DNA of 64,000 nucleotides, from positions 124,001 to 188,000 of the forward strand of contig NZ_MTQN01000005.1 of NCBI RefSeq assembly GCF_001984195.1, read 5' to 3'. The position numbers were made by a program, and so were the translations under genes. This document shows, piece after piece, positions 1-64,000 of the stretch (positions are counted from its first letter, which is position 1; each line of letters starts with the position of its first letter). The DNA comes from Kribbella sp. ALI-6-A. GTDB lineage: Bacteria; Actinomycetota; Actinomycetes; Propionibacteriales; Kribbellaceae. Under the pieces are notes generated by a model. It was not told where the DNA came from, ran no database searches, and saw nothing but the letters and a program-made list of their open reading frames with translations.

Positions 1-2
1 CC

Positions 3-1793
3 AACGCCGAGGGTTACCTGCCGGCGTTCGTCAGCGAGTACGCCAAGGACGGCCTGCAGGTGAAGGTGCAGAACTTCGCCGACCTGGTCGTTGTCGGCGG
101 CAACCGCTTCGAGGTCGCCTACTCGCGGATGACCGTCACCAACACGACGGCGGCGCAGACCCGCCTGCCGCGGGTGTCGAGCCTGCTGACGCCGCTCAAT
201 GCCGCGGCCGATCCGGCGGTGACGACGATCGGCGCCGGTCAGACCGTCGTACGTGACTACGCGGTCGCGGCCGACCGGTTCGGCGCGGCGTACGAGTGGC
301 CGACGGCGGGACAGCTGCGCCGGCTCGGCGGGTACGACCAGCACTACGCCCACATGCGCAACTACTGGAACTCGCGGCTGTCGGCGATCGCCGACATCAC
401 CGAGCTGCCGGACAAGCGGCTCGTCAACGCCTACAAGGCCGGCTACATCTACACGCTCATCATTCGCGACGACATCAACGGCGAGAAGCGGCTGCACGTC
501 GGCGAGAACGGCTACGACGAGATGTTCGACCACGACACGATCGGCATCGTCGCCACGTTGCTGACGATCGGCGACTTCAGCTACGCGCGGGACTACCTCG
601 CGACGCTGCCGGCCCAGCTCCAGTACGACGACGCCAAGTGGAAGTACAGCTGGCCGTACGCGCTCTACCTGCAGCGCACCGGCGACAAGGCCTTCATCCG
701 TCAGCAGTTCGAGACGATCAAGAAGAACACCCACATGGTCGAGACCGACCGGATCGACGGCGGCACCGGGATCATCAAGCAGACCTTCGCGATCGACTCG
801 CTCGGCTACTGGACGATCGACAACTGGTCCGCGCTGGCCGGCCTCACGACGTACCGGTACCTGGCCACGGCGCTCGGCGAGACCGAGGAAGCCGCCTGGG
901 CGAAGGCCGAGTACGACGACCTGCTGCGGGTCGCGACGGCCCGGATCGAGCAGACGATGCGCGAGCACGACCTCGACTACCTGCCGATCTCGATGGTCGA
1001 GCCCAACGAGACCGGCCCGCGCAAGGACCCGCGGGACGCGAACTGGGCCTCGATGTTCCTGTTCGGCCGCTGGGCCTGGGACGGCTACCTGTTCGGCGCG
1101 CAGCAGACCGGGACGATGTTCGACAAGATCGACGACACCTACACGCACGGTTTCGAACGCCGCAAGGACGTCTCCGAGTCGATCTACAACTTCGGCGGCT
1201 ATCCGCACGGCTACTACTCCAGCGCCTACAACGCCGGGTACGGCAGCGCCGCACTGCGCGGTGAGCAGTACCGGGACCTCGGCATCAAGGCGTACCAGTA
1301 CATGATCGACAAGACGATGAGCGGGCCGTTCGGCTGGTGGGAAGGCGTCGACTACCCGAGCGCGAGCTCACCGTGGGACATCGACCACGCACGCGGCGGT
1401 GGCGGCTCGAACCAGCACATGTGGGGTCAGTCCACCGCGACGAAGGTGCTGTTCGACTCCTTGATCGCGGAGAAGGCCGACGGCACCGTGATCATCGGTC
1501 GCGGGGTGCCGAACGATTGGCTTCGCGCCGGCCAGAAGGTCGCGCTCAACCGCTACCCGGTCGCCGACGGCGGCCGGATCGGCTACCGGATGTCGACCTC
1601 GGGCAAGCGGGTGTCGATCCAGCTGAGCGGCGACGTCCGCGACGTGAAGGGTTACAGCGTCGAACTGCCGGCGCTGCGGAACAACGTCGCGAGCGTGTCG
1701 GTGAAGGGGGCGACGGTCGACCAGGCCGCCGGCAAGGTGAGTCTGCCCTCCGGGACGCGGCACGTGACGATCACGCTGCGTCGCGCGCAGTAG
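3..1793 (+). CDS. Six-hairpin glycoside hydrolase, C-terminal part (5' end outside the window)
   Basis: The frame is open from the first full codon of the window, so the start lies upstream; 596 residues are visible. Aromatic, acid-rich segments such as HVGENGYDEMFDHDT, YSWPYALYLQRTGD and WTIDNWSALAGLTTY fit the (alpha/alpha)6 barrel of alpha-L-rhamnosidase-like or GH15-like enzymes. The last 90 residues (GTVIIGRGVPNDWLRAG onward) resemble the C-terminal beta domain of such enzymes. Substrate cannot be assigned; a plant or microbial glycan is likely. Signal peptide and any N-terminal modules are not visible. A strong hairpin follows the stop. Family-level call fairly sure, exact family unsure. 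Confidence 0.7.
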   Translation, partial: NAEGYLPAFVSEYAKDGLQVKVQNFADLVVVGGNRFEVAYSRMTVTNTTAAQTRLPRVSSLLTPLNAAADPAVTTIGAGQTVVRDYAVAADRFGAAYEWPTAGQLRRLGGYDQHYAHMRNYWNSRLSAIADITELPDKRLVNAYKAGYIYTLIIRDDINGEKRLHVGENGYDEMFDHDTIGIVATLLTIGDFSYARDYLATLPAQLQYDDAKWKYSWPYALYLQRTGDKAFIRQQFETIKKNTHMVETDRIDGGTGIIKQTFAIDSLGYWTIDNWSALAGLTTYRYLATALGETEEAAWAKAEYDDLLRVATARIEQTMREHDLDYLPISMVEPNETGPRKDPRDANWASMFLFGRWAWDGYLFGAQQTGTMFDKIDDTYTHGFERRKDVSESIYNFGGYPHGYYSSAYNAGYGSAALRGEQYRDLGIKAYQYMIDKTMSGPFGWWEGVDYPSASSPWDIDHARGGGGSNQHMWGQSTATKVLFDSLIAEKADGTVIIGRGVPNDWLRAGQKVALNRYPVADGGRIGYRMSTSGKRVSIQLSGDVRDVKGYSVELPALRNNVASVSVKGATVDQAAGKVSLPSGTRHVTITLRRAQ

Positions 1794-1801
1794 AGCACTG
1801 A

Positions 1802-1834
1802 GATGGGCGTCCGGGATTGTCCCGGGCGCCCATC
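1802..1834. terminator. Bidirectional terminator hairpin
   Basis: GATGGGCG-t-CCGGGA pairs with TCCCGG-g-CGCCCATC around a TTG loop, one mismatch in 15 pairs. It lies between two convergent genes (stops at 1793 and 1844), so it can serve both. There is no long T run, as is usual in high-GC actinobacteria. Confidence 0.7.
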
Positions 1835-1843
1835 GGCGCGTTA

Positions 1844-2653
1844 CTACAGCCCGTCCTGGTCGTGCCAGTCGTGCTGCCAACGGGCGTCGACGTCCAGCGC
1901 GGCCGGCTGGTAGCGGATGTCGGTGGACAGCCGCATGACCTGATCGACGTTGTCCAGCGCGGCGTGCACGGTGTGGGCCGTGTGGATCACCACGTCGCCT
2001 GCGGCGTAGTCGGCCACCAGCCAGCGCGCGTCGTACTGCTCGGCCAGCGCGGGCAGATCCGCCGTGATCGAGGCCGCCGGGCGCTTCAACCGGCCCTCCG
2101 CTTCCTCCCTCCGCACTCGGTGATGGCTGCCCTCCAGATAGGTCAGCCCACCGCGCTCCACCGGGCAGTCACCGAGCGGGATCCACGCGGACAGCACCTG
2201 GTCGGTCCCTTCCCGCAGGTAGACCAGGTCGTAGTGCGCCTGCGTCGCGGTGCCGATCCCGTTCTCCCCCGGCGCGGTGTGCCGGATGATCTTGCGCCGG
2301 TGCAGGAACACCTCCGCCCCGAAGAACCACTCGAACCACCCACGCAACGCCTGCTGCCGGCACAACGCGTCGTACTCCGGGCCGGGCACGATCTCCCCGA
2401 ACAACACCGCCCGGTAAGCCCCTCGCTCAACTTCCCGAGGCCGCCCGTCCGCGTCGGCCAGCCCGGTCTTGGCGAAGTAGTACCGGCGAAACTCCAGCAC
2501 CGTCGCCGGATCGAGCAGCCGGGTCAGGAACAGATACCCGTCCCGCCAGAGCCTCCGCCGCAGCACGTCCCGGTCCGCCCGCTCGCCGTCCGGCACCGCG
2601 ACCAGTCGCCCCAGCCGCCGCTCGTCCAGTTGGTACCCGTTGGAAGTCAGCAC
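1844..2653 (-). CDS. Phytanoyl-CoA dioxygenase (PhyH) family protein
   Basis: Fe(II)/2-oxoglutarate oxygenase fold. The metal triad is visible: H140-x-D142 in QAHYDLVYL and a distal His in VIHTAHTVHAAL, with the 2OG-binding Arg expected in VMRLSTDIRYQP. The block WIPLGDCPVERGGLTYLEGSHH is typical of PhyH. I chose the GTG at 2653 (269 residues, the usual family size); the frame runs further upstream to 3037, but that part is Arg-rich and not protein-like, and it lies opposite the AraC relic. A GGAAG sits very close to this GTG, so the true start could be one of a few codons upstream. Substrate unknown. Confidence 0.75.
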   Translation of the reverse strand: MLTSNGYQLDERRLGRLVAVPDGERADRDVLRRRLWRDGYLFLTRLLDPATVLEFRRYYFAKTGLADADGRPREVERGAYRAVLFGEIVPGPEYDALCRQQALRGWFEWFFGAEVFLHRRKIIRHTAPGENGIGTATQAHYDLVYLREGTDQVLSAWIPLGDCPVERGGLTYLEGSHHRVRREEAEGRLKRPAASITADLPALAEQYDARWLVADYAAGDVVIHTAHTVHAALDNVDQVMRLSTDIRYQPAALDVDARWQHDWHDQDGL

Positions 2654-2792
2654 GCTTCCAGTCCACCACTTTTCCCAACGCGACGTCCCCAGCCAGTCCG
2701 TACGCCGACCCGCCGCCGGTCGAGCTACGGCGCGCTCACGCTCGGTCCCGCGTGCACGACGATCTGCCTTGCGGGATGCGGCGTGCACGACA

Positions 2793-2969
2793 ATGGTGAA
2801 CCCACCGGTCGCGGCGATCGCCCGCCAGATCGCGTACGACGACCCGCCGTACTTCAGCCGGCTCCTCACCGCGCGGACCGGGCAGCCGCCGCGCACGTTC
2901 CGGCGGATTGGTTCGACACCGCCGCCGATTTCCTCCTTTCGACGGAGGCCGGAGGCGGGCGCGGTCTGA
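2793..2969 (+). pseudogene. AraC-family HTH relic (C-terminal fragment)
   Basis: The translated stretch PVAAIARQIAYDDPPYFSR followed by LLTARTGQPPRTFRR matches the second helix-turn-helix of AraC regulators (I-A-x-x-x-G-Y-x-D-x-x-Y-F-x-R-x-F-x-x-x-x-G-x-x-P-x-x-Y-R). Nothing upstream in any frame resembles the first HTH or a sensor domain, and a direct repeat GCGTGCACGAC (2750-2760 and 2781-2791) sits just before the fragment. A regulator of the neighbouring PhyH gene seems to have been lost. The fragment may be too short to do anything. Confidence 0.6.
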
Positions 2970-3035
2970 AAGTCTGGGCCCAAACCGTCCGCTGGGGTGA
3001 CGCGCGAGCACCACCGGGGCCGATACGGTCGTGCC

Positions 3036-4049
3036 ATGAGTCAACCGCAGCCCATCGACCGACGCCTGGTCGGCCGCCCCCCGGTGCGCCCGAAGAAGCG
3101 GCGCAACTGGTTCGGCCGGGTGATCGGCCTGGTCGTCCTGCTGTTCCTGCTGACCCTGATCTGCGTCCCGCTGTACGCGTGGGGCCGGATCGACAAGATC
3201 GACGCGATGCCGGCCGGCAAACGGCCCGCCGAGGGACCCGGTACGACGTACCTGATGGTCGGCTCGGACAGCCGCGAGGGGCTGAGTGCCGAGGAGAAGA
3301 GGAAGCTCGGCACCGGCAGCGTCGGCGGCAACCGCACCGACACGATCATCCTGTTGCACGTGCCCGACTCGGGTCCGCCGGCGCTGATCAGCGTGCCGCG
3401 CGACAGCTGGGTGGAGGTGCCCGGCAAGGGCCGGGAGAAGATCAACGCCGCGTTCGGCAACGGCAACCCCAAGCTGCTGATCCAGACCCTGGAGGCCTCC
3501 ACCGGCCTGCGGATCGACCACTACGTCGAGATCGGCTTCGGCGGTTTCGCCTCGATCATCGACAGCGTCGGCGGCGTCAACGTGTGCTTGCCGAAGGCAA
3601 TGAAAGACCAGAAGGCGCACATCAACCTTCCGGCCGGCTGTCAGGACCTGGACGGCCCGAAGGCGCTCGGCTACGTCCGCTCCCGCTACACCGACAAGCT
3701 CGGCGACCTCGGCCGGGCCAACCGTCAGCGCGAGGTGATCGGCCTGGTCGCGGACAAGGCGGTGTCGTGGCAGACGTTTGTCAACCCGTGGCGCTACTAC
3801 AAGATCGGCACCTCCAGCGCCGACGCGCTCACCGTCGACAACGACATGGGCCCGTTCGACCTGGCCAGGTTCGGCCTGGCGATGCGCAAGGTCGCCGGCG
3901 GCGGTGACGGCGTCTCGCTGACCCTGCCGGTCGCCAACGCGAACGCCCGCCGCAACGGGCAGAGCGTCGTACTGCTGGACGAGGCCAAGGTCAAGGCCCT
4001 GGTCAAGGCCCTCAAGGAGGGCAAGACCGCCGGCTTGAAGTCGAGCTGA
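3036..4049 (+). CDS. LytR-CpsA-Psr (LCP) family glycopolymer ligase
   Basis: Membrane-anchored enzyme that transfers undecaprenyl-linked glycopolymers onto peptidoglycan. A basic N-terminus (RPKKRRNWFGR) and one TM helix (about residues 29-50) lead into the LCP domain: TTYLMVGSDSR, the Arg/Asp cluster in GGNRTDTIILLHV and ISVPRDSWVEVPG, and LGYVRSRYTDKLGDLGRANRQ, which holds the conserved Arg/Asp residues that bind the lipid pyrophosphate. The ATG at 3036 sits behind GATACG, a leaderless-type -10 box. 337 residues, normal for the family. It stands alone; DUF1990 follows at 17 bp and may be co-transcribed. Confidence 0.88.
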   Translation: MSQPQPIDRRLVGRPPVRPKKRRNWFGRVIGLVVLLFLLTLICVPLYAWGRIDKIDAMPAGKRPAEGPGTTYLMVGSDSREGLSAEEKRKLGTGSVGGNRTDTIILLHVPDSGPPALISVPRDSWVEVPGKGREKINAAFGNGNPKLLIQTLEASTGLRIDHYVEIGFGGFASIIDSVGGVNVCLPKAMKDQKAHINLPAGCQDLDGPKALGYVRSRYTDKLGDLGRANRQREVIGLVADKAVSWQTFVNPWRYYKIGTSSADALTVDNDMGPFDLARFGLAMRKVAGGGDGVSLTLPVANANARRNGQSVVLLDEAKVKALVKALKEGKTAGLKSS

Positions 4050-4066
4050 GTGGGCACCGGATCCCC

Positions 4067-4591
4067 GTGAAAACACTGGACGACCTGGCCGCGCTGCGCT
4101 TCTCGTACGACGCGGTCGGGTCGACCCGTTTCGACCGGACGCCCGAGGGCTACCACCGGATGGACCTGCGTACCCGCATCGGCGCGGGCGACCAGGTCTT
4201 CCGGCGGGCCGGCGAGGTGGTCACCACCTGGCAGATGCACCGCGGGGCCGGTATCCGCATCACCGCGACCGACACCCCCGCCGTCATCGGCACCAACTGC
4301 CTGGGCAAGCTCGGCATCGGCGCCCTCGCCATCACCATCCCCTGCCGAGTCGTCTGGACCGCCGACGACGAAGACCACCGGGGCTTCGCCTACGGCACGC
4401 TGCCCGGCCATCCCGAGTCGGGCGAGGAGTCCTTCCTGGTCACCCGCGAGCCCGACGGCGTCTTCTTCACCCTCCGCGCCTACAGCCGCCCCGGCACCTG
4501 GTACACCCGCCTCGCCGGGCCCCTCGGCCGCACCACCCAGCAGCTGTACGCCCGCCGCTACACCCAGGCCCTGCAACGCCTAGTGGCCTGA
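4067..4591 (+). CDS. DUF1990 family protein
   Basis: 174 residues beginning at GTG. The pattern fits DUF1990: FSYDAVGST near the N-terminus, RIGAGDQVFRRAGEVVTTWQMH in the middle, RVVWTADDEDHRGFAYGTLPGHPESGEESF and a Trp-Tyr-x-R-L-A-G-P ending. DUF1990 proteins are single-domain, soluble and of unknown function, common in plants and actinobacteria. It lies 17 bp behind the LCP gene and 58 bp before an acetyltransferase with its own promoter. No catalytic motif is evident. Confidence 0.8.
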   Translation: MKTLDDLAALRFSYDAVGSTRFDRTPEGYHRMDLRTRIGAGDQVFRRAGEVVTTWQMHRGAGIRITATDTPAVIGTNCLGKLGIGALAITIPCRVVWTADDEDHRGFAYGTLPGHPESGEESFLVTREPDGVFFTLRAYSRPGTWYTRLAGPLGRTTQQLYARRYTQALQRLVA

Positions 4592-4636
4592 AGAACCTCC
4601 CCCGAAGTGGACCTGTAGCCCGCGCGGGTCCGTTCC

Positions 4637-4642
4637 TACGCT
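4637..4642 (+). promoter_or_regulatory. -10 box of a leaderless promoter
   Basis: TACGCT followed by exactly 7 nt and the ATG at 4650. The same box and spacing recur before the LexA-like gene (37563-37568). No Shine-Dalgarno sequence is present between box and start, so the mRNA probably begins at the start codon. Confidence 0.55.
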
Positions 4643-4649
4643 CCACTTC

Positions 4650-5093
4650 ATGATCCGCAACGCGACTCCCGCCGACATCCCCCAGCTCGTCGCCGCCTAC
4701 TCCTGGCTCTTCGCACCCCCGGGCAGCACCCCCGCCCATTGGGACCCCACCGTCGCCGCCGACCGCCTCACCCGAGTCATCCCCGGCCCGCGGACCGCCG
4801 TACTGGTAGCCACCGAGGACAACGAGCTCACCGGCTTCTGCACCCTCTACCTGGACATAGAGTCCGTCCGCTTCGGCCAACGCTGCTGGCTGGAGGACCT
4901 GGCCGTCTCCCCCACGCACCGCTCCCACGGCACCGGCACCACGCTGTTCCAATCCGCCCACCAATGGGCCCGCGACCACGGCGCCACCCACCTGGAACTC
5001 GACTCCGCCAACACCCGCACCGACGCCCACCGCTTCTACCACCGCCACAACCCGCAGCCCCTCTCCACCACCTTCGGCTGGGCCCTGGCATAG
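4650..5093 (+). CDS. GNAT family N-acetyltransferase
   Basis: 147 residues. The acetyl-CoA-binding motif A is clear: DLAVSPTHRSHGTGTTLF (pattern R/Q-x-x-G-x-G/A), preceded by the beta strand CWLEDLAV and followed by LELDSANTRTDAHRFYHRH, the usual motif B region. Substrate cannot be told; the family modifies amines, antibiotics or protein N-termini. Leaderless-type promoter before it, hairpin terminator after it, so it is a single-gene unit. The codons are extremely C-ending compared with the neighbours. Confidence 0.85.
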   Translation: MIRNATPADIPQLVAAYSWLFAPPGSTPAHWDPTVAADRLTRVIPGPRTAVLVATEDNELTGFCTLYLDIESVRFGQRCWLEDLAVSPTHRSHGTGTTLFQSAHQWARDHGATHLELDSANTRTDAHRFYHRHNPQPLSTTFGWALA

Positions 5094-5098
5094 CAAAA

Positions 5099-5125
5099 GC
5101 CCCGCAAGCTCATACCCTGCGGGGC
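5099..5125 (+). terminator. Terminator hairpin after the acetyltransferase
   Basis: GCCCCGCA (5099-5106) pairs with TGCGGGGC (5118-5125), an 8-bp perfect stem with an 11-nt loop, 5 nt behind the stop codon. Confidence 0.6.
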
Positions 5126-5381
5126 CGCCGACCTTTCTACCCGGTCACTCCCTCCAACGAACAACCGACACGCGAACTTCCGGTGATCTGCTGCCGTCGG
5201 CTCCGAGCCGTGCGACCCTCCTCCGTGCGCAGCTGCAGTCCCATCGCCCAACCGCGGTAGGCGAAGTTCCTGCCGGGCTCATCCGCCTCACAACGTAGGA
5301 ACTGGCATCTGGGCGGGGTCGCCCTGATGATCTTGGTCCGGATCGTCCCAGCGGAAGCCGTTGCCGGCCGTCTCCGTGAAG

Positions 5382-5486
5382 GGCGGACGTCCAGCACTCA
5401 CCAATCATCCGAAACGGGGCGCGCCCAGCGCGGCACCCGCTCAGGCCGGTCCGGCAGTACGCCTTGGTGAGTGCTGCACGTCCGCC
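5382..5486. repeat. 23-bp near-perfect inverted repeat in a gene-free stretch
   Basis: The arm at 5382-5404 (GGCGGACGTCCAGC... ending CACCAA) is the reverse complement of 5464-5486 with 22 of 23 bases matching; the spacer is 59 nt. The whole stretch 5126-5620 contains no gene I recognise. The arms could fold as a cruciform or mark a small non-autonomous element; no target-site duplication is evident. Confidence 0.6.
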
Positions 5487-5620
5487 TCGGACCGGCAAGC
5501 GAGGGCCGCCACGTCCGCGAACGCGATCTCGACCGGGCTCTTCGTCGCGCTCCAATATCCGCTGACACCCGCTCTCTTCCTCTCGTCCGACCCCGGGGTG
5601 CGTCACCCCCGGCGAACTGG

Positions 5621-5626
5621 GATGCT
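5621..5626 (+). promoter_or_regulatory. -10 box of a leaderless promoter
   Basis: GATGCT, 7 nt before the GTG at 5634. The geometry matches the LexA-like gene at 37576 and decides between that GTG and the ATG at 5622, which would lie inside the box. Confidence 0.5.
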
Positions 5627-5633
5627 TGCTCGG

Positions 5634-6311
5634 GTGAGTTCCAAGTCGTTGGACGAGTTGATGGCGGCCGACTGGGCCGAGGCCCTGGCGCCGGTGCGGG
5701 ACAACGTGGCGCGGATGGGCGAGTTCCTGCGGGCCGAGATCGCCGCAGGACGGCCGTATCTGCCCGCCGGGGAGAACGTGTTGCGCGCCTTCCAGCGCCC
5801 GCTGGCCGACGTGAAGGTGCTGGTGGTCGGCCAGGATCCCTACCCCACAGCAGGCCACCCAGTCGGACTGAGCTTCTCCGTAGCGCCCGACGTCCGCCCC
5901 ATCCCCCGCAGCCTCGCGAACATCTACCGCGAGCTGATGGCCGACGTCGGCGTCCCCGCGCCGTCCAACGGTGACCTGACTCCCTGGGCCGACCAGGGCG
6001 TGCTGATGCTCAACCGAGTGCTCACCGTGCAGCCCGGCAAGCCCGCCTCACATCGTGGCAAGGGCTGGGAAGCCGTGACCGAGCAGGCGATTCACGCGCT
6101 CGTGAAGCGCGGCGGACCGCTCGTCGCGATTCTCTGGGGTCGTGACGCGCAGACGCTCAAGCCGATGCTCGGCGACGTCCCGTACGTCGAGAGCGCGCAC
6201 CCGAGCCCGATGTCGGCCGACCGCGGCTTCTTCGGCTCCAAGCCTTTCAGCCGGGTGAACGCCCTGCTGCAGGAGCAGGGCGGTGCCGCTATCGACTGGC
6301 GCCTTCCGTAG
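5634..6311 (+). CDS. ung: Uracil-DNA glycosylase, family 1
   Basis: Removes uracil from DNA in base-excision repair. Family 1 motifs are present: the water-activating loop [20 protein letters not shown] (the actinobacterial GQDPYP form instead of GQDPYH), the uracil pocket [16 protein letters not shown] (Asn in LLLN-type loop), and the minor-groove loop [18 protein letters not shown]. 225 residues, normal size. Start GTG 5634 is preferred from the leaderless box; ATG 5622 is the alternative. The 3' end overlaps the convergent ABC gene by 23 bp. Confidence 0.92.
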
Positions 6312-8082
6312 CCGTGGTCCCCGTCCAGCTGTGCCACAGCTGGGCATAGCGTCCCCCAGACTCCAGCAGCTCAGCATGCGTCCCGGACTCCACCAGCCTG
6401 CCCTGGTCCATCACGACGATCCGGTCCGCCTGCTCTGCCTGCGTGAGCCGGTGCGCCACCACCAGCGTCGTACGGCCTTCGGTGGCGGCAGCACTGGCCC
6501 GCTCGAGCTCCCGCGCACCAGCTGATCCCGCCTCCGCAGTCGCTTCGTCCAGTACGGCGACCGCCGGGTCGGCGAGCACCAGCCGAGCCAGTGCGACCTG
6601 CTGCGCCTGTGCGCCGGTCAGCTGTTCGCCGTTCTCGCCCACGTGGGTCTCCAGCCCGTCCGGCAACGCCCGGACCCACGCCAGCGCACCGACTCGCTCC
6701 AGCGCGGCCTCGACCTCGGCGACCGTGGCATCGGCCCGAGCCAGCCGTACGTCGTCCACCAGCGGCCCGGAGAACACATGGACCTCCTGGCTCAGCAACG
6801 CAACCTGCGAACGGGTCCGAGCCTCTCCCAGCTCCCGGATGTCCACGCCACCGATCCGGACAACCCCACTGGTCGGCACGAGCACACCAGCCGCCACTGC
6901 AGCCAGAGTGGTCTTGCCAGCTCCACTGGCGCCCACCAGCGCAACCCGCTCACCAGGCATCAGCTTCAGCGACACCCCGTCCACCACGAGTGGCCCGTCG
7001 TACGAGTGGCTGACGTCGACCAGCTCCAGCGTCGCGTCGGCAGGCATCGGGCCAGCAGGCGGCTCCGGCGCGGCCGGAATCTCCACCACCCCGACCAGCC
7101 GAGCCAACCCCGCCGCAGCCGTCTGCACAGCGTCGAACTCCATCAGCAGCGCACCGATCGGGTTGAACAACCGGTGGAAGTACAACGCGGCCGCCGTCAC
7201 GGCACCGACCGTCACCAGATCCCCACGGACCAGGAAGAACCCGGCCACCAGGATCCCCGTCAGGCCGACGAACTCCGCGTGGTTGATCCGCGAGGAGAAG
7301 AAGCTGAACAGCCGGAACACGTTCAGCGACAGGTCTCGCGCGACGGCCGAGCGGTCGCGGATCCGCTCCAGCTGGATGTCCTCCAGCCGGTACGCCCGGA
7401 CCGTCGCGCTGCCGCGCAGCGACGTGATGATCGCCTCCGACCGCTCGCCCAGCGCCGCCCGCTCCCGCGCGTAGAACGGCGCCGAGCGCGGCAGGTACCA
7501 CCGCAGGGCCCACAGGTACATCGGCAACGACAGCAGCCCGGCCAGCCCGAGCCGCCAGTCCAGCGCGAACAGCCCGGCCGCCGTCAGCACGATTGTCAAC
7601 GATGCCGACAGCAACACCGGCCCGATCTGCGTCAGCGCGGTCGCGACCGCCGACACGTCGTCGCCGACCCGCGACAGCAGATCCCCGGTCCGCACCTTGT
7701 CGAGCACGGGCGCCGGCAACTGCAGCACCCGGTCCAGCACCTTCTCCCGCAGCCGCGCCAGCACGGTCTCCCCGACCCGCGCCACCAGCGTCACCCCGAC
7801 AGCAGTCAGTACGCCGGACACCAGCGCCGCAGCACCGATCAGCAGCACCACCCGTACGACGGCCGACCGGTCCGCACCGGAGGCGATGTCGTCGACCAGC
7901 ACGCCCAACGCCCAAGGCGCGACCAGCCCGGCCGCACTCGCACCGGTGATCACCACAGCTGCCACCAAGGACAGCCCTCGCAGCCGCCGAATCTCCCGCC
8001 ACAACACCGACCAGGTAGCCCGAGGCCCAGCAATCGGCAGCAACGCCGGAGACGAGCCACCCGTCGGCTCAGACGCGCTCAC
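6289..8082 (-). CDS. ABC exporter half-transporter with catalytic Walker A/B but altered signature motif
   Basis: Six-TM domain (residues about 25-310) fused to an ATP-binding domain, 597 residues. Walker A is canonical ([14 protein letters not shown], near residue 385) and Walker B with its catalytic Glu is intact ([12 protein letters not shown], near 507). The ABC signature, however, reads [14 protein letters not shown] instead of LSGGQ. The ATG at 8082 overlaps the end of the upstream ABC gene by 4 bp (translational coupling), so the two halves form one heterodimer. Substrate unknown; lipid, peptide or drug export are all possible. Confidence 0.9.
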
Positions 8083-9824
8083 CGCAGCACCGCCTCGGCG
8101 TACGCCGCGTCCTCGGACGCCAGCTCGGCATGCGTGCCCACAGCAACCACAACCCCATCGGCCAGCACCACCACCCGATGCATCTTGCCCAGCAACGCCG
8201 GACTGCTGGTCAGCACCAGCGTCCCCAGCGACGGCACCGCACGAGCCTCCACCAGCCCTTCGGCCAAGACCTCCTCGGTCACCGCGTCCACCGCAGTACT
8301 GGGATCGTGCAGCACGAGCACAGGCGGCTCAGCAAGCAGCGCGCGAGCCAGACCCAGCCGCTGCCGCTGCCCGCCCGACAGCGTCCGCCCCCGATCGGTC
8401 AGCGGATGGTCCAACCCATCAGCATGCGCATCGATCACGTCAGTCGCCGCAGCAGCGACCACGACCTCCCGCAGCCGCCCCTCATCCGCCTCCGAACCGG
8501 CCAGCAGGTTGCTCCGCAACGTCCCTTCGAACAGGTCCGTGTCGTGCTGCTCGACCAGCACGGACCGCCGCAGCAGATCGATGTCCAGCTCCTCCATCGC
8601 CAGTCCGCCCACGGCCACCGTCCCCTCATGCTCCGGCGCCCTGCCGGAAACGACCGCCAGCAAGGCATCCGCGTCCCGCGGGTCGTAGCAGAGCACCCCG
8701 ACCAGCTCACCCCGCCGCACCGCCAGACTCACCCCATCCAGCGACTTGTGCCGGACCTCCGACAGCTCGAGCAGCGGCGCGGATGGATCCACCGACACGG
8801 CCGACCCCGTCACTCTCAAAGGCGCCGACCCCAGCACCGAAGCCAGCCGGCCCGCCGACGCCTTCGCCATCGCCAGCACCTGGCTGACGTACCCCAGCGT
8901 GCTCACCGGCTCCGCGACGAACTGCGCCAGTCCCACCACGGTGATCAGCTCCCCGATGCTGATCCGCCCGTTCAACGCGAACCACCCGGCCACACCGGCC
9001 ACCGCCGCCAGCAGCAACCCACTGGCGGCCATGGTGACCCCGTCCTGCAGCCCGTTGGTCGACGCAGCCTTCAGCGTGGCCTGCAGAGTCGCCTGACTCG
9101 ACCGCCGGTACCGCTCAGCCGCGTTGTGCTGCGCCCCGATCCCCCGCAACGCCCGCAACCCGCTCACCAAGTCGGTAGCCAGCGCCGTCGTACTGGCAAC
9201 CGACTCCTGCTGGTCAGACGTACGCCGAGTCAGCAGCGGCGACAGCGCCTGGATCCCCACCACCAGCAACGGCACTCCCACCAGTACGCCGACTCCGAGC
9301 GGCACGTCGATCAGCAGCAGCACCACCGACGACACGGCCAGCGCGGTCGAGGCGGCGATCCCGATCGCCAGCGCGCGCAGCACCAGCGCCGCCTTCTCGG
9401 CGTCCGACGTCGCGACCGAAAGCAGCTCGCCGGCCCGCATCCCGGTCCGGTGCCCGCGCGGATCCAGCACCCGCTGGGCGACCTCCAGCCGCAGCTGGTG
9501 CATCTCGTACTCGGCCGACCGCACGCCGTGCCGGGCACCGGTCCGCCACGCCGTCGACAGGACCGCGAAGAGCCCGACCATCATCACCACGCACCACACC
9601 AGCGGCTCCAGCCGGCCGGTCGAGACCGCGCGGTCGACGAAGATCCCGATCGTCACCGGGACGGCCGCCTCGGTCGCCTGGTGCAGCGACAGCCAGAACA
9701 CCCCGAGCGCGAGCCGCTTGCGATGCCGGCGGACGGCGCGGCGCAGCACCCGGCCGGCGGTGACCTCTTCCCCCACGGCGAACGTCACGAACAGGCCTTT
9801 CCATGGGCGGACGGAAGCAGACAA
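8079..9824 (-). CDS. ABC exporter half-transporter with degenerate ATP site but canonical LSGGQ
   Basis: 581 residues, TM domain then ATP-binding domain. Walker A is destroyed (LVGVLCYDPRDADALL near residue 376: no G-K-T/S), and the Walker B position reads LVLHDPSTAVD, with the catalytic Glu replaced by Pro. The signature LSGGQRQRLGLARALL is perfect. Together with the downstream partner, which has the opposite defects, exactly one complete composite ATP site can be built. First gene of a two-gene operon; the start ATG at 9824 is 182 bp from the divergent ROK gene. Confidence 0.9.
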   Translation of the reverse strand: MSASVRPWKGLFVTFAVGEEVTAGRVLRRAVRRHRKRLALGVFWLSLHQATEAAVPVTIGIFVDRAVSTGRLEPLVWCVVMMVGLFAVLSTAWRTGARHGVRSAEYEMHQLRLEVAQRVLDPRGHRTGMRAGELLSVATSDAEKAALVLRALAIGIAASTALAVSSVVLLLIDVPLGVGVLVGVPLLVVGIQALSPLLTRRTSDQQESVASTTALATDLVSGLRALRGIGAQHNAAERYRRSSQATLQATLKAASTNGLQDGVTMAASGLLLAAVAGVAGWFALNGRISIGELITVVGLAQFVAEPVSTLGYVSQVLAMAKASAGRLASVLGSAPLRVTGSAVSVDPSAPLLELSEVRHKSLDGVSLAVRRGELVGVLCYDPRDADALLAVVSGRAPEHEGTVAVGGLAMEELDIDLLRRSVLVEQHDTDLFEGTLRSNLLAGSEADEGRLREVVVAAAATDVIDAHADGLDHPLTDRGRTLSGGQRQRLGLARALLAEPPVLVLHDPSTAVDAVTEEVLAEGLVEARAVPSLGTLVLTSSPALLGKMHRVVVLADGVVVAVGTHAELASEDAAYAEAVLR

Positions 9825-9929
9825 GTAAGCCCACCCTAACCTCCGCCGGGCCGGACCCTCGCCGAGCTGTCCACGAGTGCGGCCGACCGATTGACACCGC
9901 CGGGCCGGACCCGTACGGTCTCGCGGTAA

Positions 9930-9944
9930 TAGGAAACTTTCCTA
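9930..9944. promoter_or_regulatory. Palindromic operator before the ROK gene
   Basis: TAGGAAACTTTCCTA is a perfect 7-bp inverted repeat with a single central C. It lies 63 bp before the ROK repressor and 106 bp before the divergent ABC gene, in an AT-rich island of otherwise high-GC DNA. ROK repressors bind A/T-rich palindromes of this kind, so autoregulation and control of the sugar operon are likely. Confidence 0.65.
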
Positions 9945-10006
9945 ACAGTTGGCGGGAATCGGCACGGCACCCGCATCAGACGGCACAAGGAGGGCAGGGT
10001 TAGCTC

Positions 10007-11203
10007 ATGGCCAGTACACCCGGCACTCCCCGCCTGCTCCGCGCGATGAACGACCGCGCCGCTCTCGACCTGCTGCTCGCCCACGGACCGCTGTCCCGGA
10101 CGACGCTCGGCAACCTGACCGGCCTGTCCAAACCGACCGCCTCCCAGCTGCTGTCCCGCCTGGAGACCGCCGGCCTGGTCCGGCCCAGCGGCACCAGCGC
10201 CGGCCGGCCCGGCCCGAACGCGCAGCTCTACGAGATCAACGGCGGCATCGCGTACGTCGCGGGCCTGGACGTCACCCCTGCCCGGATCCGGTCGGCCGTC
10301 GCCGACCTGACCGGCAAGGTGGTCGGCCGGTACGAGCTGCCGACGCCCGGCCGCAGCGCCAAAGGCACCGTCGAGCGGGTGGTCAAGGCTGTCGAAGGCG
10401 CACTCGGCGAGGCGGGGCTGACCAAGGACCGTCTGCACCGCGTCGCGATCGGCACGCCGGGCGGTTTCGACCCGACCACCGGCCGGCTGCGCTACGCGAT
10501 GCACCTGCCGGGCTGGCACGCGCCACACCTGCTCGAAGAGCTCGCCGCCGCCATCGCCGTACCGCTGGACGTCGAGAACGACGTCAACCTGGCCGCTGTC
10601 GCCGAGCAGCGTGTCGGCCACGCCGCCGACAGCGACAACTTCGTCCTGCTCTGGGGCGAGGAGGGCATCGGTGCCGCGATCGTGATCAACGGCCGGCTGG
10701 TCCGGGGCGCGACCGGCGGTGCGGGCGAGGTCGCCTTCCTGCCCCTGCCCGGTACGCCGCTGGTCCGCAACGTCGGCCGCAACAACGCCGGCGGCTTCCA
10801 GGAACTGGCCGGTGGCGAACCCGTGCTGGCGCTGGCCAGGTCCCACGGCCTCAAAGCCCGTACGCCGGAAGCCGCGATCGCCGCCGCGCTGGACACCCCC
10901 GGCGCCGGTGACACGGTGCTGGCCGAGTTCGCGCACCGGCTGGCCGTCGGTCTGGCGGCCGTCGTCGCCGTCGTCGACCCCGAGCTGATCGTGCTGGCCG
11001 GGGGCGTGATCACCGCCGGCGGCGAACGGCTGCGCGGCCTGATCCAGGAGGAACTGGCCGAGCTGGCCGTTCCCCGCCCGCGGTTGCTGATGACCGCCGT
11101 ACCCAACGACCCGGTGCTGTCCGGGGCCCTGCAGTCCGCCCTGAGCATCACCCGCGACGAAGTCTTCGACACAGCCGGCCCGACGAGCGGGGGCGCCGAC
11201 TAA
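10007..11203 (+). CDS. ROK family transcriptional repressor
   Basis: 398 residues. N-terminal winged HTH (residues about 15-80: LLLAHGPLSRTTLGNLTGLSKPTASQLLSRLETAGLV) followed by a ROK sugar-kinase-like domain (DVTPARIRSAVADLTGKVVG, IGTPGGFDPTTG, DVENDVNLAAVAEQ, GGAGEVAFLPL). The CxCG-type zinc motif of active ROK kinases is absent, as in many repressors. It precedes a carbohydrate ABC operon by 88 bp and probably senses the imported sugar. RBS AAGGAGG lies 8-14 nt before the ATG, separated by GCAGGGTTAGCTC-like sequence. Confidence 0.9.
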   Translation: MASTPGTPRLLRAMNDRAALDLLLAHGPLSRTTLGNLTGLSKPTASQLLSRLETAGLVRPSGTSAGRPGPNAQLYEINGGIAYVAGLDVTPARIRSAVADLTGKVVGRYELPTPGRSAKGTVERVVKAVEGALGEAGLTKDRLHRVAIGTPGGFDPTTGRLRYAMHLPGWHAPHLLEELAAAIAVPLDVENDVNLAAVAEQRVGHAADSDNFVLLWGEEGIGAAIVINGRLVRGATGGAGEVAFLPLPGTPLVRNVGRNNAGGFQELAGGEPVLALARSHGLKARTPEAAIAAALDTPGAGDTVLAEFAHRLAVGLAAVVAVVDPELIVLAGGVITAGGERLRGLIQEELAELAVPRPRLLMTAVPNDPVLSGALQSALSITRDEVFDTAGPTSGGAD

Positions 11204-11291
11204 CCACCCGCACCACCCCGACACCACCCAACGGACAGGTCAGCGACCTGCTCCGGTGGATCCGTACGCGCCAGATCAGGGAGAAACCGTC

Positions 11292-12620
11292 ATGTCCCGA
11301 GTCCACAGGACCGCCCTCGCCGCCGTGGCGGTCGCGCTGCTCGCCACCGCCTGCACCGGTACGTCGAGCACGCCGCAGGCCAGCGACGACGCCACGAAGG
11401 AGACCACGATCACCTTCTGGCACGGCTGGTCCGCGCCCAGCGAGGCAGCCGCGATCGACGCCAACGTCAAGGCGTTCGAGGCCGCGCATCCCAACATCAA
11501 GGTCAAGGTCGTCGGCAACATCAACGACGACAAGATCAAGCAGGCCCTGCGTGCCGGCGGCCCGAACGCGCCGGACGTGGTCTCGTCGTTCACCACCGAC
11601 AACGTCGGCACGTTCTGCCGGTCGAAAGTGTTCGCCGATCTCGAGCCGTTCCTCGACAAGTCGACCATCGACCTGGACAAGACGTTTCCGAAGCCGCTGC
11701 AGGACTACACCCAGTTCGAGGGCACGCGCTGCACGCTGCCGCTGCTGAACGACGCGTACGGCCTGTACTACAACAAGGACGCGTTCAAGACCGCCGGCAT
11801 CACCGCGCCGCCGAGAACCTTGTCGGAGTTCGACGCGGTGGCCAAGAAGCTGACCAAACCCAAGGGCGACAGCTACTCCCAACTCGGCTTCATGCCGAAC
11901 TTCCACGGCTACGAGTCGACCACCACACATTTCGCGGCGCAGTGGAACCCGACGTACTTCACGCCGGAGGGCAAGTCCAACCTGGCCGGCGACCCGGCGT
12001 TCGGGCAGATGCTCACCTGGCAGAAGAACCTGGTCGCCGAGCTCGGCGGTTTCGCCAAGCTGGAGAGGTACCGGGCCACCTTCGGTGACGAGTTCGGCGC
12101 GAAGAACCCGTTCCACACCGGCCAGGTCGCGATGGCGATCGACGGCGAGTGGCGGCTCGGTATGGCCAAGGACGCCGGTACGACGTTCGAGATCGGCGTC
12201 GCGCCGTTCCCCGTGCCGGACGACCAGGCCGACAGCTACGGCAAGGGCTACCTGTCCGGCACGGTGATCGGGATCGCCGGCACCAGTGAGAAGCAGAACG
12301 CCGCGTGGGAGCTGGTCAAGTACATGACCACCGACACCGACGCCGTGGTGAGCTTCGCCAACGCGATTCACAACGTGCCGTCCACCCTGGAGGCGCTGAA
12401 GTCGCCCAAGCTGCAGGCCGACGAGAACTTCAAGGTGTTCCTGCGGATCGCCCAGCACCCGAAGAGCAGCACCACCCCGGCCAGCCCGAACGGCGGCGCG
12501 TACCAGCTCACCCTGCAGGACTTCGGCTTCGCCTTCGAGTCCGGCAAGCAGACCGACCTGGCCGGCGGCCTGGCGAAAACCGACCAGCAGATCGACAAGG
12601 ACCTCGCGCAGGCCAAGTGA
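11292..12620 (+). CDS. Carbohydrate ABC transporter substrate-binding lipoprotein
   Basis: 442 residues. Lipoprotein signal: basic start MSRVHRTA, hydrophobic run, lipobox LLATAC with Cys near residue 21. The mature part is a family-1 solute-binding fold (ETTITFWHGWSAPSE, PNIKVKVVG, LPLLNDAYGLYYNKDAFK, GQVAMAIDGEWRLG). Start ATG 11292 has GGGAG at the right distance. First gene of the operon after the ROK repressor, overlapping the next start by one base of the stop (ATGA). It catches an extracellular oligosaccharide or glycoside; the GH4 and kinase genes downstream point to a beta-glucoside-like ligand. Confidence 0.92.
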   Translation: MSRVHRTALAAVAVALLATACTGTSSTPQASDDATKETTITFWHGWSAPSEAAAIDANVKAFEAAHPNIKVKVVGNINDDKIKQALRAGGPNAPDVVSSFTTDNVGTFCRSKVFADLEPFLDKSTIDLDKTFPKPLQDYTQFEGTRCTLPLLNDAYGLYYNKDAFKTAGITAPPRTLSEFDAVAKKLTKPKGDSYSQLGFMPNFHGYESTTTHFAAQWNPTYFTPEGKSNLAGDPAFGQMLTWQKNLVAELGGFAKLERYRATFGDEFGAKNPFHTGQVAMAIDGEWRLGMAKDAGTTFEIGVAPFPVPDDQADSYGKGYLSGTVIGIAGTSEKQNAAWELVKYMTTDTDAVVSFANAIHNVPSTLEALKSPKLQADENFKVFLRIAQHPKSSTTPASPNGGAYQLTLQDFGFAFESGKQTDLAGGLAKTDQQIDKDLAQAK

Positions 12621-13585
12621 TGACAACCGCCTCCTCCGTGGTGAAGTCCGGCCCCGGCCTGCGCGGCAAGCAGCGCCGCGACCGGCTCCGCATCCTGGCC
12701 TTCCTGTCGCCGTGGCTGATCGGCGTCAGCGTCTTCTTCCTCTACCCGCTGATCTCGACCGTCTACTTCAGCTTCATGAAGTACGACGGGTTCACGCCGC
12801 CGACCTGGACCGGACTGAAGAACTGGAGCTACGTCTTCACCGACTACCCGTTCTTCTGGCCGGCCCTGCGCAACACCCTGTGGCTGGTGATCGTGATGGT
12901 CACCCTGCGGGTGCTGTTCGGCCTGGGCATCGGCCTGCTGATCACCAAGGTGAAGACCGGTGCCGGGTTCTTCCGGACCGCCTTCTACCTGCCGTACCTG
13001 GCACCGCCGGTGGCCGCGACGATGGCGTTCGCGTTCCTGCTCAACCCGGGAACCGGACCGGTGAACAACATTCTCGGCAGCATCGGCCTGCCGCAACCGG
13101 GCTGGTTCAACGACCCGGCCTGGTCGAAGCCGGCATTGACACTGCTGGCGTTGTGGGGCATCGGCGACCTGATGGTGATCTTCATGGCCTCCCTGCTCGA
13201 CGTACCGCAGGACCAGTACGAGGCCGCGTCGCTGGACGGCGCCGGGGCGTGGCAGAAGTTCCGGTACGTGACGTTGCCGAACATCTCGCCGATCGTGCTG
13301 TTCGCGGTGGTCACCGGAATCATCCAAACCATGCAGTACTACACCCAGCCACTGGTCGCCGGGAAGGTCGCCAGTGGGGTGATCGGTGGCTCAGGGCAAC
13401 AGTTCCAGCCCGGCTATCCGGAGAACTCCACGCTGACGTTGCCGCAGCTGGTCTACAACCTCGGTTTCCAGCGGTTCGACACCGGTGGGGCGAGCGTGGT
13501 CGCGCTGGTGCTGTTCGCCCTCGCGATGCTGTTCACCGCTTTGCTGATGCGCCGCCGCAGCGGCTTCCTGGGCACGGACGACTGA
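12620..13585 (+). CDS. Carbohydrate ABC transporter permease (MalF type)
   Basis: 321 residues, six TM helices. The EAA loop that docks the ATPase is clear: YEAASLDGAGAWQKFRYVTLPNISP. Start ATG overlaps the previous stop as ATGA, so translation is coupled. No ATPase gene is in the operon; as is common in actinobacteria the permeases probably share a housekeeping MsiK-type ATPase encoded elsewhere. Confidence 0.93.
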   Translation: MTTASSVVKSGPGLRGKQRRDRLRILAFLSPWLIGVSVFFLYPLISTVYFSFMKYDGFTPPTWTGLKNWSYVFTDYPFFWPALRNTLWLVIVMVTLRVLFGLGIGLLITKVKTGAGFFRTAFYLPYLAPPVAATMAFAFLLNPGTGPVNNILGSIGLPQPGWFNDPAWSKPALTLLALWGIGDLMVIFMASLLDVPQDQYEAASLDGAGAWQKFRYVTLPNISPIVLFAVVTGIIQTMQYYTQPLVAGKVASGVIGGSGQQFQPGYPENSTLTLPQLVYNLGFQRFDTGGASVVALVLFALAMLFTALLMRRRSGFLGTDD

Positions 13586-13598
13586 GGAGTCTGCCGAG

Positions 13599-14486
13599 AT
13601 GACGATGACGACTTCCCTGACCGCCCCGGTCGGCCTGACCGCGGCGGGGCGCACCGCACGGCGTACCAGGGCACTGCACTGGATCGCCGTGCACTCGCTC
13701 GCGATCGCGGCCGCGTTGTTCTTCGTGCTGCCGTTCGTGTTCGTCGCACTGACCGCGCTGATGAGCGACCAGCAGGCGCTGACCCGCAACCTCTGGCCGG
13801 ACAGCTGGCACTGGGAGAACCTGCGCACGGTCTGGGAGACTCCGGGCTTCCTGACCTGGTGGAAGAACACCCTCCTGTATGCCGGACTCGGCACCGCGCT
13901 CACCTTGCTGTCGAGCATCCCGGTCGCGTACGCGCTGGCCCGGTTCAGGTTCCGCGGCCGCAACCTGGCACTGATGCTGGTGATCGCGACGATGATGCTG
14001 CCGCCCCAGGTGGTGATCGTGCCGATGTACCTGTTCTGGGCCAAGCAGCTGCACCTGTCCGGGACGCTGTGGCCGCTGATCATCCCGATGGCCTTCACCG
14101 ACGCGTTCACGATCTTCCTGCTGCGCCAGTTCCTGCTGACCATCCCGAAGGACTACGTCGACGCCGCCAAGGTGGACGGCTGCGGCGAGTTCAAGGCGCT
14201 GGTCCGGATCGTGCTGCCGATGGCCCGGCCGGCCATCGCGGCGGTCGCGCTGTTCCAGTTCTTCTACTGCTGGAACGACTACTTCGGCCCGCAGATCTAC
14301 GCCTCGGAGAACCCGGCAGCCTGGACCTTGAGCTACGGCCTGGAGTCCTTCAAGGGTGCCCACCACACCAACTGGAACCTCACCATGGCCGCCACCTTGC
14401 TGGTGATGGCGCCGGTGATCATCCTGTTCTTCTTCGCCCAAAAGGCCTTCATCGAAGGCGTCACACTCACAGGGGTCAAAGGTTGA
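13599..14486 (+). CDS. Carbohydrate ABC transporter permease (MalG type)
   Basis: 295 residues with six TM helices and the EAA loop VDAAKVDGCGEFKALVRIVLPMARP. It follows the MalF-type gene by 13 bp with a GAGG sequence before the ATG, and its stop overlaps the TTG start of the GH4 gene. Pairs with the upstream permease to form the membrane channel. Confidence 0.93.
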   Translation: MTMTTSLTAPVGLTAAGRTARRTRALHWIAVHSLAIAAALFFVLPFVFVALTALMSDQQALTRNLWPDSWHWENLRTVWETPGFLTWWKNTLLYAGLGTALTLLSSIPVAYALARFRFRGRNLALMLVIATMMLPPQVVIVPMYLFWAKQLHLSGTLWPLIIPMAFTDAFTIFLLRQFLLTIPKDYVDAAKVDGCGEFKALVRIVLPMARPAIAAVALFQFFYCWNDYFGPQIYASENPAAWTLSYGLESFKGAHHTNWNLTMAATLLVMAPVIILFFFAQKAFIEGVTLTGVKG

Positions 14487-15736
14487 AACTCACAGTCGTA
14501 GGCGGCGGATCCACCTACACGCCCGAGCTCGTCGACGGGTTCGCCCGGCTGCGTGACTCGCTGCCCGTGGACGAACTCGTCCTGGTCGACCCGGCCACCG
14601 ACCGGCTCGAGCTGGTCGGCGGTCTCGCCCAGCGGATCTTCGCCAAACAAGGACATCCCGGCCGGGTCACCACGACCGGCGACCTGGACGCGGCCATCGA
14701 CGGCGCGGACGCCGTACTGCTGCAGCTGCGCGTCGGCGGCCAGGCCGCCCGGAACGAGGACGAGACCTGGCCGCTGGAGTGCGGCTGCGTCGGGCAGGAG
14801 ACGACCGGCGCCGGCGGGTTGGCCAAGGCGCTGCGGACGGTGCCCGTCGTCCTGGACATCGCGGAGAAGGTGCGCGCGTCGAACCCGGACGCCTGGATCA
14901 TCGACTTCACCAACCCGGTCGGCATCGTCACGCGGGCGCTGCTGTCCGAGGGGCACAAGGCCGTCGGGCTGTGCAACGTGGCGATCGGGTTCCAGCGGCG
15001 GTTCGCCCGGCTGCTCGGAGTCACGCCGGAGCAGGTCGCGCTCGACCACGTCGGGCTCAACCACCTGACTTGGGAGCGCGCCGTCCGGGTCGACGGGGTC
15101 GACCGGTTGCCGTCGCTGCTGTCGGAGCATGTCGGCGAGCTCGCGGCTGACTTGAAGTTGCCGCCGGAGTTGCTGCTGCAGCTGGGCGTCGTACCGTCGT
15201 ACTACCTGCGCTACTTCTACGCTCACGACGAGGTGGTGCGCGAACTGCTGGAGAAGCCGTCGCGGGCCGCCGAGGTCGCGGCGATCGAGAAGCAGTTGCT
15301 CGACCTGTACGCCGATCCGTCGCTGGACGAGAAGCCCGCCCTGCTGGAGCAGCGCGGCGGCGCGTACTACTCGGAGGCCGCGGTCGCGCTGGCGTCGTCC
15401 CTGCTGAACGACACCGGTGACGTGCAGGTCGTCAACACGCTCAACAACGGCGCACTGCCCTTCCTGCCCGACGACGCGGTGATCGAGGTCCCCGCCATGG
15501 TCGGAGCCAACGGGACGACGCCGCTGCCGATCTCACCCCTCGAACCGTTGTACGCCGGACTGGTGGCGAACGTGACGGCGTACGAGAATCTGGCGCTGGA
15601 GGCAGCTCTGAAGGGTGGTGCGGACCGCGTGTTCACGGCATTGCTGGCGCATCCCCTGATCGGGCAGATCGAGTACGCCCGGGCGCTCACCGACAAGCTG
15701 ATCGCGCACAACCGCGAGCACCTGCCATGGGCGTGA
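14483..15736 (+). CDS. GH4 family glycosidase (6-phospho-beta-glucosidase type)
   Basis: 417 residues starting at TTG 14483, which overlaps the permease stop (TTGA). GH4 enzymes use NAD and a divalent metal to break glycosidic bonds by oxidation-elimination. Seen: N-terminal dinucleotide fold KLTVVGGGSTYTPELV, the DxAD strand DGADAVLLQLRVGG, the metal Cys in GLCNVAIGFQRR and the metal His in VGLNHLTWER, and the FTNPVGIVTRAL block. The set resembles LicH/BglT 6-phospho-beta-glucosidases more than alpha-specific GH4 members. The substrate would be cytoplasmic and, by family, 6-phosphorylated, yet there is no PTS here; the adjacent kinase may supply the phosphate. Confidence 0.88.
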   Translation: MKLTVVGGGSTYTPELVDGFARLRDSLPVDELVLVDPATDRLELVGGLAQRIFAKQGHPGRVTTTGDLDAAIDGADAVLLQLRVGGQAARNEDETWPLECGCVGQETTGAGGLAKALRTVPVVLDIAEKVRASNPDAWIIDFTNPVGIVTRALLSEGHKAVGLCNVAIGFQRRFARLLGVTPEQVALDHVGLNHLTWERAVRVDGVDRLPSLLSEHVGELAADLKLPPELLLQLGVVPSYYLRYFYAHDEVVRELLEKPSRAAEVAAIEKQLLDLYADPSLDEKPALLEQRGGAYYSEAAVALASSLLNDTGDVQVVNTLNNGALPFLPDDAVIEVPAMVGANGTTPLPISPLEPLYAGLVANVTAYENLALEAALKGGADRVFTALLAHPLIGQIEYARALTDKLIAHNREHLPWA

Positions 15737-16857
15737 CCGAGGCGTTCGAGGCCGAGGCCCTCCAGGCACCTCTGATTCCTGGCGGCGTGCTCGCCTTCGA
15801 CGCCGGCAACAGCAAAACCGACGTCGCCCTGGTCGCCGCCGACGGCACAGTCCTCGGCACCGCCCGGGGCGGCGGCTTCGAGCCCCACCTCATCGGCGCG
15901 CAAGCAGCCGTCGACGGCCTCGCCCCCTTGGTCGCGGCGGCAGCCCGGGCCGCCGGCTTCGCCGTCGACAGGGCGGGCCCAGGCGCCGCCGTCGCCGAAG
16001 GCGGCCGGCGATTCGGGGCGACCGGCTCCTCCCCCCTCACCCTCCCCGCCGCCGAAGGCGGCGTGCCTTTGGTGGAACAGATCTCGGCGTGCCTGGCGAA
16101 CGCCGATCTCCCCATCGAGGAGGAGCGGTTGGCCGATGCCTTCCGCTCGTACGGCTGGGCCTCCCGGGTGCACGTCGCCAACGACACCTTCGCTCTGCTC
16201 CGGGCCGGGATCGACGAGCCGCGCGGGGTCGCGGTGGTCTGCGGCGCCGGGATCAACTGCTGCGGCCTGCTGCCCGACGGCCGGACGGCGCGCTTCCCCG
16301 CGGTCGGCAAGATCTCCGGCGACTGGGGCGGCGGTCAGCAGCTTGCCGAGGAGGCGATCTGGGCCGCCGCCCGCGCGGACGACGGCCGCGGACCGGCGAC
16401 CGCGCTGAAAACCGCCCTGCCTCAGCACTACGGCGTCCGCTCGATGACCGAGCTGATCGAAGCGATGCACCTCGGCGGCATTCCCGTCGTCAGCCGCCTG
16501 GAAGCGGTACCCGTTCTCTTCCAGGTCGCCACCGCCGGCGACGAGGTCGCGACCGCGATCGTGCACCGCCAGGCAGAGGAGATCGTCGCGATGGCCACCG
16601 TCGCGCTGCGCCGCCTCGACCTGCTCGACGTCCCGACGCCGGTGATCCTCGGCGGCGGCGTGCTCACCGCCAACCACCCGCTGCTGCTGCGCCAGATCAC
16701 CGCGCAACTCGCCGCCGCGGCACCGCACGCGATCCCCCAGATCGTCGAGGTCCCACCCGTCGTCGGGGCCATCCTGCTCGGCCTCGACCACACCGAAGCC
16801 GGCCCGGAAGCCCACCGGGCGATCCGGACGACGTACCGGACGAATCCTCCCGCCTGA
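15727..16857 (+). CDS. BadF/BadG-type sugar kinase (N-acetylglucosamine kinase-like)
   Basis: 376 residues; ASKHA-fold kinase. Phosphate loops: VLAFDAGNSKTDVALV near the N-terminus, VVCGAGINCCGLLPDG and KISGDWGGGQQLAEEA in the middle, VILGGGVL for adenosine. It overlaps the GH4 gene by 10 bp. The protein is longer than its relatives because residues about 80-115 form a low-complexity insert (GAAVAEGG...LPAAEGG) encoded by DNA with a repeated 12-mer and small hairpins (15968-16070). Likely phosphorylates the sugar or glycoside brought in by this operon. Start ATG 15727 overlaps the GH4 stop. A hairpin terminator ends the operon. Confidence 0.85.
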   Translation: MGVTEAFEAEALQAPLIPGGVLAFDAGNSKTDVALVAADGTVLGTARGGGFEPHLIGAQAAVDGLAPLVAAAARAAGFAVDRAGPGAAVAEGGRRFGATGSSPLTLPAAEGGVPLVEQISACLANADLPIEEERLADAFRSYGWASRVHVANDTFALLRAGIDEPRGVAVVCGAGINCCGLLPDGRTARFPAVGKISGDWGGGQQLAEEAIWAAARADDGRGPATALKTALPQHYGVRSMTELIEAMHLGGIPVVSRLEAVPVLFQVATAGDEVATAIVHRQAEEIVAMATVALRRLDLLDVPTPVILGGGVLTANHPLLLRQITAQLAAAAPHAIPQIVEVPPVVGAILLGLDHTEAGPEAHRAIRTTYRTNPPA

Positions 16858-16872
16858 CCGCCGAGTACCTCC

Positions 16873-16913
16873 ACGGCCGCCGTACCCACCGGGTACGGCG
16901 GCCGTAGTTTTTG
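16873..16913 (+). terminator. Rho-independent terminator of the ROK/ABC/GH4 operon
   Basis: ACGGCCGCCGTACCC pairs perfectly with GGGTACGGCGGCCGT (15 bp, ACC loop) and is followed by AGTTTTTG, one of the few T runs in the window. Confidence 0.88.
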
Positions 16914-16968
16914 TTCCCAAAACAATTTCGCCTGTAACACCCATGACATCTTGCCTACTTCGTGGGTT

Positions 16969-16974
16969 TATGTT
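16969..16974 (+). promoter_or_regulatory. Putative -10 box for the GntP operon
   Basis: TATGTT in an AT-rich stretch 65 bp before the GntP start. A GTG at 16981 follows after 6 nt, the leaderless spacing, but that frame does not lead into GntP; transcription may start there and give a 58-nt leader. No clear -35 box at the standard distance. Confidence 0.35.
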
Positions 16975-17038
16975 CACATTGTGAGCAGCCCGCCCAACGG
17001 CTCGTCCCAGGCCGTCGATCCCCCCGAAGGACCAGCCC

Positions 17039-18472
17039 ATGTCAGACGCCGGAGTACTGATCAACACCGCGGTGGCGATCCTCGCCATCGTGATCCTCAT
17101 CGTCCGATTCCGGGTCAACCCGGTGATCTCACTGGTGGTGGGATCGCTCTATCTCGGACTGGCCACCGAACTCGGCCTGGACAAGACCATCGAGACCATC
17201 ACCGGCGGCTTCGGCGAGATCATGGCCGAGGTCGGCCTGCTGATCGCCTTCGGCGTTCTGATGGCCTCGATCCTGCAGGAGCTCGGCGCGATCGAGCGTC
17301 TGGTCAAGCACCTGCTGCGGCTGTTCGGCCCGAAGCGGCTGCCGTACTCGATGGCGCTGACCATCGGCACCTTGCTGCAGTCGATCTACCTGGACGTGCT
17401 GCTGGTCATCTCGGCCCCACTGGCCCGTACGGCGTCCAAGCGGATCGGGCCGCTCGGCACCGCCCGGATGGCAACCGCGCTGGCGATCGGGCTGGAGACC
17501 GGCATCGTGCTGATGGTGCCGGGCGTCGGGGCGCTGGCACTGGCGGCGCTGCTGAGCGTGCCGCTGGGCAAGATGCTGCTGTGGGGCCTGGTGCTGATCA
17601 TCCCGACCATCCTGATCTCGATCACGATCATGACGTTCCTGTTCCGTCGCGGCTTCTGGAAGAGCGAGGTCGACGAGCAGCAGGAGATCCTGGTGGAGCA
17701 GGACCTGGTCAACGTCGCGGCCGACGGCTCGACGACTGCCGCCACCGCCCCGAGCGGCATCGACGACGCGTCCGGCGCTGGTGACGCCGGCCCGCAGGAC
17801 GACTCCGGAGACGACGACCGGACCGGTCAGCCGCCGCTGGTGCTGCTCTTCGTCCCGTTGCTCACGTCGCTGCTGCTGATCGGCTTCGGCGCGATCGCCG
17901 AGGTCGCCAAGTGGGACAACAAGATCGTCCAGTTCGTCTCCGACCCGGTCGTCGCGCTGCTGGTCGGCCTGGTCGGCACCTGCCTGATCGGCCGCTACGC
18001 GATGGGCCAGAACCGCGTCGAGAAGGCGATCGCCCGCGGCTTCAAGGAGAGCGGCCAGATCCTCATCCTCACCGCGGTCGGCGGCTCGCTCGCCGCGGTC
18101 GTGTCGGCCGGCGGTCTCGGCGACATCCTGCGCGGCTACTTCAGCGCCCACACGTTCGCGCCGCTGCTGCTGGTCTGGGGCATCGCCGCCGTCCTGCACA
18201 TCGCGGTCGGGTCGGTGACGATCTCCGCGATCACCGCGGCTGGCATCCTGGCGCCGATCGCGCCCGCCCTCGGCCTCGACCCGGTGCTGATCGCGCTCGC
18301 CGCCGGCTCCGGCTCGCTGTTCGCCGTCCACGTCACCAGCAACACGTTCTGGCTGCTGCAGTCGCTGATGGGCCAGACCACCCGCGGCACGCTGAAGAGC
18401 TGCACGGTCGGGGTGTCGGTCGCCTCGGTCGTCGCGATCGCGCTGCTGATGCCGATCAGCCTGCTCTTCTGA
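17039..18472 (+). CDS. GntP family permease
   Basis: 477 residues, about 12-13 TM helices. GntP features: RVNPVISLVVGSLYLGLA, GGFGEIMAEVGLLIAFG, the mid-protein cytoplasmic loop (acidic, residues 215-265), and the C-terminal AITAAGILAPIAPALG and HVTSNTFWLLQ helices. GntP proteins are H+ symporters for gluconate and related hydroxy acids. RBS AAGGA 8 nt before ATG. It leads an operon with a CoA-transferase and an HMG-CoA-lyase-like enzyme, so the substrate is more likely a hydroxy-dicarboxylate than gluconate; no gluconate kinase is nearby. Confidence 0.88.
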   Translation: MSDAGVLINTAVAILAIVILIVRFRVNPVISLVVGSLYLGLATELGLDKTIETITGGFGEIMAEVGLLIAFGVLMASILQELGAIERLVKHLLRLFGPKRLPYSMALTIGTLLQSIYLDVLLVISAPLARTASKRIGPLGTARMATALAIGLETGIVLMVPGVGALALAALLSVPLGKMLLWGLVLIIPTILISITIMTFLFRRGFWKSEVDEQQEILVEQDLVNVAADGSTTAATAPSGIDDASGAGDAGPQDDSGDDDRTGQPPLVLLFVPLLTSLLLIGFGAIAEVAKWDNKIVQFVSDPVVALLVGLVGTCLIGRYAMGQNRVEKAIARGFKESGQILILTAVGGSLAAVVSAGGLGDILRGYFSAHTFAPLLLVWGIAAVLHIAVGSVTISAITAAGILAPIAPALGLDPVLIALAAGSGSLFAVHVTSNTFWLLQSLMGQTTRGTLKSCTVGVSVASVVAIALLMPISLLF

Positions 18473-18518
18473 TCCCCCCGCTTCCCCTGTGTCCCCGACG
18501 ATTCCCGGAGATTTCGCC

Positions 18519-19766
18519 ATGACCACGAGTCAGTCCCCCGCACCGCTGGCCGGTGTCCGAGTCCTCGAGCTGGGCAACTACATCGCCGCCCCCACGGCGG
18601 GCCGGTTGCTCGCGGACTTCGGCGCGGAGGTGATCAAGGTCGAGCGCCCGGGCACCGGCGACGAACTGCGCAACTGGCGCCTGTACGCCGGAACGACGTC
18701 CCTGCTGTTCCGCACGATCAACCGCAACAAGCTGTCGATCGAACTCGACCTGCGCAGCGCGTTCGGCCGCCGTACGGTAATCGAGCTGGTCAAGCAGTGC
18801 GACGTCGTCCTGGAGAACTTCCGCCCCGGCACCCTGGAGAACTGGGGCATCGGGCCGCAGGTGCTGTCCGAGGCCAACCCCGAGCTGGTGATCACCAGGA
18901 TCTCGGCGTTCGGCCAGACCGGCCCGATGTCCGACCGGCCTGGCTTCGCGGCGGTCGCCGAGGCGCACGGCGGCTTTCGCGACCTGGTCGGTCACCCCGA
19001 CCGTCCGCCGGCCCGGGTGGGCATCTCGATCGGCGACTCGATCGCCGGCCTGTACGCCGGCTTCGGCTCGGTGATGGCGCTCTACCAGCGCGACGCCCGC
19101 CGTACCGCGGGACTCGGGCCGGCGCCGCTGACCGAGCGGGTGATCGACGTCGCGCTGAACGAGTCGATGCTGTCGATGATGGAGTCGCTGATCCCCGACT
19201 ACGAGGCCTACGACGTGCTGCGGGAGCGGATCGGTGGCCGGATGGAAGGCATCGCCCCGTCGAACGCCTACCTGTGCGCCGACGGCGACAGCATCATCAT
19301 CGCCGGCAACGGCGACCGGATCTTCCAGCGGCTGACCACGCTGATCGGCCGTCCCGACCTCGCCGCCGATCCCGAGCTGCGGACGAACGCCGGCCGCTGG
19401 GCCCGTCGCGACGAGCTCGACGAGGCGATCGGCGCCTGGACCGGCGGCCTGCCCGCGGCCCAGGCGATCGAGCAGCTCGAAGCCGCCGGAGTGCCGTGCG
19501 GACCGATCTACACCGCGCGCGAGATCACCCGGGACGCGCAGTACGCGGCCCGCGACATGATCCAGCGCTTCGACGTCTCGAACGGCGAAGAGGTGCTGCC
19601 GAACGTCGGCTTCCCCGGGATCGTGCCGGTGATCGGCGGCAAGTCGTTGCCGGTCCGGACCCTCGGCCCGGATCTCGGCGAGCACACGCAGCAGGTGCTC
19701 GGCGGACTGCTCGGGCTGTCCGCCGAGGAGATCGACGGAGTGCACGACCTGGAGGAGGCGTCATGA
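18519..19766 (+). CDS. CaiB/BaiF (family III) CoA-transferase
   Basis: 415 residues. Hallmarks: PLAGVRVLELGNYIAAPTAGRLLADFGAEVIKVERP, NRNKLSIELDLR, VVLENFRPGTLENWGIG, and the ISAFGQTGP turn. The catalytic Asp that forms the acyl anhydride is expected in GISIGDSIAGLYAGF. ATG 18519 has CGGAG in front; an upstream in-frame ATG (18489) lacks it. The stop overlaps the next start (ATGA). It would activate the imported acid by taking CoA from a donor such as succinyl-CoA. Confidence 0.9.
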   Translation: MTTSQSPAPLAGVRVLELGNYIAAPTAGRLLADFGAEVIKVERPGTGDELRNWRLYAGTTSLLFRTINRNKLSIELDLRSAFGRRTVIELVKQCDVVLENFRPGTLENWGIGPQVLSEANPELVITRISAFGQTGPMSDRPGFAAVAEAHGGFRDLVGHPDRPPARVGISIGDSIAGLYAGFGSVMALYQRDARRTAGLGPAPLTERVIDVALNESMLSMMESLIPDYEAYDVLRERIGGRMEGIAPSNAYLCADGDSIIIAGNGDRIFQRLTTLIGRPDLAADPELRTNAGRWARRDELDEAIGAWTGGLPAAQAIEQLEAAGVPCGPIYTAREITRDAQYAARDMIQRFDVSNGEEVLPNVGFPGIVPVIGGKSLPVRTLGPDLGEHTQQVLGGLLGLSAEEIDGVHDLEEAS

Positions 19767-20686
19767 CCGATGTGAAGGTGCGCGCCGTGAAGGTTCGCGA
19801 CGTGACGTTGCGCGACGGACTGCAGCTGACTGGCAAGCCGCTGCCCACCGAGCGCAAGGTGGAGGCGATCCGGACCATGCTCGACCTCGGCGTACCGTCG
19901 CTGGAGATCGGTTCGATGGCCCGGCCCGACCTGGTTCCCGCGGTGGCGAACACGCTCGACGTGATCCGCGCGCTGACGCCGGACGAGCTGGCCAAGTGCT
20001 GGATCTGGGTCGCCACGCCGCGGCACGTCGAGCGCGCGGCCGAGGCGGGTGCGCGGAACTTCCAGTACTGCTTGTCGGCATCCGACCAGCACAACAAGGC
20101 GAATCTCGGCCGGTCGACCGAGGACAGCCTCGCGGCGATGCCGGCCGCGCTCGACCTGGCCACCCAGGTCGACGGCGCCGTCCAGCTCTGCATCGCGACG
20201 GCGTTCACCTGCCCGTTCCAGGGCGAGATCGATCCCGATCGAGTCCTGGAGATCGTCACCGACGCCCGGGCCGCGAACGCGGTCGAGGTGGTGCTGTGCG
20301 ACACCCTCGGGCAGGCGGTTCCCCAGCAGGTCCGCGACCTGGTGGCCCGTTCGGCGTCCGAGGACGGGCGGCCGATCGTCTACCACGGCCACGACACCTG
20401 GGGACTCGGCGTCGCGAACAGCCTGACCGCGATCGAGGCCGGGGCGACAACCGTCGACGGCTCGCTCGGTGGGCTGGGTGGATGCCCGTTCGCGCCGGGC
20501 GCGGCAGGCAACACGGCCACCGAGGATCTGGTCTTCGCGTTGCGGCCGGACTGGCTGACGCCGGAGAAGTTCGGCGTACTGGTTCGGCTGGCGGCGGGAC
20601 TGCTGACCGATCTCGACGAACCGAACCGGTCGCGCGCCGGGGCTGGTGCGCAGGCCAGCACGACCGCGTTCGCCTGGGCGTCATGA
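19763..20686 (+). CDS. Hydroxymethylglutaryl-CoA lyase-like enzyme
   Basis: 307 residues, TIM-barrel HMGL family. Catalytic elements are present: the RDGLQ motif (VTLRDGLQLTG, base and proton shuttle), IVYHGHDTWGLG metal ligands, and the C-terminal GLGGCPFAPGAAGN loop with its reactive Cys. It cleaves a 3-hydroxy-3-methyl acyl-CoA, classically HMG-CoA to acetoacetate and acetyl-CoA; citramalyl-CoA-like substrates are possible. Coupled to the CoA-transferase by ATGA overlap. The substrate loop EIGSMARPDLVPAVANT differs from the usual GSFVSPK form, so specificity may differ. Confidence 0.87.
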   Translation: MTDVKVRAVKVRDVTLRDGLQLTGKPLPTERKVEAIRTMLDLGVPSLEIGSMARPDLVPAVANTLDVIRALTPDELAKCWIWVATPRHVERAAEAGARNFQYCLSASDQHNKANLGRSTEDSLAAMPAALDLATQVDGAVQLCIATAFTCPFQGEIDPDRVLEIVTDARAANAVEVVLCDTLGQAVPQQVRDLVARSASEDGRPIVYHGHDTWGLGVANSLTAIEAGATTVDGSLGGLGGCPFAPGAAGNTATEDLVFALRPDWLTPEKFGVLVRLAAGLLTDLDEPNRSRAGAGAQASTTAFAWAS

Positions 20687-20751
20687 ACAGCGGCTGCCTG
20701 CTGGCCGGACGAGCCGGACCGGACCCACAGCGGGTCGAATACCCTGATTCC

Positions 20752-21549
20752 ATGGCGACGGCGGACTCCGGCAACAGCGGACAACCCCTGTTGGTGCTGG
20801 GCAAGATCGGGGAGATCCTGGACGCGTTCTCCCTGGAGCGGCCGTCGCTGACGCTCGGCGAGATCCGCGAGTCCACCGGCTTCCCGACCTCGACGGTGCA
20901 GCGGCTGGTGACGAACATGGTCTCGCTCGGCTTCCTCGACCGGCAGGGCGACCAGGTGCGGGTCGGGGTCAAGATGGCGTACTGGGCGGCGCCGGCGGTC
21001 AAGGGTGTCGACGTGCTCGACCTGATCGTGCCGGTGCTCAAGCAGCTGCGCGACGAGACCGGCGAGACCGCGTCGTTCTTCCGCGCCGAGCAGGGGCACC
21101 GGGTGTGCGTCGCGCTGGCCGAGACCGCGCACGCGCTGCGCCGGGAGATGCACGTCGGCAAGATCATGCCGCTGCACGCCGGGTCGGCCGGCCGCGTGCT
21201 GCTGGCCTGGGACGAGGCGCTGGCCAAGTCGGTGCTGTCCCAGCCGCTCGGACCGATCACCGACAGCACGATCACCAGCGCCGACGAACTGGCCGCGGTG
21301 ATCCGGCAAACCCGCGCCGACGGCTACGCGATCACCATCGGCGAACGCGAGCAGGGCGCCTCCGGCCTGTCCGCCCCGGTCTTCAAGGCCAACGGCGAGC
21401 TCGCGGGCTGCCTGACCATCAGCGGCCCGACGATCCGGATGCCCCTCGACCGCTGCCTGGACTGGCTCGACCTCCTCGTCGAGTCCGCCGAACAGTCCAC
21501 CCGCCTCCTCGGCGGCCGCTTTCCCACCAGCTCGTCGATCGCGATCTGA
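20752..21549 (+). CDS. IclR family transcriptional regulator
   Basis: 265 residues. Winged HTH (VLGKIGEILDAFSLERPSLTLGEIRESTGFPTSTVQRLVTNMVSLGFL) and C-terminal effector domain (ADGYAITIGEREQGASGLSAPVF, a typical IclR block). TACCCT at 20740-20745 stands 6 nt before the ATG, a leaderless promoter, so it can be expressed apart from the operon it follows by 65 bp. It most likely regulates the GntP/CoA-transferase/lyase genes in response to the acid or its CoA ester. Confidence 0.88.
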   Translation: MATADSGNSGQPLLVLGKIGEILDAFSLERPSLTLGEIRESTGFPTSTVQRLVTNMVSLGFLDRQGDQVRVGVKMAYWAAPAVKGVDVLDLIVPVLKQLRDETGETASFFRAEQGHRVCVALAETAHALRREMHVGKIMPLHAGSAGRVLLAWDEALAKSVLSQPLGPITDSTITSADELAAVIRQTRADGYAITIGEREQGASGLSAPVFKANGELAGCLTISGPTIRMPLDRCLDWLDLLVESAEQSTRLLGGRFPTSSSIAI

Positions 21550-21602
21550 CCCACTCTCCAGACCGGCGGCGGGGGTCTGCGATTGTGCAAGCTTGATTGC
21601 AG

Positions 21603-21618
21603 TGTAATCATGCTTACA
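21603..21618. promoter_or_regulatory. Inverted repeat overlapping a start codon
   Basis: TGTAA-N6-TTACA covers the presumed -10 region and the first base of the ATG at 21618. A protein bound here would block transcription of the gene; the gene product itself, a small basic/acidic protein, is a candidate. Confidence 0.4.
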
Positions 21619-22145
21619 TGAGTACATCGCTGGATGACGAGCGGGTGCGCGGCTGGCTGGACGGCCGGCTCCCGCAGGAGTGGTTCGAGGGATCGCCGGA
21701 GGTGACGCTCGACCGGGACGAGATCCTGATCGTCGGCACCATCGCCGCTCCCGAGCAGGCCGAGGACGTCAGTCCGGCCGCACGGTCCGCCGCCGAAGAG
21801 GGCCGGATCAAGCAGTTCCGTGAGAACACCCGCGAACGCCGGATCGAGATCGCCCAGGAACTCGAGCACGCCACCCGCCGCAAGGTCGCCTGGGGGGTGC
21901 GCTGCGGCGAGACCCGTACGGTCTTCACCTCGCTGTCCGCCCCGGTGATGACCCGCCTGCGGCAGCCCGAGCGCCAGGTCCTCGACACGCTGGTCGACGC
22001 CGGCGTGGCCCGCTCCCGCAGCGACGCGCTCGGCTGGTGCGTGAAGCTGGTCGCCCAGCACAGCGACACCTGGCTGAAGGATCTGCGCGACGCGATGTCC
22101 AAGGTCGAGGACGTGCGCCGCGCCGGCCCGGACACACAGAACTGA
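21618..22145 (+). CDS. Conserved actinobacterial-type hypothetical protein
   Basis: 175 residues, soluble, not recognised as a named family. The N-terminal half (LDDERVRGWLDGRLPQEWFEG, VTLDRDEILIVGTI) looks like a compact alpha/beta unit. The middle is charged and helical (RIKQFRENTRERRIEIAQELEHATRRKVAW). The end (MTRLRQPERQVLDTLVDAGVARSRSDALGWCVKLV) resembles a ribbon-helix-helix-like segment, which would fit a DNA-binding role and the palindrome over its own start. ATG 21618 is preferred to an upstream in-frame start inside that palindrome. Followed by a strong bidirectional terminator. Confidence 0.75.
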   Translation: MSTSLDDERVRGWLDGRLPQEWFEGSPEVTLDRDEILIVGTIAAPEQAEDVSPAARSAAEEGRIKQFRENTRERRIEIAQELEHATRRKVAWGVRCGETRTVFTSLSAPVMTRLRQPERQVLDTLVDAGVARSRSDALGWCVKLVAQHSDTWLKDLRDAMSKVEDVRRAGPDTQN

Positions 22146-22163
22146 CCGAAGTCCCCGTTGCAG

Positions 22164-22201
22164 CCGGGTGGGTGCGACCCGATCCGGTCGCACCCACCCG
22201 G
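22164..22201. terminator. Bidirectional terminator, 16-bp perfect stem
   Basis: CCGGGTGGGTGCGACC pairs fully with GGTCGCACCCACCCGG over a 6-nt loop. It sits between two convergent genes (stops at 22145 and 22242). Confidence 0.85.
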
Positions 22202-22241
22202 GGAACTCCCGCCGGCGGTGACCCCGCCGGACGGGAGCGGT

Positions 22242-23120
22242 TTACCGCCGGCCGTCCGACCAGTTGCCGTCGGCACCGGTCGTGCCGTTGGACCAGCCGT
22301 TCTGCGGCGAGCCGTGGCTGGCCGGGTACTGCTCTTGTTCACTCTGGTAACCGGACTGACCACCCTGCTGACCATCGGCACCGGTCTGGTAGCCGTTGCC
22401 CTGACCGTTCTGGTAGCCGTTGCCCGTCTGGTAGCTGTTCGAGGCCGGCCGGTTGGCGGCCATCGCCTGACCCCGGTCGAACAGCGTGCGCAGCGCCTCG
22501 CCGGCCAACTCCCGGCCGCCGAGCCCGAACGCCAGACCCAGCGCCAGCGCGACACCGCCGAGCACGATCAGCAGCGTGTTCCCGGTCAGCTGGACCGCGA
22601 TGCCCAGCTGCGTCAGGGCAGCGAACGCGGCGTACACCAGGATCGCGTACTTGCCGACCTTGGCCAGCGTCTCGTTGCCGGTGGCACCCCGGATGATCGC
22701 GGCCAGGAAGTTGGCGAACAGTGCCGCCAGGCAGACGATCACGATCGCGGCGAAGATCCGCGGGATGTAGCCGAGCATCGCGCTCATGAAGTTCGAGATC
22801 TCCGGGACGCCGAGCGCCGAGGCGAACATCGTGAAGCTGATCAGGAACACGAACCAGAACACGACCTTGCCGAGCATCGCCGAAGCGGTCAGCCCCGTGC
22901 CGGACCGCTGCAGCACGCCGGACACGCCGGCCCGTTCCATCCACTGGTCGAAGCCGACCTTGCCGAGCAGTTTGCCGACCAGGTTGCCGAGCACCTTCGC
23001 GACCAGGTAGCCGACCACCAGGATCACGATGCCGCCGAGCAGGTTGGGGACGAACCCGAGAAGCTTGCCGAAGGCATCTTCGAAGGGTTGGGTGAAGTCG
23101 ATTGCCAGTGCTGCAGACAT
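22242..23120 (-). CDS. TM-helix-repeat (CmpX/MscS-like) membrane protein with Q/N/G/Y-rich tail
   Basis: 292 residues. Four to five TM helices, two of them in the conserved TM-helix repeat style (NLLGGIVILVVGYLVAKVLG and YIPRIFAAIVIVCLAALFANFLA), then a glycine-rich pore-like helix (LLIVLGGVALALGLAFGLGGRELAGEALR) as in small mechanosensitive-channel relatives. No MscS beta domain follows. From residue 225 the tail is composed of YQ-T/N-G and QG repeats, unlike anything else in the window. AGGAAGA precedes the ATG at 23120. It may act in osmotic or envelope stress; inference from family only. Confidence 0.8.
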   Translation of the reverse strand: MSAALAIDFTQPFEDAFGKLLGFVPNLLGGIVILVVGYLVAKVLGNLVGKLLGKVGFDQWMERAGVSGVLQRSGTGLTASAMLGKVVFWFVFLISFTMFASALGVPEISNFMSAMLGYIPRIFAAIVIVCLAALFANFLAAIIRGATGNETLAKVGKYAILVYAAFAALTQLGIAVQLTGNTLLIVLGGVALALGLAFGLGGRELAGEALRTLFDRGQAMAANRPASNSYQTGNGYQNGQGNGYQTGADGQQGGQSGYQSEQEQYPASHGSPQNGWSNGTTGADGNWSDGRR

Positions 23121-23350
23121 CGGACCATCTTCCTTCCGGACTGAGCCCGCACCGCCGGCCGCGCGCACCGCTGCACACGACCCCGGCCACGGGCGGATGC
23201 AGTGGTGTCTGCTCCACCCGTGCCCGTCGCCGCAGGCCGCAAACGCCTGTCCGCTAACGCAAAGTGATTGCATAAGGCAATGACCGTGACGACCGGACAC
23301 TGCTGACCCAGCGCGCCGAACCGGTTCATCCGGCTGCGAGAATGTGCCTC

Positions 23351-23806
23351 ATGACCGCTGCCGAGATCCGCCGCGCCACCCTCGCCGACCTGCCCGCGAT
23401 CGTCACGCTGATCGCCGACGACCAGCTCGGCGCGACCCGCGAGTCACTCGACGACCTCACCCCGTACGCCGAAGCCTTCGCCGCCCTCGACGCCGACCCC
23501 AACCAGCTGCTGATGGTTGCCGATCGCAACGGTGAGGTGGTCGGCACGTTCCAGCTCACGATCATTCCCGGTCTGTCCCGGCGCGGCTCGACCCGCGCCC
23601 AGATCGAGGCGGTCCGCGTCGCCGCCTCCGCCCGCGGCACCGGCCTGGGCACCACGCTGATGCAGTGGGCCGTCGACGAGGCCCGCCGCCGCGGCTGCAG
23701 CCTGGTCCAGCTCACCTCCGACAAGACCCGCACCGACGCCCACCGGTTCTACCAGAACCTCGGCTTCACCAACAGCCACGAGGGCTTCAAGCTCCGCCTC
23801 GACTGA
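23351..23806 (+). CDS. GNAT family N-acetyltransferase
   Basis: 151 residues. Motif A: IEAVRVAASARGTGLGTTLMQWAVDEARRRG; motif B: LVQLTSDKTRTDAHRFYQNLGF with the conserved Tyr. The full domain is present (EIRRATLADLPAIVTLIADDQ at the start). GAGAAT stands 7 nt before the ATG, the leaderless spacing. Small-molecule or protein acetylation cannot be told apart. Its 3' end is 13 bp from the convergent metallopeptidase gene. Confidence 0.88.
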   Translation: MTAAEIRRATLADLPAIVTLIADDQLGATRESLDDLTPYAEAFAALDADPNQLLMVADRNGEVVGTFQLTIIPGLSRRGSTRAQIEAVRVAASARGTGLGTTLMQWAVDEARRRGCSLVQLTSDKTRTDAHRFYQNLGFTNSHEGFKLRLD

Positions 23807-23819
23807 CCGCCGTACGGCG

Positions 23820-25121
23820 TCAGCTGACCTTGGCGGCCGGGGCCACGAAAGTGTTGCAGGAGGCGGGGTTCGCGGTCTTGAACGCCGTACCGGCCCACAG
23901 CCACATGTTCTTGCGGGAGCCGTGGTCGCGCTTCTTCTTCGGATCGTACTCGTCGCCGGTGTGCTTGGTCTGCCACTCCCAGATCCGCAGCCGCTCACCG
24001 GTCAGGCCCAGGGCCGTCTTGTTCGCGCCGAGCCACGCCGCGCCGAGGCAGCTGGCCTGCAACTCCATCCGGCGGTTCTCCTCGAGCTTGGCCGCTTCGG
24101 TCTTCGCCCAGCCCTCCCGGGATCCGGACGAGATCAGGATGTTGGTGAGCATCTGGACGTGGTGCGCGTACTCGTGGGACAGCGTGTCCATCGCGCGGGC
24201 CCGGCCGGCCTCGGGGTTCTGCCGGAAGAACTTCGAGTCCTGGTCGCCGCGCATGGTGATGGTCTCGCCGTCACCACAGTAGAAGGCGGTGTCGGTGGGC
24301 TCGCCCAGGCACGAGGTCTGGCCCTTCGCGTACAGCTGCAGCTTCGGCGGCCGGAACTCGTAGCCGGCCTTGCGGACCAGCGGCGCCCACGCGCGGTTCA
24401 GGCACGGCAGCAGCGCCTGGTAGTACCGCAGCGCGGCGGCCTCCGTGGTCGGCTTGACCTTCGGCTCAGCACAGTTGACGGAGGCAACCTTCCCGGCCTT
24501 GTACAGACCGTTCTGCTTCACCCGGACGGCGTCCGGGACCGGCTGCACGGTCACCGTGACCGTCGGCTGCGGTGGCGCCGGGAGCGGCTCGGTCTGCTTC
24601 ACCGACGGCTTGGACAGCGGGCTCGCGACGGTGTCGAACGTGTCCATCGCGCGGTATCCGAGCAAAGCGGCACCGGCCAGGGCGACGATTCCGGCGACCG
24701 CGCCGGTGATCACCACCGGCTTCGGCAGCCGCCGCGCCGGACCGGCCGGCGTCGGGTCGCTGAACTGCGGCGCCCGGCGGCTCGACGGAGAGTTCCAGCC
24801 CACCGGCCGGCTGCCACCCCGCTGTCGAGCGCCGGTCAACGGCGCCGACGGGGCCCCCGGCAACGGAGCCGGAGGAGGGGCGCCGAACCCGGTCTGCCCG
24901 TCCTCGGTCGGCAGCGGAGCACCCTTGCGCTGAGTGGGTTCGTCCGCGGAGATCGGCTTGGCCTTGCTGAGCCCCATCGGCTGCGGGCGTCGTACCGGCC
25001 GGGAGACCGCCTCCTGGGAAGGACCGGGCTCGCCGTCGCCACCGGGCAGGAAGTGGCCGGGGGCGGGCACGGTCGGCTGGGACTCCGGTGCCGGGTCGGG
25101 CTCGGTGGGGGCGTCGGTCAT
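23820..25121 (-). CDS. Neutral zinc metallopeptidase (YpfJ-like), membrane-anchored
   Basis: 433 residues. A Pro-rich cytoplasmic N-terminus (about 140 residues), one TM helix (VVITGAVAGIVALAGAALLGY), then an extracellular YpfJ-type domain. The zinc motif H316-E317-Y-A-H320 lies in DTLSHEYAHHVQ. ERRMELQASCLGAAWLG and the paired cysteines (CAEP, PCLNRAW, SCLGEP, FYCGDG, SCNTFV) complete the family pattern. Its substrate is unknown. It lies 20 bp downstream of a paralogue that lacks the zinc motif; both share C-terminal KTxNPASCNTFVAxxAKVS-like ends and a GHFLPGG segment at the N-terminus. Confidence 0.87.
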   Translation of the reverse strand: MTDAPTEPDPAPESQPTVPAPGHFLPGGDGEPGPSQEAVSRPVRRPQPMGLSKAKPISADEPTQRKGAPLPTEDGQTGFGAPPPAPLPGAPSAPLTGARQRGGSRPVGWNSPSSRRAPQFSDPTPAGPARRLPKPVVITGAVAGIVALAGAALLGYRAMDTFDTVASPLSKPSVKQTEPLPAPPQPTVTVTVQPVPDAVRVKQNGLYKAGKVASVNCAEPKVKPTTEAAALRYYQALLPCLNRAWAPLVRKAGYEFRPPKLQLYAKGQTSCLGEPTDTAFYCGDGETITMRGDQDSKFFRQNPEAGRARAMDTLSHEYAHHVQMLTNILISSGSREGWAKTEAAKLEENRRMELQASCLGAAWLGANKTALGLTGERLRIWEWQTKHTGDEYDPKKKRDHGSRKNMWLWAGTAFKTANPASCNTFVAPAAKVS

Positions 25122-25141
25122 GGTGTTCCAGTCTTCTCGCG

Positions 25142-26326
25142 TCAGCTGACCTTGGCGGGGGCCGCCACGAAAGTGTTGCAGGAGGCAGGATTGCCGCTGC
25201 CGAAGCCCCGGCTCATCCACTGCTCGACGTTCTTGCGGGATCCGTGGTCACGGACCTTGTCCTTCGCGTCCTCGTCGCCGCTGTTCCTCGTCCGCCACTG
25301 GTACTTCGCGAGCAGCTCACCGCGCAGCGGGAACGTCGCCTTCTCCGTCCCGAGGAACACCGCCGACAGGCACGCGGCCTGCAACGCCTGCCGCCGGTCC
25401 AGTTCCAGCTCGGCGGTCTTGTTCGGCGCCGTGTCCCCCATCGACCCGGCCGCTTCGTAGATGCCGGTCAAGTGTTGTACGTGCAGGGCGTACATGTAGC
25501 CGAGGCCGACCGCGAGATCGACGCGCGCCAGCGGCCGGTTGTCGGCGAAGTCCTCCGGCCAGTCCTCCCAGCCCATCGCGAGCACGCCGCCGTCGGCCGG
25601 GCAGTAGGTGTCCAGCCCGTCGTCGTGCACGCCGCACGCGGTCTCCTGGCCGTTGTCGAAGATCACCAGCTTCGGCGGGTTGAACTCGGCACCGGCCTCG
25701 CGCACGACCGGCTCCCAGGCCTTGTTCAGGCAGCCGAGCAGCGCCTCGTAGTACGCGCGGACGTTGTCCTTGGTCGTCGGCCGGTACGCCGGCTCCTTGC
25801 ACCCGGCCGCGGCGAGCTTGCCGGTCGAGTAGAGCTTGTTCTGCGCGGTCACCACGGCGTCCGGCGTCGCCTCACCGGCCGGCTTGGCCGCGTCCGGGTC
25901 GTCGGTGCCGCGGACCGACGGCGCACCCATCGGGCTGGCGACGTAGTCGTCGAACGACGCGAGCAGCTTCATGCCGCCGAAGGCGAGTCCGGCGATCAGC
26001 ACCAGCACTCCGGCGACGATGCCGGCGACCAGCAGCTTCGACCGCTTCTTCGGCACGAACGGGATCGGCTCCGGCCGGTACCGCGCGTTGAACGCGGCGA
26101 CCGCGCGATCGCCAGGTGGCGGCGGACCGATCCGCGAACCGTGCAGCGGCGGCGGTCCGGCGGGCGCTTCGGCACCCAGCCGGGGCGTCGGCGCGGCGAG
26201 CGGCGTGCTCCCGGCGGTCAGTGGAGCCGTCCCGGCGGCCGGGGCCGTGGTCTCGGGAGAGGCGGGCTGGTCGCCGGTGCCGCCAGGCAGAAAGTGCCCA
26301 GGCCCGGGTGCTCCGTCGTTCGCCAT
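25142..26326 (-). CDS. YpfJ-like metallopeptidase paralogue without the HExxH zinc motif
   Basis: 394 residues with the same plan as the downstream gene: PGHFLPGG, Pro-rich N-terminus, one TM helix (LLVAGIVAGVLVLIAGLAFGG), extracellular domain. At the place of HEYAH it has Y277-M-Y-A-L281 (VGLGYMYALHVQHLTG), so both zinc His and the catalytic Glu are gone. The Cys pattern and the C-terminal RDHGSRKNVEQWMSRGFGSGNPASCNTF are conserved, so the fold is probably kept. A pseudo-enzyme that partners or restrains the active paralogue is plausible. ATG 26326 chosen because the MxxDGAPGPGHFLPGG start matches the paralogue; an ATG 12 nt upstream is possible. Confidence 0.85.
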   Translation of the reverse strand: MANDGAPGPGHFLPGGTGDQPASPETTAPAAGTAPLTAGSTPLAAPTPRLGAEAPAGPPPLHGSRIGPPPPGDRAVAAFNARYRPEPIPFVPKKRSKLLVAGIVAGVLVLIAGLAFGGMKLLASFDDYVASPMGAPSVRGTDDPDAAKPAGEATPDAVVTAQNKLYSTGKLAAAGCKEPAYRPTTKDNVRAYYEALLGCLNKAWEPVVREAGAEFNPPKLVIFDNGQETACGVHDDGLDTYCPADGGVLAMGWEDWPEDFADNRPLARVDLAVGLGYMYALHVQHLTGIYEAAGSMGDTAPNKTAELELDRRQALQAACLSAVFLGTEKATFPLRGELLAKYQWRTRNSGDEDAKDKVRDHGSRKNVEQWMSRGFGSGNPASCNTFVAAPAKVS

Positions 26327-26540
26327 GCTGTCCCGCATCTCCCCAGTTCGCGGCCACCACGGCCGGCCCACCCAAAGTCTGTTGGCGACCGGAACCACCC
26401 CCTGGCCCGCAACCGCCGGACGATGCTACTGCGCGACACGCCGGACGGCGTACCGGATTGCAGCTATTGACATCGATCCGCGACCTTGGGCGGCGTTGTC
26501 CTACGCTGAGTCACCCGCCACCAACGTTACGGAGTACCGG

Positions 26541-27308
26541 ATGAGCGTGCTGGACACTTTCGGGCTGGACGGCCGCCGGGTCCTGGTCACCGGCGGAAAC
26601 CGCGGCCTGGGCCGGGCCTTCGCGCTCGCGCTCGCCGAGGCCGGTGCGGACGTCGCGATCGCGGGCCGTGACACCGAGCGCAACGACCGGGTGGTCACCG
26701 AGATCACCGACCGCGGCCGCCGTGGTTTGGCCGTCACGGCCGACATCACCCGGCGCGACGACGTCACCGCGATGGTCGAGCAGGTGACCGCCGAGTTCAG
26801 CGGCATCGACGTGCTGGTCAACAACGCGGGCATCGCGATCCACCGGCCGGCCCTCGAGGTCCCGGACGAGGAATGGCAGCAGGTCATCGACCTCAACCTG
26901 ACCGCGCTGTGGAACACCAGTACGGCGGTCGCGCGCGGCATGATCGCGGCCGGCGGCGGGGTGATCGTCAACATCGGCAGCATGTCCGCGCAGATCGTCA
27001 ACCGCCCGCAGTGGCAGGCGTCGTACAACGCCTCGAAGGCCGCGGTCCATCACCTGACCCGCAGCCTGGCCGCCGAGTGGGCCCCGCACAACATCCGGGT
27101 CAACGCGATCGCGCCGGGCTACGTGAAGACCGACATGGCTCCCGTCGATCGGCCCGAGTTCCGCCAGCACTGGATCCTGGACGCGCCGCAGCAGCGCTAC
27201 GCCACGCCCGAGGAGATCGCGCCTTCGGTGGTCTATCTGGCCAGCCCAGCCAGTTCTTTCATGACCGGCTCAGTGCTGCTGATCGACGGCGGCTACTCCG
27301 TCTACTGA
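26541..27308 (+). CDS. Short-chain dehydrogenase/reductase (SDR), classical
   Basis: 255 residues. NAD(P)-binding VLVTGGNRGLGRAFALALAEAGADVAIAGRD, structural NNAG (VLVNNAGIAI), catalytic Ser in VNIGSMSAQ, YxxxK (ASYNASKAAVHHL), and the C-terminal SFMTGSVLLIDGGYSVY of classical tetrameric SDRs. The GGR-D pattern after beta-2 suggests NADP or NAD with sugar or polyol substrates (gluconate 5-dehydrogenase-like); not certain. RBS CGGAG 6 nt before ATG. Single gene. Confidence 0.9.
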   Translation: MSVLDTFGLDGRRVLVTGGNRGLGRAFALALAEAGADVAIAGRDTERNDRVVTEITDRGRRGLAVTADITRRDDVTAMVEQVTAEFSGIDVLVNNAGIAIHRPALEVPDEEWQQVIDLNLTALWNTSTAVARGMIAAGGGVIVNIGSMSAQIVNRPQWQASYNASKAAVHHLTRSLAAEWAPHNIRVNAIAPGYVKTDMAPVDRPEFRQHWILDAPQQRYATPEEIAPSVVYLASPASSFMTGSVLLIDGGYSVY

Positions 27309-27336
27309 TCGCCCGATCGCGTTCGACCAGGTGGGC

Positions 27337-27789
27337 TCAGGACACCTGTTTTTGCGAGAGATCGAGCGACAGCTCCAGGTCGCCGTACGGGTCGGTGCCG
27401 AGTTCGGTGAACCCGGCCGCTCGCATCGTCGCGAGACTCGCGGCGTCGCCGGGCTCGACCGTCGCGTAGATCGAGGTCGCTTCCTGCTCGCGGGCGAGCT
27501 GGATCAGCAGGGCCAGGGTTTGGTGCCCGAGGCCCTGTCCTCGCCGCTCCGGTGCGACGTAGAACGTGATCTCGGCTTCGCCGTCGAGGATCTCCAGGTC
27601 GACGAACCCGACCGGCCCCTCGTCGTCGCGGACCAGCCGCCCGAACCGGGTCGGGGCCTCAAGCAACGGCGCCCACCGGCGGACCGCGTGCGCGTAGAAG
27701 TCACCGAAGATCGCCCCGCCGACCGGGTCGGCCGCCAGCCAGTTCTCGACCTGGCGGAGTCCGTCGGGGTCCATCGCCTCCATCCGCAT
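27337..27789 (-). CDS. GNAT family N-acetyltransferase
   Basis: 150 residues. Motif A ITFYVAPERRGQGLGHQTLALLIQLARE and motif B SIYATVEPGDAASLATMRAAGFTELG mark a RimJ/RimL-like GNAT. I chose the ATG at 27789; the frame extends upstream but without a domain. Convergent with the SDR gene (29 bp apart). The substrate cannot be deduced. Confidence 0.82.
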   Translation of the reverse strand: MRMEAMDPDGLRQVENWLAADPVGGAIFGDFYAHAVRRWAPLLEAPTRFGRLVRDDEGPVGFVDLEILDGEAEITFYVAPERRGQGLGHQTLALLIQLAREQEATSIYATVEPGDAASLATMRAAGFTELGTDPYGDLELSLDLSQKQVS

Positions 27790-27871
27790 GCGACGACTCT
27801 GCCCCGGCCGGTCGCGCCTCACAACCTCAAACCGGTTGCGACCGCGGTGAGCGTTCCGGTTGGCTGACCGG

Positions 27872-28600
27872 ATGGAGTTGCTGAAGCGGCCGGAGTACCC
27901 GCTGTCCTCGAAGTACGACCCGGAGTGGGTGGTCGCCAACGACATGGGCCCGCACCCGCTCTGGCTGCTGGAGGACCTGGCCCGCGACCTGGAGCTCCGG
28001 CCCGGGATGCGGGTGCTCGATCTGGGCTCCGGCAAGGGCGTGACGAGCGTCTTCCTGGCCAAGGAGTACGGCGTACAGGTGTGGGCCGCGGACCTGTGGA
28101 TCGACCCCACCGAGGCCGCGGCCAACTTCACCGGGCTCGACATCACCGCACTCAAGGCGGAGGCGCACGCGCTGCCGTTCGCGCATGGTTTCTTCGACGC
28201 GATCGTCTGCATCGACGCCTACGAGTACTTCGGCACGGCGGACGGCTACCTCGCGTACCTGACCGCGTTCCTCAAGCCTGGCGGCCAGCTCGGCGTGGCC
28301 ACTCCGGCCCTGCGGCGGGAGATCCGCGAACTCGGCCACATCCCCGAACACATCAAGCAACTCGTCGGCTGGGAAGCGATCGCCTGGCACACCGCGGACT
28401 GGTGGCGCTTCCACTGGGAGATCACCGAACTCGTCGACGTCACCTCCGCCCGCCTCCAGGAGTCCGGCTGGCACGACTGGCTGATCTGGTCTCAGGCCCT
28501 GACCGCGCACCGCGGCACCCCGGACCCGGCGCTGGAGATGCTGGAGCGGGACCAGGGCGAGTTCCTGACCTTCGCCCTGCTCACCGCCCGCAAACGCTGA
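27872..28600 (+). CDS. SAM-dependent methyltransferase
   Basis: 242 residues, class I fold. Motif I MRVLDLGSGKGVTSVFLAKEYG, acidic beta-2 end WAADLWIDP, motif II-like DAIVCIDAYEYFG and motif III LKPGGQLGVATPAL. No target-specific domain is present. A TTG four codons upstream (27860) is an alternative start. Divergent from the acetyltransferase at 27789. Small-molecule methylation is likely; substrate unknown. Confidence 0.85.
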   Translation: MELLKRPEYPLSSKYDPEWVVANDMGPHPLWLLEDLARDLELRPGMRVLDLGSGKGVTSVFLAKEYGVQVWAADLWIDPTEAAANFTGLDITALKAEAHALPFAHGFFDAIVCIDAYEYFGTADGYLAYLTAFLKPGGQLGVATPALRREIRELGHIPEHIKQLVGWEAIAWHTADWWRFHWEITELVDVTSARLQESGWHDWLIWSQALTAHRGTPDPALEMLERDQGEFLTFALLTARKR

Positions 28601-28722
28601 CCCCTTCGACCTTGGGCACCGCCCGGTCACCGATCCGGAGTCACCGCGGCTGATGGGTGCTCAAGGGGGTTCGGCGGGCCCCGGTGGGTGTGGAGTTGGT
28701 GGTGCGGGAGATGCTGAGGGGT

Positions 28723-29145
28723 ATGAGCTGGGCTATCTACGCAATGCGAGGACCGGGCGGTGTCCGTCGGCTGGACGAGATTCCGGAGGGCTACCAACCA
28801 CCGTCACTGGGGAGCGCGGACGAGGTGGTCGAGATCGTCCGTGAGGTCGCTCCCGGCGTCGACGCCACCAAGAAGTCGTGGATGCTGCTGCGCAGCGACG
28901 AGTACGACGTCGAGATGTCGATCGGCAAGGGGGTCGACGTGCACGACGTCACCTTCTACCTGAACGACGGCGCGCGGTCGATCCCGGTGGTGATGGAGAT
29001 CAGCCGGCGCCTCGGCGCGACGCCGTACGACACCGAGTCGGGCGACTTCCTCACCGAGGAGTCCCGGCCGCCGGTCCCGCCGCCGCTGACCGAGGAAGAG
29101 ATCAAGGCGAACAAGCCCAAGTGGTGGAAGTTCGGCCGCGCCTGA
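28723..29145 (+). CDS. Hypothetical protein (actinobacterial)
   Basis: 140 residues, soluble, acidic with a basic end (KANKPKWWKFGRA). MSWAIYAMRGPGGVRRLDEIPEGYQPPSLG, a middle of IVREVAPGVDATKKSWMLLR and DGARSIPVVMEISRRLGATPYDTESGDFL resemble small conserved actinobacterial proteins without known role. ATG 28723 is chosen because GATGCT lies 7 nt in front (leaderless). An ATG/TTG further upstream is less likely. Single gene. Confidence 0.75.
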   Translation: MSWAIYAMRGPGGVRRLDEIPEGYQPPSLGSADEVVEIVREVAPGVDATKKSWMLLRSDEYDVEMSIGKGVDVHDVTFYLNDGARSIPVVMEISRRLGATPYDTESGDFLTEESRPPVPPPLTEEEIKANKPKWWKFGRA

Positions 29146-29221
29146 CCTGGCACGTCGCGCCGGGCGGGCGGCGCGGACGCTTCGCCCCGGCTCGCAGTTC
29201 CCAGCGGACGGTTCGCCCTGG

Positions 29222-29264
29222 CGGGCGGGTCAGCTCGCCGGGCGGGTCAGCTCGCCGGGCGGGT
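29222..29264. repeat. 2.5 tandem copies of a 17-bp repeat at the sortase 3' end
   Basis: CGGGCGGGTCAGCTCGC occurs at 29222-29238 and 29239-29255, with a partial third copy to 29264. The sortase stop codon lies in the second copy. The unit is not a multiple of 3, so slippage here changes the C-terminus. Confidence 0.7.
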
Positions 29265-30005
29265 GGCGACCAGCGTGCCGATCTTGTTGATCCGGTGCTC
29301 GGGGTTGCCCAGGGCGTCCTTCCAGTAGTTGCCCTGGGCATGGTCTTCGGGTGTCGCGCAGGTGCTCAGGGTGATCTTGGCGCGGGTCGGCGCGACACCG
29401 GGGCGGCCGGGCACGGCCGCGTTCTGCTGGGCCAGCTCTGCCGGCTTGCGGAACGAGATCGTCATCGTCTGGTCGATCACGTAGTCGTACACGACCCCGC
29501 CGGCCGTCACCAGCACATGGTCGCCGTGCTTCAGCTGCGGCACCCGCCCGAACGGCCTCCCGTGCGTCGTCCGGTGCGCGGTGACGATGAAGTTCCCGAT
29601 CTCGCCCGGCCCGACGCCGCCACGTGCCCCGCGCGGTGAGGCCGCGACGCCGCGGTCCTGGATCACCGTGCCCGGCCGGTCGTCGGCGGTCCCGGTGTAG
29701 GGGACCACGCGCAGTCCGTTGACCCGCAGCGCCGGAATCGCCAGCACCGACGTCGTACGCCGCGCGGTCGGCGAGGGCGTCGGGCTCGGAGTCGCCTTCG
29801 GCGGCGTCGGCGTCGGCGTGGTGGTCGGAGCCGACTCGGACCTGGTCGGCGTACCAGGCGTACCGGCGGGAGCCGACTCGGACGCGGTCGGCGGAGCAGG
29901 CGTACCGGCAGGAGCCGACGGCGTCCCGGCGAGCTCCCCGGCGACATCCGAGCAACCCACCAGCACCCCGGTCAGCAGCGCCGCCGCCACCCACCGCCTC
30001 ACCAT
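29247..30005 (-). CDS. Sortase family protein, membrane- or lipid-anchored
   Basis: 252 residues. Lipoprotein-like signal (LLTGVLVGC, Cys at residue 18), then a 60-residue Pro/Thr/Ser linker, then a sortase domain. Catalytic triad: His in IVTAHRTTHGRP, Cys in ITLSTCATPEDH, Arg in NPEHRINKIG. The LSTC form and domain size fit actinobacterial class E/F sortases rather than class A. Transpeptidase or housekeeping role at the cell surface is expected; no LPXTG/LAXTG substrate gene is visible next to it. A linker with two copies of the SESAP/AGTPG-type repeat is unusual. Confidence 0.85.
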   Translation of the reverse strand: MVRRWVAAALLTGVLVGCSDVAGELAGTPSAPAGTPAPPTASESAPAGTPGTPTRSESAPTTTPTPTPPKATPSPTPSPTARRTTSVLAIPALRVNGLRVVPYTGTADDRPGTVIQDRGVAASPRGARGGVGPGEIGNFIVTAHRTTHGRPFGRVPQLKHGDHVLVTAGGVVYDYVIDQTMTISFRKPAELAQQNAAVPGRPGVAPTRAKITLSTCATPEDHAQGNYWKDALGNPEHRINKIGTLVATRPAS

Positions 30006-30049
30006 GCCAGGAAACTAGCTCCGCCCACCGAAAGCCAGCCGAAACCGCC

Positions 30050-30598
30050 TCAGACCGTGAGCACCGCCGGCCCGAGCCGCAGTTCGCCGTCGTCCAGCGG
30101 CTCGCACCGTACGCCGCCGCGCCCGCGCAGCCCTTTGAACGCCCCCGGCGCGACCGCCACGTCCATCCACGCGCACGGGTTCGCCGGCCGATGCGCCTGG
30201 AACCGCACCGGCCCGAAGCCCGAGTCGATCGAGAACACCTGCCCGTCCACCCGGGTCCCGTCCGCCAGCCGCCGAGCCGCGAGGGTGTCGACCGGGAAAC
30301 CGCGCAGCACGACGTTCCGCCGTACCAGATGCGGATTCGGCACCGCCGCCAAGTCGAGCCCGTCGGCCAGCTCCTCCAGCGCTTCGACGGCGAAGACCGT
30401 CACCGCGGCCTTCCGATGCACCGGCTGGTTGAAGTACCGGTCCCCCACCAGCCCCAACCCGGCCCGTACCGTGACCCGGTCGACCACCCCGTCGAGCGGA
30501 TCGACCAGCGGCCCGTCCTGCGGCCGCCCCTCGTACGCATGCACCGGCGACACCAGCAACGCCACGATCTCCACCTGCGCCACCACACCACCCGCCAT
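30050..30598 (-). CDS. MOSC domain protein
   Basis: 182 residues. MOSC core: VEIVALLVSPVHAYEGRP at the start, GLVGDRYFN (with conserved Gly-Asp), the RRNVVLRGFPVDTL strand and PCAWMDVAVAPGAFKGLRGRGGVRC, whose CAWMD/RGGVRC region carries the sulfur-relay Cys. MOSC proteins handle molybdenum-cofactor sulfur or detoxify N-hydroxylated compounds. ATG 30598 is preceded by TACGGT with 7 nt spacing (leaderless), which favours it over the GTG at 30607. Confidence 0.86.
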   Translation of the reverse strand: MAGGVVAQVEIVALLVSPVHAYEGRPQDGPLVDPLDGVVDRVTVRAGLGLVGDRYFNQPVHRKAAVTVFAVEALEELADGLDLAAVPNPHLVRRNVVLRGFPVDTLAARRLADGTRVDGQVFSIDSGFGPVRFQAHRPANPCAWMDVAVAPGAFKGLRGRGGVRCEPLDDGELRLGPAVLTV

Positions 30599-30740
30599 GT
30601 CACTCACCGTACTCAGGCTCGGCGACGTGGTCGGCGCGGGTGCTGATCGGCTGGGAGAAGTCCACCGGCCAGCGGAAACCAGCCCCGGTCGTCGGCGCGC
30701 CTGCTCGGCCTACGGGGCTACAGCGGGTAACAGTGGGGTG

Positions 30741-30908
30741 ATGACCAGAGGTGATCAGCAACCCGAGTGCAAGCCGTGGTGCAGTCCCAAGCACTACCGG
30801 TTCTGCGGCGGCGCGTGCTGCCCCCATCTGCACCAGGTCACCCGGGACGGGAAAGACGCCGGCCGAGACCCGGCCCGCCTCTCTGGCCGCACTCGCGCCG
30901 GCGTCTGA
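30741..30908 (+). CDS. Small Cys-rich protein (candidate)
   Basis: 55 residues, six Cys in the first 27: ECKPWCSPKHYRFCGGACC, then HLHQVTRDGKD. TAACAG stands 7 nt before the ATG, the leaderless geometry seen with surrounding genes, which supports expression. The Cys/His set could bind zinc or iron. No homologue is recalled. The C-terminal part is basic and disordered. Could be a chance frame. Confidence 0.4.
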   Translation: MTRGDQQPECKPWCSPKHYRFCGGACCPHLHQVTRDGKDAGRDPARLSGRTRAGV

Positions 30909-30993
30909 AGTTCACCGTCGTGACTGGTGCACCGAGCAGGTGCCCACCGAACTCACGCCGCATGCATGTGATGTGGAGCACATTTTAAGCGGC

Positions 30994-31839
30994 TCAGCGC
31001 CGGTTGGCCACCTCGAACGCGACCACGGCCGCCGCGACCGCGACGTTGAGCGACTCGACCCCGTTGTGCAGCGGGATCCGCAGGTCGGTGTCGGTCCGCA
31101 CCGAGATGCCGTGCGTCTCGCCACCCAGCACGAACACCGACCGCGGCGCCAGCTCGGTCCGGAACAACGACCGCTGCGACCGGGCCGACAGCCCGTAGAT
31201 CTCGTAGCCCGCGTCGCGGAACGCCTCGACCGCGCCCTGGGCGGTCGGCGCGTTCACGATCGGGGCCTGGAAGGCGACACCGGCTGACGCCTTGATCACC
31301 AGCGGCCCGACGTGCGGCGTCCCGGCCCGGGGCAGCACGACTCCGTCGAAGCCGGCGCCGGTGGCGGTCCGCAGGATCATCCCGACGTTGCCGGGATTCG
31401 TCACACCGTCCAGCAGGAAGACCTTGGTCGGCCGCCGGCCACGGGAGCGCAGGAAGTTCTGCAGCGGGGTCATCCGGGGCGCGTCGACGTCGGCGACCAC
31501 GCCCTGGTCCTGCTTGCCGTTGCCCGCCAGCCACTTCACCCGGGTCGCGGTGGCGCGCTCGACCGGCGTACCGACGCGGCGGGCGGTGGCCAGGATCTCG
31601 TCCAGCGAGTCACCACCGGCGTTGTCGGCGACGACCACCTTGGCCACGGTCAGCGCGGGGTCGTTCAGCGCCTCGAGCACCGGCTTGCGACCGAAGATCG
31701 TGATCCACTTGTCCCGCGGCGACAGCTCGGCCCGGTCGCCCTCGCCGGTCCGGCCTGAGGACCCGGCACCGCCGGAGGACCTGGGCCCTTCCGAAGGCCT
31801 GGGCTGCCTGGGCGCTCCGCTACCTGTCCGCCGACTCAC
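30994..31839 (-). CDS. TrmH/SpoU family RNA 2'-O-methyltransferase
   Basis: 281 residues. Substrate-binding N-domain (IFGRKPVLEALNDPALTV) then the SPOUT knot: motif 1 DGVTNPGNVGMILRTATGAGFDGVVL (N-x-G-x-x-x-R), motif 2 VLGGETHGIS, motif 3 IPLHNGVESLNVAVAAAVVAFE. Methylates a ribose in rRNA or tRNA. GTG 31839 follows TAAGGT by 6 nt. It starts 9 bp behind the SARP stop on the same strand, so read-through is also possible. Confidence 0.9.
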   Translation of the reverse strand: MSRRTGSGAPRQPRPSEGPRSSGGAGSSGRTGEGDRAELSPRDKWITIFGRKPVLEALNDPALTVAKVVVADNAGGDSLDEILATARRVGTPVERATATRVKWLAGNGKQDQGVVADVDAPRMTPLQNFLRSRGRRPTKVFLLDGVTNPGNVGMILRTATGAGFDGVVLPRAGTPHVGPLVIKASAGVAFQAPIVNAPTAQGAVEAFRDAGYEIYGLSARSQRSLFRTELAPRSVFVLGGETHGISVRTDTDLRIPLHNGVESLNVAVAAAVVAFEVANRR

Positions 31840-31848
31840 CGAGCCACC

Positions 31849-34764
31849 TTATCCGCCACGCGCCCTGGCTCCGGCCGACAGCCGGCCTCCCGCGCTCCGG
31901 TACGACGACCCGGTGGTGACCTGGTCCGACAACCGCTCCCGGACCTTGGCCGCGGCCGCGTCGTCCAGGCCGGCCAGCAGGTCGAGCGCGTGCGTCCACG
32001 CCTCCCGTGCACCGGCCGGGTCGTCGGCCGAGACCAGGCAGTCGCCCAGGTTGATGAGCGTGGTCGACTGGTTGACGGTGTCGCCCAGCTCGGCGAACGT
32101 CGCGATCGCGTGCCGGTAGGCGCGGGCGGCCTCGGCGTGATGGCCGAGCAGGTGGTGCGCCTGGCCGACGCTGTCCCAGGTGTTCGCCTCACCGTGCCGG
32201 TCGCCGATCTCGGCCCACAGCCGCAGCGACTCCAGGCACAGCGTCAGCGCCTGCTCGTGGTCGCCGAGCGTCGAGTAGGCGTTGCCCAGGTTGTTGATCG
32301 TCATCGCCCGGATCACCGGGTCCTCGGTCAGCTCCAGCGTCTGCCGGTAGAGCCGGACCGCCTCGTCGGTGTCCCCGCGGTCGGAGGCGAGTGTGGCCAG
32401 CGTGGCGTACCCGTTGGCGGCCCGGTCGGTCTCGCCTTCCTCCTCGTACACCGCGATGGCGAGCAGGAGGTGCGCCTGCGCCTCGTCGTACTGCTGGAGC
32501 CGGAGGTGGCCACGGCCCAGGCTGACGTGGAACCGGGCCTGCAGCAGCCGGTCGCCGAGCCGGTCGGCGGCGGCCAGGCCGGTCTCGTCCGACGCGAGCG
32601 ACTGACGCCAGCGGCCGGTCCGGTACAGATAGGTGTCGAGCACCCGTGCCAGCCGCCAGACATGCTCGTCGAAGCCTTCGTCCACCGCCAAGCTCATGGC
32701 CGACAGCAACGGCTCGTGCTCGGCGGTGAACCAGCCGAAGGCCTGCTCGTAGTCAGCGCACTCGCGGACCACCACGCCGGGCTGCGGCTCGATCGGATCG
32801 ACCTGTGGCCGGTGCGGGTTGATCATGAAGTCCGCGGTCTGCGCGCTGACCGTGTAGTGGTCGAGCAGCCGGTGGATCGCGGCCCGGCGCTGCTGGGCGG
32901 GCAACTCGTCAGCCAGCTCGGCGGCGTACAGGCGGACCAGGTCGTGGTACATGTACCGGCCGGGCTCACCGGCGAAGACCAGGTTCGCGCTGAGCAGCTC
33001 GCCGAGCAGCCGCCGGACCTGCGGCAGCGGTCGGCCGGTCAGGCTGGCAGCGGCCAGCTCGTCACAGGACATCGCCCGGTGCAGCGCCATCAGCCGGAAG
33101 AGCTCGGCCGCCGGCTCCGACAGCGCCCGGTACGACCAGGAGAAGACCGAGCGGACGTCGACCACCGCGTCGACGTCCATGAACGCGTCCAGCACGCCCT
33201 GCTGGTCGCGCAGCTCGGTCAGCGCGGCGGACAGTGGGAAGTGGGGCGCTGTCGCGACCCGCGCGGCGACCACCGCGATCGCCAGCGGCAGCCGGCCACA
33301 ACGCTCGGCGATCTCGGCCAGCTCGGCACTGTCCTGCGCGCCGGGCTGGCCGAGCCGCCGGTCGAGCAGCCGGACGGCGTCCTGCGACGAGAGCACGTCC
33401 AGCTCGATCAACGCGGCGCCGTCGTGCACGCTGAGGCCGCGCAGCTGGTTGCGGCTGGTCACGATCACCAGACTCGAGTCGCCACCCGGCAGCAGTGGGC
33501 GGACCTGCTCGGCGTCGCGGACGTTGTCGAGCAGGATGAGCAGGCGCTTCCCGGCCAACAGACTGCGCAGGTACGCCGCCTGCCGGTCGACGTCGTTCGG
33601 CAGCTGAGCGGCCCGGACTCCGAGCGAGTCGAACAGCGCCATCAGTGCCTCAGGCACGGTCAGCGTGGGCCGCGCCGGATCGAAGCCCCGCAGGTTCAGG
33701 TAGATCTGACCGTCCGGGAACCGGTCGGCGATCCGGTGCGCCCAGTGCAGCGCGAAGGCCGTCTTCCCGACCCCGGCCATCCCGGTCACCACGACCACCG
33801 ACTGCGGCTCGTCGGAGTCGCAGTTCAGCAACGCCTCCGCGCGCTGCAGCTCCCCCTCGCGGCCGACGAACCCGCGGAGCCCGGCCGGCAACTGCGCCGG
33901 CCGCAGCGTGGCTTCGATCGGTTCGTCCTCGCTGCTCGCCTCTGCCGAGCGGCCGTCGTCTGGTTGCGCACGGGTGATCACCGCAGCACTGGGAATCAGC
34001 GTGGGATCACCGCGCAGGATGCGCTCGTGCAGACCCCGCAGCCCCGGGCCCGGATCGACTCCGAGCTCCTCGGCCAGCAGCTCCTGCGTCTGGCGGTAGA
34101 CCTTCAGCGCGTCGGACTGGCGGCCGTGACGGTAGAGGGCGAGCATCCGGAGCTCCTGGAAGCGCTCGTCGAGCGGGTGCTCGGCGGTGAGCTGGTCCAG
34201 CAGCACCTCGGCGTCGCCGTACGCTCCGGCCTCGACCTGGGCGACCGCCTTCGCCTCCAGCGCGGTCAGCCGCAACTGGTCGAGGTGGACGCGCTGGGAC
34301 TCCGCGAACTCCCCCGGCACCCCGGCCAGCGCCGACCCCCGCCACAGAGCGAGGGCCTCGTCGAGCAGCGCGATCGCCTTGGCGTGGTCGCCCGACCGGC
34401 CGGCGTCCTGCGCGGCACCCACGGCTTCGCGGAACTTGGCCAGGTCGAGGGAGTCGGGTCCCGTCGCCAGCAGGTAACCGTGACCGACCGAGGCGATCAC
34501 CGAGCTGCTCGCGTCACCCGTCGCGCCGGCGCCGAGCACCTTGCGCAGCCGGTAGACGTAGCTGCGGACGACGTGCTCGGCCGAGTTCGGCCCGTCTCCT
34601 GCCCACAGCGCGTCGACGATCTCCGGCACCGACACCTGGGCGTTCTCGCGGAGCAGCAACACCGCCAGGACGGCCCGCTGCTGCGGCGGCCCGAGCTCGA
34701 GTTCCCGCTCACCCCGCCACGCACGGACGGGACCCAGTACGGCGAACCTCAGGTGCCCGGACAC
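31849..34764 (-). CDS. SARP family regulator with NB-ARC and TPR domains (AfsR-like)
   Basis: 971 residues. OmpR-type winged HTH (LRFAVLGPVRAWRGERELELG ... VVRSYVYRLRKVLG, residues 1-95), BTAD (about 100-245, LAKFREAVGAAQDAGRSG ... YRQTQELLAEELGVDPGPGL), NB-ARC ATPase (about 310-560) with P-loop VVVTGMAGVGKTAFALHW, Walker B LLILLDNV and GRLPLAIAVVAARV, then TPRs to residue 930. Such proteins activate secondary-metabolite or developmental genes. No biosynthetic cluster adjoins. GTG 34764 with GGAGG chosen; the 54 upstream codons do not resemble the family. Confidence 0.9.
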   Translation of the reverse strand: MSGHLRFAVLGPVRAWRGERELELGPPQQRAVLAVLLLRENAQVSVPEIVDALWAGDGPNSAEHVVRSYVYRLRKVLGAGATGDASSSVIASVGHGYLLATGPDSLDLAKFREAVGAAQDAGRSGDHAKAIALLDEALALWRGSALAGVPGEFAESQRVHLDQLRLTALEAKAVAQVEAGAYGDAEVLLDQLTAEHPLDERFQELRMLALYRHGRQSDALKVYRQTQELLAEELGVDPGPGLRGLHERILRGDPTLIPSAAVITRAQPDDGRSAEASSEDEPIEATLRPAQLPAGLRGFVGREGELQRAEALLNCDSDEPQSVVVVTGMAGVGKTAFALHWAHRIADRFPDGQIYLNLRGFDPARPTLTVPEALMALFDSLGVRAAQLPNDVDRQAAYLRSLLAGKRLLILLDNVRDAEQVRPLLPGGDSSLVIVTSRNQLRGLSVHDGAALIELDVLSSQDAVRLLDRRLGQPGAQDSAELAEIAERCGRLPLAIAVVAARVATAPHFPLSAALTELRDQQGVLDAFMDVDAVVDVRSVFSWSYRALSEPAAELFRLMALHRAMSCDELAAASLTGRPLPQVRRLLGELLSANLVFAGEPGRYMYHDLVRLYAAELADELPAQQRRAAIHRLLDHYTVSAQTADFMINPHRPQVDPIEPQPGVVVRECADYEQAFGWFTAEHEPLLSAMSLAVDEGFDEHVWRLARVLDTYLYRTGRWRQSLASDETGLAAADRLGDRLLQARFHVSLGRGHLRLQQYDEAQAHLLLAIAVYEEEGETDRAANGYATLATLASDRGDTDEAVRLYRQTLELTEDPVIRAMTINNLGNAYSTLGDHEQALTLCLESLRLWAEIGDRHGEANTWDSVGQAHHLLGHHAEAARAYRHAIATFAELGDTVNQSTTLINLGDCLVSADDPAGAREAWTHALDLLAGLDDAAAAKVRERLSDQVTTGSSYRSAGGRLSAGARARGG

Positions 34765-34911
34765 CTTCCTCCACTCCGGTCGTTCCAACCCCGCGACTGC
34801 CAGTGTGCAACATCGCACGAAGCGTGCGACGAGCAGCCGGGGTGACTGCCGAGTAGCCGAAGACGACCAGACGTCGATCGGCTGTCTATCCGCCTGGGCG
34901 ATGCTGGCACC

Positions 34912-35193
34912 GTGCAGACCGCTCACGACAACGAACTAGGCGAGCAGCAGCGCCAACTGCTGCGCCTGATGGCCCAGGGGTTTCCCGACACCACGATCGC
35001 CCGGCGGCTGTCGCTGGGCCCGCGGACTCTGGCCCGCCGGATCTCGGAGCTGTACGCCGTGCTCGGCGTCGAGACGCGCTTCCAGGCCGGCGCCGCCGCC
35101 GAGCGGCTCGGCCTGCTAACTCCGGCTCACCCAGTACGGGCGCAACGGCACTTGGCGATCACGCCCGGCACCGCCCGGCGGAAGGTCAGCTGA
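34912..35193 (+). CDS. Single-domain LuxR-type HTH protein
   Basis: 93 residues, essentially only a GerE/LuxR HTH: LLRLMAQGFPDTTIARRLSLGPRTLARRISELYAVLGVETRFQAGAAAERLGLL. No receiver or sensor domain. GATGCT at 34900-34905 lies 6 nt before the GTG. Divergent from the SARP gene (147 bp), so cross-control is likely. Its 3' end overlaps the EamA gene by 8 bp. Confidence 0.78.
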   Translation: MQTAHDNELGEQQRQLLRLMAQGFPDTTIARRLSLGPRTLARRISELYAVLGVETRFQAGAAAERLGLLTPAHPVRAQRHLAITPGTARRKVS

Positions 35194-36091
35194 CCGCGAC
35201 CGGCTGTTTCTGAGGTTTCTTCCGGGCAGACCGCTTCCCGGCCGGCCGGCCCAAGGTCACACCGAGCAGGACCAGCGCCAGACCGACCAGCTGCCCGACG
35301 GTGAGGTGGTCACCCGCCAACGTCGTACCGAGCAACACCCCGGTCACCGGGTTGAGCAGGCCGACCAGTCCGACCGGGGCCGCGTCGAGGTGCCGCAGTC
35401 CGGTGAACCAGGCGACGTACGCGAGCGCCGTGGCGACCAGTCCGATGTACGCGAAACCGGCGATCGCCGGCAGGTCCAGCGACGGCGGCGCACCCTCGAC
35501 GACGACGGCCACCGGGACCAGCACCAGACCACCCGCGATCAGCTGCCAGGCAGTCGTCGCCAGGAGGTCGCCCCCGCGTCCCCACTTCTTGGCCAGCACG
35601 TAGCCGAACGAGGACATCGTCAGCGCGGCCACCGACGCCAGCACTCCCGCCAGCCGTACGCCGGCCGTCCCGCCGCCGAGCATCAGGCAGACCCCAGCGA
35701 TCCCGGCGACCGCTCCGAGCAGCACCCGCCCCGACGGCCGAGCGCCGAGCAGGACCCAGGCGAACAGGCCCATCGTCAGCGGAGTTGCCGACATGATCGT
35801 CGAAGCGACGCTGACCGGCAGCAGCTGCGACGCGACGTAGATCAGCGCGAAGAAGGCGCCGACGTTGCAGACACCGAGGACCAGCGACTTCCACCACCAG
35901 TCACCGCGCGGCCGGCTTCGCGCCAGCGCGAGCAGCAGGAGTCCGGCCGGCAGCGCGCGGATCACCCCGCCGTACAGCGGGTAGCCGGCCGGCAGGAACT
36001 CGTGGGTGACGAAGTAGTTGGTCCCCCACGCGACCGGCGCAATCGCCGTGATCAGCAGCCAGCGCCACGAAGTATCTTCCACGGAAAACAT
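35186..36091 (-). CDS. EamA (DMT superfamily) transporter
   Basis: 301 residues with ten TM helices in two EamA repeats (WLLITAIAPVAWGTNYFVTHEFLP ... and FGYVLAKKWGRGGDLLATTAWQLIAGG ...). The family exports amino acids, metabolites or drugs. I chose ATG 36091, which has GGAAG 6 nt upstream; the ATG at 36103 lies inside the operator palindrome. Divergent from the MarR gene, sharing two operator copies, so MarR control is expected. Basic C-terminal tail (KRSARKKPQKQ). Confidence 0.88.
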   Translation of the reverse strand: MFSVEDTSWRWLLITAIAPVAWGTNYFVTHEFLPAGYPLYGGVIRALPAGLLLLALARSRPRGDWWWKSLVLGVCNVGAFFALIYVASQLLPVSVASTIMSATPLTMGLFAWVLLGARPSGRVLLGAVAGIAGVCLMLGGGTAGVRLAGVLASVAALTMSSFGYVLAKKWGRGGDLLATTAWQLIAGGLVLVPVAVVVEGAPPSLDLPAIAGFAYIGLVATALAYVAWFTGLRHLDAAPVGLVGLLNPVTGVLLGTTLAGDHLTVGQLVGLALVLLGVTLGRPAGKRSARKKPQKQPVAVS

Positions 36092-36117
36092 TGTATCTTC
36101 CATGGAAGATATATGCT
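36073..36117. promoter_or_regulatory. Tandem MarR operators and MarR -10 box between divergent genes
   Basis: TATCTTCCATGGAAGATA (36094-36111) is a perfect 18-bp palindrome. An imperfect copy, TATCTTCCACGGAAAACA (36073-36090), lies exactly 21 bp away, two helical turns. TATGCT at 36112-36117 abuts the palindrome and stands 6 nt before the MarR GTG, so binding should block marR and, through overlap with its start, the EamA gene. Confidence 0.8.
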
Positions 36118-36123
36118 GACCGG

Positions 36124-36621
36124 GTGAGCGAAGACCGTGTCGACCGGATCCAGGCCGCCTGGCACACCGAGCGCCCCGACCTCGACGTCAGCCCGCAGGG
36201 CGTGATCGGCCGGCTGCACCGGATCGCGGCCCACCTGACCGCGGAGCTGGCCGTCGTGTACGCGAAGTTCGGGCTGTCCGAGGGCGAGTTCGACGTCCTG
36301 GCCGCCCTGCGCCGCGCCGGTACGCCGTACGAGCGGGCGCCCGGCGAGATCGCGCTGCACACGATGGTCACCACCGGCGCGGTCAGCAAGCGCGTGGACC
36401 GGCTCGAGCAGGCCGGACTGGTCCGCCGGATGCGCAGCAACACCGACGGCCGCGGCCGTGTCGTGCAGCTGACTCCGGCCGGGCACAGGCTGATCGACAA
36501 GGCCTTCAGTGCTCACATGGCCAACGAGCAACGCCTGCTGTCCGGGCTCACACCCACCCAGATCAGTCAGCTCGAGGGGCTGCTGAAGACCTGGCTCACC
36601 GACCTGGAGCCGCCGGACTGA
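36124..36621 (+). CDS. MarR family transcriptional regulator
   Basis: 165 residues. Dimer helices at both ends and the winged HTH: FGLSEGEFDVLAALRRAG, GEIALHTMVTTGAVSKRVDRLEQAGLVRRMRSNTDGRGRVVQLTPAG. The GTG at 36124 is placed by the -10 box; an upstream ATG falls in the operator. Very likely represses itself and the divergent EamA exporter and releases DNA on ligand binding; ligand unknown. Confidence 0.9.
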   Translation: MSEDRVDRIQAAWHTERPDLDVSPQGVIGRLHRIAAHLTAELAVVYAKFGLSEGEFDVLAALRRAGTPYERAPGEIALHTMVTTGAVSKRVDRLEQAGLVRRMRSNTDGRGRVVQLTPAGHRLIDKAFSAHMANEQRLLSGLTPTQISQLEGLLKTWLTDLEPPD

Positions 36622-36650
36622 AACACCGTTTCAGATGGTAGAACGCTGTT

Positions 36651-37496
36651 TCAGAAGCCCGAATGCTGCTCGTACCAACGCAGCAGCGGCTCGAACGCCT
36701 GGTGCTCGGCCGCGCTCAAGGGGCGGACCGTTTCGTAGCCCTCCCGGAACGTACGGCGTACCGCGGGCGAGGTCGGCTGCCAGTTGGTGAACCGGGTGCC
36801 GAGATAGATGGCTGCCTGGGCCAGGTCCTCCACCTGGTGCCCCCAGGCCAGCTCGTCGAAGTCGAGCACGGCGACGATCTTCGGGCCCTGGGTGAGGATG
36901 TTCGCGGCCCGGAAGTCGTTGTGCACCGGTTGCTTGCCGCCGAGCGGCGGCACACCCGGCACGCCGGTCGGCCGCGGCCTGATGTCGTTGTGGATCAGCC
37001 GGTCGTCCTCGTACCCGGCCAGCGCGTTGTGCAGCTCGGCCAGGCAAGCCCCCGCCGCCCGGACCGCGTCCTCGTCCTCGACGTCGAGCCAGTCGCCCGT
37101 CACCTCCGGCAGCACTGCCAGCGACAGCTCGCAGGCCGGCCCGTCGACGATCACCCGGACGCGCGCGTCGAAGGCCGGGATCGGCGCCGCCACCGGCACC
37201 CCACGCTCGTCGAGCACACGCAGCAACTGCGCCGACGCCTCCAGCCGGTCGAACTGCCCCTGCGCCCGCGACCACTTCACCACCAGCGGACCCCGGTCGC
37301 TGTCCACCCAGACGATCGCGTTCTGGTCACTGATCACCAGCCGGCCGCATCCCGCGGCCTCGATCCCCCACACCGCGCCCAGCACCTCGCCGACCCACTC
37401 ACCCGCCGCCTCGAACCTGTCGAACCCGAACCGCTCCCGCAGCGCCTGCTCCGGCTCGGTCTTCTCCCACAGCATCGACAACCCCATCGGCAACAT
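36651..37496 (-). CDS. Aminoglycoside phosphotransferase (APH) family kinase
   Basis: 281 residues, protein-kinase-like fold. Catalytic loop HNDFRAANIL (His-x-Asp ... Asn) and metal-binding Asp in VAVLDFDELAWG. An extra earlier HND motif (RLIHNDIRPRPTGVPGVPPLGGKQPVHNDFRAANIL) looks like a partial duplication of the catalytic loop, which is odd. APH-fold enzymes phosphorylate antibiotics, homoserine, choline or sugars; the substrate cannot be assigned. TACGGT stands 6 nt before ATG 37496. Confidence 0.82.
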   Translation of the reverse strand: MLPMGLSMLWEKTEPEQALRERFGFDRFEAAGEWVGEVLGAVWGIEAAGCGRLVISDQNAIVWVDSDRGPLVVKWSRAQGQFDRLEASAQLLRVLDERGVPVAAPIPAFDARVRVIVDGPACELSLAVLPEVTGDWLDVEDEDAVRAAGACLAELHNALAGYEDDRLIHNDIRPRPTGVPGVPPLGGKQPVHNDFRAANILTQGPKIVAVLDFDELAWGHQVEDLAQAAIYLGTRFTNWQPTSPAVRRTFREGYETVRPLSAAEHQAFEPLLRWYEQHSGF

Positions 37497-37562
37497 CGCT
37501 CCACCGTACGAGCCGCCGGAGTCACCCCCGCGCCGGTCGACGGTTCTGGGGGTGGCGCCCTC

Positions 37563-37568
37563 TACGCT
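37563..37568 (+). promoter_or_regulatory. -10 box of the LexA-like gene
   Basis: TACGCT, 7 nt before the GTG at 37576. No SOS-type palindrome (GAAC-N4-GTTC) is visible within 150 bp upstream. Confidence 0.5.
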
Positions 37569-37575
37569 TTCGCGG

Positions 37576-38235
37576 GTGAGTACTTATGACACCGACCCGT
37601 TCGAGCACCTGGCCCCGGCATCGCTGCCCCAGCGGCAGCAGCAGATCCTCGTCGTGATCCGCGACTGGGTGAACCAGCACGGGTACTCGCCGAGCACCCG
37701 GCAGATCGGTGAGGCGGTCGGGCTGCGCTCGGCCTCGTCGGTGTCCAAGCACCTGGCCAGCCTGGAGGAGAAGGGCTTCCTGCACCGCGGGACGTCGGTG
37801 ACGCGGCCGATCGACGTGCGCCTGTTCCTGCAGGACGGCGGCAGCTCGACGGTCTCCGACGACTCGGTCTCGGTCCCGGTGGTCGGCGACATCGCCGCCG
37901 GTACGCCGATCTCCGCGATCGAGCACGTCGACGACCACCTCAACCTGCCGCGCGGACTGACCGGCCGCGGCACGGTCTTCGGCCTGCGCGTGCGCGGCGA
38001 GTCGATGGTCGAGGCCGCGATCTGCGACGGCGACATCGTCGTGGTCCGCCAGCAGGCCGAGGCCCACTCCGGGCAGATCGTCGCCGCGATGATCGACGAG
38101 GAGGCGACGGTGAAGGTCTTCCGCCGCCGCGGCGGCCACGTCTACCTGGAGCCGCGCAACCCGGCGTACGAGGTGATCGACGGCGACAACGCCACCATCC
38201 TGGGCGTCGTCGTCTCTGTTCTTCGTACGGTCTGA
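37576..38235 (+). CDS. lexA: LexA family repressor (S24 autopeptidase)
   Basis: 219 residues. Winged HTH (PQRQQQILVVIRDWVNQHGYSPSTRQIGEAVGLRSASSVSKHLASLEEKGFL) and C-terminal S24 peptidase: Ala-Gly cleavage site in VGDIAAGTP, nucleophile Ser in VRGESMVEAAI, general-base Lys in EEATVKVFRRR. All elements for RecA-stimulated self-cleavage are present. The name lexA is by domain; a second paralogue elsewhere could be the SOS regulator, since no SOS box precedes this copy. Ends at a hairpin shared with the chitinase gene. Confidence 0.85.
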   Translation: MSTYDTDPFEHLAPASLPQRQQQILVVIRDWVNQHGYSPSTRQIGEAVGLRSASSVSKHLASLEEKGFLHRGTSVTRPIDVRLFLQDGGSSTVSDDSVSVPVVGDIAAGTPISAIEHVDDHLNLPRGLTGRGTVFGLRVRGESMVEAAICDGDIVVVRQQAEAHSGQIVAAMIDEEATVKVFRRRGGHVYLEPRNPAYEVIDGDNATILGVVVSVLRTV

Positions 38236-38245
38236 CCTTCCGCCG

Positions 38246-38278
38246 GACGCCCCGCCCCCGGAACAGGGGCGGGGCGTC
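38246..38278. terminator. Bidirectional terminator hairpin
   Basis: GACGCCCCGCCCC pairs perfectly with GGGGCGGGGCGTC over a 7-nt loop, between convergent genes (stops at 38235 and 38291). Confidence 0.8.
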
Positions 38279-38290
38279 AGCGGTTGGAGA

Positions 38291-39712
38291 TCAGGCCGGG
38301 ACGTTCCACAGCTGGTTCGACGTCCGGGCGCAGTCCCAGATCTGCAGCCGGGTGCCGTCGGCCGAGCTCGGGCCGGTGGCGTCGAGGCAGCGGCCGGAGG
38401 CCGGGTTGAGCAGCGTGCCGTTGGTCTGCGGCTGCCAGCCCTGGGCGCCGGTTCCGTTGCAGTCGTAGAGCTGGACCTGCGTGCCGTTCGCGGTGCCCGC
38501 GGCGGTGACGTCCAGGCACTTGCCGAGGGCCCGGACCGTGCCGTTGCCGACGGTCCAGGTCTGGGCGGCCGAGCCGTTGCAGGTCCACAGCTGGACCGGG
38601 GTGCCGTTCGCGCTGTTGCCGCCGGCAACGTCGACGCACTTGCCGCCGATGCCGGTGATCGGGCCGGTGCCGCCGGTCGGCGGCGGGGTGGTGCCGCCCG
38701 CGGCGTCGAAGATCGCGCTCACCAGCGAGGCGCTGCCGGTCGCGTCCTGGGACAGCTCCCAGTTCATGATGCCGCCGGCGTTGGCGACCGCCCACTGGGT
38801 CTTGCGCTTGATCGTCGGGACGCCGTTGTAGCAGTTCTGCGTGCCGTTGATGGTCACGCAGTCGATGTTGGCGTTGTTCGGGTTCATCGCCACGATGTCG
38901 CGGTAGGTGGTGTAGTTCGGGCGGCTGTAGAACGGCACGCCGAGCACGGTCTTGGCCTTCGGCAGACCGCGGTTCTTCCAGAAGTTGGCCGCGTTGATCG
39001 ACCAGTCGTAGTTGGCGTGCGGGCTGCCGCCGTCGTAGGCCATGATGTTCAGCCAGTCGACGTAGCCGAAGACGGCCGGCTGGACGCCGTCCGCGGTCCC
39101 GCCCTCGGACACCACCGCGGCGGTGAGCAGCTTGCCACGGCTGTGCATCGCGGTGCTCAGCTGCTGCATCAGCGCGGTGAAGTTGTTGCCCTCCGCGGTC
39201 GTGTCCGGGTACTCCCAGTCGATGTCGACGCCGTCCAGGTTGTACTGGTTGACGACGTTGACCACGGAGTTCACGAAGGTGGTCCGGCTGCCCGAGTTCG
39301 CGGCCAGCACCTCGAAGGCCGTGTCGTCACCGTTGTTCCAGCCACCGATCGCCAGCGACACCCGGACGCCCGCGGCGTGGCCCTTGCTGACCAACTGGGT
39401 CAGCTTCGCGGTGTTCTCGATCGCCTGCAGCGTGCCGTTGGAGTTCGGCAGCGCGAACGCGTAGTTGATGTGCGTCAGCTTCGAGTACTGGACGGCGTTC
39501 ACGTCGCCGGACCACGACGGCATGTAGCCGACACTCTTGAACCCGCTCGGCAGGGCGGCCGCGGCGCTGGTGCCGGCGGTGCTGGTCTCGGACTGCGTGG
39601 CGGCTCCGGCCGTCGGGGCGACGACGGCGCCGGCGGCGGCCGTGGCCACTGCCAGTCCGGTGACGGCCCAGCGGGTTCGAAGCTTGATCCAAGGTGAAGA
39701 AAAAGTCTTCAT
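38291..39712 (-). CDS. Secreted GH18 chitinase with ricin-B lectin domain
   Basis: 473 residues. Signal peptide (residues 1-38, AGA-AT cut region). GH18 catalytic domain about 58-345: LAIGGWNNG substrate strand and catalytic DGVDIDWEYP (D-x-x-D-x-D-x-E). Pro/Thr linker GGTTPPPTGG, then a beta-trefoil (350-473) with QxW motifs QTWTV, QGWQP and QLWNV and paired Cys. Cleaves chitin outside the cell; the lectin binds polysaccharide. GGAA lies about 10 nt before the ATG. A hairpin lies in the 5' leader. Confidence 0.93.
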   Translation of the reverse strand: MKTFSSPWIKLRTRWAVTGLAVATAAAGAVVAPTAGAATQSETSTAGTSAAAALPSGFKSVGYMPSWSGDVNAVQYSKLTHINYAFALPNSNGTLQAIENTAKLTQLVSKGHAAGVRVSLAIGGWNNGDDTAFEVLAANSGSRTTFVNSVVNVVNQYNLDGVDIDWEYPDTTAEGNNFTALMQQLSTAMHSRGKLLTAAVVSEGGTADGVQPAVFGYVDWLNIMAYDGGSPHANYDWSINAANFWKNRGLPKAKTVLGVPFYSRPNYTTYRDIVAMNPNNANIDCVTINGTQNCYNGVPTIKRKTQWAVANAGGIMNWELSQDATGSASLVSAIFDAAGGTTPPPTGGTGPITGIGGKCVDVAGGNSANGTPVQLWTCNGSAAQTWTVGNGTVRALGKCLDVTAAGTANGTQVQLYDCNGTGAQGWQPQTNGTLLNPASGRCLDATGPSSADGTRLQIWDCARTSNQLWNVPA

Positions 39713-39772
39713 GGGGGCGGGTTCCTTTCGGACGGGTCCTGGGCGGCACCCCCGAGAGGTCAGCGAACCGAC

Positions 39773-39796
39773 AGGACGGCCCGCACGGGCCGTCCT
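39773..39796. promoter_or_regulatory. Perfect hairpin upstream of the chitinase
   Basis: AGGACGGCCCG pairs with CGGGCCGTCCT over a 2-nt loop, 61-84 bp before the chitinase ATG. Just upstream lies an AT-rich stretch (39831-39848, TATTTAAAG), the likely promoter. The hairpin may be a 5'-leader structure or a repressor site; it does not match the DasR consensus. Confidence 0.5.
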
Positions 39797-39909
39797 TCGG
39801 GTGACACCTTCCGGGGGCGGTCGAACGAAGGTGTATTTAAAGAAAAGATCTGACCGAAGTCGCGATCAGTGAATCGCGTTTCGCTCCGTGACGTCAAGAG
39901 TTCACCGCG

Positions 39910-40641
39910 TTAAGAATCTCCGGCAGGCGGCAGATTCATCCGGCGGCACCGCAGGTAGAGCAGGCCCGGAGCCTCCCGCCAGACCGGGCGGCCCCCGACC
40001 GGCTCGGCCAGGCGCTCGACTACCAGCCCGGCCGCGACCAGGGTGTTCACGTACGTCGAGAGCGTCCGGTGGTACGACACCCGCGGCAGGATCTCCCACC
40101 GGGTCACACTGTCGTACGGGCCCTCCTCGAAGTACCGGCCGGTGACCCGGCGCGCCTCGCCCGTGGTGTGGTCGACGAACTCGCCGTGCGCCGGCGGCTT
40201 GCTGCAGGGATGCACGATCGACGCGACGAACCAGCCACCCGGCTTCAGGATCCTGGCGACCGACCGCACCGCCGGCTCGAGTTCGGGGATGTCCATCAGC
40301 GCCATGTGGCAGACCGCCCCGTCGTACGACGCGTCCGCCAGCCCGTCGAGCCGCTGCGCGTCGCCGTGCAGGTACTCGATCCCGCGCGGGCTGTCCTGCT
40401 CGAGCCGCCGCGCGTGCACCAGCAGCGTCTCCGAGGCGTCGACCCCGACGACCTGCGCACCGAGATCGGCCAGCCGACGGGCGTCACGCCCCTGCCCGCA
40501 GGCGATCGAGGCGACCCGCTGCCCGCGGAGGTCACCGACCAACTCGTCGAAGGCCGGATCGTCGAGACCGCCGCCGTCGGCATCGACGGTGGCGTGATAG
40601 GCGTCGGCGAGGTCGTCGTACGGGCTCGTCAGCTCGGTCAT
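39910..40641 (-). CDS. SAM-dependent methyltransferase (class I)
   Basis: 243 residues. Motif I VASIACGQGRDARRLADLGAQVVGVDAS, then HGDAQRLDGLADASYDGAVCHMALMDIP and LKPGGWFVASIVHPC, the UbiE/methyltransferase-11 pattern. The C-terminus has YHRTLSTYVNTLVAAGLVVERLAEP, typical of small-molecule methylases. ATG 40641 chosen as the first start fitting the domain. Downstream of the hydrolase gene by 86 bp, same strand. Substrate unknown. Confidence 0.84.
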   Translation of the reverse strand: MTELTSPYDDLADAYHATVDADGGGLDDPAFDELVGDLRGQRVASIACGQGRDARRLADLGAQVVGVDASETLLVHARRLEQDSPRGIEYLHGDAQRLDGLADASYDGAVCHMALMDIPELEPAVRSVARILKPGGWFVASIVHPCSKPPAHGEFVDHTTGEARRVTGRYFEEGPYDSVTRWEILPRVSYHRTLSTYVNTLVAAGLVVERLAEPVGGRPVWREAPGLLYLRCRRMNLPPAGDS

Positions 40642-40727
40642 ACCGCGATTCAAGCCGATGACGCCAAAGCCCGCCGCGGTGATCAGGGCACCGGGCGGGC
40701 TTCGGGGATCGGGATCGGGATCGCGGG

Positions 40728-41525
40728 TCAGCGGGTCGCCTTCGCCGCCTTCTTGATCAGGTCGGCGACCTTGCCCGGCTCGGAGACCGCGACCGCGTGC
40801 GACGCGCCCTCGACCTCGACGACCGCCTTGGCGTGGGCCCGGTCGGCCATGAAGTGCTGGACCGCGGGCGGGATGTTCTTGTCCGCGGTCGGGATCAGGA
40901 ACCACGACGGCGTACTCGTCCAGGCCGGGTCACCGGCGCCCTCGGACAGCGCCACGTCGCGGATCGGCCGCTGCGTCGCGGCCGCCAGCGCCGCCTCCCG
41001 CGGGGAGACGTCCGCCATGAACTGCGCGCGGAACTTGGCCGGCTGGATGCTGAGGTCGTTGCTGCCGTCACCGAGCGGGACGCTCTGCAGGGTGTCGCCG
41101 AGGGTGCTGCCCGGGAACTTGTTCGACAGGGCCAGCGCACTCTCGCCCTTGGCCGGCGCGAAGGCGGCGATGTAGACCAGCGCCTTGACGTTGCCGTTTC
41201 CGGTCGCGGCCTGGGTCATCACCTGCCCGCCGTAGGAGTGACCGACCAGCACGATCGGTCCCTGGACTCCCGCCAGCACGCTCTTCACGTACGCCGCGTC
41301 GCCGCTCAGGCTGCGCAGCGGGTTGGCCACCGCGACGACCGGGTAGCCGCTCTTCTCGAGCCGCTTGATCACGCCGTTCCAGCTGGCCGACTCGGCGAAG
41401 GCGCCGTGCACCAGCACGATCGTCGGCTTGCCGGTCTTGGCCACCGCTTGCGAACTCACCCCCGCCAGGCCCAGCAGGGCCAGGACGAGCACCCCGATCA
41501 GACCCATGGTCCGCTTGCTCCGCAT
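40728..41525 (-). CDS. Secreted alpha/beta hydrolase
   Basis: 265 residues with a signal peptide (MGLIGVLVLALLGLAGVSSQAVA). Alpha/beta fold: oxyanion strand TIVLVHGAFAESASWNG, nucleophile elbow VLVGHSYGGQV, catalytic His in VEGASHAVAVSEP. The form is typical of EstC/pyrethroid-hydrolase-like small esterases with a GHSYGG elbow. GGGA precedes the ATG. Substrate unknown. Confidence 0.87.
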   Translation of the reverse strand: MRSKRTMGLIGVLVLALLGLAGVSSQAVAKTGKPTIVLVHGAFAESASWNGVIKRLEKSGYPVVAVANPLRSLSGDAAYVKSVLAGVQGPIVLVGHSYGGQVMTQAATGNGNVKALVYIAAFAPAKGESALALSNKFPGSTLGDTLQSVPLGDGSNDLSIQPAKFRAQFMADVSPREAALAAATQRPIRDVALSEGAGDPAWTSTPSWFLIPTADKNIPPAVQHFMADRAHAKAVVEVEGASHAVAVSEPGKVADLIKKAAKATR

Positions 41526-41672
41526 GTTGTTGTCCCTTTCCGACTCGTGTGCCAGCAGAGTAGAACGCCAGGTCCCCCCGGTGATGTCACCTGGCTGACG
41601 AGTTCACGCCACCTGTAACCTTGGCCGACCGGTGGGGGCCGGGTCGGTTGGTCCGGGGTTGGGGAGAAACAC

Positions 41673-42971
41673 ATGGGTGGGGAGTTCAGGGCCCGGCGAC
41701 GGGTGCTGTGGATCGCGGGCGCCGTCGTACTGGCGATCGTCGCGGCGGCTGCGACCTGGGCGGTCGCCGTACGCCGTCCGGACGAGCGCCCGGTGTCGTC
41801 CGGTTCGCCGGTGACCACACCGGCCGCGACTCCGTCGTCGGACGAGGGCGACCCGAAGATGCTCGCGCAGGTCGACGCCGTCCTGAAGGCGCGCGCGGCG
41901 GCGGTGCTGACCGGGAAGCTGCCGCAGTTCCTGGCGCACGTCGACACCAAGCTGCGGGCCCGGCAGCAGGTGCAGTACACCAATCTGCGCAAACTCGGCC
42001 TGCGCTCGCTGTCGTACCGGCGCGAGGCCCGCTGGGTGCCGGAGCCGCAGGCGCAGCACGGCAAAAAGGCCTACGCGTTCCGGATCATGATGCTGGTCCA
42101 GGTCGCCGGGATCGACCCGGCCCCGCGCTACGTCCCGGCCGGCCTGACCTTCGCCGAACGCGGCGGCCGCTGGCTGCTCGTGGACGACGACGACCTGGCC
42201 GCCGAGGCCGACCGCCGCAACACCCCCGAACCGTGGGACCTCGGTCCGTTCGAAGTCGTCCGCGGCAAGGGCATCGCGGTGATCGTCCCGCCGTCCGAAC
42301 GCGCCAACGGCCGGCGGCTGGTCCGCGAGGCCGCGATCGCCGTGCCCGCCGTCCGGACCGCCACCCGGCGCTCCCAGGCCGGCATCCTGGTCATTGCTCT
42401 AAGCAACAAACGGTCCTTCGACCCCGAATGGGCGACCGGCGGCCATCCCGCGGCCGCCGTCGCGGCCCTCAACTACACGGTGCTCAATGCCGAGGCGAAC
42501 CAGTTCAAGGTCACCGGGAGCCGCATCGTCATCCATCCAAGCGAACGTCGCGACACCGGCCGGTTCCTGCTGGCCCACGAATTCACCCACGCCGCGATGG
42601 CCCCGCTCGGCCGCGGCGCCCCGACCTGGCTGGTCGAAGGCTTCGCCGAGTACGTCGAGAAGAAGCTCACCGCCGACGAGGGCCACCGCCGGTGGCTGGC
42701 CGATCAGCGCCGCTCGCTGCGCCGCGAGGCTCTCCCGAAGCTCACGGTGCTGCCCATCGACGGCGTCTTCCACGGCGACTACGACGACCAGAGCTACGGC
42801 GTCAGTTGGCTGATCGTCGAGCACCTCGTCACGACGTACGGGCTGCCTCGCGTCAACGCCTTCTACACCGAGCTGGCCAAGTCTCCCGACGACTCCGATG
42901 TCCGGGACCGGGCCCTGGCCAAGCACTTCAAGCTCACCGAGACCGCGCTGGTTGCAGCGGTCAAACGCTGA
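41673..42971 (+). CDS. Membrane-anchored gluzincin metallopeptidase (peptidase MA-like)
   Basis: 432 residues. One N-terminal TM helix (VLWIAGAVVLAIVAAAATWAVAV) then an extracytoplasmic part. Zinc motif H302-E303-F-T-H306 in FLLAHEFTHAAM and the third ligand in WLVEGFAEYVEKK (E322 or E326), the gluzincin arrangement. GGGGAG precedes the ATG at 41673. The first 200 residues resemble a small NTF2-like domain. Substrate unknown; regulatory or secreted-protein processing is possible. Confidence 0.85.
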   Translation: MGGEFRARRRVLWIAGAVVLAIVAAAATWAVAVRRPDERPVSSGSPVTTPAATPSSDEGDPKMLAQVDAVLKARAAAVLTGKLPQFLAHVDTKLRARQQVQYTNLRKLGLRSLSYRREARWVPEPQAQHGKKAYAFRIMMLVQVAGIDPAPRYVPAGLTFAERGGRWLLVDDDDLAAEADRRNTPEPWDLGPFEVVRGKGIAVIVPPSERANGRRLVREAAIAVPAVRTATRRSQAGILVIALSNKRSFDPEWATGGHPAAAVAALNYTVLNAEANQFKVTGSRIVIHPSERRDTGRFLLAHEFTHAAMAPLGRGAPTWLVEGFAEYVEKKLTADEGHRRWLADQRRSLRREALPKLTVLPIDGVFHGDYDDQSYGVSWLIVEHLVTTYGLPRVNAFYTELAKSPDDSDVRDRALAKHFKLTETALVAAVKR

Positions 42972-43002
42972 CCTCTGCGGTGAGCGCCCGGGAGGGGATC
43001 TG

Positions 43003-44172
43003 ATGGTGGACACGCAGGCCGTCGGCCTCCGCAGCCGCTGGGCGCCGATCGCGGCGTACTCACTGGTCGGCGCCGCGACCCAACTCGTCTGGCTCAACTT
43101 CGCCGGCGTCACCACCGTCGCCGCCGGCCGGTACGACGTCAGCGAAACCGCGATCGGCTGGCTCGCCCAGGTCTTCCCGCTCCTGTACGTCGTACTGGCG
43201 ATTCCGGCGGGCCTGCTCCTCGATCGCTGGTTCCGCGCTTCTTTGCTGACCGGCGCCTTCCTCACGGCGGCCGGCGCGTTGATCCGCCTCGGCGACACTT
43301 ACCCCTGGCTCCTGGCCGGCCAGATCCTCGCCTCGATCGCGCAGCCCCTCGTCCTGAACGCCGTCACCGGTATCACCGGCCGCTACCTCACGGTGAAGCA
43401 CCGCCCCACCGGCATCGCGACGGGCACCGCCAGCATCTTCGCCGGCATGATGATCGCGTTCGTGCTCTCCAGCATCTTTGCCTCGAGCAATCAAATCCCC
43501 ACCGTGCTGATCATCTCGGCCGTCTTCTCCGTCGCAGCCGCCGTCGCCTTGCTCGCCGCGCTGCGCCGGTCCCCTGTCGCCGTTCCCGTGGCGTCCCGCC
43601 CCGACCGCAACGCCCTCCACCTGGCTTGGTCCGACCCGCTGATCCGCCGCCTCTGCGTCCTGGCCCTCTTCCCCTTCGGCGTCTTCGTGGCCCTCACGAC
43701 CTTCACCCAGGCCCTCCTGGAACCCGCCGGTGTCCCCGCCGGCACCGCCAGCACCGTCCTCCTGGTCACCGTGATCGCCGGAGTCCTGGGCAGCGCCGCT
43801 ATCCCGATCCTCGTGGCCCGCCGCCACGCTCAGTCAGCCCTCCTGGTCCTCAGCCTCACCGCCACCAGCCTGGCCTGCGCCGCCCTGGCCCTCACCCCCA
43901 GCACACTGACCGCCTTCATCGCCATCACCACCATCGGCCTCCTACTCCTCCCCGCCCTCCCCGTGGTCCTGGAACTGGTAGAACGCCGTACCGGCCAAGC
44001 CGAAAGCACGGCCGCCGGCCTCATCTGGCTGTCCGGAAACCTGGGCGGCCTCGTGGCAGCCACCGCGGTAGGCCTCCTCGTCGACCACCCCACCGCAGCC
44101 TTCACCTTCCTGGCCGCGATCGCCCTCATCGCCGTCCCAGGAGCCCGAGCCCTCCGCCACTCCACCACCTGA
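43003..44172 (+). CDS. Major facilitator superfamily transporter
   Basis: 389 residues, 12 TM helices. MFS A-motif region is LLLDRWFRASLLTGAFLTAAGALIRLG between TM2 and TM3. The second half begins after RPDRNALHLAWSDPLIRRL. Start ATG has GGGAGGGG 7 nt upstream. It follows the peptidase by 31 bp. Family points to FLVCR/NarK-like carriers without clear substrate. The 3' half uses extremely C-ending codons. Confidence 0.87.
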   Translation: MVDTQAVGLRSRWAPIAAYSLVGAATQLVWLNFAGVTTVAAGRYDVSETAIGWLAQVFPLLYVVLAIPAGLLLDRWFRASLLTGAFLTAAGALIRLGDTYPWLLAGQILASIAQPLVLNAVTGITGRYLTVKHRPTGIATGTASIFAGMMIAFVLSSIFASSNQIPTVLIISAVFSVAAAVALLAALRRSPVAVPVASRPDRNALHLAWSDPLIRRLCVLALFPFGVFVALTTFTQALLEPAGVPAGTASTVLLVTVIAGVLGSAAIPILVARRHAQSALLVLSLTATSLACAALALTPSTLTAFIAITTIGLLLLPALPVVLELVERRTGQAESTAAGLIWLSGNLGGLVAATAVGLLVDHPTAAFTFLAAIALIAVPGARALRHSTT

Positions 44173-44214
44173 CACCACCCCCACCCCCCGATCCACTACA
44201 ATCAACCCGCACCC

Positions 44215-44287
44215 GCCGACGTGGCGCAATTGGCAGCGCACCGCTCTTGTAAAGCGGTGGTTAGGGGTTCGAGTCCCCTCGTCGGCT
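44215..44287 (+). tRNA. tRNA-Thr (TGT anticodon)
   Basis: 73 nt without encoded CCA. Acceptor stem GCCGACG/CGTCGGC with discriminator T; D-arm GCGC-AATTGGCA-GCGC; anticodon stem-loop CCGCT-CTTGTAA-AGCGG with TGT at positions 34-36; T-arm GGGGTTCGAGTCCCC. Its 3' end abuts a recombinase relic, so it is a probable attachment site. Confidence 0.93.
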
Positions 44288-44299
44288 CTCTGACCAGGG

Positions 44300-45543
44300 C
44301 TTACGCCCTGGTGGCGATGCAGTACAGATCTTCAACTGACCAGAAGCTGACCGCGCCTCGTCGCGGATGCGTGCAGCCTCCGGATTGAGCACCTTTCGTC
44401 CGATGTACGCGTTCAGCGTCGTGGTCGTGTCCGCCTGACCCAACTGATTCGCATCTTCCGGGCCGACTGTCCAGAATCGTGGCAGTCGTCTTCCGGAACT
44501 TGTGCGAGGTCACCCAGGCGAGATCGTCGCCGAGCGACGGGAGACTTGCCAACTCGACCGCCTCGAGGAGGGCAGCGCGGTCGGCTCGGGGCACGCCGTA
44601 CAGCTTCACGAGGGCGGCGACTTCGTCGGGCTGGACCTTCACTCGCCCGGTGTCCATCGAGCGTTGACCATTTCCAGCGCCCAGCTCGGCAGAATCAGGA
44701 GCCGCTCGCCAGCCGCGGTCTTCACCTTCGCGCCGAACCAGTCCCTGACCGCGGAGTCGCTGGATCTGATGACTGCAGTCGACCACACCGGTGTCCCGAT
44801 CGATGCCACTCCAGATCACTGCGAGCGTCTCGCCAATCCGTTCCCCGGTAGCCAGCATGAACTTGCTGATGTCAATGAGGTCGGCCTTGACCGCCCCCTC
44901 GTCCTACCGGAGCAACTCGAACCACTGTTGTCGATCGTCGGCGTCCAGTGCCTTCGCCGGCGTCCGACGCCGCTTGCCCAGCGGCTCGATTTCCCGCACC
45001 GGATTCTGCGTCAAGGCGCCGTACCGCACCGCGAGAGCGAACGTTCCCGTCAAAATGCTCTTACAGGTCTTGGCGCTCGCGACACCAACCTCCTCCTTGA
45101 TCTCGACAAGCACCTTGTTCACTCGCGGGATGGTCGCCTCAATCAACTGCAGTCTTCCCGTCCGGGAATCAGGTTCTTCATTGCCTGGTACTCATACGTC
45201 TCAAGGCTCCCCGGCGCCCGTCTGCCGTCCTTCACCTTCGCCTTCACCTCCGCCAGGTATAGGCCGATCGCGACGGCGACGCGGTCGGTCGCCTTCAACA
45301 CCGCCGCCCCTTCCGTCTGCCCCGGTTCGTCAGGGTCTCGCGGAGCTTGTCCTTGGCCGCCGACCGCGACGTGCCCCACGCCGACACCCGCCTGGTCTCT
45401 CCGTCGAAGTCGCGGAACCGGACCTTCGCCTCGTACCGGATGGGTCGCCCTCTGGCGTCGCGACTCGCTACAGCGGTGGAGATTCTCCCCACGTTCCCAG
45501 CGAAAGAGGATTCCTCGGCACCAGCCCTCCAAGAGTCCACCAT
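44300..45543 (-). pseudogene. Decayed tyrosine recombinase (phage-type integrase)
   Basis: On the minus strand the integrase reads through at least three frames. N-terminal arm-binding part: YEAKVRFRDFDGETRRVSAWG (45295-45543). Core-binding part: GSLETYEYQAMKNLIPG (45143-45300 frame) and SILTGTFALAVRYGALTQNPV (44904-45146). Catalytic residues survive but in different frames: Arg in TGERIGETLAV, HxxR in TSHKFRKTTATIL (frame 44301-44858), and the Tyr in TTLNAYIGRKVLNPEA (frame 44261-44443). It ends about 20-50 bp from tRNA-Thr, as in integrated elements. Not functional. Confidence 0.85.
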
Positions 45544-45924
45544 CGCCGCAACTTGCGACCTGACTCCTGCTCAACGGCTGAGGCCCTCCAGCGCGGCAAA
45601 CCGCGAGGGGTCGATTGTCATCGCTCACCGAGAATCCGAGCACCTAGACGGCGCCCGCGCGACCGTCCTCACCACTGCCACCTCCGAGTCATCCGAAGGC
45701 AATCTGCCCTCACATCTCGTCCCCTAGCCCGTCCTGGGCCGCGGCGCCACGGCCCCGTCGTCCGCGAGATCACCCGCCAGCACGAACCGGACCCGGATCA
45801 GCGACCCGACCCATCACTGAGGAAAAGGCGCTGGTACCTATTGGGCATCACAGAGCGCGGAACAGGTCTTGGACGCGGTCTCCTCCGCTGCGGCACTGTC
45901 GTCAGCGAATGAAGGGAGCGCTGA
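45544..45924. other. Gene-free stretch after the integrase relic
   Basis: About 380 bp without a convincing gene. The 5' part probably belonged to the integrated element. No repeat of the tRNA 3' end is visible here. GAATGAAGGGAGCGCTGA at the end provides the GGGAG of the next gene. Confidence 0.5.
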
Positions 45925-46578
45925 ATGAGTGCAACGGTCAGGCCTGGAATGGATCGAGACGCGGTGCTGTGGTCGGCATCCGACCACGCCCGCGGTGATC
46001 GGCCGGTGCTGGTGATGCTGCACGGCTGGAGCTACGACGAAACCCACCTGTTTCGGCTGCTCGTCCCGGAGCTACCGGACGAACTCGTGGTCGCGTCGAT
46101 CCGGGCGCGCATCCCGGAGGCGGGCGGGTACGCGTGGTTTCCCAGCCGGGGCAACCCGATCGGCGATCCACGGCCCGACGTCGCGAACGGGGCAGCCGAG
46201 GACGTGCTGGACTGGACCCTCGGCATCGACGCGCCGTCGATCGGCCTGCTCGGCTTCTCCCAGGGCGGAGCGATGGTGCACCAGTTGATGCGGCTGGCTC
46301 CGGACCGATTCGCTTACGGCGTGAGCCTCGCGGGTTTCGTCGTCCGCGACGAGCAATCCGGCGACGCCGCACTGGCCGACTCTCGGCCGCCGGTGTACTG
46401 GGGCCGCGGCGAAAGCGACTGGGTCATTCCCGGTCCAGCCATCCAGCGCACCGCACGCTGGCTGGAAACCCACGCAACTGCGGACATCCGCGTCTATCGC
46501 GGCCTGGGCCACGATGTCGCCGGGCCGGAGATCGGCGACCTGACCGAGTTCGTCACCAAGCAGATCGGACAAGGGTGA
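45925..46578 (+). CDS. Phospholipase/carboxylesterase-type alpha/beta hydrolase
   Basis: 217 residues. Triad: nucleophile in GLLGFSQGGAMVHQLM, Asp in GRGESDWVIP, His in VYRGLGHDVAG. LVMLHGWSYDETHLFRLLV gives the oxyanion hole. The GFSQGG elbow and size match the Abhydrolase_2 carboxylesterase family. GGGAG at 45912 precedes the ATG. Coupled to the next hydrolase by a GTGA overlap, so both act together, perhaps on one ester. Confidence 0.86.
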   Translation: MSATVRPGMDRDAVLWSASDHARGDRPVLVMLHGWSYDETHLFRLLVPELPDELVVASIRARIPEAGGYAWFPSRGNPIGDPRPDVANGAAEDVLDWTLGIDAPSIGLLGFSQGGAMVHQLMRLAPDRFAYGVSLAGFVVRDEQSGDAALADSRPPVYWGRGESDWVIPGPAIQRTARWLETHATADIRVYRGLGHDVAGPEIGDLTEFVTKQIGQG

Positions 46579-47501
46579 GATTCGTGCGTCACGACATCGA
46601 ATTCGACGCGGAAGGCGCTACGCTGCGCGGCTGGTTCTACGAGGCCGAAGGCGTGCCGGGTCCTGCGCCGTGCGTGGTGATGGCCCATGGCTGGACCTCG
46701 ACGCGGCGAATGTATCTCGACCGCTTCGCCGAGGTGTTCGCTGCAGCCGGCCTGGCGGTGCTGGTCTTCGACAACCGCGGCTGGGGCGATTCCGGGACGG
46801 GGGCCGGGAAGCCGCGTCACGAGATCGACCCTTGGGAACAGATCCGGGACTACCAGCACGCGATCACCTGCGCGCAGAACCGCGCGGACGTGGACCCGGA
46901 CAGAATCGGCGTGTGGGGCACAAGTTTCTCCGCAGCACACGCGTTCGTGGTCGCCGCCATCGACCGTCGGGTCAAGGCGGTGAGCGGACAGGCACCGTTC
47001 ATCAGCGGCCGGGCAACCTATGCGAACCTTGCCAGGGTGAGCAACCTCGTGGTTGGCCCGGACCGGTTCACCGCTGACCGGCGGGCGAGGGCACTGGGCG
47101 AACCGGCCGCTACCGTGCCGGTCATAGGGACCGATCCTGGCGAACTGGTCGGGTTACCCACCCCGGACTCCTTCGAGTGGTTCACCACGGCGCGAGCCGA
47201 GTTCGATCCGACCTGGCCGAACGTAGTCACCTTGCGCAGCGTGGACAACTTTTACGGCTACGAGCCGGCACGGTATCTGCCGGACATCACCCCCACGCCG
47301 CTGCTGATGATCGTCGGCCGCGAAGACGGCTTGACCGGGGGCAACCTGGCTGCCTCGGCGTTCCAGACAGCCGCGGAGCCGAAGAAGCTCGTCTTCCTGC
47401 CGGGCGGGCATTTCGACGCCTACACCGGCGACGGATTCACGGTCGCTTCCCAGGCCTCCCGCGATTGGTTCGTCGAGCATCTTTCAACCGAGCACCTGTG
47501 A
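46575..47501 (+). CDS. Alpha/beta hydrolase (dienelactone-hydrolase/DUF1100-like)
   Basis: 308 residues, starting at GTG 46575 inside the previous stop. Oxyanion strand CVVMAHGWTSTRRMYLDRFAEVFAAAGLAVLVFDNRGWG, nucleophile region RIGVWGTSFSAAHAFV (G-T-S-F-S), Asp in MIVGREDGLTG, His in LPGGHFDAYTG. Polyketide-type cyclase or peptidase-S15-like hydrolases share this plan. Substrate unknown. Confidence 0.85.
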   Translation: MRFVRHDIEFDAEGATLRGWFYEAEGVPGPAPCVVMAHGWTSTRRMYLDRFAEVFAAAGLAVLVFDNRGWGDSGTGAGKPRHEIDPWEQIRDYQHAITCAQNRADVDPDRIGVWGTSFSAAHAFVVAAIDRRVKAVSGQAPFISGRATYANLARVSNLVVGPDRFTADRRARALGEPAATVPVIGTDPGELVGLPTPDSFEWFTTARAEFDPTWPNVVTLRSVDNFYGYEPARYLPDITPTPLLMIVGREDGLTGGNLAASAFQTAAEPKKLVFLPGGHFDAYTGDGFTVASQASRDWFVEHLSTEHL

Positions 47502-47520
47502 TGTCCAGGGAAGTTACGCA

Positions 47521-48114
47521 CTACTGCGCCGAGCGTTTCTTACGGCTGCGCGAGGCGCGGAGGTTGTTGATGTTTCCGCAGCTGTGCACGTCGTGCCACA
47601 GACCGCTGTGGTTTCGGGAGGTGTCGTAGAAGGCTGACCGGCAGCCCGGTTCGCGGCACAGTTTGAGCCGGGCCCAGGTCCCGGTCAACTGTGCGCGCAG
47701 GATCTCCGACCAGACGGCTGACGCCAGCCAACTGCTGCCCGTGCCCTCGGGTTCGATACCCACTCGTCCTTCCGCGTCCGCAACCAGGTTCGCCCGAGCG
47801 TGTACCTGGATGTCCACAGGTACACCTTCGGGACGCTGGTCTGCCGGTACGGCGAGCAAGCCGGCCACTGTCGATCGCAGTTCCAGCAGGTCCCGCAGGC
47901 CTGCTTCGTCCAGGACGAGGTCGGGCGCGGTCAGGCCGCGGACATCGGCCCATTGCCGGGCGGCGTTCTGCAGCCAGCGCTGCGCTGAGGGGTAGTCGAG
48001 CAGTAGTTCCTCGCCGTCGCGCTCGGTCGCGTGCGTGTTGACGAGTTCCTGCACCAGGGCCAGGCCGGCCGGCGCAGTACGTGCTCCGAATCTTTCGGTC
48101 GCTACCCATGACAT
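47521..48114 (-). CDS. CGNR zinc-finger protein (ABATE domain)
   Basis: 197 residues. N-terminal ABATE part (LALVQELVNTHATERDGEELL) and the C-terminal CGNR zinc finger: LKLCREPGCRSAFYDTSRNHSGLWHDVHSCGNINNLRASR. These are stress-response regulators common in actinobacteria. TAGGGT lies 7 nt before the ATG, with a GACATAG site across the start. Divergent from the SDR gene, so control of SDR/TetR genes is plausible. The usual CGNR is CGNI here. Confidence 0.87.
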   Translation of the reverse strand: MSWVATERFGARTAPAGLALVQELVNTHATERDGEELLLDYPSAQRWLQNAARQWADVRGLTAPDLVLDEAGLRDLLELRSTVAGLLAVPADQRPEGVPVDIQVHARANLVADAEGRVGIEPEGTGSSWLASAVWSEILRAQLTGTWARLKLCREPGCRSAFYDTSRNHSGLWHDVHSCGNINNLRASRSRKKRSAQ

Positions 48115-48190
48115 AGGTAAACCCTACTTGACTCGGTCAACGACGATGGCTACTGTCCACGACATAGACAACCATCATTTAAACTATGTC
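48110..48190. promoter_or_regulatory. Intergenic operator cluster between CGNR and SDR genes
   Basis: GACATAG occurs at 48110-48116 and 48162-48168, and its inverse CTATGTC at 48184-48190, so the last two form an inverted repeat with a 15-nt gap. TTGACTCGGTCAA (48129-48141) is a second palindrome. The sites cover the CGNR start and the SDR leader. Confidence 0.55.
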
Positions 48191-48210
48191 ACGCATCAAG
48201 GAGATCTGTG

Positions 48211-48915
48211 ATGACCACTGTCAGTGGAGCGACCGTTGTGGTGACCGGCGGGCAACAAGGGCTCGGCAAGGAGATCGTGCGCGAGCTGCTCCAGGCAGGA
48301 GCCGCGAAGGTCTACGTCACCTCGCGAAACCCGGTGGCGCAGGACGACCCGAGGATCGTCCCGGTCAGCTTCGAGCTGGCGGATCCGAAGGCCGCGGCCG
48401 AACTCGCTCGTGTCGCCGGCGACGTCAACATCGTCGTGAACAACGCGGGGATCATGACATTCGGTCCCCTTCTGCAAGACGACCAGGACGAGGTCGATCG
48501 CGTCTTCGGGATCATCGCTTTCGGGCCGCTGCGCGTCGCGAAGGCCTTCGCGCCCGTGCTGGCAGCCAATGGCGGAGGCGCGCTGATCAACATCCACTCC
48601 CTCGTAGCGTGGATTGCCGGGTTCCCCGGGTCCGGAACCTATGGCGCCGCGAAAGCGGCACTGATCTCGTTCACCAACACCCTGCGCTCGGAGCTGTCCG
48701 CGCAGGGGACGCATGTGCTCGGCGTCCAGTTGGGGCTGACCGACACCGACCTTGTCAGGGGGTTGGACGGGCCGAAGAACGATCCGTCCACCGTGGCCGC
48801 CGACATCGTTGCAGCGTTGGAGAAGGGCGAGCTCGAGCTCCTTGCAGACGACCACAGTCGTCACTTCAAGGGCGCTCTTTCCGGTCCGGTCGAAGCACTC
48901 GACGTTTCCCGCTGA
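48211..48915 (+). CDS. Short-chain dehydrogenase/reductase
   Basis: 234 residues. TVVVTGGQQGLGKEIVRELL cofactor loop, VNNAGIMTFGPL, Ser in LINIHSLVAW, Tyr-x-x-x-Lys in GTYGAAKAALISFTN. The C-terminus GELELLADDHSRHFKGALSGPV has the same plan as the SDR at 54639 (GEIEVVADDFARRAKASLSGP), so the two are paralogues. AAGGAG before ATG 48211. Followed by a TetR gene at 39 bp, likely its regulator. Confidence 0.88.
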   Translation: MTTVSGATVVVTGGQQGLGKEIVRELLQAGAAKVYVTSRNPVAQDDPRIVPVSFELADPKAAAELARVAGDVNIVVNNAGIMTFGPLLQDDQDEVDRVFGIIAFGPLRVAKAFAPVLAANGGGALINIHSLVAWIAGFPGSGTYGAAKAALISFTNTLRSELSAQGTHVLGVQLGLTDTDLVRGLDGPKNDPSTVAADIVAALEKGELELLADDHSRHFKGALSGPVEALDVSR

Positions 48916-48954
48916 CGACCCGCGCCCCCACACCACGATCACGAAGGACCTCCT

Positions 48955-49599
48955 TTGCCGTCCGACTCGAGTTCTGCGACACCTCGCGAGCGGCTGCTCG
49001 ATGCGGCGGGGGAGCTCTTCTACCTTGAGGGCGTGCACGTCGGTGTGGATGCGGTGTGCAAAGCGGCCGGCGTGTCGAAGAAGTCGATGTATCAGTTGTT
49101 CCGGTCCAAGGACGCGCTGATCGCAGGGAGTCTGACCAGCGTAGGTGTGGAGTTCCTGGCAGCTTTGATGCCGGGAACCGGCAGGGACGGACGATCGCCG
49201 CGGGAGCGGATCCTGCACATCTTCGAGCGTCAGGACCAGATGTCGGAGTTGCAGGCCTTCCGGGGGTGCCCGTTCGTCAACACCGCGACCGAGCTGAAGC
49301 AACCCGGCCATCCAGGCAGTGTCGTCGCACGTGCTTTCAAACAGCAGATGACCGACTTCTTCCACACGGAGGCGATCGCTGCGGGGATCGCCGACCCGGC
49401 CATGCTCGCGGCTCAGCTGACCATGGTCTTCGACGGCGCCAGTGCCAGGGCCGTTGTCCGGGGGCAACCGCTCGGTGGGGTCGGCATCGCGATGGCGTCG
49501 GCGATACTCAGCACCTCCGGACTGACCGAGGCGTCGGCGCAGCAGAACCGGGAACGACGGCGCCGTTTGCGGAACCAGCGCCACGGGATGTTCAGGTAG
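48955..49599 (+). CDS. TetR family regulator with anomalous C-terminus
   Basis: 214 residues starting at TTG with AGGA in front. N-terminal HTH: TPRERLLDAAGELFYLEGVHVGVDAVCKAAGVSKKSMYQLFRSKDALIAG. Ligand domain to about residue 190 (LAAQLTMVFDGASARAVVRG). The last 20 residues (QQNRERRRRLRNQRHGMFR) are Arg-rich and lie opposite the end of a minus-strand relic, so the original stop was probably lost at a rearrangement near 49540. Controls the SDR before it, perhaps. Confidence 0.82.
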   Translation: MPSDSSSATPRERLLDAAGELFYLEGVHVGVDAVCKAAGVSKKSMYQLFRSKDALIAGSLTSVGVEFLAALMPGTGRDGRSPRERILHIFERQDQMSELQAFRGCPFVNTATELKQPGHPGSVVARAFKQQMTDFFHTEAIAAGIADPAMLAAQLTMVFDGASARAVVRGQPLGGVGIAMASAILSTSGLTEASAQQNRERRRRLRNQRHGMFR

Positions 49600-50170
49600 C
49601 CGGCGAGCGCCTCCAGGCGGCGCGCTGCCGTCGGCTGCTCGATGATCGAGCGGCTTGAGGCTGCCTCGGCGATGTCGCGGTAGACCATCCGGCGCGAAGG
49701 TGGGACGTTCGATTCGACGTACCAGAGGCCGGGAGCGCGCAACCAGTTCGCGACGATGGCTTCGCCGCCGAGGACGAAGCCTTCGACCTGGCCGTGGTCG
49801 GGATCGGTGGTGACGTCGACGGTGATCTGGAACGCCGCCATCAAGGCGACGGCGGGCAGAAGGACGATTCGCTCGTACCGCGGCGAGTTCTTTACCTCGT
49901 GCTCAGGGATGCAGAACGCTCGTCGATGGCGCTTCAACATCTTGGTGGTTGCCCGCAAATACTCGATCTTGTGCGTCCACATCAACCAGGGCGAGGCTTC
50001 CTCACCTCGTTGCCTACGGCTCCAGAACAGCGGCGTCGAGGTGAGTCTGCCGAGGTTGCGCACGATGTGGTCGGCACAGAATCGAGAACCCAACCAGCGG
50101 GCTGACAGCTCATGCAGATCCGGGACCGCGCCGAAAGTGAGGCTGGACGATGGCAGCTCGCCATACGCGC
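49413..50170 (-). pseudogene. Unrecognised gene relic
   Basis: Minus-strand protein-like frame without a clear start: HYRTKLSAYGELPSSSL through LHELSARWLGSRF, KIEYLRATTKMLKRHRRAFC, ERIVLLPAVALMAAFQITVDV and AARRLEALAGYLNIPWRWF. It has hydrophobic pattern and natural composition, but both ends are lost: the 3' end runs into the antisense of the TetR gene and the 5' end meets a LuxR fragment. I do not recognise the family. Confidence 0.5.
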
Positions 50171-50173
50171 TGA

Positions 50174-50530
50174 GCTTGGTGCGGTAGTGATCGAGCCGAA
50201 GCCCGCAAGCACCTCACCGCTGCTCTCGACACCTTTCAACGCCTCGATGCTCACCCGTGGGTGACTCGAACCCACAATGAACTGCGCGCCAGCGGTCTCC
50301 CGGTCGCAACGACTGTTGCCGCCTCCGCGCTCAGTTCCCTCCCCCCTCAGCAACTAGAGATCGCCAAACTCGCAGCCGCCGGTCTTACCAACAAGCAAAT
50401 CGGCGAGCGGCTCTTCCTGTCGCCCCGGACAGTCAGCACCCACCTGTACCAGCTGTTCCCCAAACTGTGGGTCTCCTCGAGGGCAGCGCTTCCCGATGCG
50501 CTGGCAGAACCGCCCGCTGCCGAAAACTAG
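50174..50530 (+). pseudogene. LuxR-family regulator, C-terminal fragment
   Basis: Open frame without start codon from 50174: AEARKHLTAALDTFQRL and HPWVTRTHNELRASG are the end of a LAL-type TPR region, and LPPQQLEIAKLAAAGLTNKQIG ERLFLSPRTVSTHLYQLFPKLWV is a LuxR HTH. The upstream ATPase/TPR part is missing. A GTG at 50261 could give an 89-residue HTH-only protein. Confidence 0.75.
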
Positions 50531-50595
50531 TCCCGGGCCGGCAACGCGGCAAAGGCATGCTGGTCGGTTGCTGTCGTTGGGGAGTCAAGCGGGCG

Positions 50596-51041
50596 ATGTC
50601 CATGCTCACGATGATGCCGACCGCGGACATGGGACCCGGATGGGTGCTGCGGACCAAGACCGGCCGCGACTACAAAATCGTCGTCCGTCACCCCGACGTA
50701 CCGAAGCGAGCACCGTGGATCGGCCTCCCGCTCGAGTTCTGGTCGCCAAATCGGATCAACGTGATGTCGGCCCGGGCTCTGTTTGCCTTCCTCTGCCTGC
50801 ACTTGGTGCTCGCTGGTTAGACCGACGTCGATGGTGCCCACGTTTCGACGTATTGACCGTGAGCGCTTCGCGATCAAAGACGACACCTGGCAGCGGGGAA
50901 TCAAGGAGCTCGAGGCGCTCGGGCTGGTGCGGAGCGAAATGGGCGACGTGGTGGTCGACTGACCTACGTGAACGGAAGGTGTACTACCTCCTCAACTCCG
51001 TCCTCAAGGGCACCGACAGTCCGGTGAAACCGGTGAACTGA
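50596..51041 (+). pseudogene. Frameshifted winged-helix-like actinobacterial protein
   Basis: Three pieces read on in different frames: GPGWVLRTKTGRDYKIVVRH with LEFWSPNRINVMSARALFAF (to 50820), then FAIKDDTWQRGIKELEALGLV (stop at 50962), then RERKVYYLLNSVLKG (to 51041). Together they match a common actinobacterial protein of about 170 residues that ends in a winged-helix-like fold; function unknown. At least two frameshifts, so inactive. Confidence 0.65.
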
Positions 51042-51126
51042 CCTTGTACCGAACCGGAGCCGAGCGAGCTCCTCGGGCGTTGTGCTGTGGCCCCTCGTCG
51101 GTCAGACGCCCACTGGGTGCTCGCGC

Positions 51127-51186
51127 CAGCAGTGGTTGTCCAGTTGCCTGTGGTCGAGCGGAGCGAGTCTGGACAACCACCTGCTG
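51127..51186. repeat. Imperfect 17/18-bp inverted repeat in a gene-free stretch
   Basis: CAGCAGTGGTTGTCCAG (51127-51143) pairs with CTGGACAACCACCTGCTG (51169-51186), one bulged base, 25-nt loop. It lies in 51042-51554, about 510 bp with no gene I can support. It may be a strong terminator, cruciform or the relic of a mobile-element end. Confidence 0.65.
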
Positions 51187-51554
51187 CTGTGTGGAGCTTG
51201 CCCGCCTGATCGATGAGAGACCACCCATCGACTTCGTCTCCGAGAGAGGACTGGGGGTGGAGCCCTTCGGTGGTCGCGGGAGGAAGTCGAACACCGCGGT
51301 TCGAACTGGGAACGAAGCATCATCTGCAGTTGCTCGAGCTGAAGCAGTAGGTGCTGCGCTCGTCGTGGTCGGCCGGATCGGACCGGTCAACGTTGGCCTG
51401 CCGGGAGGCAACGTTTCACGTAGGCATCGACTCCATACAGGAGTAGGAGGATCAAGTTCTCGCACACGATCAAGAGGAAAGCTGCATGCTCCGGAGCGGA
51501 CTCGGTGGCCAAGTGGACTCTTGGCGGTGTCCGCCGAACCAGGAAGGGTGATGC

Positions 51555-52247
51555 ATGGGACTGTCGGAATTGCTGCGCGTAATGGACGAGCTGGCGGCCG
51601 GGCTGCGGTTGCCGATGGACCTGGACGAGACCCTGTGGATGATCACCGTCGGAGCGGTCGAGGCGGTGCCGGGAATCGACCACGCGAGCATTTCGATCAC
51701 TGGCAAGGACGGGCTGATTCAGACGCTGGCCCCGACCGACATGGTGGCGGTGCGAGCCGCCGAGCTGCAGTACGAGCTGAGTGAAGGGCCGTGCCTGGAT
51801 GCCGTGCTGGACGAGCCGGTGGTGCAAGTCGATGACCTCGCCAGTGATTCGCGCTGGCCGGTGTACGGCCCGAAGGCGGCAAAGGAACTTGGGATCGGGG
51901 CCCAGTTGGCTTTCCAGTTCCGGGCGGAGCCGCAGCACGTGCTGGGCGGGGTCAACCTGTATTGCGGTCAGGCCGGCCAGATCACTGTCGAAACGCGTCA
52001 AATGGGGTCGCTGTTCGCCAACATGGCCGCGGTGGCGCTCGGCTGGAGCCGCCACGAAGAAGACCTGAACCAGGCACTCGCCAGCCGGTCCATGATCGGG
52101 CAGGCAGTCGGGATCGTGGTCGAGCGCTATCGACTCGATTCCGACCGTGCGTTCGCCTTCCTGGCGCGGACCTCTCAGGCCAGCAACATCAAGCTGCGCG
52201 ATGTCGCCGCTGCCATCGTCGCCGATGCCGACAGCAAAGCCCGATGA
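51555..52247 (+). CDS. GAF-ANTAR domain regulator
   Basis: 230 residues. GAF sensor domain (LDETLWMITVGAVEAVPGIDHASISITGKDG ... EGPCLDAVLDEPVVQVDDLASDSRWP) and C-terminal ANTAR (LASRSMIGQAVGIVVERYRLDSDRAFAFLARTSQASNIKLRDVAAAIV). ANTAR domains bind two-hairpin RNA motifs and act as antiterminators, here controlled by GAF ligand binding. GAAGG precedes the ATG. No nearby dual-hairpin RNA is recognised. Stands alone. Confidence 0.9.
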   Translation: MGLSELLRVMDELAAGLRLPMDLDETLWMITVGAVEAVPGIDHASISITGKDGLIQTLAPTDMVAVRAAELQYELSEGPCLDAVLDEPVVQVDDLASDSRWPVYGPKAAKELGIGAQLAFQFRAEPQHVLGGVNLYCGQAGQITVETRQMGSLFANMAAVALGWSRHEEDLNQALASRSMIGQAVGIVVERYRLDSDRAFAFLARTSQASNIKLRDVAAAIVADADSKAR

Positions 52248-52357
52248 CGCAGTCGCTCCACCAGCGGCAAGCTACTGAGACACCGGCGGGCGGTTTGCAT
52301 CCCGATGCGCGGGCACTGCGCCTGTGTGGCCGGGTGGCAGCGCAGTCATGCCGCGTG

Positions 52358-52885
52358 TCACCCCAAGAATTCGACGTAGCGCTCCGACCTGGTGCATTCG
52401 GACGACCCGAAACTGATCGGCGCATTGTCGAAATCGCAGTCCAACGTGCGAAGGCGAGCATGGTTCTCCGGCCACTGGAAGTCACATCGCGCCCACGTCC
52501 CGAAACCGTGCCCGTTCCTGCAGACATAGATGTTGGCGGCAGTGAAGCCGATCTGCCCGAGTGCTGATCTGCCGTCGCTGTCAGTGTCCCGCACGAAGAC
52601 CACGTCTCCATCCCGCTTGATGCATACTGCAGCGTTCGGATGACTGCCGTCGTTGTTGTCCCACAGACAAAGATCAGTGCGTGCGCGAACTTGGTCAGCA
52701 GTGAGGTCGACCTGTTGACCGGTTCCGCAGTGAAGCCAGTCGTATGAGCAATCATCGAAGTAGCTGCCCGCATCAGCGTGAGCGCGGGGAAGATGCGCTG
52801 CCCCAGGAACGACGATCAGCCCGAACCCGAGTACAACACTCGCCGTCGCGGCGGCAACAGCGCGACGTATGCCCTTGCGCAACAT
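52358..52885 (-). CDS. Secreted Cys-rich protein
   Basis: 175 residues. Signal peptide (RRAVAAATASVVLGFGLIVVPGAAHLPRAHA), then a mature part with eight Cys: DDCSYDWLHCG, TDLCLWDNND, AAVCIKRDGD, IYVCRNGHG, WARCDFQWPE, TLDCDFDN, SSECTRSERY. An even Cys number and C-x-W pattern suggest four disulfides. Reminiscent of peptidase-inhibitor I36-type proteins, but not a sure match. GGAGG sits ideally before ATG 52885. Likely exported by Sec; the Arg-rich start (LRKGIRRA) could also suit Tat. Confidence 0.8.
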   Translation of the reverse strand: MLRKGIRRAVAAATASVVLGFGLIVVPGAAHLPRAHADAGSYFDDCSYDWLHCGTGQQVDLTADQVRARTDLCLWDNNDGSHPNAAVCIKRDGDVVFVRDTDSDGRSALGQIGFTAANIYVCRNGHGFGTWARCDFQWPENHARLRTLDCDFDNAPISFGSSECTRSERYVEFLG

Positions 52886-52989
52886 TCTCGAACCTCCTCG
52901 TCGAGGCGTGATGGTGCGACAGTGAAGCACACAGGGCCGGGTGGTGTGAACGGCCCGAGCCCGGTTGGACACCTGCGTCCGGGGTGTCC

Positions 52990-53095
52990 GATCAGTCACG
53001 GGCCCGGCGTGGGGATTCGGGACGGCTGAAGCCTTCCCGATCGTGTCCATCAGTTCGCCGAACAGCTCAGACCATCGCTGAGCATCTTGTCTGTA
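52990..53095 (-). mobile_element. IS701-type transposase N-terminal relic
   Basis: Minus strand: QDAQRWSELFGELMDTIG, then after a frameshift GFSRPESPRRARD. This is the beginning of IS701-family transposases (W-x-x-x-x-x-x-L-x-x-x-I-x-x-R-F-x-R-x-E-P-R-R-R-A-R). No other part remains; terminal repeats are not found. The rest of 52886-53288 has nothing I recognise. Confidence 0.45.
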
Positions 53096-53242
53096 GGCGG
53101 CAGCGATCGCCGCGTCTTTTGAGGTCCACACAACCGCTGAGACTCGACGGTGGCTGCGCGCCGTCCACTTACAAAACCACACCAGCACAGCAGACCAGAA
53201 CGGATCTCCTGCTGGAGCGCTAGGTTTCGCGGCGGCGAAAGG

Positions 53243-53279
53243 CCCGCGCCCGCCCGCTCCGTACAGGAAAGGGCGCGGG
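53243..53279 (-). terminator. Hairpin after the EthD gene
   Basis: CCCGCGCCC (53243-53251) pairs with GGGCGCGGG (53271-53279), 19-nt loop, 10 bp past the stop of the minus-strand gene. Confidence 0.55.
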
Positions 53280-53288
53280 AGTGATCTC

Positions 53289-53624
53289 TCAGATGATGAC
53301 GCGTTCCTCGGTGACCATGACGGAGATGTCGGCATGGACGAAGAAGGTCGACTCGTCGGGCTGGACCAGCGTGCGGTAGTTCTCCGAGGTGAAGAAGGCG
53401 TCGTGGTCGGCCCAGGAGTCGAACCAGATCTCCACCACGGAGTCCCAGCCGGGCGCTGGGTACTGCTCGGCGGGGACGGGGTGCGAGACGGTGTAGCGCC
53501 TGACGTACTTCGCCGCCTCGGGGATGGACTTGAACAGCGGCGCGTGGCTCTCGCGGTGGTACTTGACGAACTCTTCGAATGTCAGGTGCTCGGCGCGCTT
53601 GACCAGGTACACGAACTTGATCAT
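53289..53624 (-). CDS. EthD domain protein
   Basis: 111 residues. EthD-type dimeric ferredoxin-like fold: FVYLVKRAEHLTFEEFVKYHRESHAPLFKSIPEAAKYVRRYTVSH with the conserved His-x-x-x-H-A pattern, and a Trp-rich WDSVVEIWFDSWADHDAFF. Members act in degradation of ethers or in polyketide tailoring. GGAG precedes ATG 53624. Divergent from a MerR gene, with a MerR-type promoter between. Confidence 0.85.
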   Translation of the reverse strand: MIKFVYLVKRAEHLTFEEFVKYHRESHAPLFKSIPEAAKYVRRYTVSHPVPAEQYPAPGWDSVVEIWFDSWADHDAFFTSENYRTLVQPDESTFFVHADISVMVTEERVII

Positions 53625-53657
53625 TGACCCACTCCTATCGGATGTCCGGTGGGAGAT

Positions 53658-53689
53658 ACCGTAGAAGTTGACATTGATGTCAAAGGCAA
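53658..53689 (-). promoter_or_regulatory. MerR-type promoter of the EthD gene
   Basis: Read on the minus strand: -35 TTGCCT, a 20-bp spacer, -10 TACGGT (ACCGTA at 53658-53663 on the plus strand). The spacer holds TGACATCAATGTCA, a perfect 6-bp inverted repeat, 1 nt after the -35 and 5 nt before the -10. A spacer longer than 17-18 bp with the palindrome inside is the classic MerR arrangement. A second promoter of the same build stands at 54601-54632. Confidence 0.78.
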
Positions 53690-53727
53690 GCGTCGTGACG
53701 CGGCGCACACGAGCGGCGGAGGCTGCG

Positions 53728-54114
53728 ATGCGCATCGGTGAACTGGCTGCCCGGACCGGTGTCAGCACCCGGTCGCTACGCTATTACGAGCAGCAGGGTC
53801 TGCTGGTGAGCGAGCGCTCCGCGACCGGTCAGCGCCACTACGAGGAGAGCCATATCGATCGGGTGCGCACAATTCAGGCGTACCTGACCGCCGGGGTGCC
53901 GAGCCGCGCGATTGCCGAGATGGTGCCCTGCATGAACACTCCGAGCCTGCGCGAGGCCCGGCGCGCCGCCGAGGTGATGGACCGCGAACGACAGCGGCTG
54001 TCGGAGTCCATCGACGATCTGACCATCGCCCGTACGGTGCTGGACGCACTGATCGAGGTCAACCAGCGGTTCCTGCGCGAGCAAGACCCGGGCCGGCGCG
54101 ACCCGGCCCACTGA
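53728..54114 (+). CDS. MerR family regulator
   Basis: 128 residues. MRIGELAARTGVSTRSLRYYEQQGLL is the MerR HTH with its wing, followed by the dimerisation helix (EARRAAEVMDRERQRLSESIDDLTIARTVLDALI). No Cys cluster for metals, so an organic or redox ligand is likely. GGAGG precedes ATG 53728; the frame extends upstream but without the family start. Divergent from the EthD gene. Both this and the next MerR start R-I-G-E-L-A. Confidence 0.9.
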   Translation: MRIGELAARTGVSTRSLRYYEQQGLLVSERSATGQRHYEESHIDRVRTIQAYLTAGVPSRAIAEMVPCMNTPSLREARRAAEVMDRERQRLSESIDDLTIARTVLDALIEVNQRFLREQDPGRRDPAH

Positions 54115-54207
54115 ACAGGGGCAACGTCGCCATCAGCTATGAGCGAGTCGCCGACCGTGCACGGCGGCATGAACGCCTGAGGCAGCGGGGGACCACCTGC
54201 TCCGACG

Positions 54208-54561
54208 TCAGGCCGCCAGGAGCCTGAGGCGCGTTTCCACGACCACCTCATCGAGCCTCTCGAGGGTGGCGGCGAGCTCTGCGGCCTGCGCCCGCAGCCG
54301 AGTCCGCTCCTCCTCCAGGCGCGCGACCATGGCCGGGGTCGTCGTCCCGGTGTCGACGCAGGGCAGGATCCCCGCGACGTGTCGGGCGGGAACGCCGGCG
54401 GCGAACAGCACCTGAATGATCCGGACCCGTTCGACCGCGTCGTCGTCGTACTCCCGGTGACCCCCACTGGTGCGCGTCTCCCGCAGCAGTGACTGCTCGC
54501 CGTACCAGCGCAGCGACCTCGGGCTCACCCCGGTCAGCCGGGCCAGTTCGCCGATCCGCAC
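54208..54561 (-). CDS. MerR family regulator
   Basis: 117 residues, GTG start with GGAGGT in front. RIGELARLTGVSPRSLRWYGEQSLLRETRTSGGHREYDDDAVERVRIIQVLFAAGVP, then a coiled dimer helix (LEEERTRLRAQAAELAATLERLDEVV). The first 60 residues resemble the MerR at 53728, so the two are related. Convergent with that MerR and divergent from the SDR gene it should activate. Confidence 0.9.
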   Translation of the reverse strand: MRIGELARLTGVSPRSLRWYGEQSLLRETRTSGGHREYDDDAVERVRIIQVLFAAGVPARHVAGILPCVDTGTTTPAMVARLEEERTRLRAQAAELAATLERLDEVVVETRLRLLAA

Positions 54562-54600
54562 GATTTGGCACCTCCGTGACACACGTCTCACGACAACGAC

Positions 54601-54632
54601 TTGAACCTGACATGCATGTCAGATCTTACGGT
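54601..54632 (+). promoter_or_regulatory. MerR-type promoter of the SDR gene
   Basis: -35 TTGAAC (54601-54606), 20-bp spacer, -10 TACGGT (54627-54632), then 6 nt to the ATG. The spacer carries TGACATGCATGTCA (54608-54621), again 1 nt after the -35 and 5 nt before the -10, the same geometry as the EthD promoter. Both share the consensus TGACAT-N2-ATGTCA. Confidence 0.82.
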
Positions 54633-54638
54633 CGCGTC

Positions 54639-55331
54639 ATGAGAATCGAAAACTCCACTGCACTGGTCACCGGGGCCAATCGAGGGCTGGGTCGCGAATT
54701 CACCCGCCAGCTGCTGGTTCGCGGCGCCCGCCGGGTCTATGCCACCGCCCGCGACCCGCGCTCGATCGACGTCGACGGAGCCGTGCGGCTCGAACTGGAC
54801 GTCACGGATGCCGCCAGCGTGGACGCTGCAGTCCGTGCGGCTCCCGACGTCGACCTGCTGGTCAACAACGCAGGCATCGCCACCCTGCAGCCTGTGCTCG
54901 CCGGAGACCTCGACACCATCCGGCGGGACGTCGAGACCAACGTCTTCGGCACCCTCCAGGTGACCCGCGGATTCGCCCCCACGCTCGGCCGCAACGGTGG
55001 CGGTGCCATCGTCACGGTGCTGTCAGCCGCCTCCTGGTACGCCGTACCCGGCAACGCCGCCTACTCGGTGAGCAAGGCCGCCGCCTGGAACCTGAACAAC
55101 GCCTTCCGTGTCGAGCTCGCCGAGCAGCACACCCAGGTCCTGGGCGCCCACGTCGGCCTGGTCGACACCGACATGAGCGCGGGGTGGGACTTCCCCAAGA
55201 TCAGCGCTGAGGAGTTCGTGACCACCGTGCTGGACGGGCTGGCCGCCGGCGAGATCGAGGTCGTTGCCGATGACTTTGCGCGGCGCGCCAAGGCATCGCT
55301 GTCCGGCCCCCCGACGACCTTGAGCCTTTGA
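54639..55331 (+). CDS. Short-chain dehydrogenase/reductase
   Basis: 230 residues. TALVTGANRGLGREFTRQLLVRGARRVYATARD, DLLVNNAGIATL, Ser in VTVLSAASWYAV, Tyr-x-x-x-Lys in AAYSVSKAAAWNL. C-terminus GEIEVVADDFARRAKASLSGPPTTLSL. It is a paralogue of the SDR at 48211, which pairs with a TetR instead of a MerR. Leaderless start behind the MerR-type promoter. Substrate unknown. Confidence 0.9.
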   Translation: MRIENSTALVTGANRGLGREFTRQLLVRGARRVYATARDPRSIDVDGAVRLELDVTDAASVDAAVRAAPDVDLLVNNAGIATLQPVLAGDLDTIRRDVETNVFGTLQVTRGFAPTLGRNGGGAIVTVLSAASWYAVPGNAAYSVSKAAAWNLNNAFRVELAEQHTQVLGAHVGLVDTDMSAGWDFPKISAEEFVTTVLDGLAAGEIEVVADDFARRAKASLSGPPTTLSL

Positions 55332-55450
55332 AAGGCCTGACTGATGCTGCGCTTGGTTTCCCGCCGCCTCGCCACGCTGGCCTGCGAGGTCCGGCGACGG
55401 CTGTACGCGTACTTTCGATGCGGCCGACGCTCGGCATGCCGGCCCGCCGT

Positions 55451-56518
55451 TCAGTCGAGTGGGGCGTAATCGATGTAACCGCGGTCGCCGCCGCCGAAGA
55501 AGGTGGCTCGGTCAGCCTGAGCGAGTGGAGCTCCGGTGGCAAGGCGGTGTGGCAGGTCGGGATTGGCGATGAAGTTGGCGCCGAAGGCGAGCAGATCGGT
55601 GATGTCGTCCTCGATGAGCCACAGGTCCGCTGGACCGGTGGGCGTCGATCCGGTGTCGGGGTTGAGGATCAAGGTGTTGGGCCACGCCGCACGGATTCGG
55701 CGAGTCAGGTCGCGTCCGGCCCGTTCTGCGAAGTGCAGATAGGCGAGGTCGAGAGCCGCCAGTTCGCGCACCAAGGGCAAGTATGTGGCGTCGTGGTCAG
55801 GGTCGTCGTTGATGTCGTTGACGACGGCTCCGGGTGAGATGCGGATGCCGACCTTGTCGGCGCCGATGGCTTGGCTTGTTGCCCGGGCGACCTCGACGGC
55901 GAACCGGATCCTGCCGTCCACTCCGCCGCCCCATCGATCCGCACGCTTGTTGGTGTGTGTGGAAAGGAATTGGTGGATGAGGTATCCGTTGGCGCCGTGC
56001 AACTCGACGCCGTCGAATCCGGCTGTGATGGCGTTGCGGGCGGCCGAGGCGTAGTCCTCGATGGTGGACAGGATCTCGTCCTCGGTGAGCTCCCTCGGGA
56101 CGACGAAGTCCTGCAAGCCTGTGTGGGTGAAGACTTGCCCTTTGGCCTGCACGGGCGATGGGCCGACCGGGACGAGACCGTCCGGCAGTAGGTCGGGATG
56201 CCCGATGCGGCCGCTGTGCATGAGTTGCGCGAAGATCACGCCGTCGTTGGCGTGCACCGCGTCGGTGACAGTGCGCCAGGCGTCCACCTGCGCCGGCGAG
56301 TGCAGACCGGGCACGTCGGTGTAGCCCTGCCCCTGCGCCGACGGGTGGGTGCCCTCGGTGATGATCAGACCGGCGCCGGCTCGCTGCGCGTAATAGGACG
56401 CCATCGACGGGGTCGGCGTGGCACCGGGGGCACGACTCCTGGTCATCGGGGCCATGACGACACGGTTCTTCAGCTTCTTTCCGGCAAGCTCATACGGCTG
56501 AAATGCTCTGGTGGACAT
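55451..56518 (-). CDS. Old yellow enzyme family ene-reductase (FMN)
   Basis: 355 residues. FMN-binding TIM barrel: KNRVVMAPMTRSRA, AGLIITEGTHPSAQGQGY, FAQLMHSGRIGHPDL, the substrate His/Asn and motif FDGVELHGANGYLIHQFLSTHTNKRADRWGG, and GANFIANPDLPHRL. Reduces activated C=C bonds with NAD(P)H. AAGGAA precedes ATG 56518. Lies between the SDR and the NmrA-like gene, without its own regulator on this side. The 209-bp gap up to 56727 shows nothing recognisable. Confidence 0.93.
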   Translation of the reverse strand: MSTRAFQPYELAGKKLKNRVVMAPMTRSRAPGATPTPSMASYYAQRAGAGLIITEGTHPSAQGQGYTDVPGLHSPAQVDAWRTVTDAVHANDGVIFAQLMHSGRIGHPDLLPDGLVPVGPSPVQAKGQVFTHTGLQDFVVPRELTEDEILSTIEDYASAARNAITAGFDGVELHGANGYLIHQFLSTHTNKRADRWGGGVDGRIRFAVEVARATSQAIGADKVGIRISPGAVVNDINDDPDHDATYLPLVRELAALDLAYLHFAERAGRDLTRRIRAAWPNTLILNPDTGSTPTGPADLWLIEDDITDLLAFGANFIANPDLPHRLATGAPLAQADRATFFGGGDRGYIDYAPLD

Positions 56519-56727
56519 CACAGTTCCTTTGACGAAGTCACTAGGGATGGTTATTTCTGGCCCGGCGATCGAGGGCCCGGGCAGCTGCTCAGGCGGAGTC
56601 GCGCCAGGGCGGACAGCGGGCTGCGGTCCCCGCCATGGATGCCGCGCGCGCGGCGCCGGCAGCCGGGAATTTCGGCCGGTACCGGTCTGGCGACGACGGT
56701 GGGCCTACAAGCCACGCGGCCAACCAC

Positions 56728-57711
56728 TCAGATGGTGCCGCGCTGTTGGGGGCCGAGGCGGCGGGAGAGCCGGTCGGTGATGTTTCCGGTCGCACCGACG
56801 GCGTCGGTCACCATCTCTCGGAGGACTGTGTCCAGTGGCGTCGGCTTCACGCCGAGGATCGCCTCGGTGCGGCTGGAGTCGATCACATGCGGGTTCTCGT
56901 TGCTGTACATCATTTCCATGAGTTCGCCGAACACCGGTTGCTGTCGAGCCAGCGCGGCCAGTTCGTCGCGATCGATGCGGTGCAGCTTGGGCGTGGGCGC
57001 TCCGGCCATCTCGGCGAGCCGCTCGCTCAGTGCCCGCACGGAAAGAGACGACGTGACCGGCACGTGCCAGGGTCGGCCCCACGCGTCGTCGTTGCGACTC
57101 GCGGCCACGAGCGTCCGGGCGATGTCTTCCGTGTAGTTCCAGCTGTGCGGTACGTCGAGGTCTCCCGGGTAGGACGCCACCTCGCCGGCCAGGAGGGGAC
57201 CGAGGACGAATGCGCCGTAGGGACCCACGGGGCCCGCGCCGAGGAAACCTGTGGCCCGCACTTCGGTGACCCGCGCGCGGCCCGCTTCGTGAGCGGCCAG
57301 CGCGTCGAGCCACATCTGCGCTCGGACACGGCCTTTGACCGTGGTGGCGGCCATCGGCAGGTCCTCGGTCATCGGTCCGTCGACCGGACCGTAGCCGTAC
57401 GTGTTGCCCAGCATCACGTAGGCCGCACCGGTCCGCTCGACCGCGGTCAGTAGCGCCGCGGACATCGGTGGCACGTCGACAGCCCAGCGGTCCAACGCGG
57501 GAATGGCGCAGTTGACCAGCACGCGTGCGCCCTCGGCGAGCTCGGTGAGCCGGTCGGCATCGGTGATGTCGGCGGCCACGGTCTCCACCAGCGGGTGGTC
57601 AGCGCCGCGGCCACTGCGGGTGATCTGGCGGACGCGCTCGCCGCTCTCGGCGAACTGGCGGGCGGTGGGTAGGCCGGCTGCGCCGGCTCCGGTGACAACG
57701 ACGAAGGACAT
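56728..57711 (-). CDS. NmrA-like/NAD-dependent epimerase-dehydratase
   Basis: 327 residues. Rossmann start MSFVVVTGAGAAGLPTARQFAESGERVRQITRSGRG with TGAGAAG dinucleotide loop; LNVLVNCAIPALDRWAVD-like middle; YGYGPVDGPMTEDLPMA and HSWNYTEDIARTLVAASRN are the extended-SDR blocks. No YxxxK is certain, so it may be a redox sensor or a reductase. ATG 57711 is the first start that fits the fold. Divergent from a GlxA-type regulator, the likely controller. Confidence 0.82.
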   Translation of the reverse strand: MSFVVVTGAGAAGLPTARQFAESGERVRQITRSGRGADHPLVETVAADITDADRLTELAEGARVLVNCAIPALDRWAVDVPPMSAALLTAVERTGAAYVMLGNTYGYGPVDGPMTEDLPMAATTVKGRVRAQMWLDALAAHEAGRARVTEVRATGFLGAGPVGPYGAFVLGPLLAGEVASYPGDLDVPHSWNYTEDIARTLVAASRNDDAWGRPWHVPVTSSLSVRALSERLAEMAGAPTPKLHRIDRDELAALARQQPVFGELMEMMYSNENPHVIDSSRTEAILGVKPTPLDTVLREMVTDAVGATGNITDRLSRRLGPQQRGTI

Positions 57712-57781
57712 GTCTCGAGCCTGCCGAGCTGCACCGCTGTACAGTAGTGGCCCGAGTGCCATACATCCGGAGGTTCTGGCC

Positions 57782-58735
57782 ATGCACCGCGTCGTCGTCA
57801 TTGCCGTTCCACCGGTCAATACTTTCGATTTGTCCATCCCTGAGCTGATCTTCCGCGGGGTGGAGATTGATGGACGGCCTGCGTACGACGTCCGGGTCTG
57901 CACGGCTGAGCCGGGGTTCCTGCCGTCCGATGGCGCTTTCGACTTGTTCGTCCGGCACGGCCTGGAGGCAGTCGACGAGGCCGACACGGTGATGGTGACC
58001 GGCGGGGCCGGTCGCGACGACGTCCCGTTGGCGGTCCTCGAGGCGCTGCGCTCAGCGGCCGCGGCGGGCAGGCGTCTCGCGTCGATCTGCACCGGCGCTT
58101 TCGTGCTGGCGGCCGCCGGTCTGCTCGAGGGCCGGCGCGCCACAACGTTCTGGGTGAAGTCGGACATATTTCGCCGGCGCTACCCGGCCGTCACGCTCGA
58201 ACCGGACGTGCTGTTCGTCGAGGACGGCCCCGTGTTCACCTCGGCCGGGCTGGCGGCCGGCATCGACCTCTGCCTGCACATGGTCCGCTCCGACCACGGC
58301 GCCGCGGCGGCCAACGCGGTGGCCCGGCTGGCCGTTGTGGCACCTGTGCGCCCGGGTGGTCAGGCGCAGTTCATCGAGACACCATTGCCCGCCGAGACCG
58401 GCGTCTCCCTTGCCGCCACCCGAGCCTGGGCGCTGCAGAGGCTCGATCAGCCACTCACGCTGACCGACCTGGCCCGGCACGCCAACAACAGCGTACGGAC
58501 GCTGACGCGCCGATTCCGCGCCGAAACCGGCCTCAGTCCTCTGCAATGGCTGCTGCATCAGCGCATCAACCGGGCACGCGAACTTCTGGAGTCCACCAAC
58601 CTGCCGATGGACCTCGTCGCCGCTCGTAGCGGACTGGGCAGCGCCGACTCGATGCGCCAGCACCTGACCCGGCGGGTCGGGCTGACGCCGACGGCGTACC
58701 GGCGATCCTTCACCCGTCTGCCGGAACACCGGTAG
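57782..58735 (+). CDS. GlxA family transcriptional regulator (DJ-1/PfpI + AraC HTH)
   Basis: 317 residues. Sensor domain of the DJ-1/PfpI fold with the Cys elbow in LASICTGAFVLAAAGLLEGRRATTFW, and two AraC HTHs: LTLTDLARHANNSVRTLTRRFRAETGLSPLQWLLHQRINRARELLE and MDLVAARSGLGSADSMRQHLTRRVGLTPTAYRRSF. GGAGG stands 8 nt before ATG 57782. Divergent from the NmrA-like gene (70 bp). Ligand unknown. Confidence 0.9.
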   Translation: MHRVVVIAVPPVNTFDLSIPELIFRGVEIDGRPAYDVRVCTAEPGFLPSDGAFDLFVRHGLEAVDEADTVMVTGGAGRDDVPLAVLEALRSAAAAGRRLASICTGAFVLAAAGLLEGRRATTFWVKSDIFRRRYPAVTLEPDVLFVEDGPVFTSAGLAAGIDLCLHMVRSDHGAAAANAVARLAVVAPVRPGGQAQFIETPLPAETGVSLAATRAWALQRLDQPLTLTDLARHANNSVRTLTRRFRAETGLSPLQWLLHQRINRARELLESTNLPMDLVAARSGLGSADSMRQHLTRRVGLTPTAYRRSFTRLPEHR

Positions 58736-58918
58736 CCATCGCCGTCGCCGAGGAGGGTGGAAGCCCGACTCCTATCAGCCGCGACCGCCAACTTCACGTC
58801 AGCCCTGCGTAGCCACCACCGACCTCGGCGCAAGGCGCGAAACAGATCGGCCTGTAAGTAACGTATAGCTAGTAGTGCTTGAAATAACGACCGTTATAGG
58901 CCCGACGGTGAGGCCGGA

Positions 58919-59695
58919 CTAGAAGCCCGGGAACACCCGCCGCAGGTCGTCGAGCGTGACACTGCCGGTGACCTCGGTGCCGGCCGGCGTGTAGCGCTCG
59001 GCGAGGCGGCCGCCGAGCAGCCGGTAGAACGACTCGGTGGTGCCGGTGAAGGTCGCGAGCGGGTTGGTGCCGGCGGGCAGGATCCGGGCGCGCTGGTCGA
59101 CGACGAGCGCCCAGTCGCCGGCCGCGACCTCGGTGGGCTCGCTCAGGGCGTCGGGCTTGGCGGTGAGGCCGAGCATGAAGCTGAGCTGGTCGGACAGCAG
59201 GGTCAGCATCAGGCCGGCGGCGGTGGCGTCGACCGTCGCGGCCGGGTCGAGGCCGACGGTGACGTCCCACGTGTGCTGGGCGACCTCGTTGAGGCGCATG
59301 CCGGCAGCGACCTCCAGCGGGACGGGCTCAGGAAGCCGAGGTCGGCGGATGGTGACCGCGTCGCGCTGCTCGGGCGTCAGGGACTCGAGGGTCTCGACGA
59401 GGACCGCTCCGCGGTCGACGTACCCCTGCGCCTGCTCGCGGGGCGCCATTGCGTTCCAGCGGTCCCAGACCGCCTGGTTGTCGCCCACGGGGACCTCCGT
59501 GCCGACGGCCGCCGCCAACGGCCGCAGCATGGTCTCCGATCCGCTGCCCAGGTGGGAGATCACGTCGCAGATCCGCCACTCGGACGCGCCGCTCGGCGCG
59601 ACCAGCTGCTCGTCGTCGAGACCGTCGATGACCTCGACGAGCTGGTCGTGGTGCTGGCGCAGCGAGACGATGATCTGGTCGGCGAGTTCGCTCAT
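58919..59695 (-). CDS. Maleylpyruvate isomerase family mycothiol-dependent enzyme (DinB fold)
   Basis: 258 residues. DinB-like four-helix bundle with metal His residues in HHDQLVEVIDGLDDEQL, DVISHLGSGSETML and NEVAQHTWDVTVGLDP, then the C-terminal SCP2-like extension (LALVVDQRARILPAGTNPLATFTGTTESFYRLLGGRL). These use mycothiol instead of glutathione and are found only in actinobacteria. The AT-rich gap 58736-58918 on its far side contains a short inverted repeat but no gene. Start ATG 59695; substrate unknown. Confidence 0.88.
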   Translation of the reverse strand: MSELADQIIVSLRQHHDQLVEVIDGLDDEQLVAPSGASEWRICDVISHLGSGSETMLRPLAAAVGTEVPVGDNQAVWDRWNAMAPREQAQGYVDRGAVLVETLESLTPEQRDAVTIRRPRLPEPVPLEVAAGMRLNEVAQHTWDVTVGLDPAATVDATAAGLMLTLLSDQLSFMLGLTAKPDALSEPTEVAAGDWALVVDQRARILPAGTNPLATFTGTTESFYRLLGGRLAERYTPAGTEVTGSVTLDDLRRVFPGF

Positions 59696-59827
59696 GCCGC
59701 GAGCGTAGACCCCGTGCGCCGCGTGGGTGGGACAAGCGGTCCCTGGTCCGGTTGGCCCGGTCGGGGCAGAGTGGAGGGCATGTAGCGACTCAGTGACGGC
59801 TGCCTCCGCAACTTCATTGAAGGCTTG

Positions 59828-59872
59828 TGGGCGGAGTGACCCAGTGGACTAGCCTGGGTGGGTGATCACCCA
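59828..59872. promoter_or_regulatory. Operators and -10 box before the TetR gene
   Basis: TGGGCGG-AG-TGACCCA (59828-59843) is an imperfect palindrome with the same right half as the SDR operators at 60626-60671. TAGCCT (59850-59855) is the -10, 6 nt before GTG 59862. TGGGTGATCACCCA (59859-59872) is a second, perfect palindrome that spans the start codon. The gene therefore seems autoregulated. Confidence 0.75.
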
Positions 59873-60455
59873 GAAGGGGCAAGCCACCCGAGAGCGCATC
59901 GTCGAGGCGGCCGCGACGCTCATCGGCCAGTTCGGCGTTGCCGGTACCAGCGCCGCCGATATCCGCAAGGCCGCGGGGGTCAGCGGGTCACAGCTGATGC
60001 ACTACTTCGGTAGCAAACAGGCTCTCGTGAGGGCGGTCATCACTCGTCAGTCTGAGTCGGAGGCGTTCGTCGGTCACCCGATGCTGGGTCCGCTCGACAG
60101 CTTCGAGGAGCTGCGGGCGTGGGCCGACGCCGCGGTCGAGAACCTCGCTCACGGCAGCGGTCACGGGGCCTGCACGTTGGCGATGCTGGCGGGCTCAACG
60201 AGTCCTGGCGACGAGCAGACCCGTGATGAGCTCTGCAGCGCCTTCGTGCGCTTGCAGTCCCTGCTGCTCGACGGTCTCCGCGCCATGCGCGACCGGGGCG
60301 ATCTCCGTCCCGAAGCCGATCTCGACGAGCTGTCGATGGCGCTGCTGACAGCCCTCCAGGGGGGCACCCTCCTTGGCCAGACCATGCAGTCGACGGCGCC
60401 TCTGCGGACGTCGATGAACGCCGCGCTTCGCTACGTCGAGTCCTTCGCCGCCTGA
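59862..60455 (+). CDS. TetR family transcriptional regulator
   Basis: 197 residues, GTG start. HTH: ATRERIVEAAATLIGQFGVAGTSAADIRKAAGVSGSQLMHYFGSKQALVRAVI. Ligand domain ends HGSGHGACTLAMLAGSTSP and QTMQSTAPLRTSMNAALRYVESF (TetR_C-like). It sits 230 bp upstream of an SDR gene on the same strand, whose leader contains two copies of the same operator as its own, so the SDR is its target. Confidence 0.9.
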   Translation: MITQKGQATRERIVEAAATLIGQFGVAGTSAADIRKAAGVSGSQLMHYFGSKQALVRAVITRQSESEAFVGHPMLGPLDSFEELRAWADAAVENLAHGSGHGACTLAMLAGSTSPGDEQTRDELCSAFVRLQSLLLDGLRAMRDRGDLRPEADLDELSMALLTALQGGTLLGQTMQSTAPLRTSMNAALRYVESFAA

Positions 60456-60625
60456 CCGTCGCCTGACGGTCCGTCCGACGCCCTGCACCTTCCAGGCACG
60501 CTCTGATCGCTGGCGGCCCGGCCGTCCCCCACTGCCTGGGCGCGCCGCGTGCGCAAGATCGTCGAACCAACTGCGGCCTTCACGCTGCCCTCGACGTCCA
60601 GCCCCAACCGCTTCCCAAGCACTTC

Positions 60626-60671
60626 TGGGTCAGTTGACCCAATCCATGCTACGATTGGGCCATCTGACCCA
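60626..60671. promoter_or_regulatory. Two TetR operators in front of the SDR gene
   Basis: TGGGTCA-GT-TGACCCA (60626-60641) is a perfect palindrome; TGGGCCA-TC-TGACCCA (60656-60671) has one mismatch; their centres are exactly 30 bp apart. TACGAT (60650-60655) between them is the probable -10. Both match the site upstream of the TetR gene (59828-59843). Confidence 0.82.
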
Positions 60672-60685
60672 GAAGGAGCGTCCCC

Positions 60686-61429
60686 ATGTCGGAGCTTGCA
60701 GGAAGAACCGCCCTCGTCACCGGTGCTACCCGCGGGATCGGCTACGAGGTCGCCCGTCGCCTCGTGGAGGCCGGCCACACCGTTTACCTGGGCGCCCGGG
60801 ACCTGCGACGAGGGACCGAGGCGAGCGCCGAGGTCGGCGCGACGCCGGTCCTCCTCGACAGCACCGACAGCGCCTCGATCGCCGCGGCGGTAACCCGTTT
60901 GCGGAACGAGGTCGGCGCGCTGGACGTCCTGGTGAACAACGCCGGCATCGCCGGGGACCAGCGTCCGCCCGCCGAGGCGACGCTCGACGACCTCCGCCGG
61001 GTGTTCGAGACGAACGTGTTCGGCGCCGCCGCGGTGTTGACGGCCTTCACGCCGCTGCTCGAGGCGAGCCGGGCTCCGGTCGTCGTGAACGTCTCCAGCG
61101 CCGTCGGCTCCCTGACGCTGAACGCGGGCCCGGACGCGCGGTGGTCAATGCTCGCGTACCCCATGTCGAAGGCGGCGCTCAACATGCTGACGATCCAGTA
61201 CGCGAGGGCCTTCCCCCGCTGGCGCGTCAACTCCGCGTCACCCGGGCCCACCGCGACCGACTTCGTCGCCGCCCGCGAGGGCTTGCCGACGGTGGAGCAG
61301 CTCCGGGCGGCCGGCGTCGCGGTGAACACCGTGCAGGAGGGCGCGGAGATCATCGTGCGGATGGCGACAGTCGGCCCGGACGACCCGACCGGGACCTTCG
61401 TCGGCAACGACGGACCCGTTCCCTGGTGA
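60686..61429 (+). CDS. Short-chain dehydrogenase/reductase
   Basis: 247 residues. TALVTGATRGIGYEVARRLVEAGHTVYLGARD, DVLVNNAGIAGD, Ser in NVSSAVGSLTLN, Tyr-x-x-x-Lys in LAYPMSKAALNML, PGPTATDF. AAGGAG precedes the ATG. Expressed under TetR control, likely released by the substrate. Acts as an NADPH-dependent reductase of small carbonyls by family. Confidence 0.9.
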   Translation: MSELAGRTALVTGATRGIGYEVARRLVEAGHTVYLGARDLRRGTEASAEVGATPVLLDSTDSASIAAAVTRLRNEVGALDVLVNNAGIAGDQRPPAEATLDDLRRVFETNVFGAAAVLTAFTPLLEASRAPVVVNVSSAVGSLTLNAGPDARWSMLAYPMSKAALNMLTIQYARAFPRWRVNSASPGPTATDFVAAREGLPTVEQLRAAGVAVNTVQEGAEIIVRMATVGPDDPTGTFVGNDGPVPW

Positions 61430-61799
61430 CGTCGACCAGCGGCCCTCGTCCTCCGTGCGCTCGAGCTGGTACGGGCGGTTCGCCGACGACGACGCGGACC
61501 GGCATTCCGACCTACTCGGTGAGCTGCGCCGCGTTCAGGTCGGCCACCTCGGGGTGATATCGCTTACTGGATAAGTAAGACGCCGCCGGCGAAGAACATG
61601 GCAACGAGTTTCAGCACCTGATCATCCTGCCGCAGCCATGGCGTACCAACTCCCGTCACTCCAACATCCGGCGGTACCCAGCTTCAGCGTGGCGGCGGTG
61701 CATCGATGCGGTCGCGAACCTTCGCCGCACGTGCCGGAGAACGAGGAACCGTGCCCAGCACCGTTCCACCTACCCCCAGGGCGAAGTTGCCCCCGAAGG
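61430..61799. other. Gene-free stretch with possible relic sequence
   Basis: 370 bp. Right after the SDR stop, 61455-61572 reads WYGRFADDDADRHSDLLGEL in the plus strand, which looks coding but lacks a start and matches no family I recognise. A short repeat CTTACT-GGATA-AGTAAG (61563-61579) follows. No other feature is supported. Confidence 0.4.
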
Positions 61800-62403
61800 T
61801 TAGTCCGTTCTCTTCCGGCGCAAGAAGCGATCTACAAATGCCCGTGTTCTTTCCGGGTCCCCAACTGGAAGGGCAATGTCATCCCCGTCGGTGAGCTCAG
61901 TTGCCTCGCGCCGCTGCTGTGCAGCTTCCCGGGCACGGCGGCGGCGATCCGCGCCAGCGGCTAGATCTGCCAGGGTCTTCGCCGACTTGGCGATCATCTT
62001 GATCTGCGCCTCCGGCGCCCCAAAGGATTCGGTGTAGATGCGGTTCCGGATGAGATTCGTGTCGAGCGGAAACTCATCTGTGAAGCCGTCACCCGAATCG
62101 TTCTCATAGGTGATCCTCACAGTCACTTGCTCCGGGGTCGGCTCGCGGTTCACCCAGCCGCCGCCCCCTCGCTCCCCTGAGTAGAAGATGTTGTCCAGTT
62201 CCATCCCAGGAGTCAGCACAGGGATTGGGCTGGATACCGACGCTTGAGAAACGGCGGCACACTTGTTGACGGGTCCGGTGGGGTCCGGGATCTCCGGATC
62301 AAAAGACACCCGGACGTTGCATGCGATCGACGGTCCGAAGTTGCGCACCACCAGTTCTAGCTGCACCGGCCCCGCCAGATCGGGCGTCAAGCTGCCCGGG
62401 CCC
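61800..62403 (-). pseudogene. N-terminally truncated actinobacterial hypothetical protein
   Basis: The last 200 residues of a larger protein: VQLELVVRNFGPSIACNVRVSFDPEIPDP is an Ig-like beta segment, followed by a polar PTPEQVTVRITYENDSGDGF, and a charged helical tail (SAKTLADLAAGADRRRRAREAAQQRREATELTDGDD). Related proteins have N-terminal TM helices, which are missing here because the ferredoxin reductase gene has been joined in front. Could be translated only as part of the joined transcript. Confidence 0.6.
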
Positions 62404-63585
62404 AGCCTCGACGTCGCGCCACGGCTGTTGGCGGGCGATCGCCGCACGCCAGCCCCGGAGTACTTTCGGCCCAGCATTCCCAGCGACAACTCCGGTCAGC
62501 ACTTCGCCCTTGCGATAGGCGGCAACAAACGACGGACTCCGCAGGTCACCGGCTACCACGGCGATCTCATCATGGTCGCGGAGATAGCCATAGGCCTGGA
62601 GTTTGCGGTCGTACTGATCGGACCAGAAGTACGGCACCGGCGCGAAAGGCTTGCCTGCACCGGGTTCGAGCAGGTTCCGGGCGACCGCGAGACCTTGCTC
62701 GGCCGCGTTCGTGCGGTGCTCGATCCGCATCGAGACGCCGAACAGAGGGTTGGTCCACCGGGCCACGTCGCCGACGCCGTACACGTCCGGTGCTGCTCTG
62801 CTGAACTCGTCGCACAACAGACCGTCTCCCAGCGACAGTCCGCTGCCCTGTAGCCATTCGACGTTCGGCACGGAGCCGATGCCGACCACGACGGCATCGG
62901 CAGGCACGACCCCGCCCTCGGCCGTCCGTACGCCGGTCACTCGGCTGCCGTCATTGAGGATTTCCCGGACGGCGACCTCCGTGCGCAGGTCGACTCCGTG
63001 CTCTCGGTGGAGGGCGCCGAATGCGAGGCCGACCTGTTCACCGAGCGCACGTGCGAGCGGAACCGGTTCTGGCTCGAGCATCGTCACCTCAACACCGAGA
63101 CTGCGGGCGACAGCTGCCGTCTCGGCGCCGATGAACCCGGCGCCGACGACGACCAGCCGCTGTCCCGGCTGCAAGCTCTCCTTCAGTCCGAGCGCGTCGT
63201 CGAGCGTGCGGACGAAGTGGACACCGCTCGCCCCGGTCGCTCCAGGCAGTGACCGCGGCCGGACGCCGGTCGCGACGACCAGCGCGTCGTACCCGATCGC
63301 TCCCTTCGTCGTACTGAGTCGACGTGTTGCGAGGTCGACTCCGGTGGCCTCGACGCCCAGCCGCAGGTCGAGCGCGAGCTCGTCGAGTTGCTCGGCCGAC
63401 CGCAGTTCGACCTGGGCCGCGGTGAGCTCACCGGTGAGGATCTGTTTGGACAGCGGTGGCCGGTCGTACGGCGGTGACGCCTCGGCGCCGACCAGCGTCA
63501 GGTCGCCGCTGAAACCCAGCCGGCGCAGCGACTCGGCCGTTGCGAGGCCTCCGGCCGACGCCCCGACCACGACCACCCGGTTCAT
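62299..63585 (-). CDS. FAD-dependent ferredoxin reductase with altered C-terminus
   Basis: 428 residues. Putidaredoxin-reductase type: FAD site VVVVGASAGGLATAESLRRLG, YDRPPLSKQ, NAD site RLVVVGAGFIGAETAAVARSLG, and the FAD ring motif AAPDVYGVGDVARW. C-terminal RKLQAYGYLRDHDEIAVVAGD and VLTGVVAGNAGPKVLRGWRAAIA are normal, but the last 34 residues (62299-62403) are a frame of the following truncated gene. The original stop has apparently been lost by deletion at about 62404-62420. Overlaps the ferredoxin gene by 4 bp (ATGA). Supplies electrons to the P450. Confidence 0.85.
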   Translation of the reverse strand: MNRVVVVGASAGGLATAESLRRLGFSGDLTLVGAEASPPYDRPPLSKQILTGELTAAQVELRSAEQLDELALDLRLGVEATGVDLATRRLSTTKGAIGYDALVVATGVRPRSLPGATGASGVHFVRTLDDALGLKESLQPGQRLVVVGAGFIGAETAAVARSLGVEVTMLEPEPVPLARALGEQVGLAFGALHREHGVDLRTEVAVREILNDGSRVTGVRTAEGGVVPADAVVVGIGSVPNVEWLQGSGLSLGDGLLCDEFSRAAPDVYGVGDVARWTNPLFGVSMRIEHRTNAAEQGLAVARNLLEPGAGKPFAPVPYFWSDQYDRKLQAYGYLRDHDEIAVVAGDLRSPSFVAAYRKGEVLTGVVAGNAGPKVLRGWRAAIARQQPWRDVEAGPGQLDARSGGAGAARTGGAQLRTVDRMQRPGVF

Positions 63586-63779
63586 CGTTCTGACACCGTG
63601 ATCGCGGCCGCCGGGCAGACCAGGGCCGACTCGCGGACGGCGGCGTACTGCTCGACTGGCGGTGAGTCGTCGAGCAGGACGACGATGCCGTCCTCGTCAC
63701 GCTGATCGAAGACGTCGGGGGCGATCAGGACACATTGCCCGGACGCGACGCACTTCGGGACATCTACCTCTACCTGCAT
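63582..63779 (-). CDS. Ferredoxin (3Fe-4S type)
   Basis: 65 residues. Cys pattern VPKCVASGQCVLIAPDVF ... ALVCPAAAITV: Cys-x5-Cys ... Cys-Pro, the three-Cys 3Fe-4S ferredoxin of actinobacterial P450 systems. GAAGGGA 7 nt before the ATG at 63779. It carries electrons from the reductase to the P450 gene 22 bp upstream. Confidence 0.92.
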   Translation of the reverse strand: MQVEVDVPKCVASGQCVLIAPDVFDQRDEDGIVVLLDDSPPVEQYAAVRESALVCPAAAITVSER

Positions 63780-63801
63780 CTGAGATCCCTTCGAAGATTC
63801 G

Positions 63802-64000
63802 TCACCAGCTGACCGGCAGGAATGCCGGCCCGTACGCCGCGGCGTGGGACTTGTAGACCACCTCGTGACCGTCCGCCACCCGGAGCTCCGGCATCCGCCG
63901 GAAGACCTCCGGTAGGACAACCTGCAGTTCCATCCGGGCCAGGGGCTGACCGAGGCACTGATGGATGCCGTACCCGAAAGCGATGTGCTGGCGTGCGTTG
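63802..64000 (-). CDS. Cytochrome P450, C-terminal part (continues outside the window)
   Basis: The visible 65 residues contain the heme-binding loop: QHIAFGYGIHQCLGQPLARMELQ with the Cys thiolate, then PEVFRRMPELRVADGHEVVYKSHAAAYGP and stop at 63802. By context a three-component bacterial P450 with the ferredoxin and reductase that follow. Substrate and N-terminus are not visible. Confidence 0.9.
   Translation of the reverse strand, partial: NARQHIAFGYGIHQCLGQPLARMELQVVLPEVFRRMPELRVADGHEVVYKSHAAAYGPAFLPVSW

Follow-up and report, generated by a model that had tools for sequence, protein, structure and literature searches.

A PF04228 peptidase homolog without zinc-site residues is conserved directly upstream of a HExxH-bearing paralog across Kribbella

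Kribbella is a soil bacterium. In the window (the whole stretch of Kribbella sp. ALI-6-A DNA that we analyzed, 64,000 nucleotides in length), two adjacent genes encode proteins of the PF04228 family, one that carries a HExxH zinc motif (here termed ACT) and a zinc-less twin in which the corresponding residues are substituted (here termed PSE). Both genes are on the minus strand with PSE upstream, so that the order of transcription is PSE then ACT, and their common strand and the 20 bp gap between them indicate that they probably form one operon. A preliminary description of the window had placed the pair at 23820-26326, and these limits proved to be exact. The genes and the features discussed below are as follows.

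25142..26326, minus strand: PSE, zinc-less PF04228 twin, 394 amino acids, first gene of the pair, ATG at 26326
23820..25121, minus strand: ACT, PF04228 peptidase with HEYAHH, 433 amino acids, second gene of the pair, ATG at 25121
25122..25141, minus strand: PSE-ACT intergenic gap, 20 bp, from the gene coordinates
26279..26302, minus strand: PSE tail tag PGHFLPGG, residues 9-16, predicted cytoplasmic from sequence and topology
25038..25061, minus strand: ACT tail tag PGHFLPGG, residues 21-28, predicted cytoplasmic from sequence and topology
25955..26038, minus strand: PSE membrane helix, model helix 97-124, from the model and hydrophobicity
24645..24722, minus strand: ACT membrane helix, model helix 134-159, from the model and hydrophobicity
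25145..25861, minus strand: PSE outer pseudo-peptidase domain, residues 156-394, model pLDDT mostly >90
23823..24533, minus strand: ACT outer peptidase domain, residues 197-433, model pLDDT mostly >90
25484..25498, minus strand: PSE degenerate YMYAL, residues 277-281, aligned with ACT HEYAH
24162..24176, minus strand: ACT HEYAH, residues 316-320, zinc/catalytic motif, HExxH in 37/38 ACT orthologs
25385..25387, minus strand: PSE A314, at the place of the third ligand, Ala in 30 and Ser in 4 of 34 PSE
24063..24065, minus strand: ACT E353 in RRMELQA, probable third zinc ligand, Glu in 123/124 HExxH members with one gap

When supplied with 7 and 24 extra upstream residues, respectively, ACT and PSE scored 44.2 and 56.3 bits against the PF04228 profile, and both are thus above its curated cut-off of 23.2. 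Against NF050010, the equivalog model for YpfJ/KPN_02809, the pair scored 51.8 and 54.8 bits, far under the cut-off of 250, which indicates that the two proteins are cousins of YpfJ and not YpfJ itself. The term “YpfJ-like” that had been applied to their outer domains is therefore apt in the broad sense of PF04228 membership, but not in the sense of the equivalog (about 50 against 250 bits). Each protein has a single hydrophobic helix, which peaks at residues 136-154 in ACT and 98-116 in PSE and bears out the transmembrane helix previously ascribed to both. Lys and Arg were in excess before the helix relative to after it in every sequence examined (33/33 PSE and 24/24 ACT), and so an N-in/C-out orientation is predicted for PSE and ACT. 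The N-terminal tails of both are proline-rich and were modeled at low confidence. The outer domain contains six Cys residues that are common to ACT and PSE, which agrees with the earlier statement that the Cys framework is kept.

Structural comparison of the ACT model gave matches to PgPepO (9fma; Z 8.6, rmsd 3.9 over 174) and neprilysin (1dmt; Z 8.6, rmsd 4.1 over 174), and the PSE model matched 3o0y (Z 8.3, rmsd 4.0 over 178), DPP3 (5e3c; Z 7.7, rmsd 3.8 over 190), and BepA (6ait; Z 7.1, rmsd 4.1 over 150). Many zinc proteases were listed for both models, with middling Z scores. Foldseek returned no match to the PSE model at E 0.001 or better, the ACT sequence had no relative among solved structures at E 1 or better, and a search of PHROGs gave no match.

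Alignment of the two proteins sets ACT HEYAHH (residues 316-321) opposite PSE YMYALH (residues 277-282), as anticipated by the preliminary description, in which HEYAH was replaced by YMYAL in the upstream copy; the loss of the third ligand (E353 to A314) had been missed. The assignment of E353 as third zinc ligand is a probable one, from its conservation in 123 of 124 HExxH members. Other residues stand in PSE at the places of the two His ligands, of the catalytic Glu, and of the probable third ligand. Judged by sequence, ACT thus has the features expected of an active peptidase (HExxH and a Glu as third ligand) and PSE does not.

This difference extends to the orthologs of PSE, which were picked by overall similarity to PSE and not by motif. 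None of the 34 keeps any of the four zinc-site residues (HExxH plus Glu), and the site is still constrained, because all 34 fit the pattern [FY][VMLA]Y[GAS][VLIA]H. With five short domain matches removed beforehand, the zinc site was found to be lost in 34/34 PSE orthologs and in 3/127 of the other family members examined, which argues that its loss in PSE is not due to chance. In a study of the PF04228 enzyme KPN_02809, the protein bound one zinc, EDTA and DTT were inhibitory, and substitution of the first His of its HExxH motif (H171S) left about 0.4 zinc per molecule and hardly any activity (PMC3269727). By analogy with the effect of H171S, PSE is expected to be zinc-free and non-hydrolytic. 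The six conserved Cys residues of ACT and PSE would fit the inhibitory effect of DTT.

We examined the conservation of the pair in 38 Kribbella genomes, including that of the window. PSE is intact in 34 (the copy in G004 is cut at its N terminus by the end of a contig), and HExxH is missing from all 34 intact orthologs. A frameshift, possibly an assembly error, breaks PSE in two in G005 (L078:6773-8094). PSE is reduced in G030 to an N-terminal remnant consisting of only the tail and the TM helix (L081:5251-5664) and is absent from G008 and G031; with G005, these are the four of 38 genomes in which ACT is found without an intact PSE. G030 and G005 are natural PSE-less strains with an intact ACT. 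ACT lies directly downstream of PSE in every locus with both genes (33/33). The remaining genome with an intact PSE, G001, has its array interrupted by the end of a contig, and HEYGHH is found in an ACT domain on another contig; this is the one exception to the presence of a HExxH copy within the array (33/34 intact-PSE genomes), and every complete array with PSE also has a HExxH paralog. The neighboring GNAT-like and MscS-like genes, labeled by sequence reading alone, were each present in 36 of the 38 loci fetched, which indicates that the PSE/ACT loci are orthologs in place. Start codons were assigned by script for the 33 PSE and 24 ACT sequences of useful length and used for gaps and tails; the gap between the genes was 7–29 bp in the 20 loci, window included, that had an unbroken PSE and both starts assigned in this way.

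The preliminary description had called the two proteins an enzyme and pseudo-enzyme pair and had looked to relatives to show whether the pair and the motif loss are retained, whether a relative might have HExxH in the second copy, and whether the loss might be limited to one strain. With 33 of 33 loci paired in the same order and 34 of 34 PSE zinc-less, pairing, gene order, and motif loss are all genus-wide; no PSE ortholog has HExxH, and a loss limited to one strain is excluded. The description as an enzyme and pseudo-enzyme pair is thus supported.

Outside Kribbella, the PSE profile detected no PSE in 255 other genomes of the order, with the best 6 candidates per genome scored. The best match there had 229.8 bits and was a HExxH-bearing protein; intact PSE sequences score at least 563.7 bits. 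In 393 other genomes of the class, a sample that partly overlaps that of the order and for which the best 4 candidates per genome were scored, there was no match at 1e-50. A scan of named genomes with the same profile gave 20 loci, 19 from Kribbella and one titled “Streptomyces sp. SID13031,” which probably corresponds to G027 and is grouped in the same genus as the Kribbella set. A wider spread of PSE was thus rejected, the profile having found PSE in Kribbella only among the genomes of these samples.

ACT is followed by one to three further PF04228 copies in 28 of the 38 genomes (L045-L082), among which G018 has fragments only, and by no further copy in the genome of the window. Most of these further copies lack the tail tag, and many have N termini that are lipoprotein-like or membrane-anchored. 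The GHFLPGG segment that had been noticed in both proteins proved to be common to them in the longer form PGHFLPGG, which has two matches in the 8.1-Mb genome, in PSE and ACT and nowhere else; the reversed control pattern has none. The exact tag is present in 28/34 PSE and 19/38 ACT. Of 47 further array ORFs, some of which are fragments of PSE or ACT, one carries it, and this ORF is itself a piece of PSE. Among the 33 genomes in which both tails could be read, GHFLPGG was found in both proteins in 14, in PSE only in 14, in ACT only in 5, and in neither protein in none. The absence of a genome lacking it in both (0/33) has a p value of 0.049 if the genomes are taken as independent, which their phylogeny makes them not.

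In a tree of 160 domain sequences (one of 161 rows was removed) with the zinc columns masked, PSE formed one group (SH-aLRT 100), as did ACT (94) and the further array copies (97). ACT and the further array copies join with a support of 94, and PSE joins these weakly (45). Omega for the 22 closest pairs in each set was 0.08–0.51 for PSE and 0.07–0.85 for ACT, and mean pN over 190 shared genome pairs was 0.238 and 0.246, respectively; PSE evolves no faster than ACT. The ACT alignment A2 comprises 23 of the 38 ACT sequences. These comparisons indicate that PSE and ACT stem from the same duplicated PF04228 stock, that both His residues, the catalytic Glu, and the third ligand were lost once, before the sampled Kribbella species diverged, and that PSE has since been held directly before ACT by purifying selection, as judged from the sequences. 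PSE thus combines the ancestral loss, retention, and purifying selection that mark a conserved pseudoenzyme. A strain accident or random decay of PSE was ruled out by the 34 zinc-less intact orthologs together with the omega data.

Some positions set PSE apart from ACT, as seen in a comparison with 37 ACT sequences (G035 ACT was left out). R182, G247, F332, and P333 are invariant in 34/34 PSE; the usual residues of ACT at these places are Lys, Glu, Leu, and Gly. The residue just before the predicted strand PSE 248-252 is Gly in 34/34 PSE and Glu or Asp in 37/37 ACT. In a mirror-tree analysis, the distances of PSE and ACT correlated with r 0.84. Over 31 genomes, the PSE-ACT partial correlation given three neighbors was 0.14 (permutation p 0.05), which is no specific signal of co-evolution; PSE with the three neighbor genes gave 0.19, 0.30, and 0.76, each above the PSE-ACT value.

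Loss of HExxH was seen in three of the 127 members that are not PSE: G035 ACT, the fourth copy in G004, and one sequence from another family. G035 ACT (L056:7684-9153) has GMYGYH with Gly as third ligand, and the fourth array copy of G004 (L076:3236-4180) has GLYGYH with Gln as third ligand; these two are on separate branches of the tree, and the array of each still has at least one HExxH copy. The third, L142:586-2082, comes from a different family of the order and reads YEYTHH, with Gln at the third-ligand place; this PF04228 relative is probably another zinc-site loss, on a long branch with an unsure alignment and placement.

The genome of the window has 11 PF04228 matches, and one elsewhere in it, at C4, scores much higher than ACT or PSE, with 264.5 bits. 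A protein at C6 (L013:3409-4866; about 419513-420865 of C6 in this genome) contains two PF04228 repeats with 26% identity (E 1e-9), of which repeat 1 has HExxH and ELQADC and repeat 2 is without HExxH. Across this single-chain group, HExxH is present in repeat 1 in 29/29 rows and in repeat 2 in 0/28 rows that have one; two genes were entered twice, and so the rows stand for 27 distinct genes, 26 of them with a second repeat, and 7 of 28 matches from the class search were left out. The rows (L013; L149-L156, L158-L176) come from some Kribbella genomes, from a second family of the order, and from further families of the class. Most of the genomes searched gave no match to this protein, which was found in 7/117 genomes of the order (at 1e-20) and 20/296 of the class (at 1e-30). 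Pairing of a live and a dead domain has therefore been fixed at least twice in PF04228, once in cis (the single chain) and once in trans (PSE/ACT).

Pseudoenzymes are common, and several known systems resemble the pair in part. KPN_02809/YpfJ (NF050010) shares the PF04228 domain, and its HExxH matches that of ACT; ACT and PSE differ from it in scoring far below the equivalog cut-off, and PSE in having no zinc motif. In mitochondrial processing peptidase (MPP) alpha/beta and in bacterial M16B two-gene operons, an active zinc subunit stands beside a zinc-less homolog, as ACT does beside PSE, and M16A/C peptidases carry both halves in one chain where MPP has two subunits, an arrangement that the single-chain PF04228 proteins appear to resemble (PMC11266112). 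The M16 motif, HxxEH, is unrelated, and ACT has HExxH at the conserved site. The alpha subunit of MPP is essential for activity in the same account, whereas ACT stands without an intact PSE in 4/38 genomes (PMC11266112). TldD/TldE is a further bacterial metalloprotease with the metal site in one of two homologous subunits; its HExxxH and Cys ligand place it in another family from ACT, with HExxH and Glu at the third-ligand place, and its activity needs both subunits (PMC5810440). For ACT and PSE, a membrane anchor and an external domain are predicted. iRhoms and other pseudoproteases are membrane pseudoenzymes that bind without catalysis, as PSE might (PMC11266112); iRhoms differ from PSE in their rhomboid (serine protease) ancestry and in their role in eukaryotic trafficking.

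We consider it very probable that PSE is a functional pseudoenzyme and likely that it acts together with ACT; the reading that we favor, by a modest measure of confidence, has PSE regulate ACT or hold substrate for it, as a partner that is not obligatory. The homology, the motif loss, the genus-wide conservation, the gene order, and the common tag, as read from the sequences, are the ground of this proposal, and the absence of zinc from PSE, its contact with ACT, and the direction of its effect on ACT are the steps that we infer. Both proteins would be anchored in the cytoplasmic membrane, the proline-rich tail facing the cytoplasm and a disulfide-stabilized domain facing outward. PSE would meet ACT through the outer domains, through a shared cytoplasmic partner that reads PGHFLPGG, or through both, and would hold or present substrate or cap ACT without cutting. 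It would thereby tune ACT, an enzyme that would also work without PSE. The membrane complex suggested in the preliminary description, with PSE recruiting substrate or inhibiting, is plausible. The common tag, the gene order, the HExxH paralog in each complete array with PSE, and the single-chain live/dead form speak for it indirectly; the mirror-tree result, the ACT orthologs without the exact tag (half of the 38), and the four genomes without an intact PSE speak against a fixed partnership. Because ACT occurs without an intact PSE in four of 38 genomes, PSE is not obligatory, and it is unlikely to be half of an enzyme that depends on both subunits, as MPP does.

PSE could instead serve a partner other than ACT. 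As a free-standing receptor or scaffold, it would bind an extracellular peptide or wall ligand in its dead cleft and signal through its tail, and ACT would be merely a neighboring, probably co-transcribed paralog. The mirror-tree result without specific PSE-ACT co-evolution, the four genomes that have ACT but no intact PSE, the invariant PSE residues that are not common to ACT, and the strongly kept tag (28/34 exact) are as such a role would have them, but a HExxH copy is present in every complete PSE array, the same tag is on ACT and nowhere else in the genome, and live/dead pairing recurs in a single chain elsewhere in PF04228; we regard this role as unlikely. We give somewhat less credence again to a dominant-negative inhibitor or decoy that competes with ACT for substrate or dimer partners and so restrains proteolysis. 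Such a protein might be expected to have a predicted domain similar to that of ACT and the same tail, as PSE does, to come first in the pair, and to be dispensable, as a restraint would be and as PSE is in four genomes; the loss of the zinc site from two other array members, G035 ACT and the fourth copy of G004, also accords with it. The changed residue before strand PSE 248-252, however, implies that binding in the cleft may differ, and sequence does not separate restraint from substrate holding. Very little speaks for a functionless, decaying duplicate: the loss or breakage of PSE in G005, G030, G008, and G031 would suit decay, but 34 intact ORFs genus-wide, omega well below 1, a rate equal to that of ACT, and constraint on the zinc-free site make it highly improbable.

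A more general reading, which we put forward tentatively and think rather doubtful, is that PF04228 peptidases are two-lobed assemblies in which one lobe can drop its zinc and become a dedicated substrate-guiding half, and that this arose at least twice, within a single chain in several families of Actinomycetes and as two chains in the ACT and PSE of Kribbella. If the two-lobe model is true, a little-characterized family of bacterial membrane peptidases would have re-invented, independently, the single-chain/two-subunit principle of M16. The literature searched, mostly as titles and abstracts, held no account of live/dead pairing in PF04228, and a conserved enzyme/pseudoenzyme gene pair is new for the family as far as that literature shows. 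Few bacterial metallopeptidases paired with a dead partner were met there (MPP-like operons and TldD/E), and PF04228, itself little studied, shows two live/dead forms, a genus-wide gene pair and a single chain in several actinobacterial families. With four natural losses, the gene pair makes the contribution of the dead copy directly testable in a soil genus.

Two minor observations concern the copies and their upstream sequences. Four more PF04228 genes, all with HExxH, are clustered at C7 128000-145000 (L009) in the genome of the window. A ACTGGGGA-like stretch recurs about 10–20 bases before the ATG of many PSE and ACT orthologs and is possibly a leader or ribosome-binding sequence.
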